Of a stretch of 64,000 bases of DNA, positions 1 through 64,000 are shown in pieces. Positions within the stretch are counted from its first letter, which is position 1, and every line of letters begins with the position of its first letter. This stretch comes from Chloranthus sessilifolius (Eukaryota > Streptophyta > Magnoliopsida > Chloranthales > Chloranthaceae). Position numbers and translations under genes: made by a program. Location of the stretch: NCBI GenBank assembly GCA_021018995.1, contig CM037589.1:61826101-61890100 (forward strand). Reading direction: 5' to 3'. A model generated the notes under the pieces. It did no database searches. It had not been told where the DNA came from and worked only from the letters and a program-made list of their open reading frames with translations.

Positions 1-161
1 CCATCCCCACACACGGCCACACTGAGATTCACATTTCACAGGCGGCTGCCATCCCCACACGGCCACACACACTACGACTCTCTTCTTCTTCTTCTTCCTC
101 CTCTCTCTCTCAGCTGGCAGCGACTCCCCCCCCCCCCACGGCCACAACCACAGACCCACAG

Positions 162-214
<53 letters not shown>

Positions 215-365
215 ATGTCTATTGAATAGACCCTAAGGATTTTTCATTTTTGGCCCACACCCATCAGTTCATCAGCCACAGCCACACCCCCTAAACTCTA
301 AATCTCTCTCCCTCTTTCTCTCTCTCTTATTCTCAATACTCAATCCCTAAGGACCCTAACTATTT
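1..365. repeat. CCACAC- and CT-rich low-complexity DNA
   Basis: The first 365 bases are pyrimidine-rich, with repeated CCATCCCCACAC / GGCCACAC words and a long pure CT tract at about 168-213. Such DNA is common in plant 5' untranslated or promoter regions, so it might be the leader region of the transposase gene that follows. No coding region is visible. Confidence 0.7.
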
Positions 366-379
366 ATTTCATTTTTTTT

Positions 380-486
380 CAGGATTTTAGTTGGATTCGT
401 CGGTCAAGCGCGCTGTGCGTGGTTCGGATTTGTCAGAGCTCGCATTTCATCCGATCACGCTAGATTGGAATCTTGGTGCCTTGGAG
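380..486 (+). other. possible untranslated leader exon upstream of the transposase
   Basis: A GC-richer block ends at a plausible donor (GAG|GTAAAA at 486/487) after the CT-rich DNA. The block is unlike the AT-rich sequence that follows it. It could be a 5' leader exon for the hAT-type coding region at 1.2-3.7 kb. No transcript evidence is available and this is inference only. Confidence 0.25.
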
Positions 487-1207
487 GTAAAATTAATTTT
501 TTAATTTAAATTTGATTTAATTTTATGTTAATGAGTTAAAAATATAGTGATTTTGATTTTTGAATGTGATATATGAAATGTCAAATTTTTATTGGTATGA
601 AAATGTGGAAATCCCAAAAGGCTAAAGCCCTAATTTTTTAGATTGAATAGTTTTTTACTATTTCAAAGCACATGATGGATGGTGGTTTTCTACTCAATTT
701 TTGGATGGTGGTTTTTTACTCAAATTTTCACACGATAAGTATTTAGATCATAGTCTTTAAATTGCAGTTACAACACTCATGACGGTACTATGTTTAGATG
801 TGTCCCAAAAACTAACCCTTAACAATATGATGATGATAGATTTCCACTTGCTTGTACACCTGTTAAGTATCTAATGCAAAAATTAAGGCACCTGTTGAGC
901 ATCTAATGCATGGGGTTGGCGAAGATCGGATTGAAATGGGATATATCATAGCTAGTTGGATTTTTGCACTTTTAGGCTTTTAAATATATGGTACAAGTTT
1001 GATTTTTTTATTTTTATTTATTTATTTATGCAATTTTGGGATAAATCTGATCTAGGTGACGTATTTTTTTATATGAAACATTTACTAGATATTGCTTGAG
1101 ATTTACTTGAGATTATTTGTATTTAGACTATTTTCTAATACACTCATGACATTTATTTTCATTAGGTCATATCCTTCTTGACCATTAGAGCAATCATCCA
1201 TAAATAC

Positions 1208-3725
1208 TTTAGAAGAAAGGTTGACATCATGCCTCATACCGTAGAAAATTACGAACATGAACAAACCCAACTTGGCTCAAAGCGAAGTCATGTAGAAAAT
1301 GATGACATGTCTACTTTTTTGAAAATGATGAACTTGAGCAAGGGAGTCCTAGCTCAAAGCGGACTCATATAGAAAATGATGATACATATACTGCCTTAAA
1401 AATGATGAGCATGAACAAGTCCAATCTAGCTCAAAGCGAAGTCATGTAGAGGTTGATTTAGCAAATCTTTCTGCAAATCCCGGATTACGTATTCCAATTT
1501 CAATGTACCATCCTAATGTTCAAGAATTAGTTCGAAGAGCATATTTGCAAAAAGGTCCATGTCATCCTCATAATCACACATGTTTTCAGAGAAAAATATC
1601 AGGAAAATCACGACGATTTCAACCCAAGTGGTTTAAGATGTATGGAAGTTGGTTAGAATATAGCATATCAAAGGAAAAAGCATTTTGCTTATGTTGCTAT
1701 ATTTTTCGACCAGTTACAACAACATGGGTGCAAGGGGGTACTGAATGTTCTACGATTGAAGGGTTTGACAATTGGAAGAAGCCCAATAAATTTGTGACTC
1801 ATATTGCAGCGCCCAACAGTGCTCACAACCTAGCTCATCAGAAGTGTCAAAATTTGTTGAATCAAAATCAACACATTGAGACACTTTTTTCTAAGCAAGA
1901 TGATAAAGACACAAGGGAATATAGAATCCATTTGACGGCATCAGTAGAATGCGTTCGATATCTTCTTCGTCAAGGATTACCTTTTCGTGGGCATAATGAA
2001 TCAGATGTTTCAAGCAATCAAGGAAACTTTCGTATACTCCTACAATTTCTAGCTGATCATAATGAAAAAATTAGAATTGTCGCATTAAATAATGCTCATG
2101 GCCATCTCAAAATGATTGCATCTCATATCCAAAAAGATATTGTAAGTGCAATTGCGAGTGAAGTCACAAAAACTATCATTGAGGACCTTGGAGATGCCGT
2201 ATTTGCTATTTTGATTGACGAATCTCGTGATATATCTATTAAAGAGCAAATGACTGTTGTTTTACGTTATATAAATAAGAGGGGATGTGTAATTGAGTGA
2301 TTCTTTGGAATAGTACATATTATGGAAACCATCGATGTAGCACTGAAGGATGCGATTAATGCATTATTTGCCAAACATTGATTGAGTATAAAGAAATTGT
2401 GCGGGCAAGGTTATGACGGTGCCAGTAATATGAAAGGTCAGTATAATGAACTTAAGACGCTCATAATGAAAGAGAATGAATATGCCTATTATATTCATTG
2501 TTTTGCTCATCAACTTCAATTGGCACTTGTTGGAGTTGCAAAATGTAACATTGAAATTGGGACACTCTTTAGTGTGGTTTCTGCTGTGGTTAATATTATT
2601 AGAGCATCTACCAAATGTCATGATATTCTTCGAGATAATTGAACTGCTACAGTCATTAATGCAATTGAGAGTGGGGACCTTTCAACTGAGTAGGGATTGA
2701 ATCAGGAGACTACGTTAATACCGGCCGGTGATACGCATTGGGGCTCACACTATAAGTCATTGATAAGCATCAGAGTCCTGTTCTCTTCTGTGATTGTTGT
2801 ACTTGGAATTGTCCGAGAAGATAGTTCAAATTATGATCAAAGAGCTGCAGCAAGGGGCCTAATAATCTCAATGTGCTCTTTTGAGTTTGTATTCACCTTT
2901 CATATAATGGAAAAAATATTGGGAATCACAAATGATCTATCAAAGGCATTACAATAGCAAGAACAAGATATTGTGAATGCCATAGATCTGGTTAAAGTTG
3001 CAAAGGTGAGATTGCAACTTATGAGAGACGTCGGATGGGATTCTGTCATCAAAGAAGTATCTTTATTTTGCAACAAACATAAAATCAGTGTCCCTAACAT
3101 GAATGATAAGTATGAAGAACCAGGGCGATCTCGACGCAGAGCTGAAGAAATAGCACATCTACATCATTATCGTGTTGAATTATTTTATGTTGTTATTGAT
3201 CAACAACTACAAGAGCTTAACAACCGTTTCGATGAAGTGAATACCGAATTACTTCTTTGTATGGCATGCCTAGATCCAAGCAATTCATTCTCAGCTTTTG
3301 ACAAGGAAAAATTAGTTCGGCTTGTTGAATTTTATCTGGTTGAATTTTCTGCAATGTCTCTCGTGATTCTTGATAATCAACTTGCGACTTACATTTTTGA
3401 TGTATGCTCTAAAAGTAAGTTCTCGAAGGTGGATGGGATTAGTGGGCTTGCTCAAAAAATGGTTGAGAAGAAAAAATATGTTTTATATCCACAAGTTTAC
3501 TTGCTCATAAAATTGGCATTAACCCTACCTGTCGCTACTACTACTGTTGAGAGGGCATTTTTTGCTATGCATATTATAAAGAATAGACTTCGAAACCGAA
3601 TGACAGATGAGTGGATGAATGATTGTTTGATCACATACATTGAGAGAGACATTTTTGATAGTATCGAAAATGAGAAAATTCTCCAACGCTTTCAGAAGAT
3701 GAAACCCCGTCGAGGAAAATTGTAA
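1208..3725 (+). pseudogene. decayed hAT-type transposase (TTF zinc finger / DUF4371, ZMYM1-like)
   Basis: This is a domesticated-looking or decayed transposase of the plant hAT superfamily, TTF-type/DUF4371 class. From 1503 to 3725 one frame runs through the whole protein: an N-terminal motif MYHPNVQELVRRAYLQKGPC typical of the class, a TTF-type zinc finger (WLEYSISKEKAFCLCCYIF), the DUF4371 core ending in an ILIDESRDIS motif, LCGQGYDGASNMKG, and a C-terminal hAT dimerisation block (LTLPVATTTVERAF ... ITYIERDIF). The frame is never shifted but carries in-frame stops at 2298 (TGA), 2379 (TGA), 2640 (TGA), 2691 (TAG) and 2955 (TAG). The 5' part, 1208-1500, is in another frame and contains three imperfect copies of a word beginning GCTCAAAGCGAAGTCATG at about 1276, 1351 and 1431. 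The protein would normally bind transposon ends and cut and paste DNA; here it should be inactive unless stops are bypassed. Confidence 0.85.
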
Positions 3726-3839
3726 TTTTTAAAAGATGTCTTTATTATAATAGTAGAATGACTTTTTGGAGAGATATTTGTCTTTTTTTATATTTTATGA
3801 TTTAAGAGGAAATTTTTTATTTTTTCTCTATTTAAATAT

Positions 3840-3912
3840 GGGAGGTAAAAAATTTTAAATAATATATATCGACTACGGCCCCCCCATCAAGTAAATCCTG
3901 CGTTCGCCCCTG
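3840..3912 (+). mobile_element. 3' terminus of the hAT element
   Basis: About 190 bp after the transposase stop the sequence ends CGTTCGCCCCTG (3901-3912). Its complement begins CAGGGGCGAACG, the usual terminal inverted repeat style of this hAT class. The next eight bases, CTTGCCAA, are the candidate target duplication. No matching left end is found in the window, so the 5' end probably lies before base 1. Confidence 0.55.
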
Positions 3913-3920
3913 CTTGCCAA

Positions 3921-4660
3921 CACATAAAGCGAAGGGATCTTGCATGGTGATAAGTTGCCGCTCATTTTTTCCACATGTATCCTCAAACAAGAAGAAAGTG
4001 TACAGGAGAAAATATTGGGTTTAAGTACCACTATGAAATGAAGAGAACCCCATACTCGAAGAAAATAGATGACATCAAATCCAAAACATTATTTTGGCAT
4101 ATACAAATTTCTAGTGAGCAGTAAGTATTGCCTAAAACATCCAATTCCTTTAGTCAAGGTCGTCTAGTTGATTCCGATGAGAAGCCTACCACTTGATACG
4201 TTTATATGGATCAAGTAACAAAGAATTGCCAAAAAATTTATACCATGTGAAGAGATAGTATCTTCCAATTTGGACTATTATTTGTGATTGCTGGAATTTG
4301 CAATTTCATAGACCCTTGCTTGTAGTAACCTACAATTAGAACTCAAGTTCTCATTACCAAGGTTTTATAGTGGATTCAGAAATTAAGAAGATGCTTTACA
4401 ATATCAGTGAAAGAATTAGTCCAATTTTCAAAGAAAATGAGATAAATTGATGAAATTTTATGTTCATATTTTCAAGTTCGTGAATGTTTTGGTAAGAAAA
4501 TGGCAAAGCCCGTACAAATGACAATAAAGTAGAATAATTTTTTTATTAATTTATGTGTGTTTTTTGTGCCTACTTTGTTAGGAGAATGCTAAAGGCAGAG
4601 CATTTACTATGAATTGCAAAAAGGCGAGCACAACAATGGCTTGATCATATTTGTTTATTG
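3921..4660. other. no recognisable gene
   Basis: AT-rich sequence without a coding region I can support. Short reading frames here do not match a family I know. Confidence 0.5.
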
Positions 4661-4666
4661 GAAGTA

Positions 4667-5790
4667 GGGTTTGATGATGAACGGATAAATTAGAAGGACC
4701 TGACACTTTTGTAAGACTCAATGGATGAATATTGTTGAATTTTTTTGGTGTAGAATAAGAAAGAGAACCTAGTCGACCAAAGTGTGAACATATGCTATTA
4801 TAATTTTATACATATTATACTTAGTTTAATAGTTATGTTTTACTTTTACATACAAAATTTAATAGAAATGCTTTAATTTCTAAATATTTATTTCATTATA
4901 GGCCCAAAAAAACTGATGATAAAGAGGAAAAAGAAGAATCAAAGAGTGGAGAGGAAGAATTTGTTTCTTTGTTGGAATTCAAGCAAGAACAAGAAGAAAA
5001 CATTTATAACATTGAGATTGACAACGACGATGCCGGCATGAAGGAAGATGATGATTGGAGCATCAAAAAAAAATTAACAATTGGAAGCTTTAAAAATCAT
5101 GCTTAAATCATATGTGAATATATTGATATCTTTTTGGTTATTTCAATAACCATGGGTTATGGTACAAGTCAATTTACTTTAAAATGACTTAGTTATGAGT
5201 CAATGGGCATAAAAACATTGAAATTAGTTTATACTTGCTGATTTCAGACCTAGGTTTTGATGATGAAATGATAAATTAAAAGATCCTGACACTTCTGTAA
5301 GACCCAACATGGATGAATATTATTGAATTTTTTTGTAGAGTAAGAAAGAGAGCCTAGTCAACCAAAGTGCTAACATCTGTTAGCATAATTTTATACATCT
5401 TATACTTTGTCTAATAGTTATGTTTTACTTTTACATACAAATATTTTTTTCATTTTAGACCCAAGAAAACTGATGGTAAAGAGGAAAGAGAAGAATCAAT
5501 AAGTGGACGAGGAAGAATTTGTTTCTTTGTCGGAATTGAAGGTGACAAGGACGATGGTGGCATGAAGGAAGATGATGGTTGAAGCTTAGAAATAAAAATA
5601 ATGGTTATTTAAACTTTTAAAAACGTGGTTAAGTCCATATGAATATACTGATTTCTTTTCTGGTTATTTAATAATATGATCTAAGGCACAAGTCAGTTTA
5701 CTTTGAAATTGCTTAGTTATGTGTCAATCAATGGGCATAAAATAATTAAACTTAGTTGGTACTTGCTGATTTCTTGATGAAAATGAATGG
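4667..5790 (+). repeat. diverged tandem duplication of a coding remnant (unit about 586 bp)
   Basis: Unit 1 (about 4667-5252) and unit 2 (about 5253-5790) share the same order of segments: GGTTTGATGATGAA, CCTGACACTT, GAATATT.TTGAATTTTTT, CCAAAGTG, a T-rich run ending in an acceptor-like ATTATAG / ATTTTAG, then an acidic coding stretch (PKKTDDKEEKEES in unit 1). The acidic stretch resembles the C-terminal tail exon of a transposase or regulatory protein, but I cannot identify the family. Unit 2 has a shortened acidic block. Both copies look non-functional. Confidence 0.6.
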
Positions 5791-6078
5791 GAATTGATTT
5801 ATATTTCATTTTCTCAATGTTAGACCGTTTTTGCAATCTTATTATTTTTTAAGTTAAAAATAAATAAATAAACCCCGATTAATGATCTACAGTGTGATGC
5901 ATAATTCAATTCAAATCCTGCCTTTTTTAAGTAATGCATACCAGAATGTATAAGCAACATGTCTCTACTACAAGCATAGTTGGTGTTCAATAGGGGGTGT
6001 ATCAAAAGGAGTGGTGTTTGGCTGGGCCCATCGAGGATAGGTTGACAATCAATTCTAGAGGTAGTAGATGGTGGGGTG

Positions 6079-6325
6079 TGTTATATATCAACGTATAGTG
6101 TATATAGTGCATATAGTGTGTAATTAGCATTATTGGATGTGTATCGTGGATTTTTCCTACATAATATTAAAGCTAGTGGGGGCTCTTTCCTTGACTAAGC
6201 TTTCCTCATTATTTTCTCTCCCTTCTTTACATCATCTCTCTCTCTTCTAAATGCTAATACCCTCAACCACTAATATAACCCTAATACCTTTTGCCTAACT
6301 TTACTACCAATACCCTAGACGACTT
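6079..6325 (+). repeat. Copia 5' LTR (approximate)
   Basis: This stretch matches 8840-8933 plus 9276-9400 once the LINE insertion is removed. It ends just before the tRNA-iMet primer-binding site TGGTATCAGAGCC at 6328-6340. LTR borders are approximate. Confidence 0.65.
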
Positions 6326-6708
6326 CTTGGTATCAGAGCCACATACCTTGACCCTGCGCGACATGTCATATTTGCGGATTTGAGAATGACGACATTGCTG
6401 ATGCCAGCATGGTCAAATCTTTGACCACAAAAAGAATTGAAACCCACTCTACCTGAATCGGAATTTTATGGTGAATATTTCTTTTTCTTGCCATTTTCTG
6501 ATTTGAGCGGTGTATCATGGTCAATCATAGAGATCATTGAGGATTGGGATTCAATCGTAGAGATCATAACTGGAACTAAATCGAAACTATCTAAATTTTT
6601 TTATGTGATCTTAAGAAGAATCTGACCTAAACTTTCAGGGGCATACATGCCTGAGATCTATTGATCCATGGGTTTACTCACCGCATGTTTTGCAATTAAT
6701 CGCACTCC

Positions 6709-6930
6709 TTGAGTTTTAGGATGTCATACTCCATTCTTGACTCTTTCTCCAATTCTATGTTCCTTATTGGGCCACGTGGGTTTGGGTGCACTTGCTTTAT
6801 CCAGGACCTTCATTGTAATCGTCAGATGCTTGATGATCGTGTTGTTCGTTTTGTCTTTGTTGGCTACTCTACTATGTCTAAGGGATATAGATATTACGAT
6901 CCTATAATTCGTCGTTTTTCAAATTCATAG
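6709..6930 (+). pseudogene. Copia integrase C-terminal remnant
   Basis: The frame contains LIGPRGFGCTCFIQD, LDDRVVRFVFVGYS and KGYRYYDPIIRRF, which match the conserved block downstream of the Copia integrase core (FGC-CFV ... KC-FLGYS ... KGYRCY-P). The catalytic DDE region upstream is not preserved. Part of the element at 6079-9400. Confidence 0.8.
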
Positions 6931-7477
6931 ATGTCACTTCTTTGAGCATCTTCCCTATTTTTCTCCACATTCTGAGTTTGTATTTGTCCCTACTCCTCCT
7001 ATGCATTTATGTTTTCTATTGTCTCTTCTTCACCAGCTACTCATAATCATAGTGTCACTTCTCCCAAGCCTGTTCAGGCTTCTTTTGCAGCAATATAAGT
7101 CGTTACGCTTTTACAAACAAAGACATCAGCATGAGTAATCGATCATGCCACTGCCTCAGTCCTCTGCACAGGTAGATACAATGGACAGTTCTATCCCCTT
7201 ACATCCCTCTAAGGATGCTCCTCCTAGTACCCCTGTTATTCCACCATCTTCTAAGTCTGATCTCGATTTGCTTATGCTCTTTGAAAGGAGTTCGTTCATG
7301 TGTTACTCTCTATCCTCTTGTGAAGTATGTCCGTTATCAGGTTGTTTCTGCATCATACGGAGCTTTTCTTTTGGTTGTTGATAGTGTTACTACCTGGTAC
7401 TGTTCATGCAGCCCTTTTCATCCTTTTTGAAAAGTTGTTATGATTAAGGAGATAAATGCCCTTTAGAGTAATCATAC

Positions 7478-8026
7478 TTGGGACATGGTTCCACTACCTT
7501 CAAGAAGATCGTGAAATGTAAGTGGGTCTTTGGAGTGAAGCATAATCCCGATGGCAGTGTAGAGCAATATAAGGCACGTTTGGTTGTTCGAGGATTCACT
7601 CAGACTTATGGTATTGATTATGATGCTACATTTGCTCCAATGGCTAAGGGCCAATCAGAATTGGCCCTCCATCACATAGATGAAAAAAACGCTTTTCTTA
7701 CTAGGCAAATCAGAGATGAGATTTACATAGATCCTTCACCTAGCTTCCTGCTTCAGAGGGAGACATGGAAAGCATATCAACTTCGAAAGTCAATATATGG
7801 TTCGAAAAAGTCACCCAGGGCATGGTTTCATCACTTTAGTGGGAACGTTATTGATTTGGGATTTCAGATATGTCATTTTGATCACACTCTCTTCATTCAC
7901 TTGCGCCCTATTGGTCGTACGATTCTTCTTGTCTATGTCAATGATATTATTCGCATAGGAGATGACTCTTCTTATATCTCCCATGTGAAATGGAGCTCGA
8001 TCGTATTTTCGAAGTGGAAAATCTGA
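7478..8026 (+). pseudogene. Copia reverse transcriptase remnant
   Basis: The frame holds CKWVFGVKHNPDGSVEQYKA, LVVRGFTQTYGIDYDATFAP, KSIYGSKKSPRAWFHHF and a damaged active-site motif YVNDI in place of YVDDI. The replacement of the catalytic aspartate by asparagine, and a missing segment after TFAPMAK, mean it cannot be active. It would normally copy element RNA into DNA in virus-like particles. Confidence 0.9.
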
Positions 8027-8403
8027 GCAGTTTAAAATACATTTTGGGATTAGAGGCTGCCCACTCTAGAAAATAGATCTTTCTTTCTTAGAGAAAATAT
8101 GTTATCAATCTTCTTAGCAATAGTAAGCCAGCTACATCTCCTGTGTACTATAAGCTTTCTCTGCATGAGAGTGAGTGATCTTTTTGTTGATCCCTGTGCC
8201 TATTAGCGGTTGGTGGTCCGCTTGATTTATCAACTCTTACCCGACCAGATATTTCATTTGTGGCCAACTTGGTCAGCTAATTTATGCATGCACCTAGCAC
8301 TCCTCACCTAGTTGTGGTTCATCATATTCTTTAGTACATCAAGTCTTGGACTGGTATATTGATCACATGGTCATTTGAGCATCTCGGGATATACTAATGT
8401 CGA

Positions 8404-8590
8404 TTGGCTGGCTCAGTCACAGATCGTAGCTTGACTTTCGATTATTATGTTTTTGTTGGAGGCAACTTGGTTGCATGGAAGAGTAACCAAAAAAAAGCGG
8501 TTGAAGCTGAGTATCGAGCTATTTCTCATGGCACTTGTGAGAGATCCTATGGCTTCGCTCATTTCTATCTAAGTTGGGATTTCTTATTGA
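8404..8590 (+). pseudogene. Copia RNase H remnant
   Basis: The frame reads FVGGNLVAWKSNQKKAVEAE followed by YRAISHGTCE, the hallmark Copia RNase H block. The reading frame then drifts. It lies between the reverse transcriptase and the 3' LTR as expected. Confidence 0.85.
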
Positions 8591-8933
8591 AAGGTTCATA
8601 TCTCTACATTGTGATAATGAAGCTGATTCTATGCTACATGAACACACCAAGCATATTGAAGTTGATGTACACTTTGTTCGAGAAAATGAGTGGGATGGTT
8701 CACTTAAGCTTATTGATGTTTCCTCATCTCAGTAGCTTGTCTATGTTCTTACTAATTGTTGTGTCAGGTTGTCTTCAGGATATTAATATCAAGTTGGACA
8801 TGTTTGATATCCATGCCCCAGCTTGCAGGTATATGGATATATGAAGTATATAGTGCATGTAGTGTGTAATGAGCATTATTGGTAATGTATGTAGTATTTT
8901 TCCTACATAATATTAAATCCAGTAGGGGCTCTT

Positions 8934-9266
8934 TGATGAAAGGGACGTTTTTATAAGACGGCGGTTAGACCTACCATATTTTATTGTGCAAATTGTTGGG
9001 CTACGAAAAACAAACAAGAATGTTGCTTGAGGTGGTTTGGACATGTTCATCGGAGGCAAAAGCAGAACCTGTACAAAGGGTTGAGACGCTACAAGCACAC
9101 GGAAGTAGGAGAAGAGAAAGACCAATGAAAACCTGGAGAGAAGTCGTGAGAAGGATGTTAAAGATTGTGGAGTTACAAAGAGCTTAACACTAATTAGAAA
9201 TGAGTGGAGAAATAGAACTCACAAAATCAACCTTAAATAGACGGGATAAAGTTGTGATAATGATAA
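8934..9266 (+). mobile_element. 5'-truncated RTE LINE inserted in the Copia 3' LTR
   Basis: The insert is flanked by a perfect 9-bp target duplication GGGGCTCTT (8925-8933 and 9267-9275). It encodes the C-terminal tail of plant RTE-type reverse transcriptase (RPTILYCA..., VVWTC, RRRERPMKTWREVVRRML) with an internal deletion, and ends in the RTE-style tail GTTGTGATAATGATAA. Related fragments lie at 28.1, 36.7-37.6, 38.4, 56.6 and 63.3 kb. Confidence 0.85.
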
Positions 9267-9400
9267 GGGGCTCTTCCCTAATTAAGCTCTCCCCCTTATT
9301 CCATTTCTTTCCCTCGTCTTTACTTCATCTCTCTGTAAGCCTAATACCCTCAACCACTAATCTAACCCCAATACCACCTGCCTAATTCTAACACCAATAA

Positions 9401-9984
9401 GCAAAAATATCTGAAGCAAGTCCTTCATCTTAGGGAGAGTGAGAGAGAGAGTATCTTCTTCGATTCGTTTGTTCTTCTTCTTCTTCCTTCAATTAATTAA
9501 TCAAAACATCTGAAATGTAACTCCAAGTAAATTTCTCTCTAACATGGCTTGAACTAATAGGAGAAAACAATGATGACCAAGAGATGACTTAGAACGGAAT
9601 TTAAACCTTTATGCTGTCCCTTGGTCAAGTACAATTAGTCCAAGAATGGACAAGGAAATACAACAGTCGTGTCACTACATCAAATGACATGCTTAATCCT
9701 TTTTTTCTTATTTAGTAAACATGTTTAATCTTTCAAATTGATATGTTCTATGTGTAATGAGACCAAGTTATTCATGATTTAATATGACCAAAAAAAAAAA
9801 TGGATAAACTTGAAAATAATAATAATAATAATTAGCCAAAGTATCACTAAAAAGTTGAGAATATATAAGTATAAATATTCAATTTGGCTACCTCCTGAAA
9901 AACAAAACATATATCAAATTTATTTTCAGATAGAATTGGGAAAGTAAGCATTTAGTTATTAAATAAAAGAGAGTAAGTAGAGAC
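9401..9984. other. AT-rich gap; no exon recognised
   Basis: Contains CTT and AAT microsatellite runs and AT-rich DNA. I looked here for a second exon of the BolA-like gene (minus strand, expected motif DAYGDGRH) and did not find it. Confidence 0.5.
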
Positions 9985-10275
9985 CTTCTTCTCCATGGAG
10001 TGCATCATGGGAGAGTCGATGGAGCCTGAATCCGACACCTGTGTTGCTCGTATGCTCAATCTCCGACACGTAACAACTTGGAATTTCGATGATCTAGAAA
10101 GCGAAATTCCATGAAATTTGAGACTCGTATTCGTGATAGAGGAAGATGCCCAGATTTGGGACGGAGAAACCGAGGAGGAGTGTCTCCTGGCAAGAGAGCG
10201 GCGGACGAGAGGCGCCCGAAGGGTTGAGGATAGCACCTGCGGGCGGCGCATCAGAAGCATCTTCACTGTCGCCAT
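9985..10275 (-). CDS. BolA-like protein, organellar (BolA4-like): first exon only
   Basis: The ATG on the minus strand lies at 10275-10273, after a GAA-repeat leader. The 97-codon exon encodes an Arg/Ser-rich, acid-poor N terminus (MATVKMLLMRRPQVL...) typical of a chloroplast or mitochondrial transit peptide, then RATQVSDSGSIDSPMMHSME and KK. The segment SIDSPMM.SMEKK is what precedes the BolA domain in plant BolA4, which works with monothiol glutaredoxins and SufE-type proteins in organellar iron-sulphur metabolism. The exon ends in phase 0 at a GT donor (GTCTCT at 9984). The BolA domain proper, about 75 residues, must be on further exons; none is visible in 1-9984. Either the next intron is longer than 10 kb and leaves the window, or this is a gene fragment. 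Confidence 0.7.
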
Positions 10276-10306
10276 TTCTTCTTCTTCTTCTTCTTCTTCT
10301 TCGTAA
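10276..10306 (-). repeat. GAA microsatellite in the BolA-like leader
   Basis: A (CTT)n run on the plus strand, just upstream of the BolA-like start codon, so (GAA)n in the mRNA-sense leader. Confidence 0.7.
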
Positions 10307-10454
10307 ATGTAAATCCACGGAAACAGCCCTACTTACCCAGAAAGCAAACCAATATTTTGAGGGCTTATATCCACACAAGCAAAATGTCTTTCCGCACACC
10401 ACTCGACCTACTTGCTTAAATTACAGTAACTGTTACTAACTGCCTTCCTAATTA

Positions 10455-10605
10455 GTAACTCTAAAGTCACATGTCACACTCAACATGATTTTAAGGTCAA
10501 CATCAAGGGGAATAAAAAATTGACCATAACCTTAAGATCCATTGTGTGAAAGATTTGAGACAAAAAATGTTCAAATTATCTCATCTCATTCAAAGCAGTC
10601 AATAG
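10455..10605. mobile_element. palindromic MITE family copy (right arm only)
   Basis: Contains GGAATAAAAAATTGACCATA, CTTAAGATCCATTGTGTG and a terminal GCAGTCAATAG, matching the right half of the palindromic MITE seen complete at 29121-29442 and 33700-34030. It sits between the two orphan first exons. Confidence 0.6.
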
Positions 10606-10681
10606 TATTATGGCTAAGGAGAGGGTGAGATTATAGTTTTAGAGGGTGTAAGCAATGGGTACCCTTTCATATAAGACTGAC

Positions 10682-11111
10682 CTTTGTCCAAGCAAAACCC
10701 CATCAATCCCACCAAATTGGGGTGGGAAATTCTGAGCAAAATGGAAATCTCCTCCAAAAACGTCTTCCTGCTCCCTCTATCTTGGTGGATGACCCTCTTT
10801 ACAGCCCCAAATTTGCCATTGCCAAGCTCTGCAAAATACACAAAAGAAGTGGCCCCCGCACCAATTATAACGCTGAAATCCTTGGTCGCAGTCCTCAACT
10901 CTTGAAGCCCATATGTTCTTATAACACTGCCACTGCCACTGCCACCACCACCACCATTTTCTTCTCTATAACTTTCTTCCTTATTCCTACTACCAATCCT
11001 TTGATGAAATACCCGCTTCTTGATGACAATGATTAGAACAATTACGACTGTAATCGCTCCGATAATCCATAAATTCCTTGGTTTTGCGAAAGTAGATCCT
11101 TCAAATCCCAT
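10682..11111 (-). CDS. receptor-like protein kinase, first exon (transmembrane segment plus kinase N-lobe)
   Basis: From ATG at 11111-11109 the exon encodes a short N terminus, a single membrane span at about residues 14-30 (LWIIGAITVVIVLIIVI) followed by basic residues, a Gly/Ser linker, and the start of a kinase domain: the Gly-rich loop IGAGATSFVYFAEL, AVKR with the ATP-binding lysine, the helix-C glutamate region KTFLEEISILLRISHPNLVG and LMGFCLDKG. There is no large extracellular domain. The exon ends in phase 1 at AAAG|GTCAGT (10682/10681). The catalytic HRD and DFG segments would be on later exons; none is recognisable to the left, where the BolA-like exon begins 406 bp away on the same strand. 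So this may be a truncated gene, or a gene whose intron contains the BolA start. I do not recognise the exact orthologue. Confidence 0.65.
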
Positions 11112-11119
11112 ATGTTTAA

Positions 11120-12241
11120 CTGTTAGGCTCTTTTCCTTGCTTGTGTTTTCTTCTTTCCTATTCTTCTAATCTCGATCGTTATTATATAATATAATATAAT
11201 ATATGAGTCCAACTCCAAACTAAAGAAGCAAAGCATGCGTCCAGAAATGGTATATGCTGATGCTGCATTTGGGAAAACAAAGGAAATATAATTTTATTAA
11301 TTATGTGAGGTCGATCCCTGCATTTGGACGTTTGCAAGACTAGGAATGAAATGGTATTCTCCGCAAGCCTATATTTATGCTCCTCTGTTATCCTTTTCCT
11401 TGGTCTTTCTCTATGGATACGCTAAATATATAAAATATGGTTATTACCCGTAACCCTACGAAGTAAATAATAAATACATTACAATACCAAAAGTTACTTT
11501 CCATATGAAATTGACACTGATATATGGCAAACAGCAGACCAGTCAACAGACCGCTTATGTGGTGGCACGATGTAAGAACAATGCAGTCGGGCCACCCACT
11601 CTGCATCGTGTCACATAAGCAGTTCAGTCTTGGTCTTTTGTTTGAGGTCCACTCATTATAATTTTTCCTTTTTATATGTCGTGCATATTCCTTACTTTGC
11701 CTAACCTACTATCGCCTGTTACATGTAAAACGTTCATTTCAACGCAACTAATGCAGGTGCTGCTGCGCTGGAGGCGATATTGTATAAACTTCCTTCCAGT
11801 AGGAGGTCATCTATTCTAATCTACTGGATAATTAAGTTGTTAATGGTCTACTACATAGATACAAACACTTCAAGAATGCCAAAAATATACACCATTGCAA
11901 CATTATATATCTAATGACCATATGTAACAAAACCATTGCAAGAATTTCACAAAGAGATGCTTGTAATATCCACATGGACAAAAAAAAGTCCTAAGGTCCG
12001 GTAATGACACACATCTAACAAGACCACTTCAGTGGACTCGTGGATAACATAGGGTAAAACCCCACCTACACGCATGAGCTAATATTTTTTTTGCTTTTCC
12101 AACTTTGATAATATTTTTAATGGTAGATATAAGCCTTGGATTTTACCTAAATTTTTTAAGTAAGACCGGATCAATCTAATCCAAGTTGCTATGACATGCA
12201 GCTCAACTAGCCCGTGGGTAGTGCCAAAATGCTACCCCCAT

Positions 12242-12282
<41 letters not shown>

Positions 12283-12580
12283 ATATATATATATATATAC
12301 CATTTTAAAAAAAGGAAAGTTAGAGGAAACAATTTGGCTCTATTGGTCTTTGGGTTCTATTGCTACAAGACAAAATCAATGGTTTATGATTTATTTTAGC
12401 AAATCCTAAAAATTCAAAGCAATTTATTATTGGGTTACTGATTTATGTTAGCAAATAATTTATGTTAGCAAACCGGCAAAAGGAAAGCAAAGGGACAAAA
12501 TTCTCCCCTTTTGATTGTTTGGGTTTTTGGTTTCTTTAAATCCACTCACCGAATTGTTGAGTTCACCCACGCTGAAACAC
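11120..12580. other. intergenic, AT-rich, CT/TA microsatellite
   Basis: Upstream region of the kinase exon on the minus strand; contains TATAATATAATATAATATAT at about 11186-11205 and a C-run, CT and TA microsatellite at about 12244-12299. No gene recognised. Confidence 0.5.
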
Positions 12581-12589
12581 ATGGGCTGC

Positions 12590-12771
12590 ATTGAATCAAA
12601 CGATGGACATCGTTTATCCTCCCAATCTTTCGCATTATGGATCTTGAAATCATGAGTACTATCAGACGATCAATGTTTTATTTCACATAGCACACATCTT
12701 AGAAAAAGTGACCTTAACATCATTTGCACGCTTAAAATTGAGTTTAAGGTCACTTTTTTAGGTGTGTCACA
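12590..12771. mobile_element. palindromic MITE family copy (left arm and loop)
   Basis: Reads CGATGGACATCGTTTATC, CCCAATCTTTCGC, ATGGATCTTGAAATCATGAG, CATCAGACGAT-like words, then a palindromic core GTGACCTTAA...TTAAGGTCAC. This is the left half of the family complete at 29121-29442. Confidence 0.65.
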
Positions 12772-12779
12772 AATATTTC

Positions 12780-14480
12780 CATCAAAATTTCGGTGCCCTA
12801 TGATTTTTTTTTTTTAAACCTAAAATTATCGGCCGATAATTTGAACTTATCGGCCAATCATTTGCTAATCATCAAATTATCGGCCAATATAATGAGATGG
12901 GCCGATAAGTTCAAATTATTGGTCGATAATTTTGGAGATTTTTTTCGACCGATAATTTTGGATTTTTAAATAAAGAAAATTTGGACACCAAAATTTTAAC
13001 CTGGACCACAAGATATCAGCTGAAATTTCGTCCGGGATTTTCGGTCGATATCCCAAAATTTTCGATCAAAATTCATGGCCTTTAAATTCTTGGTCGATAA
13101 TTTGAAGTTATAAGTCGATAACTTGCTAATCATCAAATTATCGGGCGAAATCTTATGTTTCAGGCCGAAATTTCAGTACCCAAATTTTCTTTTTTGAAAA
13201 ACCCAAAATTATCAGCCGCTAATTTGAAGTTATCAGCCGAAATTTTGATCCCTGACCCCAACTAAAACTAAGTATTTATCGTTTGAGATCGAGGTGTCAA
13301 ACTCGATATCGGGTATCGGTCCATGGAGGACCGATACGAATAAGCCGATACGTATCGTCCCTTGTGGAAAAAAAAACCTAAGTCTCGACGCAAACCAATA
13401 CATATCGGCCGATATGGGCTTGTATCAGCCAATACTAATACCGAGTTGGAGGACCGAAAAGTATCAGAACCGATACGTATCGGTTTGCTGAAAAACCGAT
13501 ACGTATCGCCGTTATGTATTGTGATCGCTTAGGATGTCATGCCTTACAACATGGATCAAAATTTCGGCCAAAACGAATCGGTTTCGAACCCCACCGAAAT
13601 GTCGGGATTTCGGCCGAAAATTTCGGACGATATTTCAGTCGAAATCTTGTGGTCCAGGCCAAAAAATTTTGATGCCCAATTTTTTTTTAAAAAACCCACA
13701 ATTATTGGTCGATAACTTAAAGTTATCGGTCGATAACTTCAAATTATCGATCGATATCGGCTAATACGGGTCCGTATCGGTCGTCACGCATTGGGCATCA
13801 GCCGATAGATATCAGTTTGCGCCGAAACCTTGCGTTTTTTTTTTTTAAGGGCCAATACGTATCGGTCGATTCGTATCGGTCCTCCATGGACCGATACCGA
13901 GTTACCACCTCATTCCAAACAATAAAGACTTCATTTTAGTTGGGGTCAAGGATCAAAATTTCGACCGAAACACATCAGTTTCGAACTCCAGCAAAATAAA
14001 ATTTCAAAAATTTCGGTCAAAAATCACGGCCTTCAAATCCTCGACCGATAATTTGAAGTTATCGGTCGATAATTTACTAATCACCAAATTATTGGCTAAT
14101 ATTTTGAATGCCGATAATTTTTTATTTTAAAATAAAACAAAAAAAAAGTATGAGCACCGAAACTTCGCCCTGGTCTACCACATTTCGGCCAAATTTTCGT
14201 TCGAGATGTTCGGCCGAAATCTCGAAATTTCGGTGAACATACCGGATTTGGTTTGTTGGCCAAATTATTGGCCAATATTTTGAAAGCCAATAATTTTTTG
14301 TTTTAAAACAAAACAAAAAAAAGTATGAGCACCGAAACTTCGCCCTGGCTCACCACATTTCGGTTGAAATTCCGTCCGGGATGTTCAGCCGAAATCCCGA
14401 AATTTCGGTGAACATACCGGATTTGATTTCAATCCCAACCAAATCGAAATTTCGTTGCCCAATGATTTTTTTTTTAAATG
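12780..14480. repeat. nest of palindromic ATCGG / TTCGG repeats
   Basis: Dozens of copies of palindromic words (TATCGGCCGATA, CCGATACGTATCGG, TTTCGGCCGAAA) alternate with AATTTGAAGTTATCGGCCGAT and AATTATCGG. A large inverted repeat is visible: GATCCCTGACCCCAACTAAA at about 13247 pairs with TTTAGTTGGGGTCAAGGATC near 13935-13954, and GTCCATGGAGGACCGATACG (13319 on) pairs with CGTATCGGTCCTCCATGGAC near 13872-13891. Inner material, about 13555-13660, is another TTCGG block. No coding region. Likely nested non-autonomous elements. Confidence 0.7.
14086..14428. repeat. tandem duplication, period 175 bp
   Basis: Two copies share AAATTATTGGC.AATATTTTG, GTATGAGCACCGAAACTTCG (14148 and 14323) and GGTGAACATACCGGATTTG. 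They sit at the right end of the TTCGG nest. Confidence 0.8.
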
Positions 14481-15103
14481 TAAAAAATATTTTCAAAAAT
14501 TATACTGTAACGATTCATTCTCCAAATAAAAGGCTCTCACATGCAGGGTCCACTAATATATATATATATTATGAAAATGATAATTTGACTCTAATTATAG
14601 AACATAAGTCCATGACTTGAACTCTTATTGGCTGCATGTCATATCAAGTGACTTAAAAAGTAAACTTAATATGAGATCCAACCAATGGTTACACATGAAA
14701 GGCTAGCATAAAGGATATATTTCGAGTTGATTATTTGATTGGATAATTTCTTCATCTCTTGGTCGCTTGAATTAGGACACAGTTGCCTCAAATTTGTGGT
14801 AACAACGTGTGTTTGCAAACATGTACCATAAATGGACCAAGATGTACGTGTGCCATAGATTGACCGAGATGTAGGAGGAGGGACCTTTGCCAATAACAAA
14901 TTAATTTTGGGTAAATAAATTGATAGACCATAGTAGCTAGTGTAGTTTTTTTAACGTTGATAGGTAGGTCCTAACTAATTGGGGGCTACTTAATAAGTTG
15001 TTTAATGAAGCTTTTTAATCTAATTAGCACCACAAGTTAAATAAAAATGACCCTAAATAGTTAAAATACCCTTACCCTCGCTGTGAGTAGACAAGACCTT
15101 AGG
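14481..15103. other. intergenic; nothing recognised
   Basis: AT-rich, with a short TA run at about 14555-14569. No gene or element that I can support. Confidence 0.4.
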
Positions 15104-15111
15104 GCCGTGGC

Positions 15112-15284
15112 CAGGGGTGTAATCAAGATTTAATACTTATTTTAAGTTTTTTTTGGGGGCCTTGTTCATCATAAATTTTGAAGTTTATATTAAAAGATAG
15201 TTGTATAAGAAGAACATCTATTACAAATTATAGAGCTAAATGGAAGCTTCAGCCCCCACACACTTGTATGTGGCTACGCCACTG
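15112..15284. mobile_element. small hAT-type MITE (173 bp) with 8-bp target duplication
   Basis: Ends CAGGGGTGTAAT... and ...GGCTACGCCACTG are hAT-style termini. Flanks are GCCGTGGC (15104-15111) and GCCGTGAC (15285-15292), a 7/8 match. The interior is AT-rich without coding capacity. Confidence 0.75.
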
Positions 15285-15292
15285 GCCGTGAC

Positions 15293-15915
15293 ACGAGTGC
15301 GATGCATTAAAGATTTGAGCTGATCACAAATTGCAGGCATTGGTAGAGAAATTAAGGTGGTGGCAGAAGAATCTTTGACGATGCTACATAGAAGTCCATT
15401 CAAATCGTAATTAAGCATGTGAGGTGGGGTTGACCTTCTTTTCTATTTTTATTTTTTTTAGACAGCTAGAGAGCAGCTAGAGTGGGCTTGAAGGGAATCT
15501 CTCCCTTGGTGATAAGACTAGTAATAAATATAAATATAATGAAATGTTAGACTTTCTTTGTTGAATGTAAGTAATTTGGGTCCTTTGGGAGCTTCCTTAC
15601 ACTTCCAATACAAGTAGTAAAGGTCAACTTCAATGCTAGTACTAATGCTACAACTAAAACAACACCTTTGGTGTCATCTTTATTTTGATAAAAAAGTAGT
15701 TGGTTTGACCAACTTTTCCGGGTATCTTCGCCTCCCAGATAGGGTTGGGTACACGAGCGGGATGTATGGGTCAGGTGCTCAAGGGGCGACTTGTAGACTT
15801 AAATTTTGCAGTCATCCAAACATACTTGACCCGGCCTGTTGACAGTGGCAGATTGGGTATGGAGACAAATATGTGATATTGTATTAGATTTTACCGCAGT
15901 CAATTATTATTATTA
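15293..15915. other. intergenic; nothing recognised
   Basis: No gene seen. The stretch ends in a (TTA)n run that provides the target of the next element. Confidence 0.4.
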
Positions 15916-15924
15916 TTATTATTA

Positions 15925-17629
15925 GGGAGGCATTACTTGCACACTCATTTCAAGTGATTGCACCGATTTAATCAAAATTTGTCCTTGCACATATTTCTTA
16001 TGATTGCACATAAAGTTAAAAAACACAAATTCCACCTTAATTAAGCTTTATATTGGTCCGTGTCTCTATTGCTACCATTCTCTCTCTCTAAACCAGTCTC
16101 TCTCCTCTAAACCTATAGCGCTTCAAAACTTTCTCTCTCTCTCTCTCTCTGCTTTTTTCCTTTTTTATTTCTACAGAAGCGAATGCATTAGAACAAAAAT
16201 GAAAGGCAAAATACAAACAAAACTCACCGCACCTGCTATAGAGCTTCGGTATCGCCATCACTCTAAAAACAGAACAGAAAAGAAAAATTACAATCAGAAA
16301 GTGAGATTAGGCAGCCTTAGCCTATCATCATGGAGACACATCTGATTCTAAGCATTGCAATTAGAAATAGTAAAAAATTCTTGTAATAAGAAAACGTTCT
16401 CTCTCTCTCTCTCTCTCCCCCTCTAAACTTCTATTTCTCTCTCTCAGACATTCACTCTCTATTATTGTCTTCTCTCGTCTCCTTCTCCTCCGAAAAGATA
16501 ATGGGTACCTTTATTCACACCCGTAGTGTTATGATCTCACCTCATCTCCTCCAACTAGCTTGCATTGACCACTTCTAAACATGCAATAGAGATCATTGTT
16601 CATCCCAATCTTCAATACAATGATCTTCAGAGGGGTACAATCATATGGTCAATTTTTTTATTAAACATGACACACATGTCAGAAAGTGAACCTAAAATCA
16701 TGCTCAAGTGTGATATGTCTCACATGATGGTAGAACCACCTTTTGAGATGTGTGGCACGTGAAATAGAAAATTGACCATCTTATGAAACACTCATGATCT
16801 CATGATCCATTATGTGGAAGATTGAAATAAAAATGGTCACCATTGACTTATTCAAAGGCTGTTAATGCATGCCAATTGGAGGAGATGAGGTGAGATCACA
16901 ATTGCACGGGTGAGAAAAATGGTGTACCCAAAGGGAATAAATTTTGCTTCTTATAATAGTGCAACTACAAAGATAACTTAGTCGTTTAAAAACAAAGGGA
17001 GTCATTACTGGCACACTTTTTTCTAGTGGTTGTCCCATATTCATAAAAAAAATGATATTATCTTTTTTTTTAAATGACTAAGTTACCCTTGTTATTGCAC
17101 CTTGGGTAAGAGAAAGAATCCCAACAAAGTCGTTTATATATAAAGAGAGAGAACGGTTGAGAGAAAGAGAGAGAGAACAGAGGGATATAGGCAAAGAGAG
17201 GGATCGATTAAGAGAGAGAGAGAGAGAGAACAAAAGAGAGAGAGAGAGACGATGGGGAGAGAGACTGGTTGGGAGAGAGAGAACGCTAAGGAGAGAGAGA
17301 GAGAGACCGGTAGAGTGAGAGAGACAATGGAGAGAGAGAACAGTAAAGAGAGCACGATCGGGAGAGAGAGGGTGGAGAGAGAATGGTAGGAAGAGAGAAA
17401 GCGATGATAGAGAGAGAGAGAGAGAGAATGGTGGAGACTAAAGAGACGCTTGAGCCATCATAAAACTCCATTTCTTTTTTTGTTTTTGGTGCAATCATAA
17501 GATGCTGTGTAACAAGTTTAATTAATTTGGTGCAACCACTTGAAAAGCGAGTGCAAGAAATATCACTTTTTTTTTTTAAAAAGTAATTCGGTGCAACCAC
17601 TTGAAATCCATGTGCGAGTAATGGCGCGC
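15925..17629. mobile_element. Mutator-like non-autonomous element upstream of XEG113
   Basis: The ends are imperfect inverted repeats of about 45 bp: left GGGAGGCATTACTTGCACAC then TCATTTCAAGTGATTGCACC; right, read inversely, GCGCGCCATTACTCGCACAT then GGATTTCAAGTGGTTGCACC. A 9-bp duplication TTATTATTA flanks it (15916-15924, 17630-17638), though the site is a microsatellite. The interior carries a palindromic MITE (16563-16865), GA-rich DNA (17140-17430) and a second similar end (about 16985) suggesting a further nested copy. It ends 315 bp before the XEG113 start codon. Confidence 0.6.
16563..16865. mobile_element. palindromic MITE family copy
   Basis: Left arm AGAGATCATTGTTCATCCCA, core TGATATGTCTCACATGATGG, right arm with GATCCATTATGTGGAAGATT. 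Matches the fold-back family described at 29121-29442, nested in the Mutator-like element. Confidence 0.65.
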
Positions 17630-17708
17630 TTATTATTATTAGGCCTCTGCATATCTAACACAGACATGGGTGTTGAGTCTGTTGACCAGCCTCTGGCCGT
17701 CGTGCTCC

Positions 17709-17714
<6 letters not shown>

Positions 17715-17763
<49 letters not shown>

Positions 17764-17849
17764 GTCATCTCACTATTACCAAATTACCAAATGTTAAGCT
17801 TAGGGTTTCTTTTCCTTCTTGCTTCCGTTGAATCCATGAATTCCAATTC

Positions 17850-17901
<52 letters not shown>
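17715..17901 (+). promoter_or_regulatory. two GA tracts in the XEG113 upstream/leader region
   Basis: Nearly pure (GA)n tracts lie at 17715-17761 and 17852-17901, the second ending 43 bp before the ATG. GA repeats near plant start codons are often in leaders and can bind BASIC PENTACYSTEINE factors; that role here is inference. No TATA box was identified with confidence. Confidence 0.45.
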
Positions 17902-17903
<2 letters not shown>

Positions 17904-17944
17904 GGTTAATCCATCCCCAGACCGACCATTCGCCATTGTCATCG

Positions 17945-18116
17945 ATGGCTTGGAATCCATTGAGGGAGCTTTCTAATACGAAGCCTCTCTTCGCCGCGAT
18001 CTACGCCACCATGCTCCTCGGTCTCATCTTCTCCGCAGTTTACATCTTCTCCGCTGTTTACTCTGGAACTCCAATCTATTCACCCAACTGGTCTTCTTCA
18101 TCAACCACTCTTTCAA
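17945..18116 (+). CDS. XEG113: XEG113 exon 1 (residues 1-57)
   Basis: Encodes the cytosolic tail MAWNPLRELSNTKP and the hydrophobic anchor FAAIYATMLLGLIFSAVYIF, then a Ser-rich stem. Donor GTGAGT at 18117, phase 1. This exon is the least conserved; the assignment rests on phase agreement with exon 2 and on the anchor topology. Confidence 0.85.
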
Positions 18117-21100
18117 GTGAGTTCATCTCCCACTCTCTCTCTCTCTTTATACACTTATGTATTTATATTATTGCATTGCACCTCTTATCATCCATCTTTA
18201 ATCACCACATGCTAAATTGTTCTATAACATTTTTCTCTTCTTAAACCGACGAGGTGGATATTGATTTGCCTTTCTTCTCATTCCCAATCAGCGACCAGAA
18301 TGGAACAAAGCAAATAAAAGGAGATTTCTTAGGAGATTCTGTATTTCTCAAAGTGATTCAAACCCCTTTTCAATTGAAAAAAAAAAAAAAAAACCACATT
18401 TAAATACTTGGACAGAGCAGAAATATTACTAGAGCTTCTGTTATGCTTAATTAGATACAATAGATCGATGATCACATTGTTTACGTCACCGGTGGTTTCA
18501 CATTATTATTGGAGATTGTTTAGAGATAGGCAAAAAAATTACTTAAAGAGTTTTTTTTTTGTTTTTTTTATTGATTTAGAGAAGGCCTATGACGGCACAA
18601 GTGCCATGTTCTGTGTGTAACTGTGTATGTTGAGACGCTTGTTGACTTTAAGGCCATGGACATCCACACTTGTTACTGTGCATTTCTAGCACTCTCATTT
18701 TGGTCACTTGTCTGTTTCCCGGTTGTGTGCCTTGTTTCTCAACAATTCACTTCATTTGATGACTCCCAATTCAAATGTAAAGTTTGTCAGTTATTCAGAA
18801 ATCATTGAGTTTCTTATCTTGTGAGTTATATTTGAAGTAGTACTCCATTTTACTTTTTTCACTCTGATGCGTGGGGGACAGCCCTTGTCACTTCTATGCT
18901 TGAGGATATGTTTCATATTCTTTATTGATGATTGGGCACGTCTCACTATGTTGTATTTGGTGAAAATGAAGGATAAAGTTGCTACCATTTTCCATCTATC
19001 ATAAGTTGGTTCAAACTCAGTATAATGCATCTGTGAAAATGTTAAGGTCTGATAATTGGGGGGGGGAGGGGTAGTGCCTCTAGTCTTGTCTCAGATATCC
19101 GTGTATTGAGTGACAAACACATGTTCGTATACTAAAAAATGGAGTTGCTTAAAGGAACAAATGGTCATCTTCTCAATGTTGGTCATGCTTTATTGATTGA
19201 TATGAATGTTATTAAAAGTTATGGAATGAAGCTGTTTTCACTGCGTGTTTTCTAATCAATCACATATCCACTCACTTACTTCAAGGGTAATCTCTCTTTT
19301 GTATTTTGTGTCCCTCATCTCTCCTTTTCCTAGGTCCTCATGTATTTGGATGTTTGCGTTTTGCCTAAGTTTCTGATACTCCTCATAGTAAGTTCGATCC
19401 AAAAGATGTTTGACGTATTTCTATTGGCGATGCAGCTCCAAAAGCATACACATGCTACGATCCCATGTGTGGTAGAAGGTTTGAAATCTTAAATATTCAT
19501 TGCAAGAGATTACTCCAAGGATGGTTTGCTTGGAGGAATACTCCAAGGATGATTATGGGACTCTTGAAATTAAAATTATCCAAAAGATTTATGTATCTAT
19601 TTATGAATCTATTTATCCAAAATTATCCAAAAGATTTATGTGTCTATTTAAAGTGGTGATTATGGGACTCCTGAAATCCTAAATATTCATTGCAAGAGAT
19701 TACTCCAAGGATGGTTAGCTTGGAGGAATTAAATCATACATGAATACGAAGAGTCAATTATCCTTATAAATACGTAGCATGGTTGCCTGGTTGAAGCAAT
19801 TGAGAGGATAGAGGAAGATCTCATTTTTCTTGGAAGAGAGCACTTGCTATTGTTAACAAGCCTTTGACATACATTTCCACCTGTCTTTTAATTGTCCTTC
19901 TATAGATGGGAAGCGAAGTGTTGTGTTAGACTTACAAGCTCAACGATCCAACAACTTCAAGCCCTAAGGCTAGTCTACACGCAAGTTAATCTCTTTCTAT
20001 TTCTGATATGGACATGCCTCTTGCATTGCACAAGGGAACTTGATCTTGCACGTCTCATCTTATTAGTAAGTTTGTGCATATCGAACTCCTTCCACTTTAC
20101 CTTCATCATTTATCTCAGCTTTGGATTTCTTTTTTATTCCTTCTAGTGTTACTGAAGATTTGTATTAGCCAAAGTGAAAGGAGACTATATCTAAGAGATG
20201 AAGCCCCTCTAGCAGAACAATACTTGGGAATTGACTGTAGTACCAGAAGGAAAGAAGGTTGTTGGTTGTAACTTGTAAGTGGATCTATACTGTGAAATAT
20301 TGTTCAAATGGTTCAGTTTAGGAGTATAAGGCCTTGTTGGTAGGTAAAGACTTTAAATAAATCTATAGAATTGATTATTATGACACATTCACCCATGTTG
20401 CTAACTTAAATTTTGTTCGCATCCTCTTATCTCTTGCTACTCATAAGAGGTGGAACCTTTATCAATTTGATGTTAAGAGTGTATTCCTTCATAGAGATCG
20501 TAAATAAAAGCTTTACATGACAATTTCTCTTGGCTCCATTTGTAAGGGGGGAGAAGGGACAAGTATGTCGATCCATAAAGGCAATATATGGGTTAAAGCA
20601 TTTGCAAGACCATTTTTCGAAGTGCTTAGTGATGCAATTGCCAATGTTGGCTATCGGAGAAGTCATTATGACCATACATTATTTGTGACAAGAGGTGTTT
20701 GGCTTGTCATTGGTGATGATGAAGAAGAGATTATGAAGCTTAAGCGGTTCGTGAGTCGAATTTTTTATACTAAATATTTGAACTTTCTAAAATATTTTCT
20801 TGGAATTGAGGTTCCTAGATTGAAGAGTGGCATTTGAATTCCTTAGAGAAAGTCCACTTTTGATGTTCTAAAGCAGACATGAATGTACGGGTATAAGCAT
20901 ATTGACGGTCTTATGGGCCAGAATCATAGAATTAAGGGAGAAGATGGTGAACCTCTTACAGATGTTAGCATGCATCAAAGGCTTGTAGGAAAGCTCATAC
21001 ATCTCACCATGAAATATCTTGACATTGCCTATGCTGTGTGTATTAAGCCAGCACATGCACTCACCATGGATTATTCACTTTGATGTTGTGTACAAAATCT

Positions 21101-24100
21101 TAAGATATCTGAAAGGCAATCCATGCAAGGGTTTATTGTAGTCATCATAGTCATTTCGATGTTGAATTAGTATTGCTAATTGGGCTAGATTCCTAAGTGA
21201 TAGGAGGTCCAATACAGGTTACTGCACTTTCCTTGGAAGCAAGTTGATCACATGAATAAGTAAGAATCACCATGTAGTATATGAAGGTGAGTATAGAGCC
21301 GTGTCCCTGGGTGCACATAAAGGGATGGGGATTGAATTTATCGTAGCAGATCTCAGGATTCATGTGTAGCTACCCATGACACTTTACAGCGATGATGAAG
21401 TCGCTCTTTACATTGCTAAAAGTCCAGTATACCACGAGAGAACAAAGCACATGAGGCGAGCTGCCACTTCATTCGAGAAAGGGTGGAATCAAGCGAATCC
21501 CTTAAGTGAGCTAAGAAGATCGGTTAGCCACTATCCTCACTAAAGCTTTTGAAAGGAAAAGATTGCGTGACGTCAGCTCCAAGTTGGGCATGATAAACAT
21601 ATTTGTACCAACTTGAGGGGGACTGTTGGTGTGCCACTAGTATTATTATTTCGGTAGAGATACAAGTCTATTAGTATTTTTGATGTACAAGAGACACTTC
21701 TGTAAAGTGATATCAATTGATGTGAGGGGTGTGAGGCCATCTAACTTGCAACCTTAATTTTTCCTCTCCCCCTTTTCTTCTTCTTGTAACCCTAGTCTTC
21801 TCTAACTGTAATTTACAAACCCTAAAACTAGTTGACTTCCCCCATGAGTCATTGACTATTTCGAGATTCCAATCTTCTCTAAGTGTAATTTACAAACCCT
21901 AAAACTAGTTGACTTCCCCCATGAGTCATTGACTATTTCGAGATTCAAATGTTCTTTCCTCAACAAACTTTGGATGATATCTCTTAATCTATTAAAAGTG
22001 TTTTTTTTTTTTTTGGGGGGGGGGGGGGGGTGAGGCTAAAGTGTATTTCTTCACGTCCGAAGAGTAATAAACAAAAATAAGTTTTGGATGCTTTTTTTAA
22101 ACTGAATATTTTAAGTCCATGTATTCTGCTCAACAAGAGAGCCTCCATGGTTATGTAGTCAATATAAAGTGAAAGGAATATGAGGAGGGATGAACTAAGG
22201 GAGAAAGGGCAACAAGAACATACTAGAAAGAGAAGAAAATAGAGAGAATAAGATCACTCTAGACTAGTTCCCCTAAGAAAACAGTGTATGCTCTGAGTCT
22301 TTCGTTCCTGTTTATGGAGTTTATATCACTTTATAAATTCATATAGCTCCTTTTACAAATATCCTTAAATATTTTTGTTCAATCATGCAGTATAGTTTTT
22401 CCACACATTTCATCTTCAACCACCAATACTCATCAAGTGGGTCAGTAGGGAACAAAATATTTATAAACAATGGCATCAAGTCATTATATGGAGACAACAT
22501 GGAAGCACAAGGGTGTAAAACACGCCTAGGCATCCCCAGGCTTCTGTAGCTTAGATCTTCGTGATATTGTAACTTTTGGAGAATATCATAGAACATAAAC
22601 TGTGACTTCACAGTTCACACTATTACATCTTATGTAGAGAAGTATATGAGAGGTAAGTGAGTACATGAGTATAATTGTTGTGCGTCATATATGACTGTTC
22701 TTAACCAATAAACCCTTATCACAGACCTTTTCACAGATCACTTTCACTAGTTCTTTTTCCTAATGAGATTTGCCTTGTTTAGTGCCATTAATTATATACT
22801 TGTCGGGGATGCTAGAAGTTCAATATAACTATATTTGTCAACGAGGTTTACTAATAATGTTTTCTTGAACTCTAGTTGTGTGGATTTTATTTGTTGAGTT
22901 TTTTTGTCATTTTTAAGAAAAGATGAAACCATCCACAATCCACATAAAAACCATAGTTTGTTCAGCTTCATATTTAAGATATATATTCATAAATACCCAG
23001 TACCGACCCATTTTATTATCTCGAGGTTGCCCATAGACTAGTGGATGAGAATTATGACTCTCTTTCTGCAGAAGCCAATGTCGAATACGGGTGGGACCAA
23101 AAGGCTCCCACCTGTATTTAGGGAGAATCTTTGTTGTTTTTGGTTTTTTCATTTTGTTTAAATGTTTGCTTCTAGGTATGCCTTACAAAAAAAGTTATGC
23201 CTCTAGATATATGTTATGTGACATCCTCATCATTGCCTAGTTTGTTGGTTTTTTTTTGGATATTTTTAGTGAAAGACGAAACTGTCCACAGTCCATGTAA
23301 AAAGCATAGCTTGTTCAGTTTCATATTTCAGGGTATATTTCAGAAGTACTTCAGTAGGCTCCTACTATATTTAGAGGCAGTTTTTTTTTTTTTTTTTTTA
23401 AATGCTTGCCTCTAGGTTTACTTTATGTGACTTTATCAGCACCATTGCCTTGTTCCTTCTATTTTGCACAGTATGTTTAATTTTTTTCCTGGTTCAGTGA
23501 TATTTAATTATCTCGATTTGAATTCCCTTTCAGATCTTCCTCATACTCAGGTGATGGATGCCCTCAATTTTTCTCAACCAAGTACAAACATAATACGACA
23601 TAATTCAACAGTGGAGAATGCGGTGCTAATGCCCCCATCACCACCTCGAAGTATATGGGAAAGGTCTATATGGGATGCCCCACCTGTTGGTACAAAAATG
23701 CCACAGGCAAAGGTCTTTAAACTGACCAAAGCAATGGTGAAATACCGTGTCAAAGATAATGTTATCATTGTAACCTTTGGGAACTATGCGTTCTTGGACT
23801 TCATCCTGAATTGGGTTAAACACTTGACCGATCTCAAAGTCTTTAATCTTCTTGTAGGTAAATACTTTGAATCACTAATTTTGTATCTCCTTCAAATTTG
23901 GGTTCGTCTTCTTAGTGACACCTTTTTCTTTTATTTCCTATTCAAACTCTATCCCGAGATTCTGTTTTATTGCTTAAAGAAAGTTCAACATTGTTATTAG
24001 GTGCAATGGACACCAAACTGTTATATGCCTTGTATTGGAAAGGTGTACCAGTTTTTGATATGGGCAGTAATATGAATACGGTTGATGTTGGTTGGGGTTC

Positions 24101-27100
24101 ACCAACATTTCATAAAATGGGGAGAGAAAAAGTTATTTTGATAGATGCAATGCTACCCTTTGGCTTTGAGATATTAATGTGTGACACAGACATGGTTTGG
24201 TTAAAGGTATGTTCCTACTTTCTGTTATTTGAAAAAAATCAGACATTAAATTTCTTGATTTATTAGAGAAGTATTTGGATACTTGAAAGTAGGGCTACTT
24301 CCACTTGATTAGGATTATCAGACAGTAGTTATTCTTACATAGTGAACAGATACTTCTCTTTCAATTGATGCTAGATATGTTGTCTATTAGTTTGGGCATT
24401 TAAGTCCTCCCCTTTTAATGATTGTAATTCTACTTTCGTTCTCTTTTTATACAATGGTATATTAGTTTATTTTGAGTATTAGGGTAATTAGATCAATTTA
24501 ATTATTTGTATTACATACTGAGCAATTCAACCCTAATCAAGGTAGGCTTGTTTCCTCTTGGAATGGACACTACCACTCTATATTCTCCAGAAAATTTCTC
24601 ATATATCTTCAGATTTATCATGATGGTAAATTGTTGAAAGTGTGTTGCTTCCCCGTTCAATGTTGATTTGCTCAAGCTTACTGCTCTGAAGATCAACTTA
24701 GACTCCAAGGAATCATAGGGGAAATATTTTATTTTTCTAGCTAAATGCTAGTTAGGGTGCCCCCAAAGGTCGTCCATGCAAAAACTTGAGATTTAGAAGA
24801 GGGGCCTTTGGTCATTAAGATCCATTCTAATCCTATTGAAAGAGATGTCAAAGAGAGATATAACAGAGAACTCTCTAGATGCCACAACTGACCACACTGC
24901 CGGGTCAAGCCACTGTGCTAGTAACAAGAGAACTAGTATACACTTTTTTCACCCTTTCCCTGTTGTGGATTAGGTAGTTTTCCAATCCCCTAGCCATGAT
25001 TGAAATTTAACTCTAAGAAACTGATAGAAAAAATATATTTAACTCTACGAACCTCAACTACTTGTCTGTATTGCTACACTTACCAGTGGAGAATTTAACT
25101 CTACAATCCTCAAACTAGTTGTCTGTATCGTTACACTTATTAGATGGCCACCAACATCTCCTATTTTGGCCTAATTTTTAGTTGGACATGACATTGAAAT
25201 GTAACAAAATTAGTACCATCGGAAAGCTTATCCCAACAAGTCCAAGATCATGCGATTCCGACCTATGCAGAATGTATTATGTACAAACTATGGATACGGT
25301 GCGAAAATGTAATACAAATTTAGGTCCCTCTAATTAGTACTTGACTAAGGTTAGGAATTTACTACTATTGGAGTTCTTTCTTTTAACTAAATGTTTATTT
25401 GGTAGAATTATTATTAGTATCTTTTAAAGTTGTAATCGGACTTCTAAATGCTGGTAGTGTTTAATATTTTTAGGAATTAGAGTTGGAGTTTACTCGGGTA
25501 GCTCAATTTCTATCAACATTGGACTTCTAGTTCAGTAAAAATTAACACACAAGAGAAAAATTATTGTTGTTTTTATTAATATAATAAAATTTTGTTCTAT
25601 TTCGAGCTTGCAGTACCTGCTTCTCTATCCTTTGCTTTACTTCTTTTTTTTCTTTTGCATATTTCTATTATTTTTGGGCCTTTTGTTGTCCCATTTACTT
25701 ATTTATTTCCTACAATAAATCTAGAGTATACTTTTGTTGTGAACGAATATACCCTTGTCTGAATGAGTAGCCTCAATCCATAGAAGTATTTCAGAGGATC
25801 CAATTCCTTAATATTAGTTTCATGTCTTGGACAACCCTTTAGTTCTTCAGTGAATTCAATGGCAGTTGCACAATGCCTTTGTCATGGAAAAGTAAAATGG
25901 TAATATCCTTTATTCTTTGGTCGAAAAGGCAATGTAGTCCTCACTATGTTCAGGAATCTAATCTTCAGAATGGCCCCACTAAATCTCCAAAATCAAGCCT
26001 GTAGAAATTGTTTTGACTCCATAAATAACCTTTTTTAGTATTCATGCTTTATCTTCCTTTCCCTTGATCTTACATCTTGGTGGAGACATGGACTGGATAT
26101 GTTCCTCATCAAATTCTCCATTTAGTCAATTCCACAAATCTGATTATTGCCTAGATTTATACCAATAATTCCTGATAGCAATATCTACAACTTCAGTGTT
26201 TCTACGCCTATGCTCCCCGTGAAAGATGGTAACTACACCCATGTTGATCAACTTGTCTGAGATACAGTTCACCCCCTGAAGCACATAGAAGACCTTTAGG
26301 TCTATGTTTTTTGACAAGATTCAGAAGACAATGTGTTTCTTTGGATATAGATTGAAGTCTCCTAGGAGGAAAAATTCTTGGTGCTGGATTTGTTATATCG
26401 GTGGCGGCTTTGATGCAACTGTTCCTGCGCATAAGACTTAAAGAAGTCCTATCGAAACAGGAGAAAAGAATTGCAGTTAGTATTTAGTATTTGAAATTTT
26501 TAATTTTTAAGAAGGGTTTATACTGTTGGTTCAAAGTCATTTCCTCACTTGATGTAGTCAAGTAAAGTGAAGTGAATCTAAGTGTGTATTTGGCTGTAAT
26601 TATTGCTCATTCTTCGTTATCGTTGATCTCTTACCGAGTTCCTTAGGCAAGTGTTATTTGGAGTAACCTTATGCAGAATATGGTGTTGGATCAAAGAATC
26701 AATCCACAACAACTAGAGATTTGTTAACTGAAAAGAAATCAAACATCCAAAATACCTAAGCAGATGAATGCTTACTTCTACTCCTGTTCTAATAATTTTA
26801 TTCTTACACACATGCCTATGGATCTTATGTTAGTTTAGACTTAGTTGCAACGCAAAAGAACTTCCTTAATGAGGTTGTATCTGCCCTTTTCCATTTTAAC
26901 TGGATTCATGGCATCAGATCGACTGCAATATTTTCTCGCGTCACTGACTCAAAAAAAAAACTTCAAACACAAAACAATCTTCTTAATTTTTTTTTGATTG
27001 AATTTTTGCATCTAGGAGGCAGTTTGTTTGTAAGCGCCGACCTTAGGTCCTGCAATTCATTTTTGTTACTATTTCTCCAATGACCTTCTTTAGCTTTTTC

Positions 27101-30100
27101 TTTAAAATTAACAATTGTTTTCTGTTTTGTCCTTGGAACAGAATCCACTTCCATATTTTACTCGTTTTCCTGGAGCAGATATCTTGACTTCCAGTGATCA
27201 AGTAATACCAACAGTTGCTGATGACAGGTTGGAAATCTGGGAACAAGGTGAATTTGTATCAAAATCTTTCCATCTCCTTACACCAGTATTTCATTTAGTT
27301 TGCTTAAGTTTCCTAATAACCGTTTTACAAAGTAACTAATGCATCTCACATATATAACTTATAATGGTCTAATTCCAGATTTGTATTTTTTTACAAATTT
27401 GGTAAATATTGTTGCATTCTGGTTATTGAATTCATTTAAGAAGCCCGGGGATGTGCGTTCGAATGCATGGATGATTCATGCATTCAAACCACGTAGGCTC
27501 CATGTGGCACCCATCCAGGGGATCGGACGCGACGACAACTTGCCAAAGGACAATCATGTCCATTTAAAAGAATAAAAATGGATGTATATCCGCCATCCAA
27601 AATGTAGTCAAAGGCACAAAATTTCAATGCACTAGGAAGAGGCAGGCGGTAGGCAAACTTTGACGATGATTCTGAAGAGCAAAAAAGTCCCCAAACCATT
27701 TTTTTAGAGCACATGCCACATGCCATGTGATCCCAAAACGAGTGTTGTTTTGTGATTACGTGGCACGTGATCTTTGGTTCGAACCCATAGGCCCTTTTTC
27801 CTTCCTTTAAATCGACATTGACAATATATCTAAAAGTTAAATCGACCTTTGACATCCATCTTTGTGTGCTTGTGCTTGTGCTTGTGCATGTGTGTGTGTG
27901 TGTGTGCTTGTGCGTATACGTGCTTTTATCTTCAGCCCCCCTATTTCATTACATTTTTGAGTCATGCTGAAAACTTACCACGAGTACAATATTGTTAAAG
28001 GTCTTTGCTAAAGTACTTACCCTTATGACATGATGTCCTTTAGCTTATATCTGGAGCTTTTTCCTTTCCATTTATAACATTTTCCAAATTAGAAATATCA
28101 CCGTGGACATGTATTTTTTTCCCAGTCATCATCATCCTCATCACATCCTTATCCCATCTATTTGGGGTCGGCTTTGCAAGTCCTATTTCTCCACTCGTTT
28201 CTGATCAGCACTAAGCTCTCTGTAACTTCACATCTTTCCTTCCCTTCTCACTGCTTCCCTCCGGGTCTCCACTAGTCTTCCTATTCTCCTAATTGCTTGC
28301 ACTTGTAGTGTCTCAATCCTTCGTACAAAATCTGTTTCCGACCTCTGATGGACATGTCCACCATCTCAGGTGACATTCTGTAATTTTCTCCTTTGTAGGT
28401 GCCAATGTCAAATTTCCTTTTATGTACTCGTTTTGAATTTTAATATTTTATCCCTTTTGTTACTCCACACATCCATCTTAACATACACATGGGAGCCACA
28501 TGTTCTTTATCTTCTTGTCACTTTTTTGCAGCCCAACATTCTACATCATATAATATGCCAGGTCTTTCCGCCTTCTTATAAAATCATCTATTCAATCTAA
28601 GCGGAACTTGGGTCACACAGTACTCTGCTTATTTGTCTCCATTTCATCCAACCTTCATTAATCCTATTTGAGACGTTCTCTACAAATCCACCATCGGATT
28701 GTAAAATAGAGCCTAAATAGCGAAATCTATGACAATGTCGCACTGGATTATTTTTATTTTAATTAAATCCTCTTCCTGGTTATCATGTTTAGTAAATTTG
28801 CACTCCGTATAGTATTTGTTCTCAGTCATGAATACTGTTTTTCAGTGAATCTTCAAATGGGCTTAAGCTTATAGGCTGTAGCACAATGGAAGGTTGACAA
28901 TATTGCAACCTCAAGGTCACAGGTTCGAGCCCTGTTTACCTATAAATAAATAAAAAATAAACTTCAAATGTATTTGTTTGTGTTAGTGTTCCAAAAATAC
29001 AGATCCCCGAATCTCATCTGACTGAGCTGTAAAACAAGTAGATTATGCATATATTGAAGGAGGGATTCCACAATGGGTAGCTTTGTTAACACCAACGGAA
29101 TCTTGATGGGCATCTACGCCAAAAACCATTGATTACTTTTAATCATACGATAGAGATCATTTTGTGCTCCAATCTTCCACACAGGGGATCTTGAGATCAT
29201 GAGTGTACCATCAGACAGTTTTTTGATTCCATGTCGCACAGATCTCATAAAAGTGGCCCTAAACTCACATGGCACACATGACTTTCAAATGTGACTTTAG
29301 GCCATTTTATGGGATCTATGCCACGTGGAATAAAAAACTGTCTGATGCTCAACTCATGGTCTCAAGATCTCTTGTGTGGAAGATTGGGTCGAAAAACGAT
29401 CTCCATTGTTTGATCAAAGCAATGTATGGTTTTTGGGGTAGGTGCCCACCACGGTGTTAATAAATCTACCCTTCCACAATATACGGTGAGCCCAGTTCGA
29501 ATATAGAAAACAACAATGAAAGAAAAAGAAATCGACTCCTTTGCATACTTAAAAATATTAACTGTTTCTTAAGTTCCATTGTTTGGAAAATGTTTGTTAA
29601 ACTACTAATCTCAGCTCAGACTACAGTAAAAAAGACATTCCACTGAAGAATCTTCACTCTTCAGTAACTTCCTATTATGAACCTAATAGTGACAAATAAC
29701 AGTGATACAGCTGCCACAGTAATCAAACATGACTAAAGTTATTATGAAGCCAAATAAGTATTAAGGGAATACCTAGATATTAAAGGGAAGAATCTGATGG
29801 AAAATGTTACTGGCATCTCTCATCGAGCCGTGGTTATTAGGGCCGAAGATAGGGTTTACGATAGGTGTGGGAATCAATTTCCTCTCGAATAAAATGGCAA
29901 TCAAATTCAATATGCTTGGTCCTTTCATGATAGATCATATTCTCTGCTATGTGTTGGTAGCTTGATTGTCTCCAAATAGGTTCATAGGGAGCTGTGTGTT
30001 GATTCCTAAGTCATCCACATTCCTTCTGAAATGTCCCTATATTCAGCCTTAGCACTTGAATTGAACACCAAATGTTGGTTTTTAGTTCTCCAAGTAACCA

Positions 30101-33100
30101 AATTGCCTCCAGCAAAGGTTCAATATCATGTGGTTAGTTTTCTATTACTAAGAGATTCTGCCCAATTAACATCTGCATAATCTTTCACATCAAAGTGGCC
30201 ATGGTTGTTATATAGTAGCCTTCCCTGGACTAGAGCTCAAGTATCTAGAACCTTGTACACTGCATCCAAATGTATGGTCCGTGGAGCATGTGTGACACCC
30301 CAAAATCCACATATGCAGACTTCGGTGTGTGAACTCGGTCATAATAAAGGACCTTATAACATGAAGGTAGAACACAGAACAAAATAAAAGCAATACTTAC
30401 AGTACAACTGAAGCCCGAAGAAAAGTTTCCTTATAATTTTCACCTTAATTCTTTCAATTTATCCTTTTGTCTGATATTTCGATCTTCAATCCTTACTCTG
30501 TTGGTAAAAATATTTGGTAATTGTGTGAACAACAACCTAGCAAATTAGATTCATGTAGTCTAGTTGTCTAGACACCAGTATAAAATCATGCAAAAGGGTT
30601 TAGGTATAAGGGAAGCAATAACAAGTGGTAAAACAACAATTATATCCAATAATATGCTATACACGAATCAGGTCTGTAAATCCACGATAAAAATATAATT
30701 AGAAAATGGGCACAAAAAATGTCAGGTATCAGTTATCAGATATCAGGTATCGAATATCAGATATTAGGTATCAGATATCAAGTATTCGGGTGCCAGTCAT
30801 CAGTCATCTAGTGCCAGCCATCAGTCATCAAGTATCAATCATCAGGTACAGTGGCAGACCCAGGATTTTCATCTAGCCGGAGCCCAAGATGAATTAGATT
30901 TAATTTTTTTACAAATTATATAAATATAAAGTAATTTTAACGGTGAAACCTCACATTGCACCATTACAAAGACTGAATCTACTGCTGCAAACAGTGGCAG
31001 AACCAGGATTTTCATCTAGGCGGGGCGCAAGATGAATTAGATTTAATTTCGATTCATTTCGGAATAATTATTGAAAAAATTGTTGGGATTAAAAAGAATA
31101 TAAATATATATATTTATAATTTTAAAAGATATTAAAATATATATTATCATAAAAGTCGTGTTTTGTGCCAATTTTTTCAACATAGGATCTCTTGATCATG
31201 ACTTTCAAATCTGACGGCTTAGATGGTCTTTCTTACATATGATCTTTTGATCATTGCGTTTAATCTTTTTCATACGATCTTTTGATCATCAACAATTGAT
31301 TTATTTGACTTAGACGATGGAGTTCGTTTTTCACTTCAATCTTCCACACAAAGGATCTTAAGACTATGAGCGTACCATCCGACAGTCAATTTTTTTATTT
31401 TAAGTGGCACAAATCTCAATAAAGTGACTAAAAAGCAATGAGGCACACATCACACTAAATTACGGCTACGTTTTGGGATGTGTGCCACGTAGAGAAAAGT
31501 GGTGTTTGATGGCAAGTCTATGGTCTCAAGATCTGTTGTGTGAAAAATTAGGCTTAACGCCTATCTTCATCGTCAAATTCTAAATAGTCAAATGGTTGTG
31601 GCATGCAAAACTTGAGCTGAGAAGAAAAAATCTTGAATTTTAAGGATTGCAAATAAATTAGTCCTTTTAAATTTTAGCTCCAATGGTGGGTGAAAAAAAA
31701 AATCAGCTAAATTTTAGTTGAAGATTTTATTCAATATTATCTTAAGAAAAGATCGAGGAAGTGGACCCCACATTTTTGCAAAATATAAATCTTTTATTCT
31801 ATAATAAAAGCAAAAGGGGTACCATTGTTTGTGCTCACGTCCTAGACCCCTTGATAACCACTGATTAAGCCGGATCAGATGATGGAGGTCATGTTTCATC
31901 CCGATATTCCACGCAAGAGATCTTGAGATCATGGCGCACCTATCAGACGGTCATTTTTTATTCCAGGTGTCACAAATCCCCCAAAAAATGGTCTTTGAAT
32001 CATATGTCAGTCATCATGCCCAAATGTCAATTTAGGCCCATTTTTGGAGATCAGTGACACATGGAATAAAAAATTTACCGTCTGATAGGTGTGTCGTGAT
32101 CTCAAGATCTATTCTGTGGAATGTTGGCCTGAAACACTATCTCTATCATTGATCTGAAGCATCCAATGGTCTTCAAGGGGTCTACGACGTGGATACTTTC
32201 AGAAATGACATGGGTGCGAACAGAAGAAACCAAAGCAAAATTTAAGAGATTTTTTTACACACTCTTCTTACGGAAACAATATTATTAATTTTTATTTTTT
32301 TTAAGTCAATGCGGGTGTCCACCCGCATTCGCCCAGTCATGCATCCGCCACTGGCTGCAAATAAGGTACCATAAGAGGTTGCTTCTTTTGATTTTTTATT
32401 TACGGAGCCATTACTTGCACATAAGAGCATGGCCCTTGCACATAGTTTAAAAGAAAGACTTTGTATTTTGGGGATATATGTCATGTGAAAACACCATTCA
32501 AGCTGTCTGATTCTAAGTTCATGATCTAACCATCTTTAGTACAAAAGATTAAAAAAAACAAACGATCTCTATCATATGATTCAATGCAGTCGATTGATGA
32601 ATCAGATAATAACCTCGGACTGCACAATGCATGGTATGATAAATATCATATTTCTTGCCAATCTTTTGCACCTAATATATTTAAATCATGGCCTTCAAAT
32701 CCGAAGGCTTGGATGGTGTTTTCACATGGCCCAGCTCCCCAAACTAGTAACTCTTTCTTTTAAACTATGTGCAAGGGCCAAGTTCTCATGTGCAAGTAAT
32801 GGTTCCCTTTTATTTAAAGCATACAAAAGGGTACCTCTATTTGCGCCAACATGATTTACGAACACCAATGTCTGAAACATCTTGAAACGCATCGATTGCT
32901 GCAAATCAAAAGATGGAGATCATTTTTCACCTTGATCTTCCACAATGGATCTGGAGACCATAAGCTTACCATCAGACAGCTAGTTTTTTATTTCATGTGG
33001 CACAGATACCCAAAAAGTGGCCCTAACATCATATGGCACGCATCATGCTAAAACATGTTTAATTTTTAAATCGGTGACTGCTTATTCAATCTACATCCTC

Positions 33101-36100
33101 TTATTCAAGACAGTCAATTTTCTGTCTTTGACCTAGCAAAACATTTTGGTCGGGTCAATCAAGTATCAATTCGGGCCAATCAATTGATACCAATAGGTGC
33201 AATAGGGTAAGTAGAGATTTACAAGAGATACTTTTGGGTACCTTTAATTTCAACATTCTTCCTTCTGAAGGTGTTATGTTTATAATTGTTGACTGCTTTG
33301 AATCAGGCGATTGAGATCGTTTTTTGTCCCAATCTTTGACACAATAAGTCTATCATCATATGGTCAGATTTATTTCCTTGTGGCAGACATCCCCAAAAGT
33401 GATCTTAGAACCACGTTTGATGTATGCCTGCCATTTACTGTATGCCTATGATCCTATCCTTATGTTTCATGTTTTTTGTGATTTGTGCAATGAAGAGGAA
33501 AGTCTGATGGTGGGACCATGATCTCAAGGTCCATGGTGTCGAAAATTGGGACGGAAAACAATCTCCATTATTTGATTAAAAAAGTCAACAATCTTAGCAC
33601 TTAAATGCATGTGCGAAGAGATCTACTTTTGGAGATGAGAGATGAGTACCTCTATTGACCCCACGCATTCTCTGAAAGTGCCCATGTTCTAGTTCCCTTG
33701 AAAATCATTGATTGCTTTGAATCAGATGATGGAGATCGTTTTTCACCCTGATCTTCCCCACAATAGATCTTGAAATCATGTCTCACCTATTAAACGGTCA
33801 TTATTATTCCATTTGTCACAGATCCCCAAAAAATGGCCCTAAATTCATGTTTGAGTGTGATGTGTGGCATATGATTCTAGGGCCATTTTTTGGGGATCTG
33901 TGACACATGGAATAAAAAATTAACCGTCTGATAGGTGCGACGTGATCTCAAGATCTATTGTGTGGAAGATCAGAGTGAAAAACGATCTCCGTCATCTGAT
34001 CCGAAGCAATCAATGGTTTTGGGATGTGGGCGCAAGCAGAGGTACCATGAGAGATTTAGGGAGCAAAACTAGGTGCGTACCGTATGTTTATTTGAGTAAT
34101 GATGCGCTTCATTATTTGCAACTATAGATTTACTCTTTATAAAATAGGTGCAGATAATGATTCTCTTTACTAATTTTAAACACTACGTATGAAGTTCACC
34201 TTTCTCGCTTATAAGATTTTTATTTTCTTTTTTACCTTCTTAGAAACCCAGTGCGGGCGGACGCTCGCACTCGCCCATTAGTGTGTCCGCCACTGATCAG
34301 GTATCAGGTGTTATCAAGTGTTAGGCATTAACTATCAGATATCAAGTAACAAGTATCAAATATCAGTTAGTTATAAACATGAATCTGAAAACAAGTATCA
34401 ATTTCAAAACAATGTCCATTGCTTTCAAAAAGGTATCAGGATATATTTTCCATTGACATTTTATGCTACTTGTCCCACAAAGAGGACAAAAAAATTCAGT
34501 ATTGATTTTACCGGAATCTTACCTGAATAAATCCTTCAAATTTAAACATATTAGAACCAAAATGTTTTAATATTTTTTATTTCAAATGGTTCGTGAAAAT
34601 TTTCAAATTTCCTCAAATCCATCTAATTAAGCATTTTTTTTTCTTTACATCCACAGTAACAGGTGCCTACAATATAGGAATTTTCCACTGGCGACCAACA
34701 GATCCTGTGAAAAAACTGGCAAAAGAATGGAAAGACATGCTTTTAGCTGATGAAAATATATGGGATCAGAATGGTTTTAATGAACTAATGCACAAACAGT
34801 TAGGACCATCTGTTGACAGAGAAAGTGGACTTGTGTATGCTTTTGATGGAATGCTTAAGCTGGGAATCTTGCCGGCAAGTATATTTTGCAGTGGACACAC
34901 ATACTTTGTCCAGGTGGGACTCATATTGTGGTGTTTAAGCAGTTAATCCGAGGCCAGCTTTTTTCCTTAGGATAATCTCAACATAATTGTCACCTACTAC
35001 CAGTCTGGTCTTCATGCAATTATTTTCCATAGCTAATGAAGCTAACTATTAAATTTTTCTAAGCATTTAAAATATGTTGACAGGCAATGTATCAACAGCT
35101 CAGATTGGAACCCTATGCAGTACACACCACCTTTCAGTATGCAGGTACTGAAGGGAAGCGTCACCGACTACGTGAAGCCATGGCTTTCTATGATCAACCT
35201 GAGTATTATGATTCACCAGGTAATCTTAGCAATGCGTGATGTTGCTCTATGTACTGCAAGGTGGTTGCATTCTTTCCAATTTCGTATACAAAATTAACCC
35301 TCCATTTGTATTTTGTGCATGTATGATATCGCATATGCGCCCCCCTCCCCCCTTGATTTTTTTTTTTTTTTTGGCAAAAGAAATCATGCGTTCCATCTAC
35401 TCAATGTCTGTGTAGATCCACTAGTCAGAAGCGCTCCGCAATCTTCTTGAGTTTTTTTTTATACACTGGGGTCTAGAGACATGGACTTCGGAGTTGCTTA
35501 TCCCATCTGAGCTGATGGCCCTATGAAAAGATGGCCAGCTCACACATTGCGATTTGGTATTCAACTTGTTTTTTACTTGATCTACTCAACTTGATTATAA
35601 TGGATTTATGTATTCCACAGCTAATTTTATGTTATTTTCGGACTAAAAGTTGTGGATGTCTTGCTACACTAAAACTCAACTCAGCAAGTGGTCAAGTACA
35701 GAGCTAAATCCCAAATTTCAAGCCTTCCTCATAGATTTCTGCTGTTTCACTCCTTGGCAAAGTTGTGCAATTTGCAGTTAGGTCTCATCAGTTTGATTTC
35801 TTTGTATTTCGCCACTCTCAAGCTGTTCAAGTTTTACCAAGTTTGCAAGGTTGGGTTGGTCAAGCTATGCCAGCCTATTCTCTAGTTGAAAGGTTATCTT
35901 AAATTTTGCAGACTCAGTTTGTTAGTTACTGCGAACTCTGTAAAGCTTGGAAGGGACAATGGTACATTATTTAATTTGCAATCACTTTGGCTCAATTTTA
36001 TTTTTTTTGCATCATTCTCCTCATTTTGCAAAGTTTTTTCATCAGTTTAGTCCTTATAAATCTTGCCAACTTCATTGTATAAAGGGTTCTAACAAAATAG

Positions 36101-39100
36101 CAATCCAGGCTTTAGCATTGTTCACCCTCCAATCATCATTTTATTTTTTATCACGTTAAAGGTTTCTTCCAAAATAGCAATCATCGTTGTTTCTGCCATT
36201 TAATATATATAAGGTGCAAACTTCAAGGTACAAGTTAAGCGTTAATGAGTACCTTTAGGTTTCTTTCCCTATTGGATTTCATAACGATATAGGATGGTGT
36301 GATAAATTATTGATGGGTGTGCGCCATGTGTTATCAGGTCATCAATGGAAAGAAAATAAAAGTAAACACATTATTAAGAGAAAATCACTTTCACAATTAG
36401 GAAAGATGGTGCGGAATGTATATTTGCTAGAGGTTTCCTTCAACTTTTACACTTCTTCATGGAGCTCTCGTATAATTTCAGCAAGTATGCCAATACTCAA
36501 TTGCTGTAGATTCGACAATGGAAATAGGTCAACGATATTGTGTGGTAAACATGTGCAACAGTTTCTTTGGCTTCTACAGAGTTTTAAGAAACTTCAATTT
36601 GAGCTAAAGTAAATTTTCATTGCCAAGTATGCTGTTTGATAAGACTTCAAAGTAGATTATTAGACTTTTACATTGATTATTAACTCTAGTGATTTTATTC
36701 TCGCGCACTTGTGTCCTAATAAGATAGATAATTTATCAGATTCATTTCTTGCATCGTGTTTGTTTGCTCTGATCATGGATGCGTTAACAATAGACCTACA
36801 AGAAGTGAGTCCATGGTGCATGTCATTTGTAGATGATGTAGGTGTAATTGCCCAGATATGTGAAGAAATAAAGGATAAGCTGGATTTAAGGAGAAAGGCC
36901 TTAGTCAAAAGGCTTAAAAATCGTAGAACAAAGGGAATATATGGAGTGCAACTTTAGTGAACATGATAGACTAGAGGATGATTTAGTTAAAGTAGAAAAT
37001 CATGCAGTGTCACGGTGCCATATTTTTTAATATTTAGGCTCTACTTTAGACGGTGCATTTGAGGACATCTCACATAGGATCAATGCAAGTTGGACGTAAT
37101 GGAAACAAATGAGCAGTGTTTTTTGCAATCGAAGAGTTGCACTTCGATTATTGGGACGGTTTTGCAAGGCAACAGTAAGATCTGTCTTACTATATGGTGC
37201 AAAATGTTGGGCTACGAAAAACGGGAAGATAGAGTGTATGTGGTTGACATGCGTACTTTATGTTGAATGAGTGGAGTATCAATAAAGCATAAAATTAGGG
37301 ATGAGAACATAAGAGGAAATTTGAGAGTGGCACCTATAAAAGAGAAAATTACGGAATGTCATTTGAGGTGGTTTGAACATGTCAATTGGAGGAAATAGAG
37401 GGCCATACTCTAAGGATTGAGATGTTACAATAGAAAGAATTAGGAGAAGAGGAAACTAGTGAAGACCTGGAGGGAAGTGGTGATACATGACCTGAAGGAT
37501 TGAAGAGTTTTGAAAAGTTGAGGCCTATACAGAAACTATGGAGAAATAAGTCACCAAACCGACCCAAGATGATGATGATTGTAATAAATTAAATTTCTTA
37601 GTAAAATAACTACCTCTATTGGAGGACACAATGATTAATTCAAAGAAAGGCAATGGTGAAAATGTTAGTTTTGGTTCAAGAATCTAGTGGTCATTTCATG
37701 AAAAGACAGAGGTAAAATGATAATTTTTGTTCGAAGACATAATGGTCATTTCAAAGAAATATAGGATTAAAATGGTAATTTTGATTCAAGAAATAATGAT
37801 CATTTTAGAGAGATAAGGGTTAAAAGGGTAATATTAATTAATGAATAGAAAGGTCATTTCTCAGGAAAATCAATGACAAAACGATAACTCTACATGAGTT
37901 GATACACCTAACCAAAGTGTAGCAGTCTAACACCCTAACTATAGATAAAGTCGAGAGAGGTGGAGACTAGTTAAGAAGGTATATTGCAGCACTTAGCTCT
38001 TATAGGTGGCAAAGAGGCACACAAAGGAGGTGATGTAGTACTTGGCCCTTTGAGATGGCCAAGGGGCATATTCAAGGAGGTGGTTGAGCATTTGGCTTTT
38101 GGAGATGGCTAAGGGGCACAAGGAGATGATGCAACACTTGACCCTTGGAAATGGCCAAGGAGAACAATCAAGGAGGTGATGTTATGTCTTTGGAGGTGAT
38201 ACAGGACTTAACCATTGGAGGTGGTCAATGGGCATAGTTAAGAGGTAATGCAATCCTCGACCCTTGGAGGTGCCGAAGGTCACAATTGAAACGGAAGTAA
38301 ATAAAGATTGAGACAAAAAGGGGCATAAGTGATATTTTCAAAAGAGTTAGGGAAGATGGTAATTTCATCCTAAGCATAAAGATAAAAATAAAGATAAGAA
38401 TAGGGATAAAGATAATGATAAAGATGAAGAGAAAGAGAAAACACTAAAGGCTTGGAGGGAAACAGTGAGAGTGGCATGAAATATTGTAGTGGCAAAGTTT
38501 AGTCTTAAATAGAAACGAGTGAAGTAGGATTAGCAAAATCGACCCCAAATAGATGGGACAAAGCGGTGATGATCCTCCTACTTTAGTTTTTGCGTGAAAC
38601 AATAATTTGTTGTATGTTAAGATGCCTACAATGCTGTTATATACTAACCAGGTCTGGGAAATCTTTACAGGAGGTTTCTTGTCGTTTAAGCCATCTATTC
38701 CGAAGAGCCTATTGCTAGATGGGGAGCATACCGTGGAAACACACTTTTCTCTCATTAATTACCAAGTAAGTTTGTTCCAACCAAATCACGATATCATGTG
38801 TTCAACTGATTTTATGGATAATTTAGTATTCTAATTCAATCTATGTTGCACCTCATTTGTTGGTTTGATGTTTTCTCCAGTTGAAGCAAATACGGGTTGC
38901 ATTGGCTATTGCTTTATTGTTGAACCGTACATTGGTGAGTGTTGGGAGTCTGGAACAAATCTCCGTTACTGAAAAATGTTTCATTTAAACTATTACGTTG
39001 ACCTTGTTCATTATGAAACCTTTTTTGGTGCACAAGTGAATCTCTGTTTTTCGTAGTGATTGGCATAGTAGATATTTTCTTTATATTCACTTATTTGCAG

Positions 39101-41551
39101 CTTATTTATGTTACAAAAAAATTATCACGTTTTTCTTGAGATATGCAAATTGTTATCTATTTTAATATTTTTTCCTTCATTCTGAACTTCATTATATTGA
39201 TGCCTAGTGGTGTTTGGAAGGGGGGGGCACCCCATAGTCGATATTATGCTTAAAAAAAAATTATTTCCTCCCTGATTTAACGTAAAAATATTTTTAGCAA
39301 AATAAATAAATAATCGCACACACTATTGAACGGTGATTTATTATTATGCCATTTTTGCCCAATGCAATCCATTATTGGCATAGATCAGCTCACAAAAATA
39401 TGCCTATAAGTTGGTGTGAACCATCCGATTGATGAACTTTAATATCAGCCATTATAATTAAAAATAATTATTGATATTATAATTATATTCAACAGATTGG
39501 ATAATTTAAATTTCTTTAAAAGGCCATTTTTGGGCTTGTTGCACTTCAATCTATGATCGATCACATTGACAAGATGAATCACCCACATCTTAAACCACTG
39601 GTGGTGAGATCATTTAAACACCATATTGGTGTTTAAATGGCCGTCAAAAGAGTCTGCCCCAAACAATAAACGCTACCATCAATCATAAAATCAACTACAC
39701 ATAAAAATAGATAAATAAATAAATAAATAAAATCTAAAAAATATCAATAACAAAAGATTGAGAAATGGATTTAGGATATCGGAAAATAGAGATTTAGAAA
39801 TTAGGGTTTAGAAAATTGATTTAGGTTTAGAATTAAATTAAGGATTTAGAAATTAGGGTTTAAAAAAGAGATTTAGGGTTCAAGAAATTAGATTTTTAGA
39901 AAATGAATCTAGGGGTTATGAAATTAGGGATTTAAGGTTTAGGAAGATTAATATAGAGGGCGAAAGATAGAGAGCCAAGGAGAGAGAGAGGCTTGCGGGA
40001 CCTTATGGTAGTAGTGTTGCCGCGGTGGTGGCAAGTTTGGGGAGGCCATGGGAGAGAGGAGAGAAAGAAAGAGAGAGAGAGAGAGAGAAAGAGGAGAGCG
40101 AGAGAAAGTAACAGATGAGAGAGAGCGTCCCAAGTGGCTATTTAACTTAAAAGGGTTTTTTTATTTACAGCTGAAGATTCGGTTAATCAACGGTTCCATA
40201 GTTAAGTGTTTCATTGCAGATACTGATTCTTCAATTGCAAATAAACTTAAGTTCTTTTTATAAGGCAGTCTTTTGAAAATGCCTTAACCGAATCTTAACT
40301 ATGGAACCGTTGATTAACCGAATCTTCAGCGGTAAAAGCGCTTGTGGTTTATGTAAGGCAGTCTTTTGAAAATGCCAGTTTGGAATTTGACCAATATGAG
40401 AATGATTTGCATATCAGGAGACTTCTCTCCTACTCTTTTGCTTCAGATTGTGTTAGCCTAATATATAAACCACAATATTGATACAACATAATTACATTCG
40501 GGTAAAATTTAATTAATAAAATCCACATAATGAACTCATCATGTTGACTGTATAAGGTTTAGAGGCTTTCTAATGTTTGATACTGTGTTTCAAGAATTTA
40601 ATAAATAGATTTTGGACTACCCCAAGGATCATAAGTACTAGCACACCGGACCTTGACCATTTAAACCTAAAAAGGCAGGGCCCAATCCTGATTTCGAGCC
40701 CCTAATAATACAGTCTGCGCTTGGATGTGATTAAAATTGTGCTTATTTAAGGTTCGACCAACCTTTAATCACAAGCTGCCTCCTATGCAAGGTCTCAAAC
40801 TGGTTTCGGTATCGAGTATTGGTCCGATCTTTGGACCACTACGTGTCAGCCAACACCTGTTCCTATTTGTGGAAAAAATAAAATAAAAGTGATCGTATTA
40901 CTAGATACTGATATAGTGGGATCGCCAATACCAATACCAATACCAGTCCGATTAGGGCTGTCAATGGGCCAGGTTAGGGCCGGCACAGGTCAATCTCATC
41001 CTGCTCATAGGGCACCCACGCTACCCTATACTCATCTCGTGGCCGGGCCGGGCCAGGCTAGGGCCGGGTTGCAGACCAAAACTTTACTTATGTATAGTTT
41101 ATAATAAAAAGCTATTAAAAAAAAAATTATATTAAAAGTAGATTTAAAAGCGCCTGCACTATGATAACACTCATATTTTAATGATACTAACCATCATCTA
41201 ATAACGACAGTTTGTTGATCATTTGCTTCTTATTATTTTACTGTAAAACTATATGAAACTTGACAAAGCCAAACACTCATATTTTAATGATACTAACCAT
41301 CATCTAATAACAACACTTTGTTGATCATTTGCTTCTTATTCTTTTGCTGTAAAACTATATGAAACTTGACAAAGCCAAACACTCATATTTTAATGATACT
41401 AACCATCATCTAATAACAACACTTTGTTGATCATTTGCTTCTTATTCTTTTACTGTAAAACTATATGAAACTTGACAAAGCCAAACAAATAAGTTATACA
41501 TGTACGAAAATTATGATATAGCAAACATTAATTTAACATTTAAATAGATTT

Positions 41552-41588
<37 letters not shown>

Positions 41589-44500
41589 TCGGATTGGGTT
41601 TTTTGAGTTCTAATCTCAACCAAGCACGCTTTAAGCCGGGCAAGGTAAAAAACCCTATTTTTCGGACCGGATTGTGGGCCAGCCTGACCCATTGGCAGTC
41701 CCAAGTCTGATACCAATATCGGGCTGGTATTGGTATCGATTTCCGGCCTAGCCAATACGTATCGGTATCCGCTGATACTTCGCACCATGCTCCTAAGAAA
41801 ACAAAGCAAAAAAAAGCTTTGTAAGAAAGACATTCTTGGCTTAAACTTGGTAAATTATGATATATCCTCGCAATAGGATTCTCCTTTGTAATGAAGAGTT
41901 TCATCTGTTTTTTTTATAGCACAGTCTAGGACATAGCTGGTCGACTTGGGACTTGGAAAGCTTAATCATCTTAGTTGCAGTATAAGATAAGAAACATCAA
42001 ACCAAATTTGACCAAGTCATCCAAGTCTAAGTTAAGATAGGGAAGTAATGCATGTGTCTTGGCTTGGTTTTGTGATGCAGGTACTAACACAATGCGATTT
42101 AGATGGGCTGAGATTAATTGAAGATTAATAAAAAATAATTGAAATATAAATTGTCTTAACAAATTAATATGGAAAATGAAAAAATTTCCAATTACATGAT
42201 TTGCAATAGCCCAAACTAATGTTACTTTCGCTGCACATTTTCTTTCTGGATCTAGAAGATTAGGGTTCTTTGGCGAACATCTAGATCTCCAACAGTTTAG
42301 GAATTTGAATGAACTTACAAAGGAGTTCTTTTGAAAATGAGCGGATTTAACAAAGAGAAATGAGATTTTAGGCAATTAGAATTCAAATAGGATTGTAGGT
42401 AGAATGAAAGAAAACAAGAATCAAATACTTACGCCTTCAAGTAAGATAAAAGTGGATGTGAAGATTGAATGATCGGCTTCGCACCAACCACACACGTATA
42501 GAAGAATCACTCTTCTATTTTGAGAGAATCACACTCTCGAAGGAAAACATCTCGTTTTCAATTTGTATTGCAAAGTTCATAATCATTAATTCAATAAAAA
42601 TAGTCCTTACAAAGCCTTTTAAAGGCATTTTACAAACATATTCGAAATTTGAAAATAAATAACTAACTGTAACCGCCAGTAACTAACTGAAACTTCATGG
42701 ATGTCCGTCATCGTGACGTTTCTTTCGCCTCTGATAAATCATAGGTGGTTCTTTAAATCTGATATCCCCATCATTTTTCCCTCAAGAATGTTAAGATAAT
42801 CTTATATTTATATGATAGGCGGTCTAGAATTGTGTTTAATCTTTATTAAGTAAATGGAAATAAGGATAGACCAGAGGCTAAAGAATGTAAATGGTATATA
42901 TGAATGCAGAAACCATATTGTTTCCAGTATATGATTTCCTATTACTCAACAAATTGGATGAATTATCTTTGTAGGATTTGATCACAGTATTTGGTTTTCA
43001 AACTACTGTATTGTTCCCATGACCTGACTTTCTTTTCATATTTTTAGGTGATGCCTCCAATATGGTGCAGGTTGGATAGACTATGGTTTCAACATCCTGG
43101 AATTTTGGCTGGGACAATGACAAGACAACCTTTTCTCTGCCCTTTGGACCATGTATTTGAGGTAATGACATTTAATAATTGATGATTATTATCATAACCA
43201 AATTTTACATATAGGACATAAAACACTAGAAAAGGGAAAAGTTCTAAGTGTGTTTCAAATCATCTATATAATTTTTTTCATTCAGATTTTGTAATGGAAC
43301 AATTTTTCTCATGCATTTCTTGGAATGAAGGATGCTTATCTGTGCAATAAAGTATTCACAGGCTATGAGCAAGCTCTGATACCTGCTGCAATTGATCGAT
43401 CTAAGTGTTAAAGCAATCTAGGGTTTAATAAAGAAGAAGGGAGAGAAAGTGAAGGGACAAGACAAAAGAATCATATTTTGGGGAAGCTTAGCCCATCCGA
43501 ATATGCAAAGATCTTTTATTATCATAACAAGTAATTATGTGGCAAAACACTCAACATAACTCATAATACTCCACAGCATACAACAGTGTCTCTCTCTCTC
43601 TCTATATATATAATATGAACTCTTCTACCTGTCTCAAGTTAAGTCGAAGAATAGCTTAAGAATAGCTTGACTCGCCAAAGGCTCAGTAAGAACATCCACA
43701 AGCTGCATAGAGGATTTAACAAATGGGGTACAAATCTGATCAGTCAAAACGTTCTCTCTAATAAAGTGACAACCAACTTCGATATGTTCTGTTCTCTAAT
43801 GGAAGATGGGGTTTGAAGTTATATGAATAGCAGCTCAATTAGAAATTAAAAACCCAAGATCTGTCATAGATGTATTGGGCCTAATCAACTCACATGCAGT
43901 TTAAGCATAACCCTATACTCGGCTTCGACAAAAGATCGTGCCACCACATTTTGCTTCTTGCTTTTCCATGTGACAAGGATGACCATGCTAAGCATAAAGG
44001 ATATCTTTCCTAGGAGATGACTTAGATATCTAAGAATACGATATACTAAATTAGATGACGTGTGTCGCTGCCTCGCTGGTGCATCTACTGACTTATAACT
44101 CCAACAACAAAGATAATATCTGTGTGAGTCACAGTTTGATATATTCACCTCCCAACCAATTTCCTATACATCCTTGCTCTTCCAGGATTTCTCCACGTTC
44201 CACTTCATCCTTGTAGTTACCTCCCATGGGACAACCAGCTGGTTTTGCCCCCCAGCATTCCGGTTTCCTTAAGAAGATCAAGCATATGTTTCCTTTGTAA
44301 TATATAAATACCTCTTTTAGACATCGCTACCAAAATTCCTAAGAAATAGTAAAAAATTCCTAGGTCTTCGATTTAAAACTTCTTGCTCAAACACTTCAAC
44401 ATGGCCATAGAGACTATCCTTCAAGTAAAAATTATCATCAATATATGCTTGAAGAATAGTCCATCTGTACATGCTCCTCTTGACAAAAACTGAATAGTCA

Positions 44501-47500
44501 GACATATACCTCTTGAGATCTAGCTCAATAATTATTACTCAATTTATTAAACCAAACACTAGGTGGCTATTTTAGGCCATAAATGAATAAACAAACCTTA
44601 TTTTTCTCTCCCTTAAATAAAAAATTAGGCGGGGTTTATATCTATATAGTTTCTTGTAACTCACATAGATACTCTGATGACCTGCAGTTTTCAGATGCAA
44701 AGCAGACAGTAAGTACTCTACTAATATGCACTACTGACTAGTATGCAACAACTGGTGATAATGCGCCAGAGATAGTTATTGAAATTCATTATCATTCCTT
44801 GAAATTCAATGGTTATAATAATAGAAAATTTAAAATACCTAACTGGCATATGGCAAGTGGACTAACATATAGCTAAAACTACCATGTAGCTACGAGCATG
44901 AATATTAATTAGAAGCTCAAATTCAGGTCTTAATTCAGTTATCATTCCATCTTCATGCTGAAGTATAATGCATAAACCATACTGTAAACAAATGCAATGC
45001 TGAAAACGAAATTCTGAAACCTTATTTACTCTATAGTTGCTAAAGGCATGAAAATCAGCTTTTGGTAAGCATTTTGGATATAAAATCTTGCAAATATTCT
45101 TTTATAAAAACAGGCTTATTTAACTTGGCCATGCTTAATTAGGCTAATCTGCTTAATTAGGCTAATCTGCTTAATTAACCTAATCACGATTTAACTAGTC
45201 AATAAGGATGAATTGGACTAATGGTGGTTAATTAGCCCTAATCAAGTTTAACTGGCTAATCGAGGTTAACCAACCTTAATCATGTTTAACTATGCTAATC
45301 AGAGTTAATTAGCCCTAACTAGGATTAACTGAACTAATCAAGGTTAATTGGTTCTAATAAGGATTAACTGGACTAATTGGGGTTAATTAGTCGTAACTAG
45401 GATTATCTTGGCTAATTAGGGTTAACTAACCCTAAGCAAAATTATCTGTGTTAATCGGGGTTAATTAGCCCTAACCAAAATTATATGAGTTGCTTGGGTT
45501 AATTGACACTAAGCAGGATCATCTGTGCTAATCGGGGTTAATTAGCCCTAACCAAAATTATATGAGCTGATTAGGGTTAATTAGCCCTAAGCAAGATTAT
45601 CTGGCTAATCATGAATAATTAGTCCTAATTAGACATTATTGCTCCTCCCCTAATCCTGCTTAATTAAACTAATTGGGCTTAAGGAAGAAGAACTTGCCTA
45701 GAGGGGGTTGACTGACTTGGACGACGCTCCTCCGAGTCGAACTACGCCTGGCTAGACCTTGAGCTAAACCTCCTTCCTCTCCATAGTGACAAATTTCGGC
45801 AAAATTCCTCGAAATTTCTGTGAAATTCACCGAAACCACGTCTCAACAAAACTTTCGTTGAAATTTTTGTCATTTTGCCGAAATCAACGAAATATCGTTA
45901 ATTTCGGCAAAATTCATGAAGTTTTGTTTTTTTACGTTTTTTTTGGTTACGGTAAATACGCTTTTTAATTTGTAATTTCAAAGTTAAAACTTAAAAGCAC
46001 TCTACTATTCGACTTCCCTCTCCAAACGATGCCCTAAGCCCCTAACCTAAAGCCCCTAACCTAACTCTTTTGGTCAAGGGCAGCTCATCGGCTTCAGACT
46101 TTAGAGTCTAGAGTCCGGTCGTCTGGCAAAGACATACAATTATTTATCCCTACCCTCTGGAGACTTCCTCAATCGGCACTCGGGTTCACCTTTGATGAAT
46201 CTCCGGCACAAGTTTTTGTTCTTCTTCTTCTTCTTCTTCGTCGTCGAGAATGTCCTTCCTTATATACACCGTCTACTTGTAGAATATAGCCCAAGTACCG
46301 AAATCTAGTCACACTACAAAACATTCTTAGTTTCTTACTAAGCCTAAAGTTTATAGAAAAAATTAATTAAATTATCAAGCCTAATAAACACTTTTTGGCC
46401 ATTGAATGTCACCAGGAGCTACTGCTACAAAATTTTGGTGCCCTAGATTGCCATGGAAGTTCAATTATGATACGAATCAATGTGAACTTCATAAGTTTCA
46501 TAACCTTATGATGTCAATGACGAGAGTCAAATCTTTGAAAATTCACATTTCCATTATCGCGTAGCTATCCGATCATCAATCTATGACTTCAGATATCTTA
46601 AACACAAGTTTGAACAAATATTAGCATCCATTCATCGGTTTACCAAGCATTTGACTCGGACCATATAAGCAGCTGGCCAAGAATGGATCTATCAAACCTA
46701 GAAAACTTTTTTTTTTTTTTTTTTATCAGTAAAAAACAATATATTGAAACACAGCAAGGCGCTGAGAACCCAATACAAGAGAAAACTGATAAAACATAAA
46801 TAGAAAAAGGAGGACCCGCGCAAAACTGCGATAAACCCCTGACATCCACTCAGCCTGGATCCCACAGGGTAGAGGTTTGCCCACTCCCCCTCGTAGCTGC
46901 TCCTCCCCAAAAGCCCACAAGGTTCATGATGGATTTGACAATGAGACCCATAGGTCTGCTAGTATCCTCAAAAATTCTGGCATTGCGCTCCAGCCAGATG
47001 CACCAAAAGACCGCGAAGACAGCACATCTAGTCTGCACTTGTGGCTCCGCATACTCCAATCGCGGGGCCCAGCTTAGGAGGTGCTGGTAAGGGGTCTCCG
47101 CCATTACCCAGCTCAAACCCAGAAAATTAAATGACCAATGGATTTTTTCTAGACCATTGCCATAATTTTATGGGCAACATCAGGGAATTGATCAAATCAT
47201 GTGCTGCAAATCATCATTTTGTTCATGATAGATCCATCTTTTTAATATTAAATATATTATATATCTATTGTTTAGTCTCTGAAATTTTTCTGAATTTATC
47301 CAAGATGCCCCCCCCCCCCCCCCCCCCCGCCTCCTCCTCCCCTTATATAGTGCCCCAAAGGAGGGGAACCTCCTTTGGAGGTTGGTTGGAGTGGCCGACC
47401 ACCTAAGGAATTGCCCCCTCCTTAAGTCGGGCCTACTCCTACCTCTTATCTTATGACACCACCCTCCCTCCATATCATCAGATGCATGGGGCTGGTGTGG

Positions 47501-47730
47501 CTTATTCCTACCCACAAAAGTTATTTTTAAATTTTTAAAATTTTAAAATTCTGCTCCTTGACCACATTGCCCTTTTAACTTTATGTTATTTACCAAACTG
47601 CCCTTTGGTACAAAAAGTCAGTCTTACCCTTGGAAATCTGAAAAAATTTCCCATACATCCATGCACATTTTAACATAAATAAATACCCATTCACAGGTAT
47701 AGGTCCACTTGATCTTGGGTTTTGCATACT

Positions 47731-47787
<57 letters not shown>

Positions 47788-48062
47788 GCGCTCAATGCTG
47801 CCCTAGTGCTCTTTGAGTGCCAAGGGGCACCAAATCCGAAGATCAGGCTTGAAGGCAACGTGTGCATGGTCAATCAGGTCCATCCCAAAAAAGAAAAAAT
47901 AAGAAATACAACTTATTCACTATCCAAAACGTGGTCAAAGTTGGAAAATTTCCTTTCACCAGGTTAAGTAGGCAGAGGTCAAACTTTGATCACATTTTTT
48001 ATGGGCAAAACAGTCATAAAATTAAAAAAATATATTAGATCACATGCCATACCTAAGGCAGC

Positions 48063-48148
<86 letters not shown>

Positions 48149-51100
48149 GCTTTTGGCTCTTTTCGCATCTGCTTTCTTCCTGCCCTTCAACTTAAAGACA
48201 GGATTAGTGGAACCAGTTGCCTAAAGCTCTAGTTGGTATATTATAACATATTACATGGTAAGTTGGAATGGATCGATAAAATGGAAGCAACTTTGTCATT
48301 TAAGAATGCATCCTTGTGTTTCACCATCATTTTCCATATCATTTTCTTTTAATTCATAAATTATTTGATCCAGCCACAATTTCTTCTCCCGACTCAATAA
48401 AGTAACAGGAAGCCATTCTATAAATGCAGGTAAATATTATGTTAAAAGAACTACCAGAAGAGGAATTTGGCCCTGGGATTGCCTTCAGAGAATACTCCTT
48501 CCTTGACAATCCACTTCTGCCTAAACAGGTACAATCAAATTCCATTATATGAATATCTAAAGGAGTCCGTATTTTATGTATATCTTTCATTGGTGTTAAA
48601 CGTTTTTCTCGTGATGTCTCCAGGTAAAGGAGTCATGGCTTGATGTACAACTTTGTGAAGAGCAATCGCCAAATTGCTATGTAGCTAATGAAACAAGTCA
48701 CCAAGGAATACTCAGATTTCCTCAGCAAAGCAATGAAGAAACGGTATTCTAATCTCATTAAAATGATGCTCCAAGTGAAGAATTATTATGATTCCACCAG
48801 GAACTTTCTTTGTTTGATTTTTTAGTTGGTGTTGTCTAGGTTTTCGACACTTTTTGTATCAGTAGAGATGTAATTCTATTAGAAAGTCCAAAACAAAAAA
48901 GCTAAATGGGGCACTAAAGAAAAAACCAAAAGAAAAAGAAAAGCGAAGACAAAAAATAAACATCTGAACCAGCAGCCAAGACCACTTGACAGCCATGACT
49001 AACAGGGCTTATAAATCTGCACCCTCCTTATTGGACAACCCTGTGCATTCATTAGACATTCCCACCCATTAAAGCAAGTAGTTCTTCATGGTCCTAGGAT
49101 GATAGAGATTGGGTTGCGCTTTCCTTTAAAATTCATAGGTTCGCTCTCTCCAAATCAACCAAAAAACAGCCATGGGAAGCAACCTAGATAGACCCTTCAA
49201 CCTCTAGTAAAAAGTGTGACAAAAGGGATTCAGCAAGAATGTCGTTGTTGCATAATCTAGGCATGCATCCAACAATGTGAACTCTTCGGTAAAACATCCA
49301 AATCCTAACAGCAGCCAGACAGTAGATGAGTAAGTGTTCAATTGTTTCTTCATTACTATTACCATCACACATCTATTCGCTATGCTCATGCCCCTACTGA
49401 TGAGGTTGTTACCTTTCAGAATCTTGTTCCATGCCACATGCCAAGTTTTAATCCAACACATTGATGGAAGGTATTGATGCCGTTATCCCTTTCCACCAAC
49501 CAGAAGCTTGTTGCAGCGCCCGTAACACTTTATTCCCCATCCCTACCTTGAAACCTTTCTTCTTTTCTGTTGTACAAATCCCTACCCTGTGGTTGCAATG
49601 TTGACGACCTTCCATTGTGCTAGAGGCCCACACCCATACCTTGAAACCTTGTTCGTGTTGTACAATCACATTTTCCCGTAGGGCATTAGGATTGTCCCCA
49701 ACTCTCCACAACCACTTGACCAACATAGCCATGTTCGGATGTTCATATGCCCAATTCGTTTAATACCAAGAACTCCCATCTTTCTTTGAGAAGCATGTCA
49801 TGTCCCAATTGATGAGGTGCATTTTCCACTTACAGCTCCTAAACGCTCCAAGGGAAATGGGACAGATAATACACCGGTAAGTTAGACAACGTGGCCTTAA
49901 TGACGGTGACTCTCCCACCGATTGAGAAAAGATTTCCTTTTGAAATGGACAATATATGGTCCACCCTGTCAGTCATTGATCTCATAGGTACTTAAAAGGT
50001 TTATATAAGAAGAGAGGCAAGCCAAGATACTTGGATGGGAGACTACCCATGCTGCTACCAAAATAAGTAGCAGCATGGGATATTGTTATGACAATTAACC
50101 ATTTAACCTCAAGCTTGTTTCTTTCCTCGATTTCCACCACGGACATATTTCTCTTCTCTTCGATGTGACTGATATAATCAATTTTAGCAGCAATGTAATC
50201 CTGCGCTGTCATAATGACCCCGGAACTTTCTTTATTCCTTTTTTTTAAGAATTCCTTGAGCCACCTTAATTTGGAAGACGGGATGAACTCAGCAAAACCC
50301 GCCACAGTCCAAGATTGCCATTTCTCTCAAAAGATATCACGAAAAAAAAAAAACTCTTGTTGTAGAAACATCTGTTTGAACCTAAAAGGTCTAGGTCCCC
50401 AACCTCATCCAAAGCCGACAAAATTACCAGGATATGTGATCTGATGGCGTATTAATGAGCCTCTAATGACCAGCTTTTGATTGTGTTCCTCCCAATCCGT
50501 GGTCCAGATTTTTTGACACTTTAGAGATGTTTGTTGAGTTAAATTACAACTTAGGTTTCTTTAGTCTTATTGGTTAACTTTTCTATGGATAATCTGGGAT
50601 CAAATCTGCGATCTCCGGTGGAAGGGCATTAGTAGGACTTGGCCTTTTTCTCTCGTTGGGTGCGCTTCCGCTAGGGCGACGGCTCTCGTATTTGTTTCTG
50701 GGACCCCTGGGTGGAGGACAGGCAGCTCAAAGAATTGTTTCCGTCTATTTTCAGCATCGCGACAAATCCCCGTGGAGTTGTGGTTACCTTTTATTCGGAA
50801 CCCGAAGGGGGAACGGCTGGGATTTGGTCATGAGGAGGAAGGCCCTTTTCTGCGCCTGTTGGTGGGGCTGTACGGGGCTAATAGAAATGCCTCTGGAGTT
50901 GATGCCAAGATCTGGGTGCCTAGCAAGAATGGAGAGTTCACCACCAAGTCTTACTTCCGGAGGATTTTGAACTGGCCGCTAATTAGGTATGAATGGGCTA
51001 ACTTGCGGAAGGCTGCTGCCCCTCCCAAAGTAAAATTCTTTACATGGCTTTTGCTCAAAGAGAGGATCCTCACGCGGGACCAGCTGATCCGAAGGGGGAA

Positions 51101-52547
51101 AGAGATTCAGAATGTGTGTGCCATGTGCCTTCAATCGGAAGAATCCGTTGCTCACCTATTTCTTCATTATTCGACGGCTTGCGAAATCTGGGGGATTATT
51201 CTTAAGTCGTTTGATATGATGTGGGCCTGCCCATATTCCATCTCTCAGCAATTTCTATCCTGGTTTGGGGCGGGTCTCAAAGGCCAGCTGGGAGGTGGGC
51301 TTTTTTGCGGTGGTTTGGAGCATCTGGCTCAAGAGAAACAATCACATCTTCGGTCGGAAATGTCTCCTTGTGGGGATGGTCCTAAAGACTGTTTGGGACT
51401 TTATGTACGCTTGGGTGGTGTTGAGTAAGGAGGGGGCCGAGGGGGGACACCGTCATTGGGACCCGGGCTAGGCCTTTAGTCGGGTTGTCTAGCTGCCGGG
51501 CCTGTTTCTTTTTCCCATTCTCCCCCCTCTCCTTTGTTTTCCTTTTTTGTATGTTTTTTTCCTTTTCTTTTCTATCCTTTCTTCTTTTTTGGTCAGTTTG
51601 TCCACCTTTCATTGAATCTGAAGGGTCAATCCCGAGGCGGAAAAACAGATGCAGTCCAAACTGTGCTGAAATATCTGCTCAACTACGTGTCTCTTAAAAC
51701 TGAAGACGTGACTGTTTCTCTTCCCAGATACACCAGAAAACCGCAGCAGATATCAGTTTCCATAAGACTGCTCTGCGCATTGAATGTCTTACCCGCAAGC
51801 CCAATATCCTTACAGTTGAAAGACATACACAACTGGACCAAGTCACTTTCAAAGATTTTGTAAACTAGTGCCAGAGGGCGTTAACTTAGGCACAGGCAGC
51901 CAGAGGACACTGAGGTTATAAATGCTCAAATGAAATATCATTCGTAAAGGGAAATAGATGTCTGGTTAACACCTCTTAGGAAATGCCCTTTTTCTGGAAT
52001 CATTGAACAATTACTCCACGACATTTTGGGAAATTAACAAGAACAAACATTAGTCTGTTTTTGTATACTGTTGGAGTATGAAAGTGATTCCTAAATTGTA
52101 GACACGGGTGTGGTCGCTCCACTCTACACTTCAATTTACTTGCCTCTTATAAGGTGCCGTTGATTTCACTAGGAACCAGCTGACCATAAATTTTCTCACA
52201 GTTCACAAGGGTATTCTCCACATACAAGAATGTGAAGGTCATACAGCTCTCATCCATGGTGAATGCCTTCCAAGGTTTCAACAATAAGGCAAGTTTGTCT
52301 CTTATTCTTTTATATATCTTTCTGAGTAGCTGATCAGAAAATATGTTGGATGATGAAAAGTTTTATGAATTATGAGCAGGCAAGAGAGGAGAAGTTCAGG
52401 AGCCGTGTGAAGCGGTATGTCGGAATTTGGTGCTGTGTGGAGAACCATGAACCTGGGCACATCTATTACGACATGTACTGGGATGAAAAAGCTGACTGGA
52501 AACCAGCTCCACCAGCAACGCGTGAGGATGACCATCCTCCATGGTAG
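17945..52547 (+). CDS. XEG113: XEG113-like arabinosyltransferase (GT77), 13 exons, complete
   Basis: Golgi type II membrane glycosyltransferase that adds arabinose to hydroxyproline-linked chains of extensins (role known from Arabidopsis XEG113). Exons: 17945-18116, 23534-23857, 24001-24206, 27142-27247, 34657-34913, 35084-35219, 38671-38765, 38881-38934, 43048-43161, 48430-48528, 48624-48743, 52202-52288, 52380-52547. They sum to 1938 nt and 645 residues, almost the length I recall for the Arabidopsis protein. Residues 13-38 form the signal anchor. The nucleotide-sugar transferase domain starts near residue 110 (VKDNVIIVTFGNYAF) and holds the DXD motif, DTD at 227-229 (LMCDTDMVWLK). The C terminus has the conserved KRYVGIWCC and GHIYYDMYWDE blocks. 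All exon phases agree and no stop interrupts the frame. The last intron is GC-AG. Introns 1, 3, 4, 6, 8, 9 and 11 exceed 2.9 kb. The ATG at 17945 was chosen because it starts the basic-then-hydrophobic anchor. Confidence 0.93.
19300..21970 (+). mobile_element. decayed Copia element, 5' end missing, 3' LTR present
   Basis: In order: integrase tail (about 19330-19500; PHVFGCLRFA, KAYTCYDPM), reverse transcriptase (about 20340-20840; LATHKRWNLYQFDVKSVFLH, then NVGYRRSHYDHTLFVTR and a damaged IGDDEEEI where YVDD would be), connecting region (20883-21083; YKHIDGLM.., RLVGKLIHLTMKYLDIAYAV) and RNase H (about 21180-21560; GEYRAVSLGAHKG, LYSDDEVALYIAKSPVYHER). A polypurine tract GAGGGGGA (21615-21622) precedes the 3' LTR, beginning TGTTGGTGTGCC at 21624. 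Many stops. No 5' LTR was seen. Confidence 0.85.
21624..21970 (+). repeat. Copia 3' LTR with internal 77-bp duplication
   Basis: Starts TGTTGGTGTGCC directly after the polypurine tract. Contains a 77-bp direct duplication starting at 21796 and 21873 (TCTTCTCTAA.TGTAATTTAC, GTTGACTTCCCCCATGAGTC in both). The right border is approximate. Confidence 0.65.
22001..22030. repeat. T14-G16 homopolymer junction
   Basis: Fourteen T followed by sixteen G. The G run could form a quadruplex and is a typical site of sequencing error. Confidence 0.9.
22900..23440. repeat. diverged direct duplication in XEG113 intron 1
   Basis: Words around 22915-22990 (GAAACCATCCACAATCCACA, TTGTTCAGCTTCATATTT) recur at 23275-23330 (GAAACTGTCCACAGTCCATG, TTGTTCAGTTTCATATTT), and the TTTGCTTCTAGGTATGCC / CTTGCCTCTAGGTTTAC blocks recur as well. 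Confidence 0.6.
23534..23857 (+). CDS. XEG113: XEG113 exon 2 (residues 58-165)
   Basis: Acceptor TTTCAG at 23533; donor GTAAAT at 23858; starts in phase 1 and ends in phase 1. Encodes the Pro/Asn-rich stem and the start of the transferase fold (VKDNVIIVTFGNYAFLDFIL, NWVKHLTDLKVFNLLV). Potential N-glycosylation site NST. Confidence 0.95.
24001..24206 (+). CDS. XEG113: XEG113 exon 3 (residues 166-234), DXD motif
   Basis: Acceptor TTATTAG ending at 24000; donor GTATGT at 24207. Encodes GAMDTKLLYALYWKGVPVFD, VGWGSPTFHKMGREKVILID and LMCDTDMVWLK with the metal/nucleotide-sugar binding DTD. Intron 2 before it is only 143 bp. Confidence 0.97.
24207..27141 (+). other. XEG113 intron 3 (2.9 kb), no element identified
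   Basis: AT-rich intron sequence. I could not assign any transposon or gene within it. Confidence 0.6.
27142..27247 (+). CDS. XEG113: XEG113 exon 4 (residues 235-269)
   Basis: Acceptor GGAACAG at 27141; donor GTGAAT at 27248; ends in phase 1. Encodes NPLPYFTRFPGADILTSSDQ and VIPTVADDRLEIWEQ. Confidence 0.96.
28105..28380 (-). mobile_element. RTE LINE 3' fragment (minus)
   Basis: On the minus strand it ends with the RTE tail; on the plus strand this reads CATCATCATCCTCATCACAT and CCCATCTATTTGGGGTCGGC. The coding part encodes the RTE C-terminal basic block. Truncated at both sides. Confidence 0.75.
28862..28960 (+). mobile_element. tRNA-derived SINE
   Basis: Contains a tRNA-like head with an A-box-like TAGGCTGTAGCACAATGG and a B box GGTTCGAGCCC, followed by an A-rich tail (AAATAAATAAAAAATAAA). 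Similar copies lie at 53573 (plus) and 58565 (minus). A real tRNA is unlikely because no cloverleaf acceptor stem pairs up. Confidence 0.6.
29105..29452. mobile_element. palindromic MITE family, complete copy
   Basis: The two arms are inverted copies: left GATGGGCATCTACGCC, AAACCATTGATTAC, CAATCTTCCACACAGGGGAT, CATCAGACAG, GTGGCCCTAAACTCAC; right the complements in reverse order (GTGACTTTAGGCCATTTTAT, CTGTCTGATG, CTTGTGTGGAAGATTG, GCAATGTATGGTTT, GTAGGTGCCCACC). The whole unit is a fold-back of about 340 bp with no coding capacity. Other copies lie at 10.5, 12.6, 16.6, 31.3, 31.85, 32.5, 32.9, 33.3 and 33.7 kb. Confidence 0.8.
29860..30275 (-). pseudogene. Copia RNase H fragment (minus)
   Basis: Read on the minus strand it gives HLDAVYKVLDT, DYADVNWAESLSNRKLTT, GGNLVTWRTKNQ, SSAKAEYRDIS and EGMWM, the connecting and RNase H blocks of Copia. 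Several stops; no LTR adjacent. Inserted in XEG113 intron 4. Confidence 0.8.
30721..30848. repeat. degenerate TATCAGG tandem array, left part
   Basis: Repeats of TATCAGGTATCAG / CAGTCATCAG words, interrupted by the hAT element; the array resumes at 34296-34375. Rejoining the two sides, minus one 8-bp duplication, gives a continuous array. Confidence 0.85.
31305..31580. mobile_element. palindromic MITE family copy
   Basis: CTTCCACACAAAGGATCTTA, CATCCGACAG, TTTTAAGTGGCACAAATC in the left arm and GATGTGTGCCACGTAGAG, TGTGTGAAAAATTAGG in the right. Confidence 0.65.
31817..32225. mobile_element. palindromic MITE family copy, long form
   Basis: Arms extend to GGGGTACCATTGTTTGTGCT on the left and GACATGGGTGCGAACAG on the right, so the family's true termini may carry the GGTACC...TTTGCGCC words. 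Core CAGACGGTCATTTTTTATTC ... GGAATAAAAAATTTACCGTC. Confidence 0.7.
32403..32807. mobile_element. Mutator-like MITE with perfect 9-bp target duplication
   Basis: Terminal inverted repeats of more than 50 bp: GGAGCCATTACTTGCACATA, then TGGCCCTTGCACATAGTTTA, AAAGAAAGA; the right end is the complement. Target duplication TTTTATTTA at 32394-32402 and 32808-32816. The interior includes a piece of the palindromic MITE (about 32498-32595). Its ends resemble those of the element at 15925-17629. Confidence 0.85.
32829..33060. mobile_element. palindromic MITE family copy, left arm
   Basis: GGGTACCTCTATTTGCGCCA, GATGGAGATCATTTTTCACC, CTTCCACAATGGATCTGGAG, ACCATCAGACAG, CAAAAAGTGGCCCTAACATC, then lost at the core. 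Confidence 0.65.
33285..33610. mobile_element. palindromic MITE family copy, diverged
   Basis: Left arm GACTGCTTTGAATCAGGCGA, right arm CATGATCTCAAGGTCCATGG and AAAACAATCTCCATTATTTG. The core is replaced by unrelated sequence. Confidence 0.55.
33700..34060. mobile_element. palindromic MITE family copy, complete
   Basis: Left arm ATTGATTGCTTTGAATCAGA, GATGGAGATCGTTTTTCACC, CCCCAAAAAATGGCCCTAAA; right arm GGGCCATTTTTTGGGGATCT, GATCTCAAGATCTATTGTGT, AAAAACGATCTCCGTCATCT. A near-perfect fold-back. Confidence 0.8.
34296..34375. repeat. TATCAGG tandem array, right part
   Basis: Continuation of the array split by the outer hAT element. Confidence 0.8.
34657..34913 (+). CDS. XEG113: XEG113 exon 5 (residues 270-355)
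   Basis: Acceptor ATCCACAG at 34656; donor GTGGGA at 34914; phases 1 then 0. Encodes VTGAYNIGIFHWRPTDPVKK, QNGFNELMHKQLGPSV, VYAFDGMLKLGILPASIF and CSGHTYFVQ. Confidence 0.97.
35084..35219 (+). CDS. XEG113: XEG113 exon 6 (residues 356-400)
   Basis: Acceptor GTTGACAG at 35083; donor GTAATC at 35220; ends in phase 1. Encodes AMYQQLRLEPYAVHTTFQYA and GTEGKRHRLREAMAFYDQPE. Intron 5 before it is 170 bp. Confidence 0.97.
36660..37575 (+). mobile_element. RTE LINE fragment (reverse transcriptase and C-terminal tail)
   Basis: Encodes the RTE active-site region as SPWCMSFVDDVGVIAQ (FVDD box), then further on KATVRSVLLYGAKCWATKNG and WFEHVNWR-like blocks, and ends in the typical RTE tail (CGACCCAAGATGATGATGAT). 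Many stops and an internal deletion. Confidence 0.85.
37620..37905. repeat. degenerate minisatellite, unit about 60 bp
   Basis: Repeats of the words GGTCATTTCA, AAAATGGTAATTTT and TTGATTCAAGAA occur about four times with many changes. Confidence 0.6.
37940..38290. repeat. degenerate minisatellite, unit about 65-70 bp
   Basis: Repeated words CCTTGGAGATGGCCAAGG, GGCACA.TCAAGGAGGTGATG and CACTTGACCCTTGG recur about five times between 37940 and 38290. Confidence 0.7.
38440..38578 (+). mobile_element. RTE LINE 3' tail
   Basis: GGCTTGGAGGGAAACAGTGA, AAATCGACCCCAAATAGATG and GGGACAAAGCGGTGATGAT are the last bases of the RTE family. The upstream part is a GATAAAGATA-rich low-complexity stretch. Confidence 0.7.
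38671..38765 (+). CDS. XEG113: XEG113 exon 7 (residues 401-432)
   Basis: Acceptor TTTACAG at 38670; donor GTAAGT at 38766. Encodes GGFLSFKPSIPKSLLLDGEH and TVETHFSLINYQ. Confidence 0.97.
38881..38934 (+). CDS. XEG113: XEG113 exon 8 (residues 433-450)
   Basis: A micro-sized 54-nt exon between TTCTCCAG and GTGAGT. Encodes LKQIRVALAIALLLNRTL, which fits the conserved helix after the substrate domain; NRT is a potential glycosylation site. Confidence 0.95.
39700..39960. repeat. AAAT run and degenerate TTTAGG/GGGTTTAG repeats
   Basis: An (AAAT)n run at about 39708-39732, then repeated ATTTAGAAATTAGGGTTTAG-like words. They resemble plant telomere units (TTTAGGG) but are too irregular to be a telomeric array. 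Confidence 0.6.
40170..40330. repeat. perfect 37-bp inverted repeat with 22-bp direct repeat
   Basis: Left arm 40170-40206 begins GCTGAAGATTCGGTTAATCA; right arm 40294-40330 is its exact complement and ends TGATTAACCGAATCTTCAGC. The loop is 87 bp. AAGGCAGTCTTTTGAAAATG CC occurs inside the loop (about 40262) and again after the right arm (about 40356). The transcript of this intron would form a long hairpin. Confidence 0.9.
40787..41790. mobile_element. ATCGG-family element, interrupted by a hAT MITE
   Basis: Left end GCAAGGTCTCAAACTGG with TTTCGGTATCGAGTATTGGT; right end GGTATCGATTTCC ... ACGTATCGGTATCCGCTGAT and CTTCGCACCATGC. The flanks TCCTAT (40781-40786) and TCCTAA (41791-41796) fit a 6-bp duplication with one change. 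Same family as 60512-61534. Confidence 0.6.
40953..41703. mobile_element. hAT MITE with triplicated 106-bp unit
   Basis: Inverted ends TAGGGCTGTCAATGGGCCAG and (read inversely) TGGGACTGCCAATGGGTCAG. Target duplication AGTCCGAT / AGTCTGAT (40945-40952, 41704-41711). Inside, a 106-bp unit starting ACACTCATATTTTAATGATA repeats at 41167, 41273 and 41379. A (TA)n run lies near 41556-41586. Confidence 0.85.
42080..42760 (-). mobile_element. LTR-like fragment, minus orientation
   Basis: Read inversely it contains GAGTGTGATTCTCTCAAAAT, AGAGTGATTCTTCTATACGT and GTTGGTGCGAAGCC, matching 55980-56060 on the plus strand (GTGATTCTCTCAAAACTTGG, GAGCGATTCTTCTTTTCGCG). The profile suits an LTR, perhaps a solo one. 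Borders unknown. Confidence 0.5.
43048..43161 (+). CDS. XEG113: XEG113 exon 9 (residues 451-488)
   Basis: Acceptor TTTTTAG at 43047; donor GTAATG at 43162. Encodes VMPPIWCRLDRLWFQHPGIL and AGTMTRQPFLCPLDHVFE. Confidence 0.97.
43384..44530 (-). mobile_element. Copia fragment (LTR, RNase H, end of reverse transcriptase), minus
   Basis: On the minus strand, 44505-44317 encodes YSVFVKRSMYRWTILQAYID with a YIDD-like box, and 44148-43885 encodes RQRHTSSNLVYRILRYLSHL, VTWKSKKQNVVARSFVEAEY, the Copia RNase H. An LTR-like stretch follows to about 43384. Immediately left, the sequence AAGCTCTGATACC (about 43371-43383) is the complement of a Copia primer-binding site, on the unexpected side of that LTR. 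Confidence 0.75.
45116..45680. repeat. TTAATTAGCCCTAAtc minisatellite
   Basis: About 18 degenerate repeats of a roughly 30-bp unit (GGTTAATTAGCCCTAA..., AGGATTAACTGGCTAATC). Copies are more regular between 45380 and 45600. Confidence 0.85.
45782..45965. mobile_element. fragment of a CATAGTGAC/TTCGG-type element
   Basis: Begins CATAGTGACAAATTTCGGCA and continues with repeated CGAAATTTC and TTTCGGCAAAATTC words, like the left end of the U1-bearing element at 60540. No right end found. Confidence 0.5.
46700..47120 (-). mobile_element. L1 LINE 3' end, minus
   Basis: Minus-strand coding, 47116-46850, gives CAVFAVFWCIWLERNARIF, the segment after the L1 zinc-binding domain. The 3' untranslated part runs to a poly(A) that reads as T at 46709-46725 on the plus strand. 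Confidence 0.85.
47308..47328. repeat. C21 homopolymer
   Basis: Twenty-one C in a row; candidate i-motif/quadruplex and a likely sequencing-length uncertainty. Confidence 0.9.
47733..47784. repeat. (TA)n microsatellite
   Basis: Long TA run; a second CT/TA compound run lies at 48068-48144. Confidence 0.95.
48430..48528 (+). CDS. XEG113: XEG113 exon 10 (residues 489-521)
   Basis: Acceptor AATGCAG at 48429; donor GTACAA at 48529. Encodes VNIMLKELPEEEFGPGIAFR and EYSFLDNPLLPKQ. Confidence 0.97.
48624..48743 (+). CDS. XEG113: XEG113 exon 11 (residues 522-561)
   Basis: Acceptor TCTCCAG at 48623; donor GTATTC at 48744. Encodes VKESWLDVQLCEEQSPNCYV and a variable segment with a potential glycosylation site NET. 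Intron 10 before it is 95 bp. Confidence 0.95.
48835..50460 (-). mobile_element. decayed L1 LINE 3' half, minus
   Basis: Minus-strand frames give, in order, LGPRPFRFKQMF, SKLRWLKEFLKKRNKESSGV, AMLVKWLWRVGDNPNA, AWNKILKGNNLISRGMSI and SNEETIEHLLIYCLAAVRIW, the L1 ORF2 region from behind the endonuclease and reverse transcriptase to the zinc-binding domain; the reverse transcriptase core itself is missing. Frames change repeatedly. Confidence 0.85.
50590..51610 (+). mobile_element. L1 LINE 3' end, plus, with a late frameshift
   Basis: The frame 50772-51300 encodes AKIWVPSKNGEFTTKSYFRR, APPKVKFFTWLLLKERILTR and a zinc-binding domain with CAMCLQSEESVAHLFLHYST. At about 51300 the frame shifts; the other frame continues VGFFAVVWSIWLKRNNHIFG to a stop at 51471. 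The 3' part is T-rich. Degree of decay is lower than in the minus-strand copy. Confidence 0.9.
52202..52288 (+). CDS. XEG113: XEG113 exon 12 (residues 562-590)
   Basis: Acceptor TCTCACAG at 52201. Encodes FTRVFSTYKNVKVIQLSSMV and NAFQGFNNK. It ends at AAG|GCAAGT, a GC donor with otherwise consensus bases. Confidence 0.93.
52289..52379 (+). other. XEG113 intron 12, GC-AG type (91 bp)
   Basis: Starts GCAAGT and ends GAGCAG. Exon phases on both sides are 0 and the protein continues without gap, so the GC donor is the best reading; no usable GT donor keeps the frame at this place. Confidence 0.8.
52380..52547 (+). CDS. XEG113: XEG113 exon 13 (residues 591-645 and stop)
   Basis: Encodes AREEKFRSRVKRYVGIWCCV, GHIYYDMYWDEKADWKPAPP and ends EDDHPPW-TAG. 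The two last bases of the family's C terminus agree with a full-length protein. The words GATGACCATCCTCCATGG around the stop are repeated just downstream at 52553-52570. Confidence 0.97.
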   Translation, partial: AREEKFRSRVKRYVGIWCCVENHEPGHIYYDMYWDEKADWKPAPPATREDDHPPW

Positions 52548-53570
52548 AGCTGATGATGACCATCCTCCATAGCTTTCCCAGCCTCGAATCCACATCATTG
52601 GAATTCCCCGACTTCTCTTATCTTATGCAGGATGGGACTACTGTCTAGACATGTATACTGGCTGAGGTAGAGAAACCACCCCCCCAGCCCCATACAAGGG
52701 GGCAGATAGGTATTGGTACCAATTGCAAAAAGTTTTGACATTTAGCCATTATATTCTGTCAAAGTGAACTTTTCCAAAATTTGTAACATTCAAAATTTTG
52801 AAATAATGACAAAATCGCGTATTATCGCCAGGTTTGGTGTAGATCCATATGGCTTAATGGTTTGATTCTCTATTATCCTTTTCTTGTATGAATGGTTAAT
52901 GGGAAAATACCCTGGTACTCCCAATTTAACTTAAATGACATTTGAATCTTCTCGGAGACATCCCAGATGCCTGGCAGAAAAACTATAATTTTCCCATACA
53001 GATGTAACAAGGATCCTAAATTTCGGAACATGTGTTACTAGAGCACAAATCGATGTTTACTTAAAAAACAAGCACACAAGCTATCATCTAAAAATTTCAT
53101 CACGGCATGAGTCCCCAAATTTTCCATATTGGTATCATATCCTCAACGGAAAGTAAAATCATATCACCTAAAACTTAAATTGACTTTGTATAAGGCAACC
53201 AACCCATTTGAAATGGCTCACCAAATTGGGGTGTAGCACATTTACACATGGTTCATCAAGTGTACCATGTGGTTAGGACTTTGATAAATGATTCGGTCAA
53301 TTGTATTGAAGAAACATCACCATCATGTAATTCAAAGCAGCCAAATGCTTTTAAAATGAACGGCTAGCAAGTAAATCTCTAAAATCAGTTTGTCATTTGA
53401 CACCATAGATACTTATATCTTCGAATGATGTCACAGTTGATGAAAAATGTGCCACATCTATAAAAAACAAAAAGTGACCCGCCCCCACCATTTGGAACAA
53501 GTCAGTTGCCATTTATTAGATCATTTTTTTGCCTGATATACTGTAACACGTTTTACTGGGGTTGCCAATA
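52548..53570. other. XEG113 3' flank; nothing further recognised
   Basis: Should contain the 3' untranslated region. No clear poly(A) signal was chosen. No gene or transposon recognised. Confidence 0.5.
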
Positions 53571-53572
53571 AG

Positions 53573-53665
53573 AGAATATTGAGAACACCAAGTACAATTG
53601 ATAACATTACAATCTTGAGGAGGTAGGTTCAATCCCAGCTTATCCGCTAAAAAAATAAAATAAAA
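53573..53665 (+). mobile_element. tRNA-derived SINE
   Basis: tRNA-like head with B box AGGTTCAATCCC and an A-rich tail (AAAAAAATAAAATAAAAAAC). Related to 28862-28960. Confidence 0.5.
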
Positions 53666-54720
53666 AACCACATATATATAGATTTCATTCAGGTAATCAT
53701 TAATAATTTCTTTGCTTTACCTCAAACTTGCTTTCCAGGTCATTAGAACCTCAAGTGCACCTTCCACTAATTCCCAGTAACATTGTTTTCTCACTAGTAA
53801 TTACGCAACTTTCTGTCAATCTCTTCTCAATACTAACTCCTCTTCTGACATCGCCCTTCCATTCGTGCATTGTCATCCTACAAAGCCCATCAGTTTTGAT
53901 GGAATCTTTGGCCAATAATGTACCACACGAAACCATTGGCTGGGTATGGGGGTTTACCCACTAAATAACATATAAGCCCCCCTTTTTAGCAAAAGAAGTG
54001 CATGCTGTTCAAGATATCACCATTCCCCATGGTCAAAAGCAAATGCACTGTCCCCACTAATTAGTTTTTCTAATCTTTGTACTGCCATGGCCTCCAAATA
54101 TGAAAGTATAACACTGGGGATCGCCAGTACTTCGAAATCAAACAAAACATTACACTAGCATAGAACAAAGAGAAATAACTAGTAATTCTCCCTCAACCAT
54201 TTTGTACAGAACCAAAAGAGTAATTAGAAGTTCAACGAGTATAAGCCCATTTTCAGAATAAAATGTTCAGGGAAAAGCATATGAACCACATGCGACTTCA
54301 TCGATGGAAAGGTCAAAAAGGACATTAGCATCCGACTTCATCGATGGAAAGGTCAGGTAGTCTTGACAAAATGTTGGGACAGCAATTTCGCAATCTCCAG
54401 AAATCCAACCTTCTCTCTCCCATCAAAAATGGTCTTCAACTTCTCATCACAATGAATCTCTTTCTTATTTGCAGGGTTCTGCAAGAATCCACAAACATTT
54501 CATCAAAACCTTTTTTTTTCAAAAAACAAATCATGGAAGTACTTTATTTCTCTTAAGAAAATTTAAGGGGAACCACAATCAGAAGAATATACGCATTTAA
54601 GATCATCAATTTCCACTCAATCTCTGATCACATATGATTATCAATCTCCATTATAGTTACCAATGGGTATTGATCCTGTTGAGTCATCATGTTGATGATC
54701 ATCAAACATCCATCTTCTCA
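53666..54720. other. intergenic; nothing recognised
   Basis: A direct repeat CGACTTCATCGATGGAAAGGTCA occurs at about 54294 and 54332 (period 38). No gene. Confidence 0.5.
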
Positions 54721-54729
54721 TTAAACAAA

Positions 54730-54909
54730 GAGTTAGTCTACAATGAGTGTCCACCCATCATAGGCGAAAACGGCAGTCCACACGTCAGTATGAATGCATG
54801 ACGTGCACAAACTTCCAATGTATGGCAATCCGTGCACATCAGAGAGCCACACAGATGTGTGAACTGTTTTACAGCACATGATGGGTGGACACCCTTTGTA
54901 GACTAACTC
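54730..54909. mobile_element. Mutator-type MITE (180 bp) with perfect 9-bp target duplication
   Basis: Inverted ends GAGTTAGTCTACAATGAGTG then TCCACCCATCAT; right end the complement. Target duplication TTAAACAAA at 54721-54729 and 54910-54918. The interior holds GTCCACACGTCAG and has no coding capacity. Confidence 0.9.
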
Positions 54910-54918
54910 TTAAACAAA

Positions 54919-55690
54919 AGGATAAATAGGGTACGACCGCCCCATACAAATAGAATTATGACCACCCTATTTTAGGCCATGCGACACTTTCTTCATCAAT
55001 CCGAGTCATCGAAGTACTAGCTCCATATATCTTTTGATCAATGCCAACTCCATATATTGAAGCGGGCTAAAAAATCACACTCATCAGAGGACTTGAACTG
55101 TCTGATCTATGCACTCTAATACGGATGGTTATGCATATTTTTTATGGTTGATAATGAAGTGCACCGATAAGATGGTTTCAATCCCCTCATAGACATGATT
55201 GATGTGCTGGTAATTGGACTACTTGGATTGATCGATCTGGGCGACATGGCATAGAACTGGGCGCTCATGGCCCTATGTGTACAAATGCTCAGCAACAATC
55301 ATTCTCCTAAAAAAAGTAGATGGATAATGGAAAATAAGATTTCTCACCCCACCTAAAAGGATTAGATGGAAAAGTGTTGGAAGGTTTGGATTTTGTTACT
55401 AAGGCAAAGGTATACTAAGAGCATCACGAGTACCTCAGAGTGTGGAGAGGTAAATCAAAGATTAAGAGCACTTGGGCTCTTAGAAGAAAACAATTCAGAA
55501 AACATCAAGTAGACCTCATCCAATGGAAGGATAAGCTGAATGCTAATTCTACATGAGTAATAATAAGCAACCGTGCTGAAAAATGTCAACAATACCTTAT
55601 TAATGGAAAGGCAAGCCAAAGGATGACAGTACATCGATTGTGATGAGTAGACCACCTAACTCATCAGAGATGAGTTTCTCCCACCCGGAG
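54919..55690. other. intergenic; nothing recognised
   Basis: No gene or element that I can support. Confidence 0.4.
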
Positions 55691-55699
55691 AGAATTAAC

Positions 55700-56480
55700 G
55701 GGGACATCCAAGCCAAGCCATCTTTTATTGTGTACTAGAGCCGCAAGAAGAAACCCAAGACACTCCGTACTATAAGAAAGGCGCAAGAAAAGATGAAGAT
55801 CGCGTAGAGAAGTTTAGTTAGTATCGCGAATTAGAGATTTTAGTTTCTTTTTTGAATTAGGAGTCTTTCTAATTTCGTTTTATGCAAAGTTGGGGTTTTG
55901 TTTGCCTATTTAAGGCCTTGTCAAGACAATTTTTAGTTAATGGATATTGAAAATTGTTTATGCAAATTGAGAGCTTTTATTGAGTTTTCTTCGAGGGTGT
56001 GATTCTCTCAAAACTTGGAAGAGCGATTCTTCTTTTCGCGTATGGTTTGGTGCGAGACCAACTTTTCTATCTTTCTTATCTACTTTTGTATCAATCTTAC
56101 GTGTAAGTGCGTAGTTAATTTTAGTCCTTAAATCTGGAACTAATTGCGTGTTTTGCTTGCTCGATCTTTCCGTAACCTAACTGAGATTGTTCAACAGTCT
56201 TAACACAAATTTTTTTCTATTTGAGCCCTTTGATTTTCAAATACCTAGAATCATTTTCTTGTTATTTCCGCACGGATTCGAAGGAACCTACTTGTGAGTT
56301 CGTTCGAAACCCTAAACTGTTGGAGATCTAGTTGTTTTCTAAGAACCCTAGTCTTCTAGATCTTATAGAGAACGTAAAGTAATACTATTTCGAGCCAAAT
56401 CAAAATTATTTAATTGAAATTTTCTTTATTTTCTTTGTTAATTTGATAGAAAATTTATATTTATTATTTCCATTAATTCA
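55700..56480 (+). mobile_element. LTR-like fragment, plus orientation
   Basis: Contains GTTGGGGTTTTGTTTGCCTA, TTTAAGGCCTTGTCAAGAC, GTGTGATTCTCTCAAAACTT and CGATTCTTCTTTTCGCGTAT. It is related to the minus-oriented piece in XEG113 intron 8 (42080-42760). No internal genes are attached. Confidence 0.5.
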
Positions 56481-56589
56481 TAAATAATCTCAGCCTATCA
56501 TATTTGCATTTGGTTATTTCCTGCATCACTTATGATAACCTACATGAACTCATCCAACATCTTACAATTTCCAGTAAATATAAAGTCGT

Positions 56590-56735
56590 CCATATAGAGT
56601 CGTTAATAACCATCATCATCATCAACAAAAAATGGTACCTTGTCCTATCTATTTGCAATCGGCTTTGTGAGTCTTATTTCTCCATTCAATTTTGTTTAGG
56701 GCTAAACTCTCTGTTACCCCTCATGTCTTTTAAAG
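56590..56735 (-). mobile_element. RTE LINE 3' tail, minus
   Basis: Plus-strand words CCATCATCATCATCAACAAA, TTGCAATCGGCTTTGTGAG and TAAACTCTCTGTTACCCCTC match the complement of the RTE 3' end seen at 28105. Confidence 0.75.
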
Positions 56736-56739
56736 CAGG

Positions 56740-58560
56740 ATCATATGCTCAATTTACAAAACATGCTCGTGAAAGTAAGGATCACTTGTGTACTATTCTC
56801 TACGATTTTTTTCATTTCATGTAATTTCTATTTCAATTTGGAGTAGTTATTATGTTCGTTTTCACATAACCTAAATGTGGTGGTCTTCTTTTTAAAGCAA
56901 ATCATACATGCGGAGTCCACCCATTTGAATATGTTTCATCTATTTTACTTGCCAATGGTACTGTCGTTGAAATAGTATTAATTGTAGTTTTGATAGCATA
57001 AACTTCAAAGTAAACCTTGCCAAACTTTTTTTCAAAACTTTCACAAAAAACCCCAGCTGGCAAGTTATCTACGTCTGACTGTAGTTAGAAGCCCATAATT
57101 TTGTATATTGGCTGGTACACTAATTTTACAATTGTCCATTTCTTCACACTTGGGAGAATATTGAGCACTGATGCGTCATTCTTGTTCTCTATTATGAATT
57201 TCATCATCAGTAACTTTTTGTAACGAGATGCTTCTTCTGTTCTTCATAGCTCATGGGATTATAGTATGCAACCGAAAAGACCCTGGTGCTCTATAATTCA
57301 CAATACATCTGAGTATTGATAAATTCCAAATTAACTAAACTTTGTACTAATTCTTTGTAAACTCTTAAGAATTAAGGAGTTTATGAAATTAATATACATG
57401 AAGCCTTAAATGACACAAAGTGACCATCCTTGAGAATTGGAAAATGCAAGCCAGTTTTGCAGCTTCGTTGTTGAAGTGGTTATTGCTAGATGTAACATGT
57501 ATAATTTTGCATTGTATTTGGTAACAATCAAATGAGTTTGATGTAGTCAATGGTAAAGAATCTACTACGAGAAGAAAAAAGGAGAAGAAGAGAAAGTAGA
57601 ATAAGGAAGATGGTATTGAAACAGGTTTGTTATCAAATAATGACAATGCTGGTCCTGTTAGTGAATGGGCCCGGTTATTAGTTTTAACAGGCCCCACTCC
57701 AAAACCAATTAGAGAGGAAAAGCTCATTTGATCACTTAACTAAATTACATGACGCATGTTGTCGGCTTTTCTGATAAGTGATTTCATCAAAAAGAGAAAT
57801 AGGAAGAAAGATGAGAATTTATGCGATGTGAAAATGTGCTGTTGTTGGTCTGTTATGAGAAAAAAATAAGAATATTTAAAGCTGACATGAAGCTGGGTGG
57901 AGTTCAATTTTATGCAAAACATTACGGGAAGATAAGAAAAATTGGAGGTATTATTTTGGGATGATGAGAAGATTTTAAGAAGTAGGGGAGAATTGAGGGG
58001 AAGAAGGGAGGAGAAAATTAAGGAACTTGGTGAAAGAAGGGTACAAGACAGATGTTGAAGATAAATGGCCACGTGGACCCACTTAAATGAGGTTGCCGTC
58101 GGATAGAGTCAGAAGAAAATAAAGAAACAGATTTATCACTTTATCCACTCAGTTCAGATCACGCGACATGAGAGAGGTCTGTGTGATTCAACAACCTGAT
58201 TTTATTTTTTAACTGACATTTGTTTAAGTAAGATTTTGTAATTATGTGGGGCACTTTTACTTTTAAGTATTGCTTTATTAAGATAGGAATTCATGCCTTC
58301 ATAGGTTTGTTTAGGCTATTTAAGGAGTTTTGAGGCTTTATTATGATGGACGTTGCAGTTTTTATTAAAAGAAAAGACAGGTTAGTCTTCTCTCTATCTT
58401 AGTTTAATTTCAGGTACCTTTATTTGCTTATTTCTTCGTTGATTTTTGTTGAGTAAATATTTTGGTTATTTCTTCCTTGAATCATTGGGCAAGCTGCAGT
58501 TTGCATCAGAGTTTCAAATCTTAAGGCAATTTCAAACAAAAAGCCCATCGACCAAGTCCC
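56740..58560. other. intergenic; possible degraded LTR sequence
   Basis: Around 58295-58400 the sequence GGTTTGTTTAGGCTATTTAA with later TTTATTAAAAGAAAAGACAG resembles an LTR transcription start region, but no pair was found. No gene recognised. Confidence 0.35.
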
Positions 58561-58561
58561 G

Positions 58562-58660
58562 AAATCTTTTTTATTTATTTATAGATAAGCATGGGATTTG
58601 AACCCCTGACCTCATCATTACACGTTTGAGGGCATCACCACTAGTTTTGAAATCCATCAT
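58562..58660 (-). mobile_element. tRNA-derived SINE, minus
   Basis: The complement has B box GGGGTTCAAATCCCAT and a tail of TAAATAAATAAAA, as in the copies at 28862 and 53573. Confidence 0.55.
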
Positions 58661-60505
58661 CCAAATCAACAAATCTTATAATTTTGTTTCAAGGCATAAA
58701 ATTTGAAGAGATATAATTTTATTTAATCATTCTCTTAAGCAATTCCTTCGGGAAACAAATATTAGAACAAAAACACCAGCACACTTTTTGCCCTTTCTAA
58801 ATGGAGAATGGCTTTTATGGTTTTATTACCTTCAAAGGTCGGCTTTATTTTAGGTCACTGACTTAAGCCCCTTGTAGGGCTTAGATGACCAGGCAGTCTC
58901 TTGGGCTAGAAACAATTAGCTTTATGAAGTGCAGTCACAATAAACTGTGGCATGCCTATTTGTAGCACCTTTGGTGTTTTTTAATGAAATGGCATCTCCT
59001 ATCTGCACTAGGGAAATTTCGTGGAACAACTTTTTCTCTCGGGGAATATTGGGTAAAAGCTCCAATAGTGCAATGGTGGGAATTTTTTTTGGAGTTTCAT
59101 ATAATATCTTTTTTATGTAACATTGCAATTGCAATTTAGACTTTTAGATAACTCCTGGTAGTCTATTGCTCTTCTAGCAGTGTTTATTTATTTATTTTTG
59201 ATTAAATTAGTGCTGCAATTTCAATAATGAAAACAAAATTTAAGAAGGTCAAAGAGGTGCAGCAAGAAGCTTGTAGTGGTGGTCTTTGTTTAGCATGCTT
59301 ATTTGAGAAGGTGAACTTTTTGGAAGTGCTCGTGTATAATTGCAATACACCTTAACATGCAATATGATGCAACTTCAATGAAAATGATGGAATGGTCTAT
59401 TTGATCTTCTGAACTAGGGAAATGTTGTTGAACAATTTCTTAGTTAAGGGTTGATTTTTAATGGTTCCAGTTTTCTCCGAGTTTATTTGTTCCTCCCAAT
59501 CTCTTCTTTCTGCAATTCCCAATTTGTGTAACTTATTCATGTGAATAAGAAAGAACAAGCAAGACTTTTGCTCGTTATGATTTACCAATGATTTGTTTTT
59601 AGTCTCTCCAAAGGTAAATTGTCGATAAAATGGTGGACATAAGGAGTGTGATTTGTTTAAAAGATGCGTGGAGGAAGGTGGATGCATTCGTCTTTTTTGG
59701 GTTCGTTATGGGTTATAATTTGGGTTGGACATCCAATAAATCTTAGAATCTAGACAATCAATCGCGAAAAAGTTAGATTAGCTGGAAAGTTCACACCTAG
59801 TGCATAACGGCCATATCCTTATGAGTTTTCTTTCGAGGATTCAATTAATTGTCATTTGTAGTTAATTAAACTAACTAAGATGCCTTCCTAACAAGCATGT
59901 GATTTGTGTGTGTGTGTGTTTTCAAATTTCATTGCTGATAAAATAAATACTCAGCATTTAGACCATGTTTGGAAGAGAGGAGGGATAGCTCGAAACACGT
60001 CAACTAAGCATTTCATGTTAGCAAATGGAGTGTATGTCGGATGGCACCTACCTGGTTGCAACCTGGTAATGCTCGAGATTCACATTATTCTTTGCTTGAT
60101 TATCCTTCTAGTTCTAGAGCTATAGTGCGGCACACGCCATAAAATAATAACTATGTACATAAAGTAATATCATATACATGTATATTTGAATGTGTGTGCG
60201 TATCTTCATCATCCTTCTCCCATCTATGAATGTTTATGTGCGTGCAATAAATTAATAGGGCAGTGTTTAGGTCCCCAATTAGTTGAACCCTATTTTAGGT
60301 ACGCAGATTTAAGTGGTTTTAAAACCCTTGGGTACATGATTTTTTGGTGTGGATCTTATTGTAAAACTGTTGGATAATGTTAATATTTGTAAGCCTTTTA
60401 TATTGTGTCCCTAAATTCAATCATATCCATCAAGTCCCAAGTATATATACCATCACGAAAGTTAAAGACTTATGTAGTCCTGTCCACTTTAAAATCCCTT
60501 GTATC
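58661..60505. other. intergenic; nothing recognised
   Basis: AT-rich DNA without supportable genes. Confidence 0.4.
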
Positions 60506-60638
60506 TAAGGAGCAAGGTGTCAACTCAGGTACCGGTATCCATAGTCACAAAATCGGGGTTTGATAATAATTCGGAAAAGTTAAAATCCGGTAAAGTTCGG
60601 GAACAATTCGGGGAAAAAAAATATATTATAAAAATATA

Positions 60639-60690
<52 letters not shown>

Positions 60691-60965
60691 TTATGATTTA
60701 GATATATATTTAAATTTTTTTAATATACTCTTTTGAGTAAAATAATAAATTACTAAATATTTGAATATAAATACATGATTATTAATCAAGACTCTAGGAT
60801 ACATGAAGTTTCATATATGCGAGTTTAACAATTGATCTAGACTCTAGGGACTTCATGTGAATAGGACAAAAAGAGAGGGAGGTGTCAGGGAGAGCTGCAT
60901 TAGACTCTAGGGACTTTAGGTGAATAGGACAAAAAGAGAGAGGGAGGTTGCATTAAAAGAAGATA

Positions 60966-61017
60966 GTCCCACATCGGTTTTTGAAGAAAGAGGGAGGAAG
61001 GCCAGTTGGTATAAAAG
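60966..61017 (+). promoter_or_regulatory. plant U-snRNA-type promoter, copy 1 (USE and TATA)
   Basis: USE GTCCCACATCG at 60966-60976 matches the known consensus RTCCCACATCG. TATAAAAG starts at 61010, leaving exactly 33 nt between, the spacing known for RNA polymerase II-type snRNA genes in plants. What follows is the second promoter copy, not an RNA. Confidence 0.8.
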
Positions 61018-61035
61018 CTAATGCAGGAGAAGATA

Positions 61036-61087
61036 GTCCCGCATTGGTTTTTGAAGAAAGAGGGAGGAAGGCCTGCTGGTATAAAAG
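61036..61087 (+). promoter_or_regulatory. plant U-snRNA-type promoter, copy 2
   Basis: A diverged copy 70 bp downstream: GTCCCGCATTG at 61036-61046 (two changes from consensus) and TATAAAAG at 61080-61087, again 33 nt apart. The U1-like sequence starts 29 nt after the TATA start. Confidence 0.75.
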
Positions 61088-61108
61088 AAGCGAAAATAGA
61101 GGTTCAGT

Positions 61109-61140
61109 GTACTCACCTGGACGGTGTCAATCGGCGAACT
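61109..61140 (+). ncRNA. U1 snRNA-like 5' segment (truncated, pseudogene)
   Basis: GTACTCACCTGGACGG followed by TGTCAATCGGCGA resembles the start of plant U1 snRNA (ATACTTACCTGGACGG then GGTCAATGGGTGA), with about five changes in 30 nt. The 5' splice-site pairing region reads ACTCACCT in place of ACTTACCT, which would still pair with GTGAGT donors. The rest of U1 (stem-loops, Sm site) is absent; the sequence runs on into element DNA. Identification rests on recall of the U1 sequence, reinforced by promoter position. Confidence 0.65.
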
Positions 61141-61540
61141 TCACGGTTTTGCCGAATTATTCGCAAACTTCACGAACTTCTGTGATCTCGACGAATTTTT
61201 CAAAAAAAAACGCGAATAGTTTGTGTTTTGTTTGTTTTTTTAATCGTGAATTATTCGCGAATTAGTCAGTAATTCGACGATTTTTGTGACTATGCCGGTA
61301 TCGGGTATCAGTCCAGGGAGGACCAATACGAATTGGCCGATACCGAGTTGACTGGTAAATTTAAAAAAAAAAAAACAAAAACAAAAAAAATGGGAGGTAT
61401 CGGCCGATACCCGATACGTATCGGTCAATACCAATACCAAATACCAAGTTGATAACCGGCATATTGGCGCTGATACGTATAGGTTTACCCAAACACTGAT
61501 ACATATTGGTATCAGCCGATATTTGATACCTTGCTAAGGA

Positions 61541-61960
61541 GTTCAAAACTAGTTGAACTTGATACAAGGTTCAGTTGATGGGGCTTGAAGGTAACTATTA
61601 CTTAAAATATTTTGCAATATTATTGGGTATATATAGGGCATTCTCATAAGCCACATGTAGAAACGATGCCCAAGTGCGAAAAGTAGGGTAATGGTTTCCA
61701 TACCTATTTGTACAGGTGTCAGTAAAAAAGTTCGTTGGAAGCTACGACTGGCCTCTTATAAATTGAGATGAGTTTAGGCTTTTTCACTTAGCAGAGAGTA
61801 GTTCAAAAAATGTTGTTGGCATAGTGGTCGATAGAGATTTAAGGAGATCTTAGAGTTTAAGAGGAGAAATGAAAGGATTATGTATTTAACATTGTTTTGA
61901 ATTAAAAAAAATCTTGCATAAATTTTTTTTGAAACGTCAAAAGTACCTACATGCCACAGC
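61541..61960. other. intergenic; nothing recognised
   Basis: AT-rich, no gene. Confidence 0.4.
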
Positions 61961-61974
61961 ATAAGTTAAAGTAT

Positions 61975-63102
61975 GAAAACGGAATTTTGACACTTGAGAA
62001 AATAGAGTTGAACAACATAAATCAGGGAGACTACTATCTTTGTATTAGTATTTTGCTACAAATGACAAGAATACCCCAATATACATAGCACACCAATATG
62101 CAACTACTCACACACCCACATACGTCTAACACACCAACATTCCCCTTCAAGCTGGTGCTTAAATATCATGCATGCCCAACTTGACAGAAATGTCCCAAAG
62201 AAGCATATGCCCAACAACCTTAATAAGAACATCTCTTAATTGCTAGGAGGAGGATAATTCAATAAGCTCCAAAGAACTGTCCCAAAAATTTTCTCTACAA
62301 TCATGCAACACAAAATCAAAAGCAATCTTTTCGACTGCTTCATTATCACAATGAATAGGCATTGATCCAATAATTGAAAAACGAGTTTCGAGATAGAGAA
62401 CAAAGCCATTTATGAAAATACTTGGTGGCATTTGGACACTCCTCAACACAACATGATACTTCTAGACAATTATGAAAATACCACATAATACCATCAAAAT
62501 GTTCCTTGTTTTGACACGATAAAATGAATCGTTGTTTTATAAATAATATTGTGTAAAGTTTAGTAACTTATAAAATAAAAGGCTTGGGTCATTGCAAACG
62601 ATTTGTATAATATAATGCACTTTTAGTTAGGTATATGACATGCATTATGTATCTTTTCATTACATATCTCAATTGGCTCTCTAAGATCTCCCCTCAACTT
62701 TTTTTTCTATACATTCTTTTTTTTTCCAATTTTATTTTTCTTAAGGCCGTGCCACAGTATTGCAACCTTTAAAAATTGGCATGCCAAATATCGATGGCAC
62801 CTTGACACTTGGCACCGGTGCCACGTGTCTAGGTAACACCGGAGGTGACGTCACACAAGGTATCCTGACTCTAAACCCAAAAGTTGTTAGAATCGTGAGA
62901 GATAGTAGGATGGATTAGTGTTTAGGTTTTGTGAGAAGAAGAAAAGAGTAGAGAGGAAAAATTAGGAGTGAATAATATAATTAGATCAGAGAGACCCACT
63001 AGCTTTGTATTAATACCTTGCTACCAATGACAAGAATACCCAAACATACATAGCACACCACTCTACATTTGCTCGGACACCCTTATAAATCTAACACACC
63101 AA
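61975..63102 (-). mobile_element. Copia element with large internal deletion, minus
   Basis: Two LTR-like blocks share TTTGTATTA.TA, TTGCTAC.AATGACAAGAAT, ACATAGCACACCA and TCTAACACACCAA: about 61975-62141 (3' LTR) and 62930-63102 (5' LTR). Between them the minus strand encodes MPIHCDNEAVEKIAFDFVLH, an RNase H remnant (62449-62243). Most of gag and pol is gone. Confidence 0.7.
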
Positions 63103-63306
63103 GATTACAAAGCATCTCTTGTTTTTACATTGACATTTGACCTTACAATAACAAAAACGTACTTTAAAAGGGAGAAAAGATCTTCCAACTTTTAAGACTT
63201 GATCCAACAAAGCACAAATAAATTATTTTTTGTTAAATTGTGGTGAGTAGTCTGCAAGGATTATAAAGATATTCTAGGAGAATCTAATGATACAACATAG
63301 GTTAGT

Positions 63307-63386
63307 CGTTGTCATCATCATCATCATAGCCTTATCCCATCTATTTGGGGTCGGCTTTGTGAGTCCTATTTCTCTACTCGTTTTTG
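63307..63386 (-). mobile_element. 80-bp RTE tail with 18-bp target duplication
   Basis: Insert reads CATCATCATCATAGCCTTAT and CTATTTGGGGTCGGCTTTGT on the plus strand, the complement of the RTE 3' end. Flanks GATACAACATAGGTTAGT (63289-63306) and GATACAGCATAGGTTAGT (63387-63404) differ at one base. Confidence 0.85.
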
Positions 63387-63579
63387 GATACAGCATAGGT
63401 TAGTGATTCCGGATATTCATATAAGAGCCAAATGGCTAGAAAGGTGGCAAAAGATTACCCAAGAATAAGGTGATGAAACTTAAAAGGAGAAAAATAACCA
63501 CATCTAAAGATAAAATACGTTGTACAACAAAGAGAATCAGAACAGGACACTTGTGAACACGGTGAAGTTCACTTCCAAA

Positions 63580-64000
63580 TCCGTGACGACAACTGATGTT
63601 ACGGACAGCCTATTTAGTGAGGATGAATTCGCGTTTATAGTGGTAGAATGGTGGGAGATAAAGTCCCAGGGCTAGATGGTTATTGCCTGTTTCAATCAGC
63701 AATTTTGGTCGTTCATTCGTAGAGACTTATGAATTTATTACATGACTTCCACCTAAAAGCAAGATTCAACAAAAGCTTTTGGCTACCTTCTCAAAAGGCA
63801 TTCATCAGGTGTCCTCAACTTGTGGACGGGTCTGTTCTCACTTAGGAATGTATTCACACATGGAAAAGAAGCCAGGAATTGTGTGTAAGATCGATTTGGA
63901 GAGGGCCCATGATCAAGCAATTGGGACCTTATCTATTACATCCCGAGGATGGTTCGGCTAGAGGTGGCTCTTGTGGATAAGAGCATATATCAACTCTCGC
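63580..64000 (+). mobile_element. L1 LINE reverse-transcriptase fragment at window edge
   Basis: The frame 63779-63961 encodes ATFSKGIHQVSSTCGRVCSH and KKPGIVCKIDLERAHDQ, matching the L1 reverse transcriptase block around KPG-V-KIDLEKAYD. Continues beyond the window. Confidence 0.75.

Follow-up and report, generated by a model that had tools for sequence, protein, structure and literature searches.

Near the right-hand end of the window, the 64-kb stretch of DNA analysed here, lies a 755-bp element with matching ends (60540-61294) that constitutes a complete DNA transposon (Table 1). It is framed by terminal inverted repeats (TIRs) and a target-site duplication (TSD), its left arm contains an AT microsatellite, and both of its arms align to larger, transposase-bearing relatives. 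The insertion can be recognised from its empty counterparts. A query made of 80 nt of the left flank and 57 nt of the right flank, joined through one TSD copy, was searched in the window's own genome (2.17 Gb, 32 contigs), and 40 of the 1472 candidates were scored. Thirty-eight of these places are unbroken across the junction, with 87-94% identity, and the remaining two correspond to the flanks in the window itself, which the element separates. The insertion has therefore taken place in a copy of another repeat, other copies of which are empty. Together with the exact 13-nt TIRs and the identical TSD copies, the empty sites confirm the original prediction of a 755-bp element with inverted ends and a perfect 8-bp duplication. 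The host site (window positions ~60510-61530) is repetitive in its own right: GATACC-like words abound in it, and it has many copies in the genome, judging by the candidates just mentioned, of which 40 were scored.

Table 1. Features of the element and its insertion site (window coordinates)
Feature	Position	Strand	Remarks
TSD CCGGTATC, left copy	60532..60539		identical to 61295-61302; perfect 8 bp
Left TIR CATAGTCACAAAA	60540..60552	+	exact inverted copy at 61282-61294; 13 nt
Left hAT arm	60540..60789	+	83% to L092 positions 1-256
Captured L034 DNA (upstream flank, promoter, U1 +1..+26), rearranged by tandem duplication	60795..61134	+	two blastn stretches
40-nt direct repeat in captured flank, first copy	60838..60877	+	95% identical to 60901-60940
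40-nt direct repeat in captured flank, second copy	60901..60940	+	95% identical to 60838-60877
Distal USE, intact, GTCCCACATCG	60966..60976	+	motif position
Distal TATA box TATAAAAG	61010..61017	+	33 nt after distal USE
Proximal USE, two changes, GTCCCGCATTG	61036..61046	+	motif position, copy comparison
Proximal TATA box TATAAAAG	61080..61087	+	33 nt after proximal USE
U1 snRNA 5' end (+1..+26), decayed	61109..61134	+	23/26 to U1; 0/300 shuffles
Candidate consensus-like 5' splice site CAG/GTGAGT	61111..61119	-	complement of U1 5' end
Right hAT arm	61131..61294	+	71% to L092 3536-3680; overlaps U1-head junction
Right TIR	61282..61294	-	exact inverted match of left 13-nt TIR
TSD CCGGTATC, right copy	61295..61302		identical to left copy; empty sites

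Between the arms stand two promoter units and the head of a U1 snRNA. The spacing between USE and TATA box decides between Pol II and Pol III use at plant snRNA genes, and the arrangement here is of the Pol II type, with a TATA box 33 nt after a USE in both units. The two pairs had been predicted at 60966 and 61036 and both are present; of the two USE boxes, however, only the distal one is intact, the proximal one carrying two changes. The 60-nt promoter unit is tandemly duplicated at a spacing of 70 nt and with 93% identity. The U1-like start of about 30 nt that had been placed at 61109, 29 nt after the second TATA box, was found in that position, but the match is limited to 26 nt (61109-61134). 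Its distance from the start of the proximal TATA box, 29 nt, compares with 31 nt in the U1 gene identified below as the donor. The captured DNA comprises the promoter and the U1 5' end, as had been proposed, and has to be extended upstream to about 60795.

Chance similarity as the origin of the promoter and the head was considered and excluded. The head agrees with U1 at 23 of 26 positions, against 16 of 26 for the best match to the U1 5' end elsewhere in the window, and its local score of 40 is not reached in 300 dinucleotide shuffles of the element (maximum 23), which places the alignment of 61109-61134 to U1 far above chance. Likewise, the pattern TCCCACATCG-N31..35-TATA occurs once in 64 kb and in none of 100 shuffles, and the donor sequence from -85 to +26 scores 133 against the element, a value that none of 300 dinucleotide shuffles reaches (maximum 31). 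The Rfam U1 model (RF00003) has no match in the window at its gathering score and none within 60400-61500 at E<=10, which is not surprising given that only 26 nt of the 166-position model are present; a low-threshold Rfam scan yielded six matches, all under the gathering scores and all unrelated. A complete U1 body is absent from the element, as judged from the lack of an Rfam U1 match and from the end of the donor homology at +26. No 3' box of the form CA(N)3-10AGTNNAA was found in 61109-61294; a relaxed form follows only two of the 12 real U1 loci checked.

The ends of the element define a family of considerable size. Allowing up to three mismatches, a 35-nt pattern recovered at least 531 left ends and a 40-nt pattern 262 right ends, with none in reversed controls. 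Among 23 elements with both ends found by one pattern, the two TSD copies agree at all eight positions in 11, at seven or more in 18 and at six or more in 22. Pairing of left and right ends revealed larger members that share them, of which two were analysed: L092 (3680 bp, TSD 6/8) and L093 on contig 2 (4313 bp, TSD CTTCCAAA, 8/8). Five of the six frame fragments scanned from them contain DUF659 and Dimer_Tnp_hAT domains over the Pfam cut-offs; the frames are broken, and neither of the two holds an intact transposase. Each of these members aligns with the left and the right arm of the window element, and neither contains U1 sequence. By its 8-bp TSD, its short TIRs and the hAT transposase fragments in same-ended members, the family is classified as hAT; its ends are presumably not those of Ac. 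L093 is apparently interrupted by an unrelated insertion at positions ~1900-2700, and a third pair of family ends lies 9.9 kb apart on contig 9.

Perfect left ends occur at 46 places, eight of which were fetched. The right end was found by one pattern in seven of them (lengths 645-1014), and U1 is absent from all seven of these members with both ends. The idea, prompted by varied interiors, that the family has captured several different genes was dropped for L019, L021, L023, L024 and L083, the interiors of which partly match the transposase-bearing members, so that these five resemble deletion derivatives. For the central part of the L081-L087 group, L083 excepted, and for portions of other interiors, the match to the transposase-bearing members is only partial.

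The window holds other remnants of mobile DNA as well. A different hAT-type transposase is represented at 1383-3725 on the plus strand (DUF4371 at 1383-2297, Dimer_Tnp_hAT at 2958-3722; 10 of 27 ORFs were scanned), near which no ends of the present family were found at up to two mismatches. Retroelement fragments with RVT_2 and zf-RVT domains occur at 7472-8026 and 50565-51428, both on the plus strand, and an open frame at 10614-11165 on the minus strand contains a partial protein kinase domain barely above the Pfam cut-off.

Where does the U1 DNA come from? A search of the genome with the Rfam U1 model, in which 42 of 39388 candidates were scored, gave at least 27 places, 19 of them over the cut-off; the U1 5' end was found in 24 of the 27. 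One locus, L034 (contig 5, 155395860-155396020, minus strand), is a U1 gene with a complete U1 scoring 137 bits, and it is the best U1 locus for each of the 11 U1-bearing elements compared. The homology between elements and L034 covers -268 to +26, with 304 aligned nucleotides at 87% in the best copy, L013. In the window copy it begins at about -201 and falls into two blastn stretches, 60795-61017 at 69.5% and 61019-61134 at 82.8%. From about -87 onwards, the core promoter is common to L034 and other U1 genes, whereas L034 sequence farther upstream has no match in the other 26 U1 loci fetched (E<=1e-5). This far-upstream DNA being unique to L034 among the U1 loci, L034 or its ancestor is identified as the source. 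We infer that the transfer ran from gene to element, because the U1 of L034 is complete whereas the U1 sequence of the elements ends at +26. The USE-TATA spacing in the six U1 loci measured is 32-34 nt. Six U1 loci over the Rfam cut-off (L033, L035, L036, L037, L039 and L048) are clustered within 0.3 Mb of contig 14 (4.57-4.86 Mb). On contig 7, L044 has an intact U1 start without a recognisable USE, and L054 (30081028-30081107, minus strand) is a truncated U1 match (34.5 bits) in which a USE-like box and the 5' end of U1 are retained, a further promoter-bearing U1 fragment.

The promoter and the U1 head move with the element, as had been suspected. A promoter query (window 60950-61140) returned 23 candidates in the genome, all of which were scored, and these are L034 and 22 element loci carrying the segment; both transposon ends are in hand for 13 of the 22. 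Pattern searches recovered the right junction in 20 of the 22 loci, the exceptions being L075, which is cut short, and L079, which has an indel there, and the left junction in seven (L006, L010, L013, L022, L025, L028 and L078). In these seven copies a stray right-arm-like piece of ~20 nt ending in GCCGAAT (found by a pattern in three of the seven and by eye in the other four) adjoins the left arm, with a U1-flank fragment (GAAACAT...) after it. Next comes a jump back to the donor near -268, marked by ACCTAACACATTGGG in most of the seven and shortened in L010, from where the donor stretch continues as far as U1 +26 and there gives way to the right arm. The joins overlap by ~3-5 nt (AAT, ACCTA and TCGG, by eye), and a chimeric left junction with such short overlaps is as expected from template switching in gap repair. 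The window copy lacks the chimeric left junction and, like L003, L005, L009 and L076, starts differently at the left. Three U1-bearing loci on contig 16 (L012, L014 and L018, at 5.44, 5.65 and 5.80 Mb) are each accompanied by a similar repeat of 309 bp at nearly equal distance, for which reason they probably represent one locus multiplied by segmental duplication, leaving ~20 loci. The 309-bp sequence has family-like ends, with the TSD-like GTTGGGAT on both sides in two of the three.

Taken together, the sequence data support the view that a hAT transposon has indeed captured a U1 promoter, and they also support the identification of the donor gene and the subsequent spread. The element is very probably a non-autonomous hAT that arose by internal deletion and had its middle replaced by filler from L034 (about -268 to +26), which it would carry as passenger cargo. 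A transposase-bearing ancestor would have lost its middle, and a single capture of L034 DNA, made during repair of an excision gap through several template switches with join overlaps of ~3-5 nt, would have supplied the new one; afterwards, the product would have been mobilised in trans by the transposase of the family. The sharing of junctions favours one capture followed by transposition, an argument that rests mainly on the right junction, with the left junction kept in only seven of the 22 loci. The original prediction of a captured promoter thus holds for the capture by a non-autonomous transposon, given the donor, the 22 loci and the right junction in 20 of them, and is not supported in its functional half, the head being unconstrained among 19 of the 22 copies and the captured piece stopping at +26, ahead of most of the U1 body.

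This history has to be weighed against others. Dada elements are DNA transposons with U1 genes as their targets (PMC3706591), and the window element could in principle have landed within a local U1 gene or pseudogene, or next to one, without any capture. However, the U1 segment is enclosed by the terminal repeats and is found together with the element at 22 places, the empty sites are without U1, and the window has no other U1 at the Rfam gathering score, its best other 26-nt match being the 16 of 26 given above; we consider local insertion excluded. If the family had captured U1 promoter DNA several times over, this would account for the variable left parts, with the chimeric junction in seven of 22 loci and a different start in the window copy and the four loci that resemble it. 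Such repeated capture is very improbable, since the right junction falls on one and the same U1 position in 20 of 22 loci and the best donor is common to all 11 elements compared, and later deletions and duplications account for the differing left parts. L034 might, conversely, have received its promoter or upstream DNA from the transposon, as the sole carrier of the far-upstream DNA among the 27 U1 loci fetched. Such a reversal is extremely improbable: the U1 of L034 is complete at 137 bits while the elements end at +26, the 3.1 kb retrieved around L034 yielded no end of the family, other U1 genes have the core promoter from about -87 onwards in common with L034, and both transposase-bearing members are without U1-gene DNA.

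The alternative to passenger cargo is that the captured promoter, of the Pol II type, still drives capped, U1-headed short RNAs that extend into the element or its flank, and that the unit has been kept because it helps the element or the host. Constraint was assessed in 19 of the 22 copies, with the contig-16 near-duplicates L062 and L063, the truncated L075 and the donor set aside. The U1 head is the most divergent part, differing from the consensus at 0.130 and showing no conservation relative to composition-matched sites; the TATA-to-start interval differs at 0.111, the spacer at 0.090, the element arm at 0.089 and the USE, unremarkable against composition-matched sites (p ~0.12), at 0.068. 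The TATA box, at 0.014, is the least changed of all parts, with 2 of 148 cells differing, less than composition-matched sites (p ~0.024, one of three tests), a conservation that would fit some promoter use and counts against a pure passenger. Activity would also be in keeping with the eight of the 22 loci in which an exact USE has TATAA 32-33 nt after it and with the duplication of promoter units in several copies. It remains quite improbable given the decay of the head, the two changes in the proximal USE of the window copy, and the mere 22 loci with cargo against the at least 531 left ends of the family. We regard the cargo as most likely a passenger, because the U1 head decays without constraint.

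Passenger status would leave room for residual activity. The snRNA-type promoter may still be firing in some copies, with transcripts exiting through the right end; for the intact distal unit of the window copy, the TATA-to-start spacing of 29-31 nt would put the start inside the second unit, at ~61039-61041. The proposal that the head contains a variant splice-recognition box, ACTCACCT, is not upheld: this is a change present in six of the 22 copies, and the donor has ACTTACCT, so the variant is derived. We rejected a functional variant box on these grounds, three of the six copies (those on contig 16) looking like duplicates of one locus. On the strand complementary to U1 the window copy has a candidate 5' splice site, which in several other copies reads CAG/GTAAGT, and an intron that received the element in antisense orientation would acquire such a site. 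It is possible, if rather unlikely, that the transposon disperses ready-made Pol II-type snRNA promoters able to start short capped transcripts rightward, and that consensus-like 5' splice sites are spread along with them on its antisense strand. If true, each insertion would plant a USE-TATA unit, and new non-snRNA genes could in this way come under the control of snRNA-type promoters.

That hAT elements can capture gene DNA is established, but such events are described as rare (PMC3260210). According to the same source, maize Ds2 and Ds-l4 of the Ac/Ds group share with the present element hAT ends, an 8-bp TSD, the arms of a transposase-bearing element and a middle of filler DNA, sometimes copied from a gene on another chromosome. 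The element described here has, correspondingly, the arms of a transposase-bearing member, a foreign middle and a donor gene elsewhere in the genome; it differs in that the filler is an snRNA promoter with the U1 5' end, and in that one filler has spread to 22 loci. Pack-TYPE transposons, hAT elements among them, are likewise non-autonomous TIR elements that capture host gene DNA, and a maize hAT member is reported as the source of a new splice donor; that work, as far as its accessible text goes, treats coding DNA, and 'snRNA' and 'promoter' do not appear in its main text (PMC8903248). A search of the open-licence PMC literature at listing level found no earlier report of a transposon with a captured snRNA promoter. 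The cargo here is a small-RNA promoter unit, complete with USE, TATA box and start site, whose donor is identified and which is present at 22 loci. Dada elements, also DNA transposons associated with U1 genes, insert into these genes with a TSD of 6-7 bp (PMC3706591); in the present case the U1 sequence is inside the element, the TSD has 8 bp and the host site is an unrelated repeat rather than a small RNA gene.

As for the promoter itself, the USE and the TATA box are the conserved elements of plant snRNA promoters (PMC545797, PMC5079582). The element has both, twice at 33 nt, with the distal USE alone intact. It shares with the U1 genes of its own genome the USE, the TATA box, the 33-nt spacing and the first 26 nt of U1, and differs from them in having no body past +26, a duplicated promoter, and a start 29 rather than 31 nt from the TATA box. 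A further parallel is offered by Cuscuta MIRNA loci (PMC10226582), where an snRNA-type USE likewise lies upstream of non-snRNA sequence in a plant. Those loci are described as expressed and as having Pol III features, whereas the putative promoter units of the element have Pol II-type spacing and are carried by a transposon. With USE promoters preceding non-snRNA genes in Cuscuta (PMC10226582), a transposon that carries one is a candidate vehicle.
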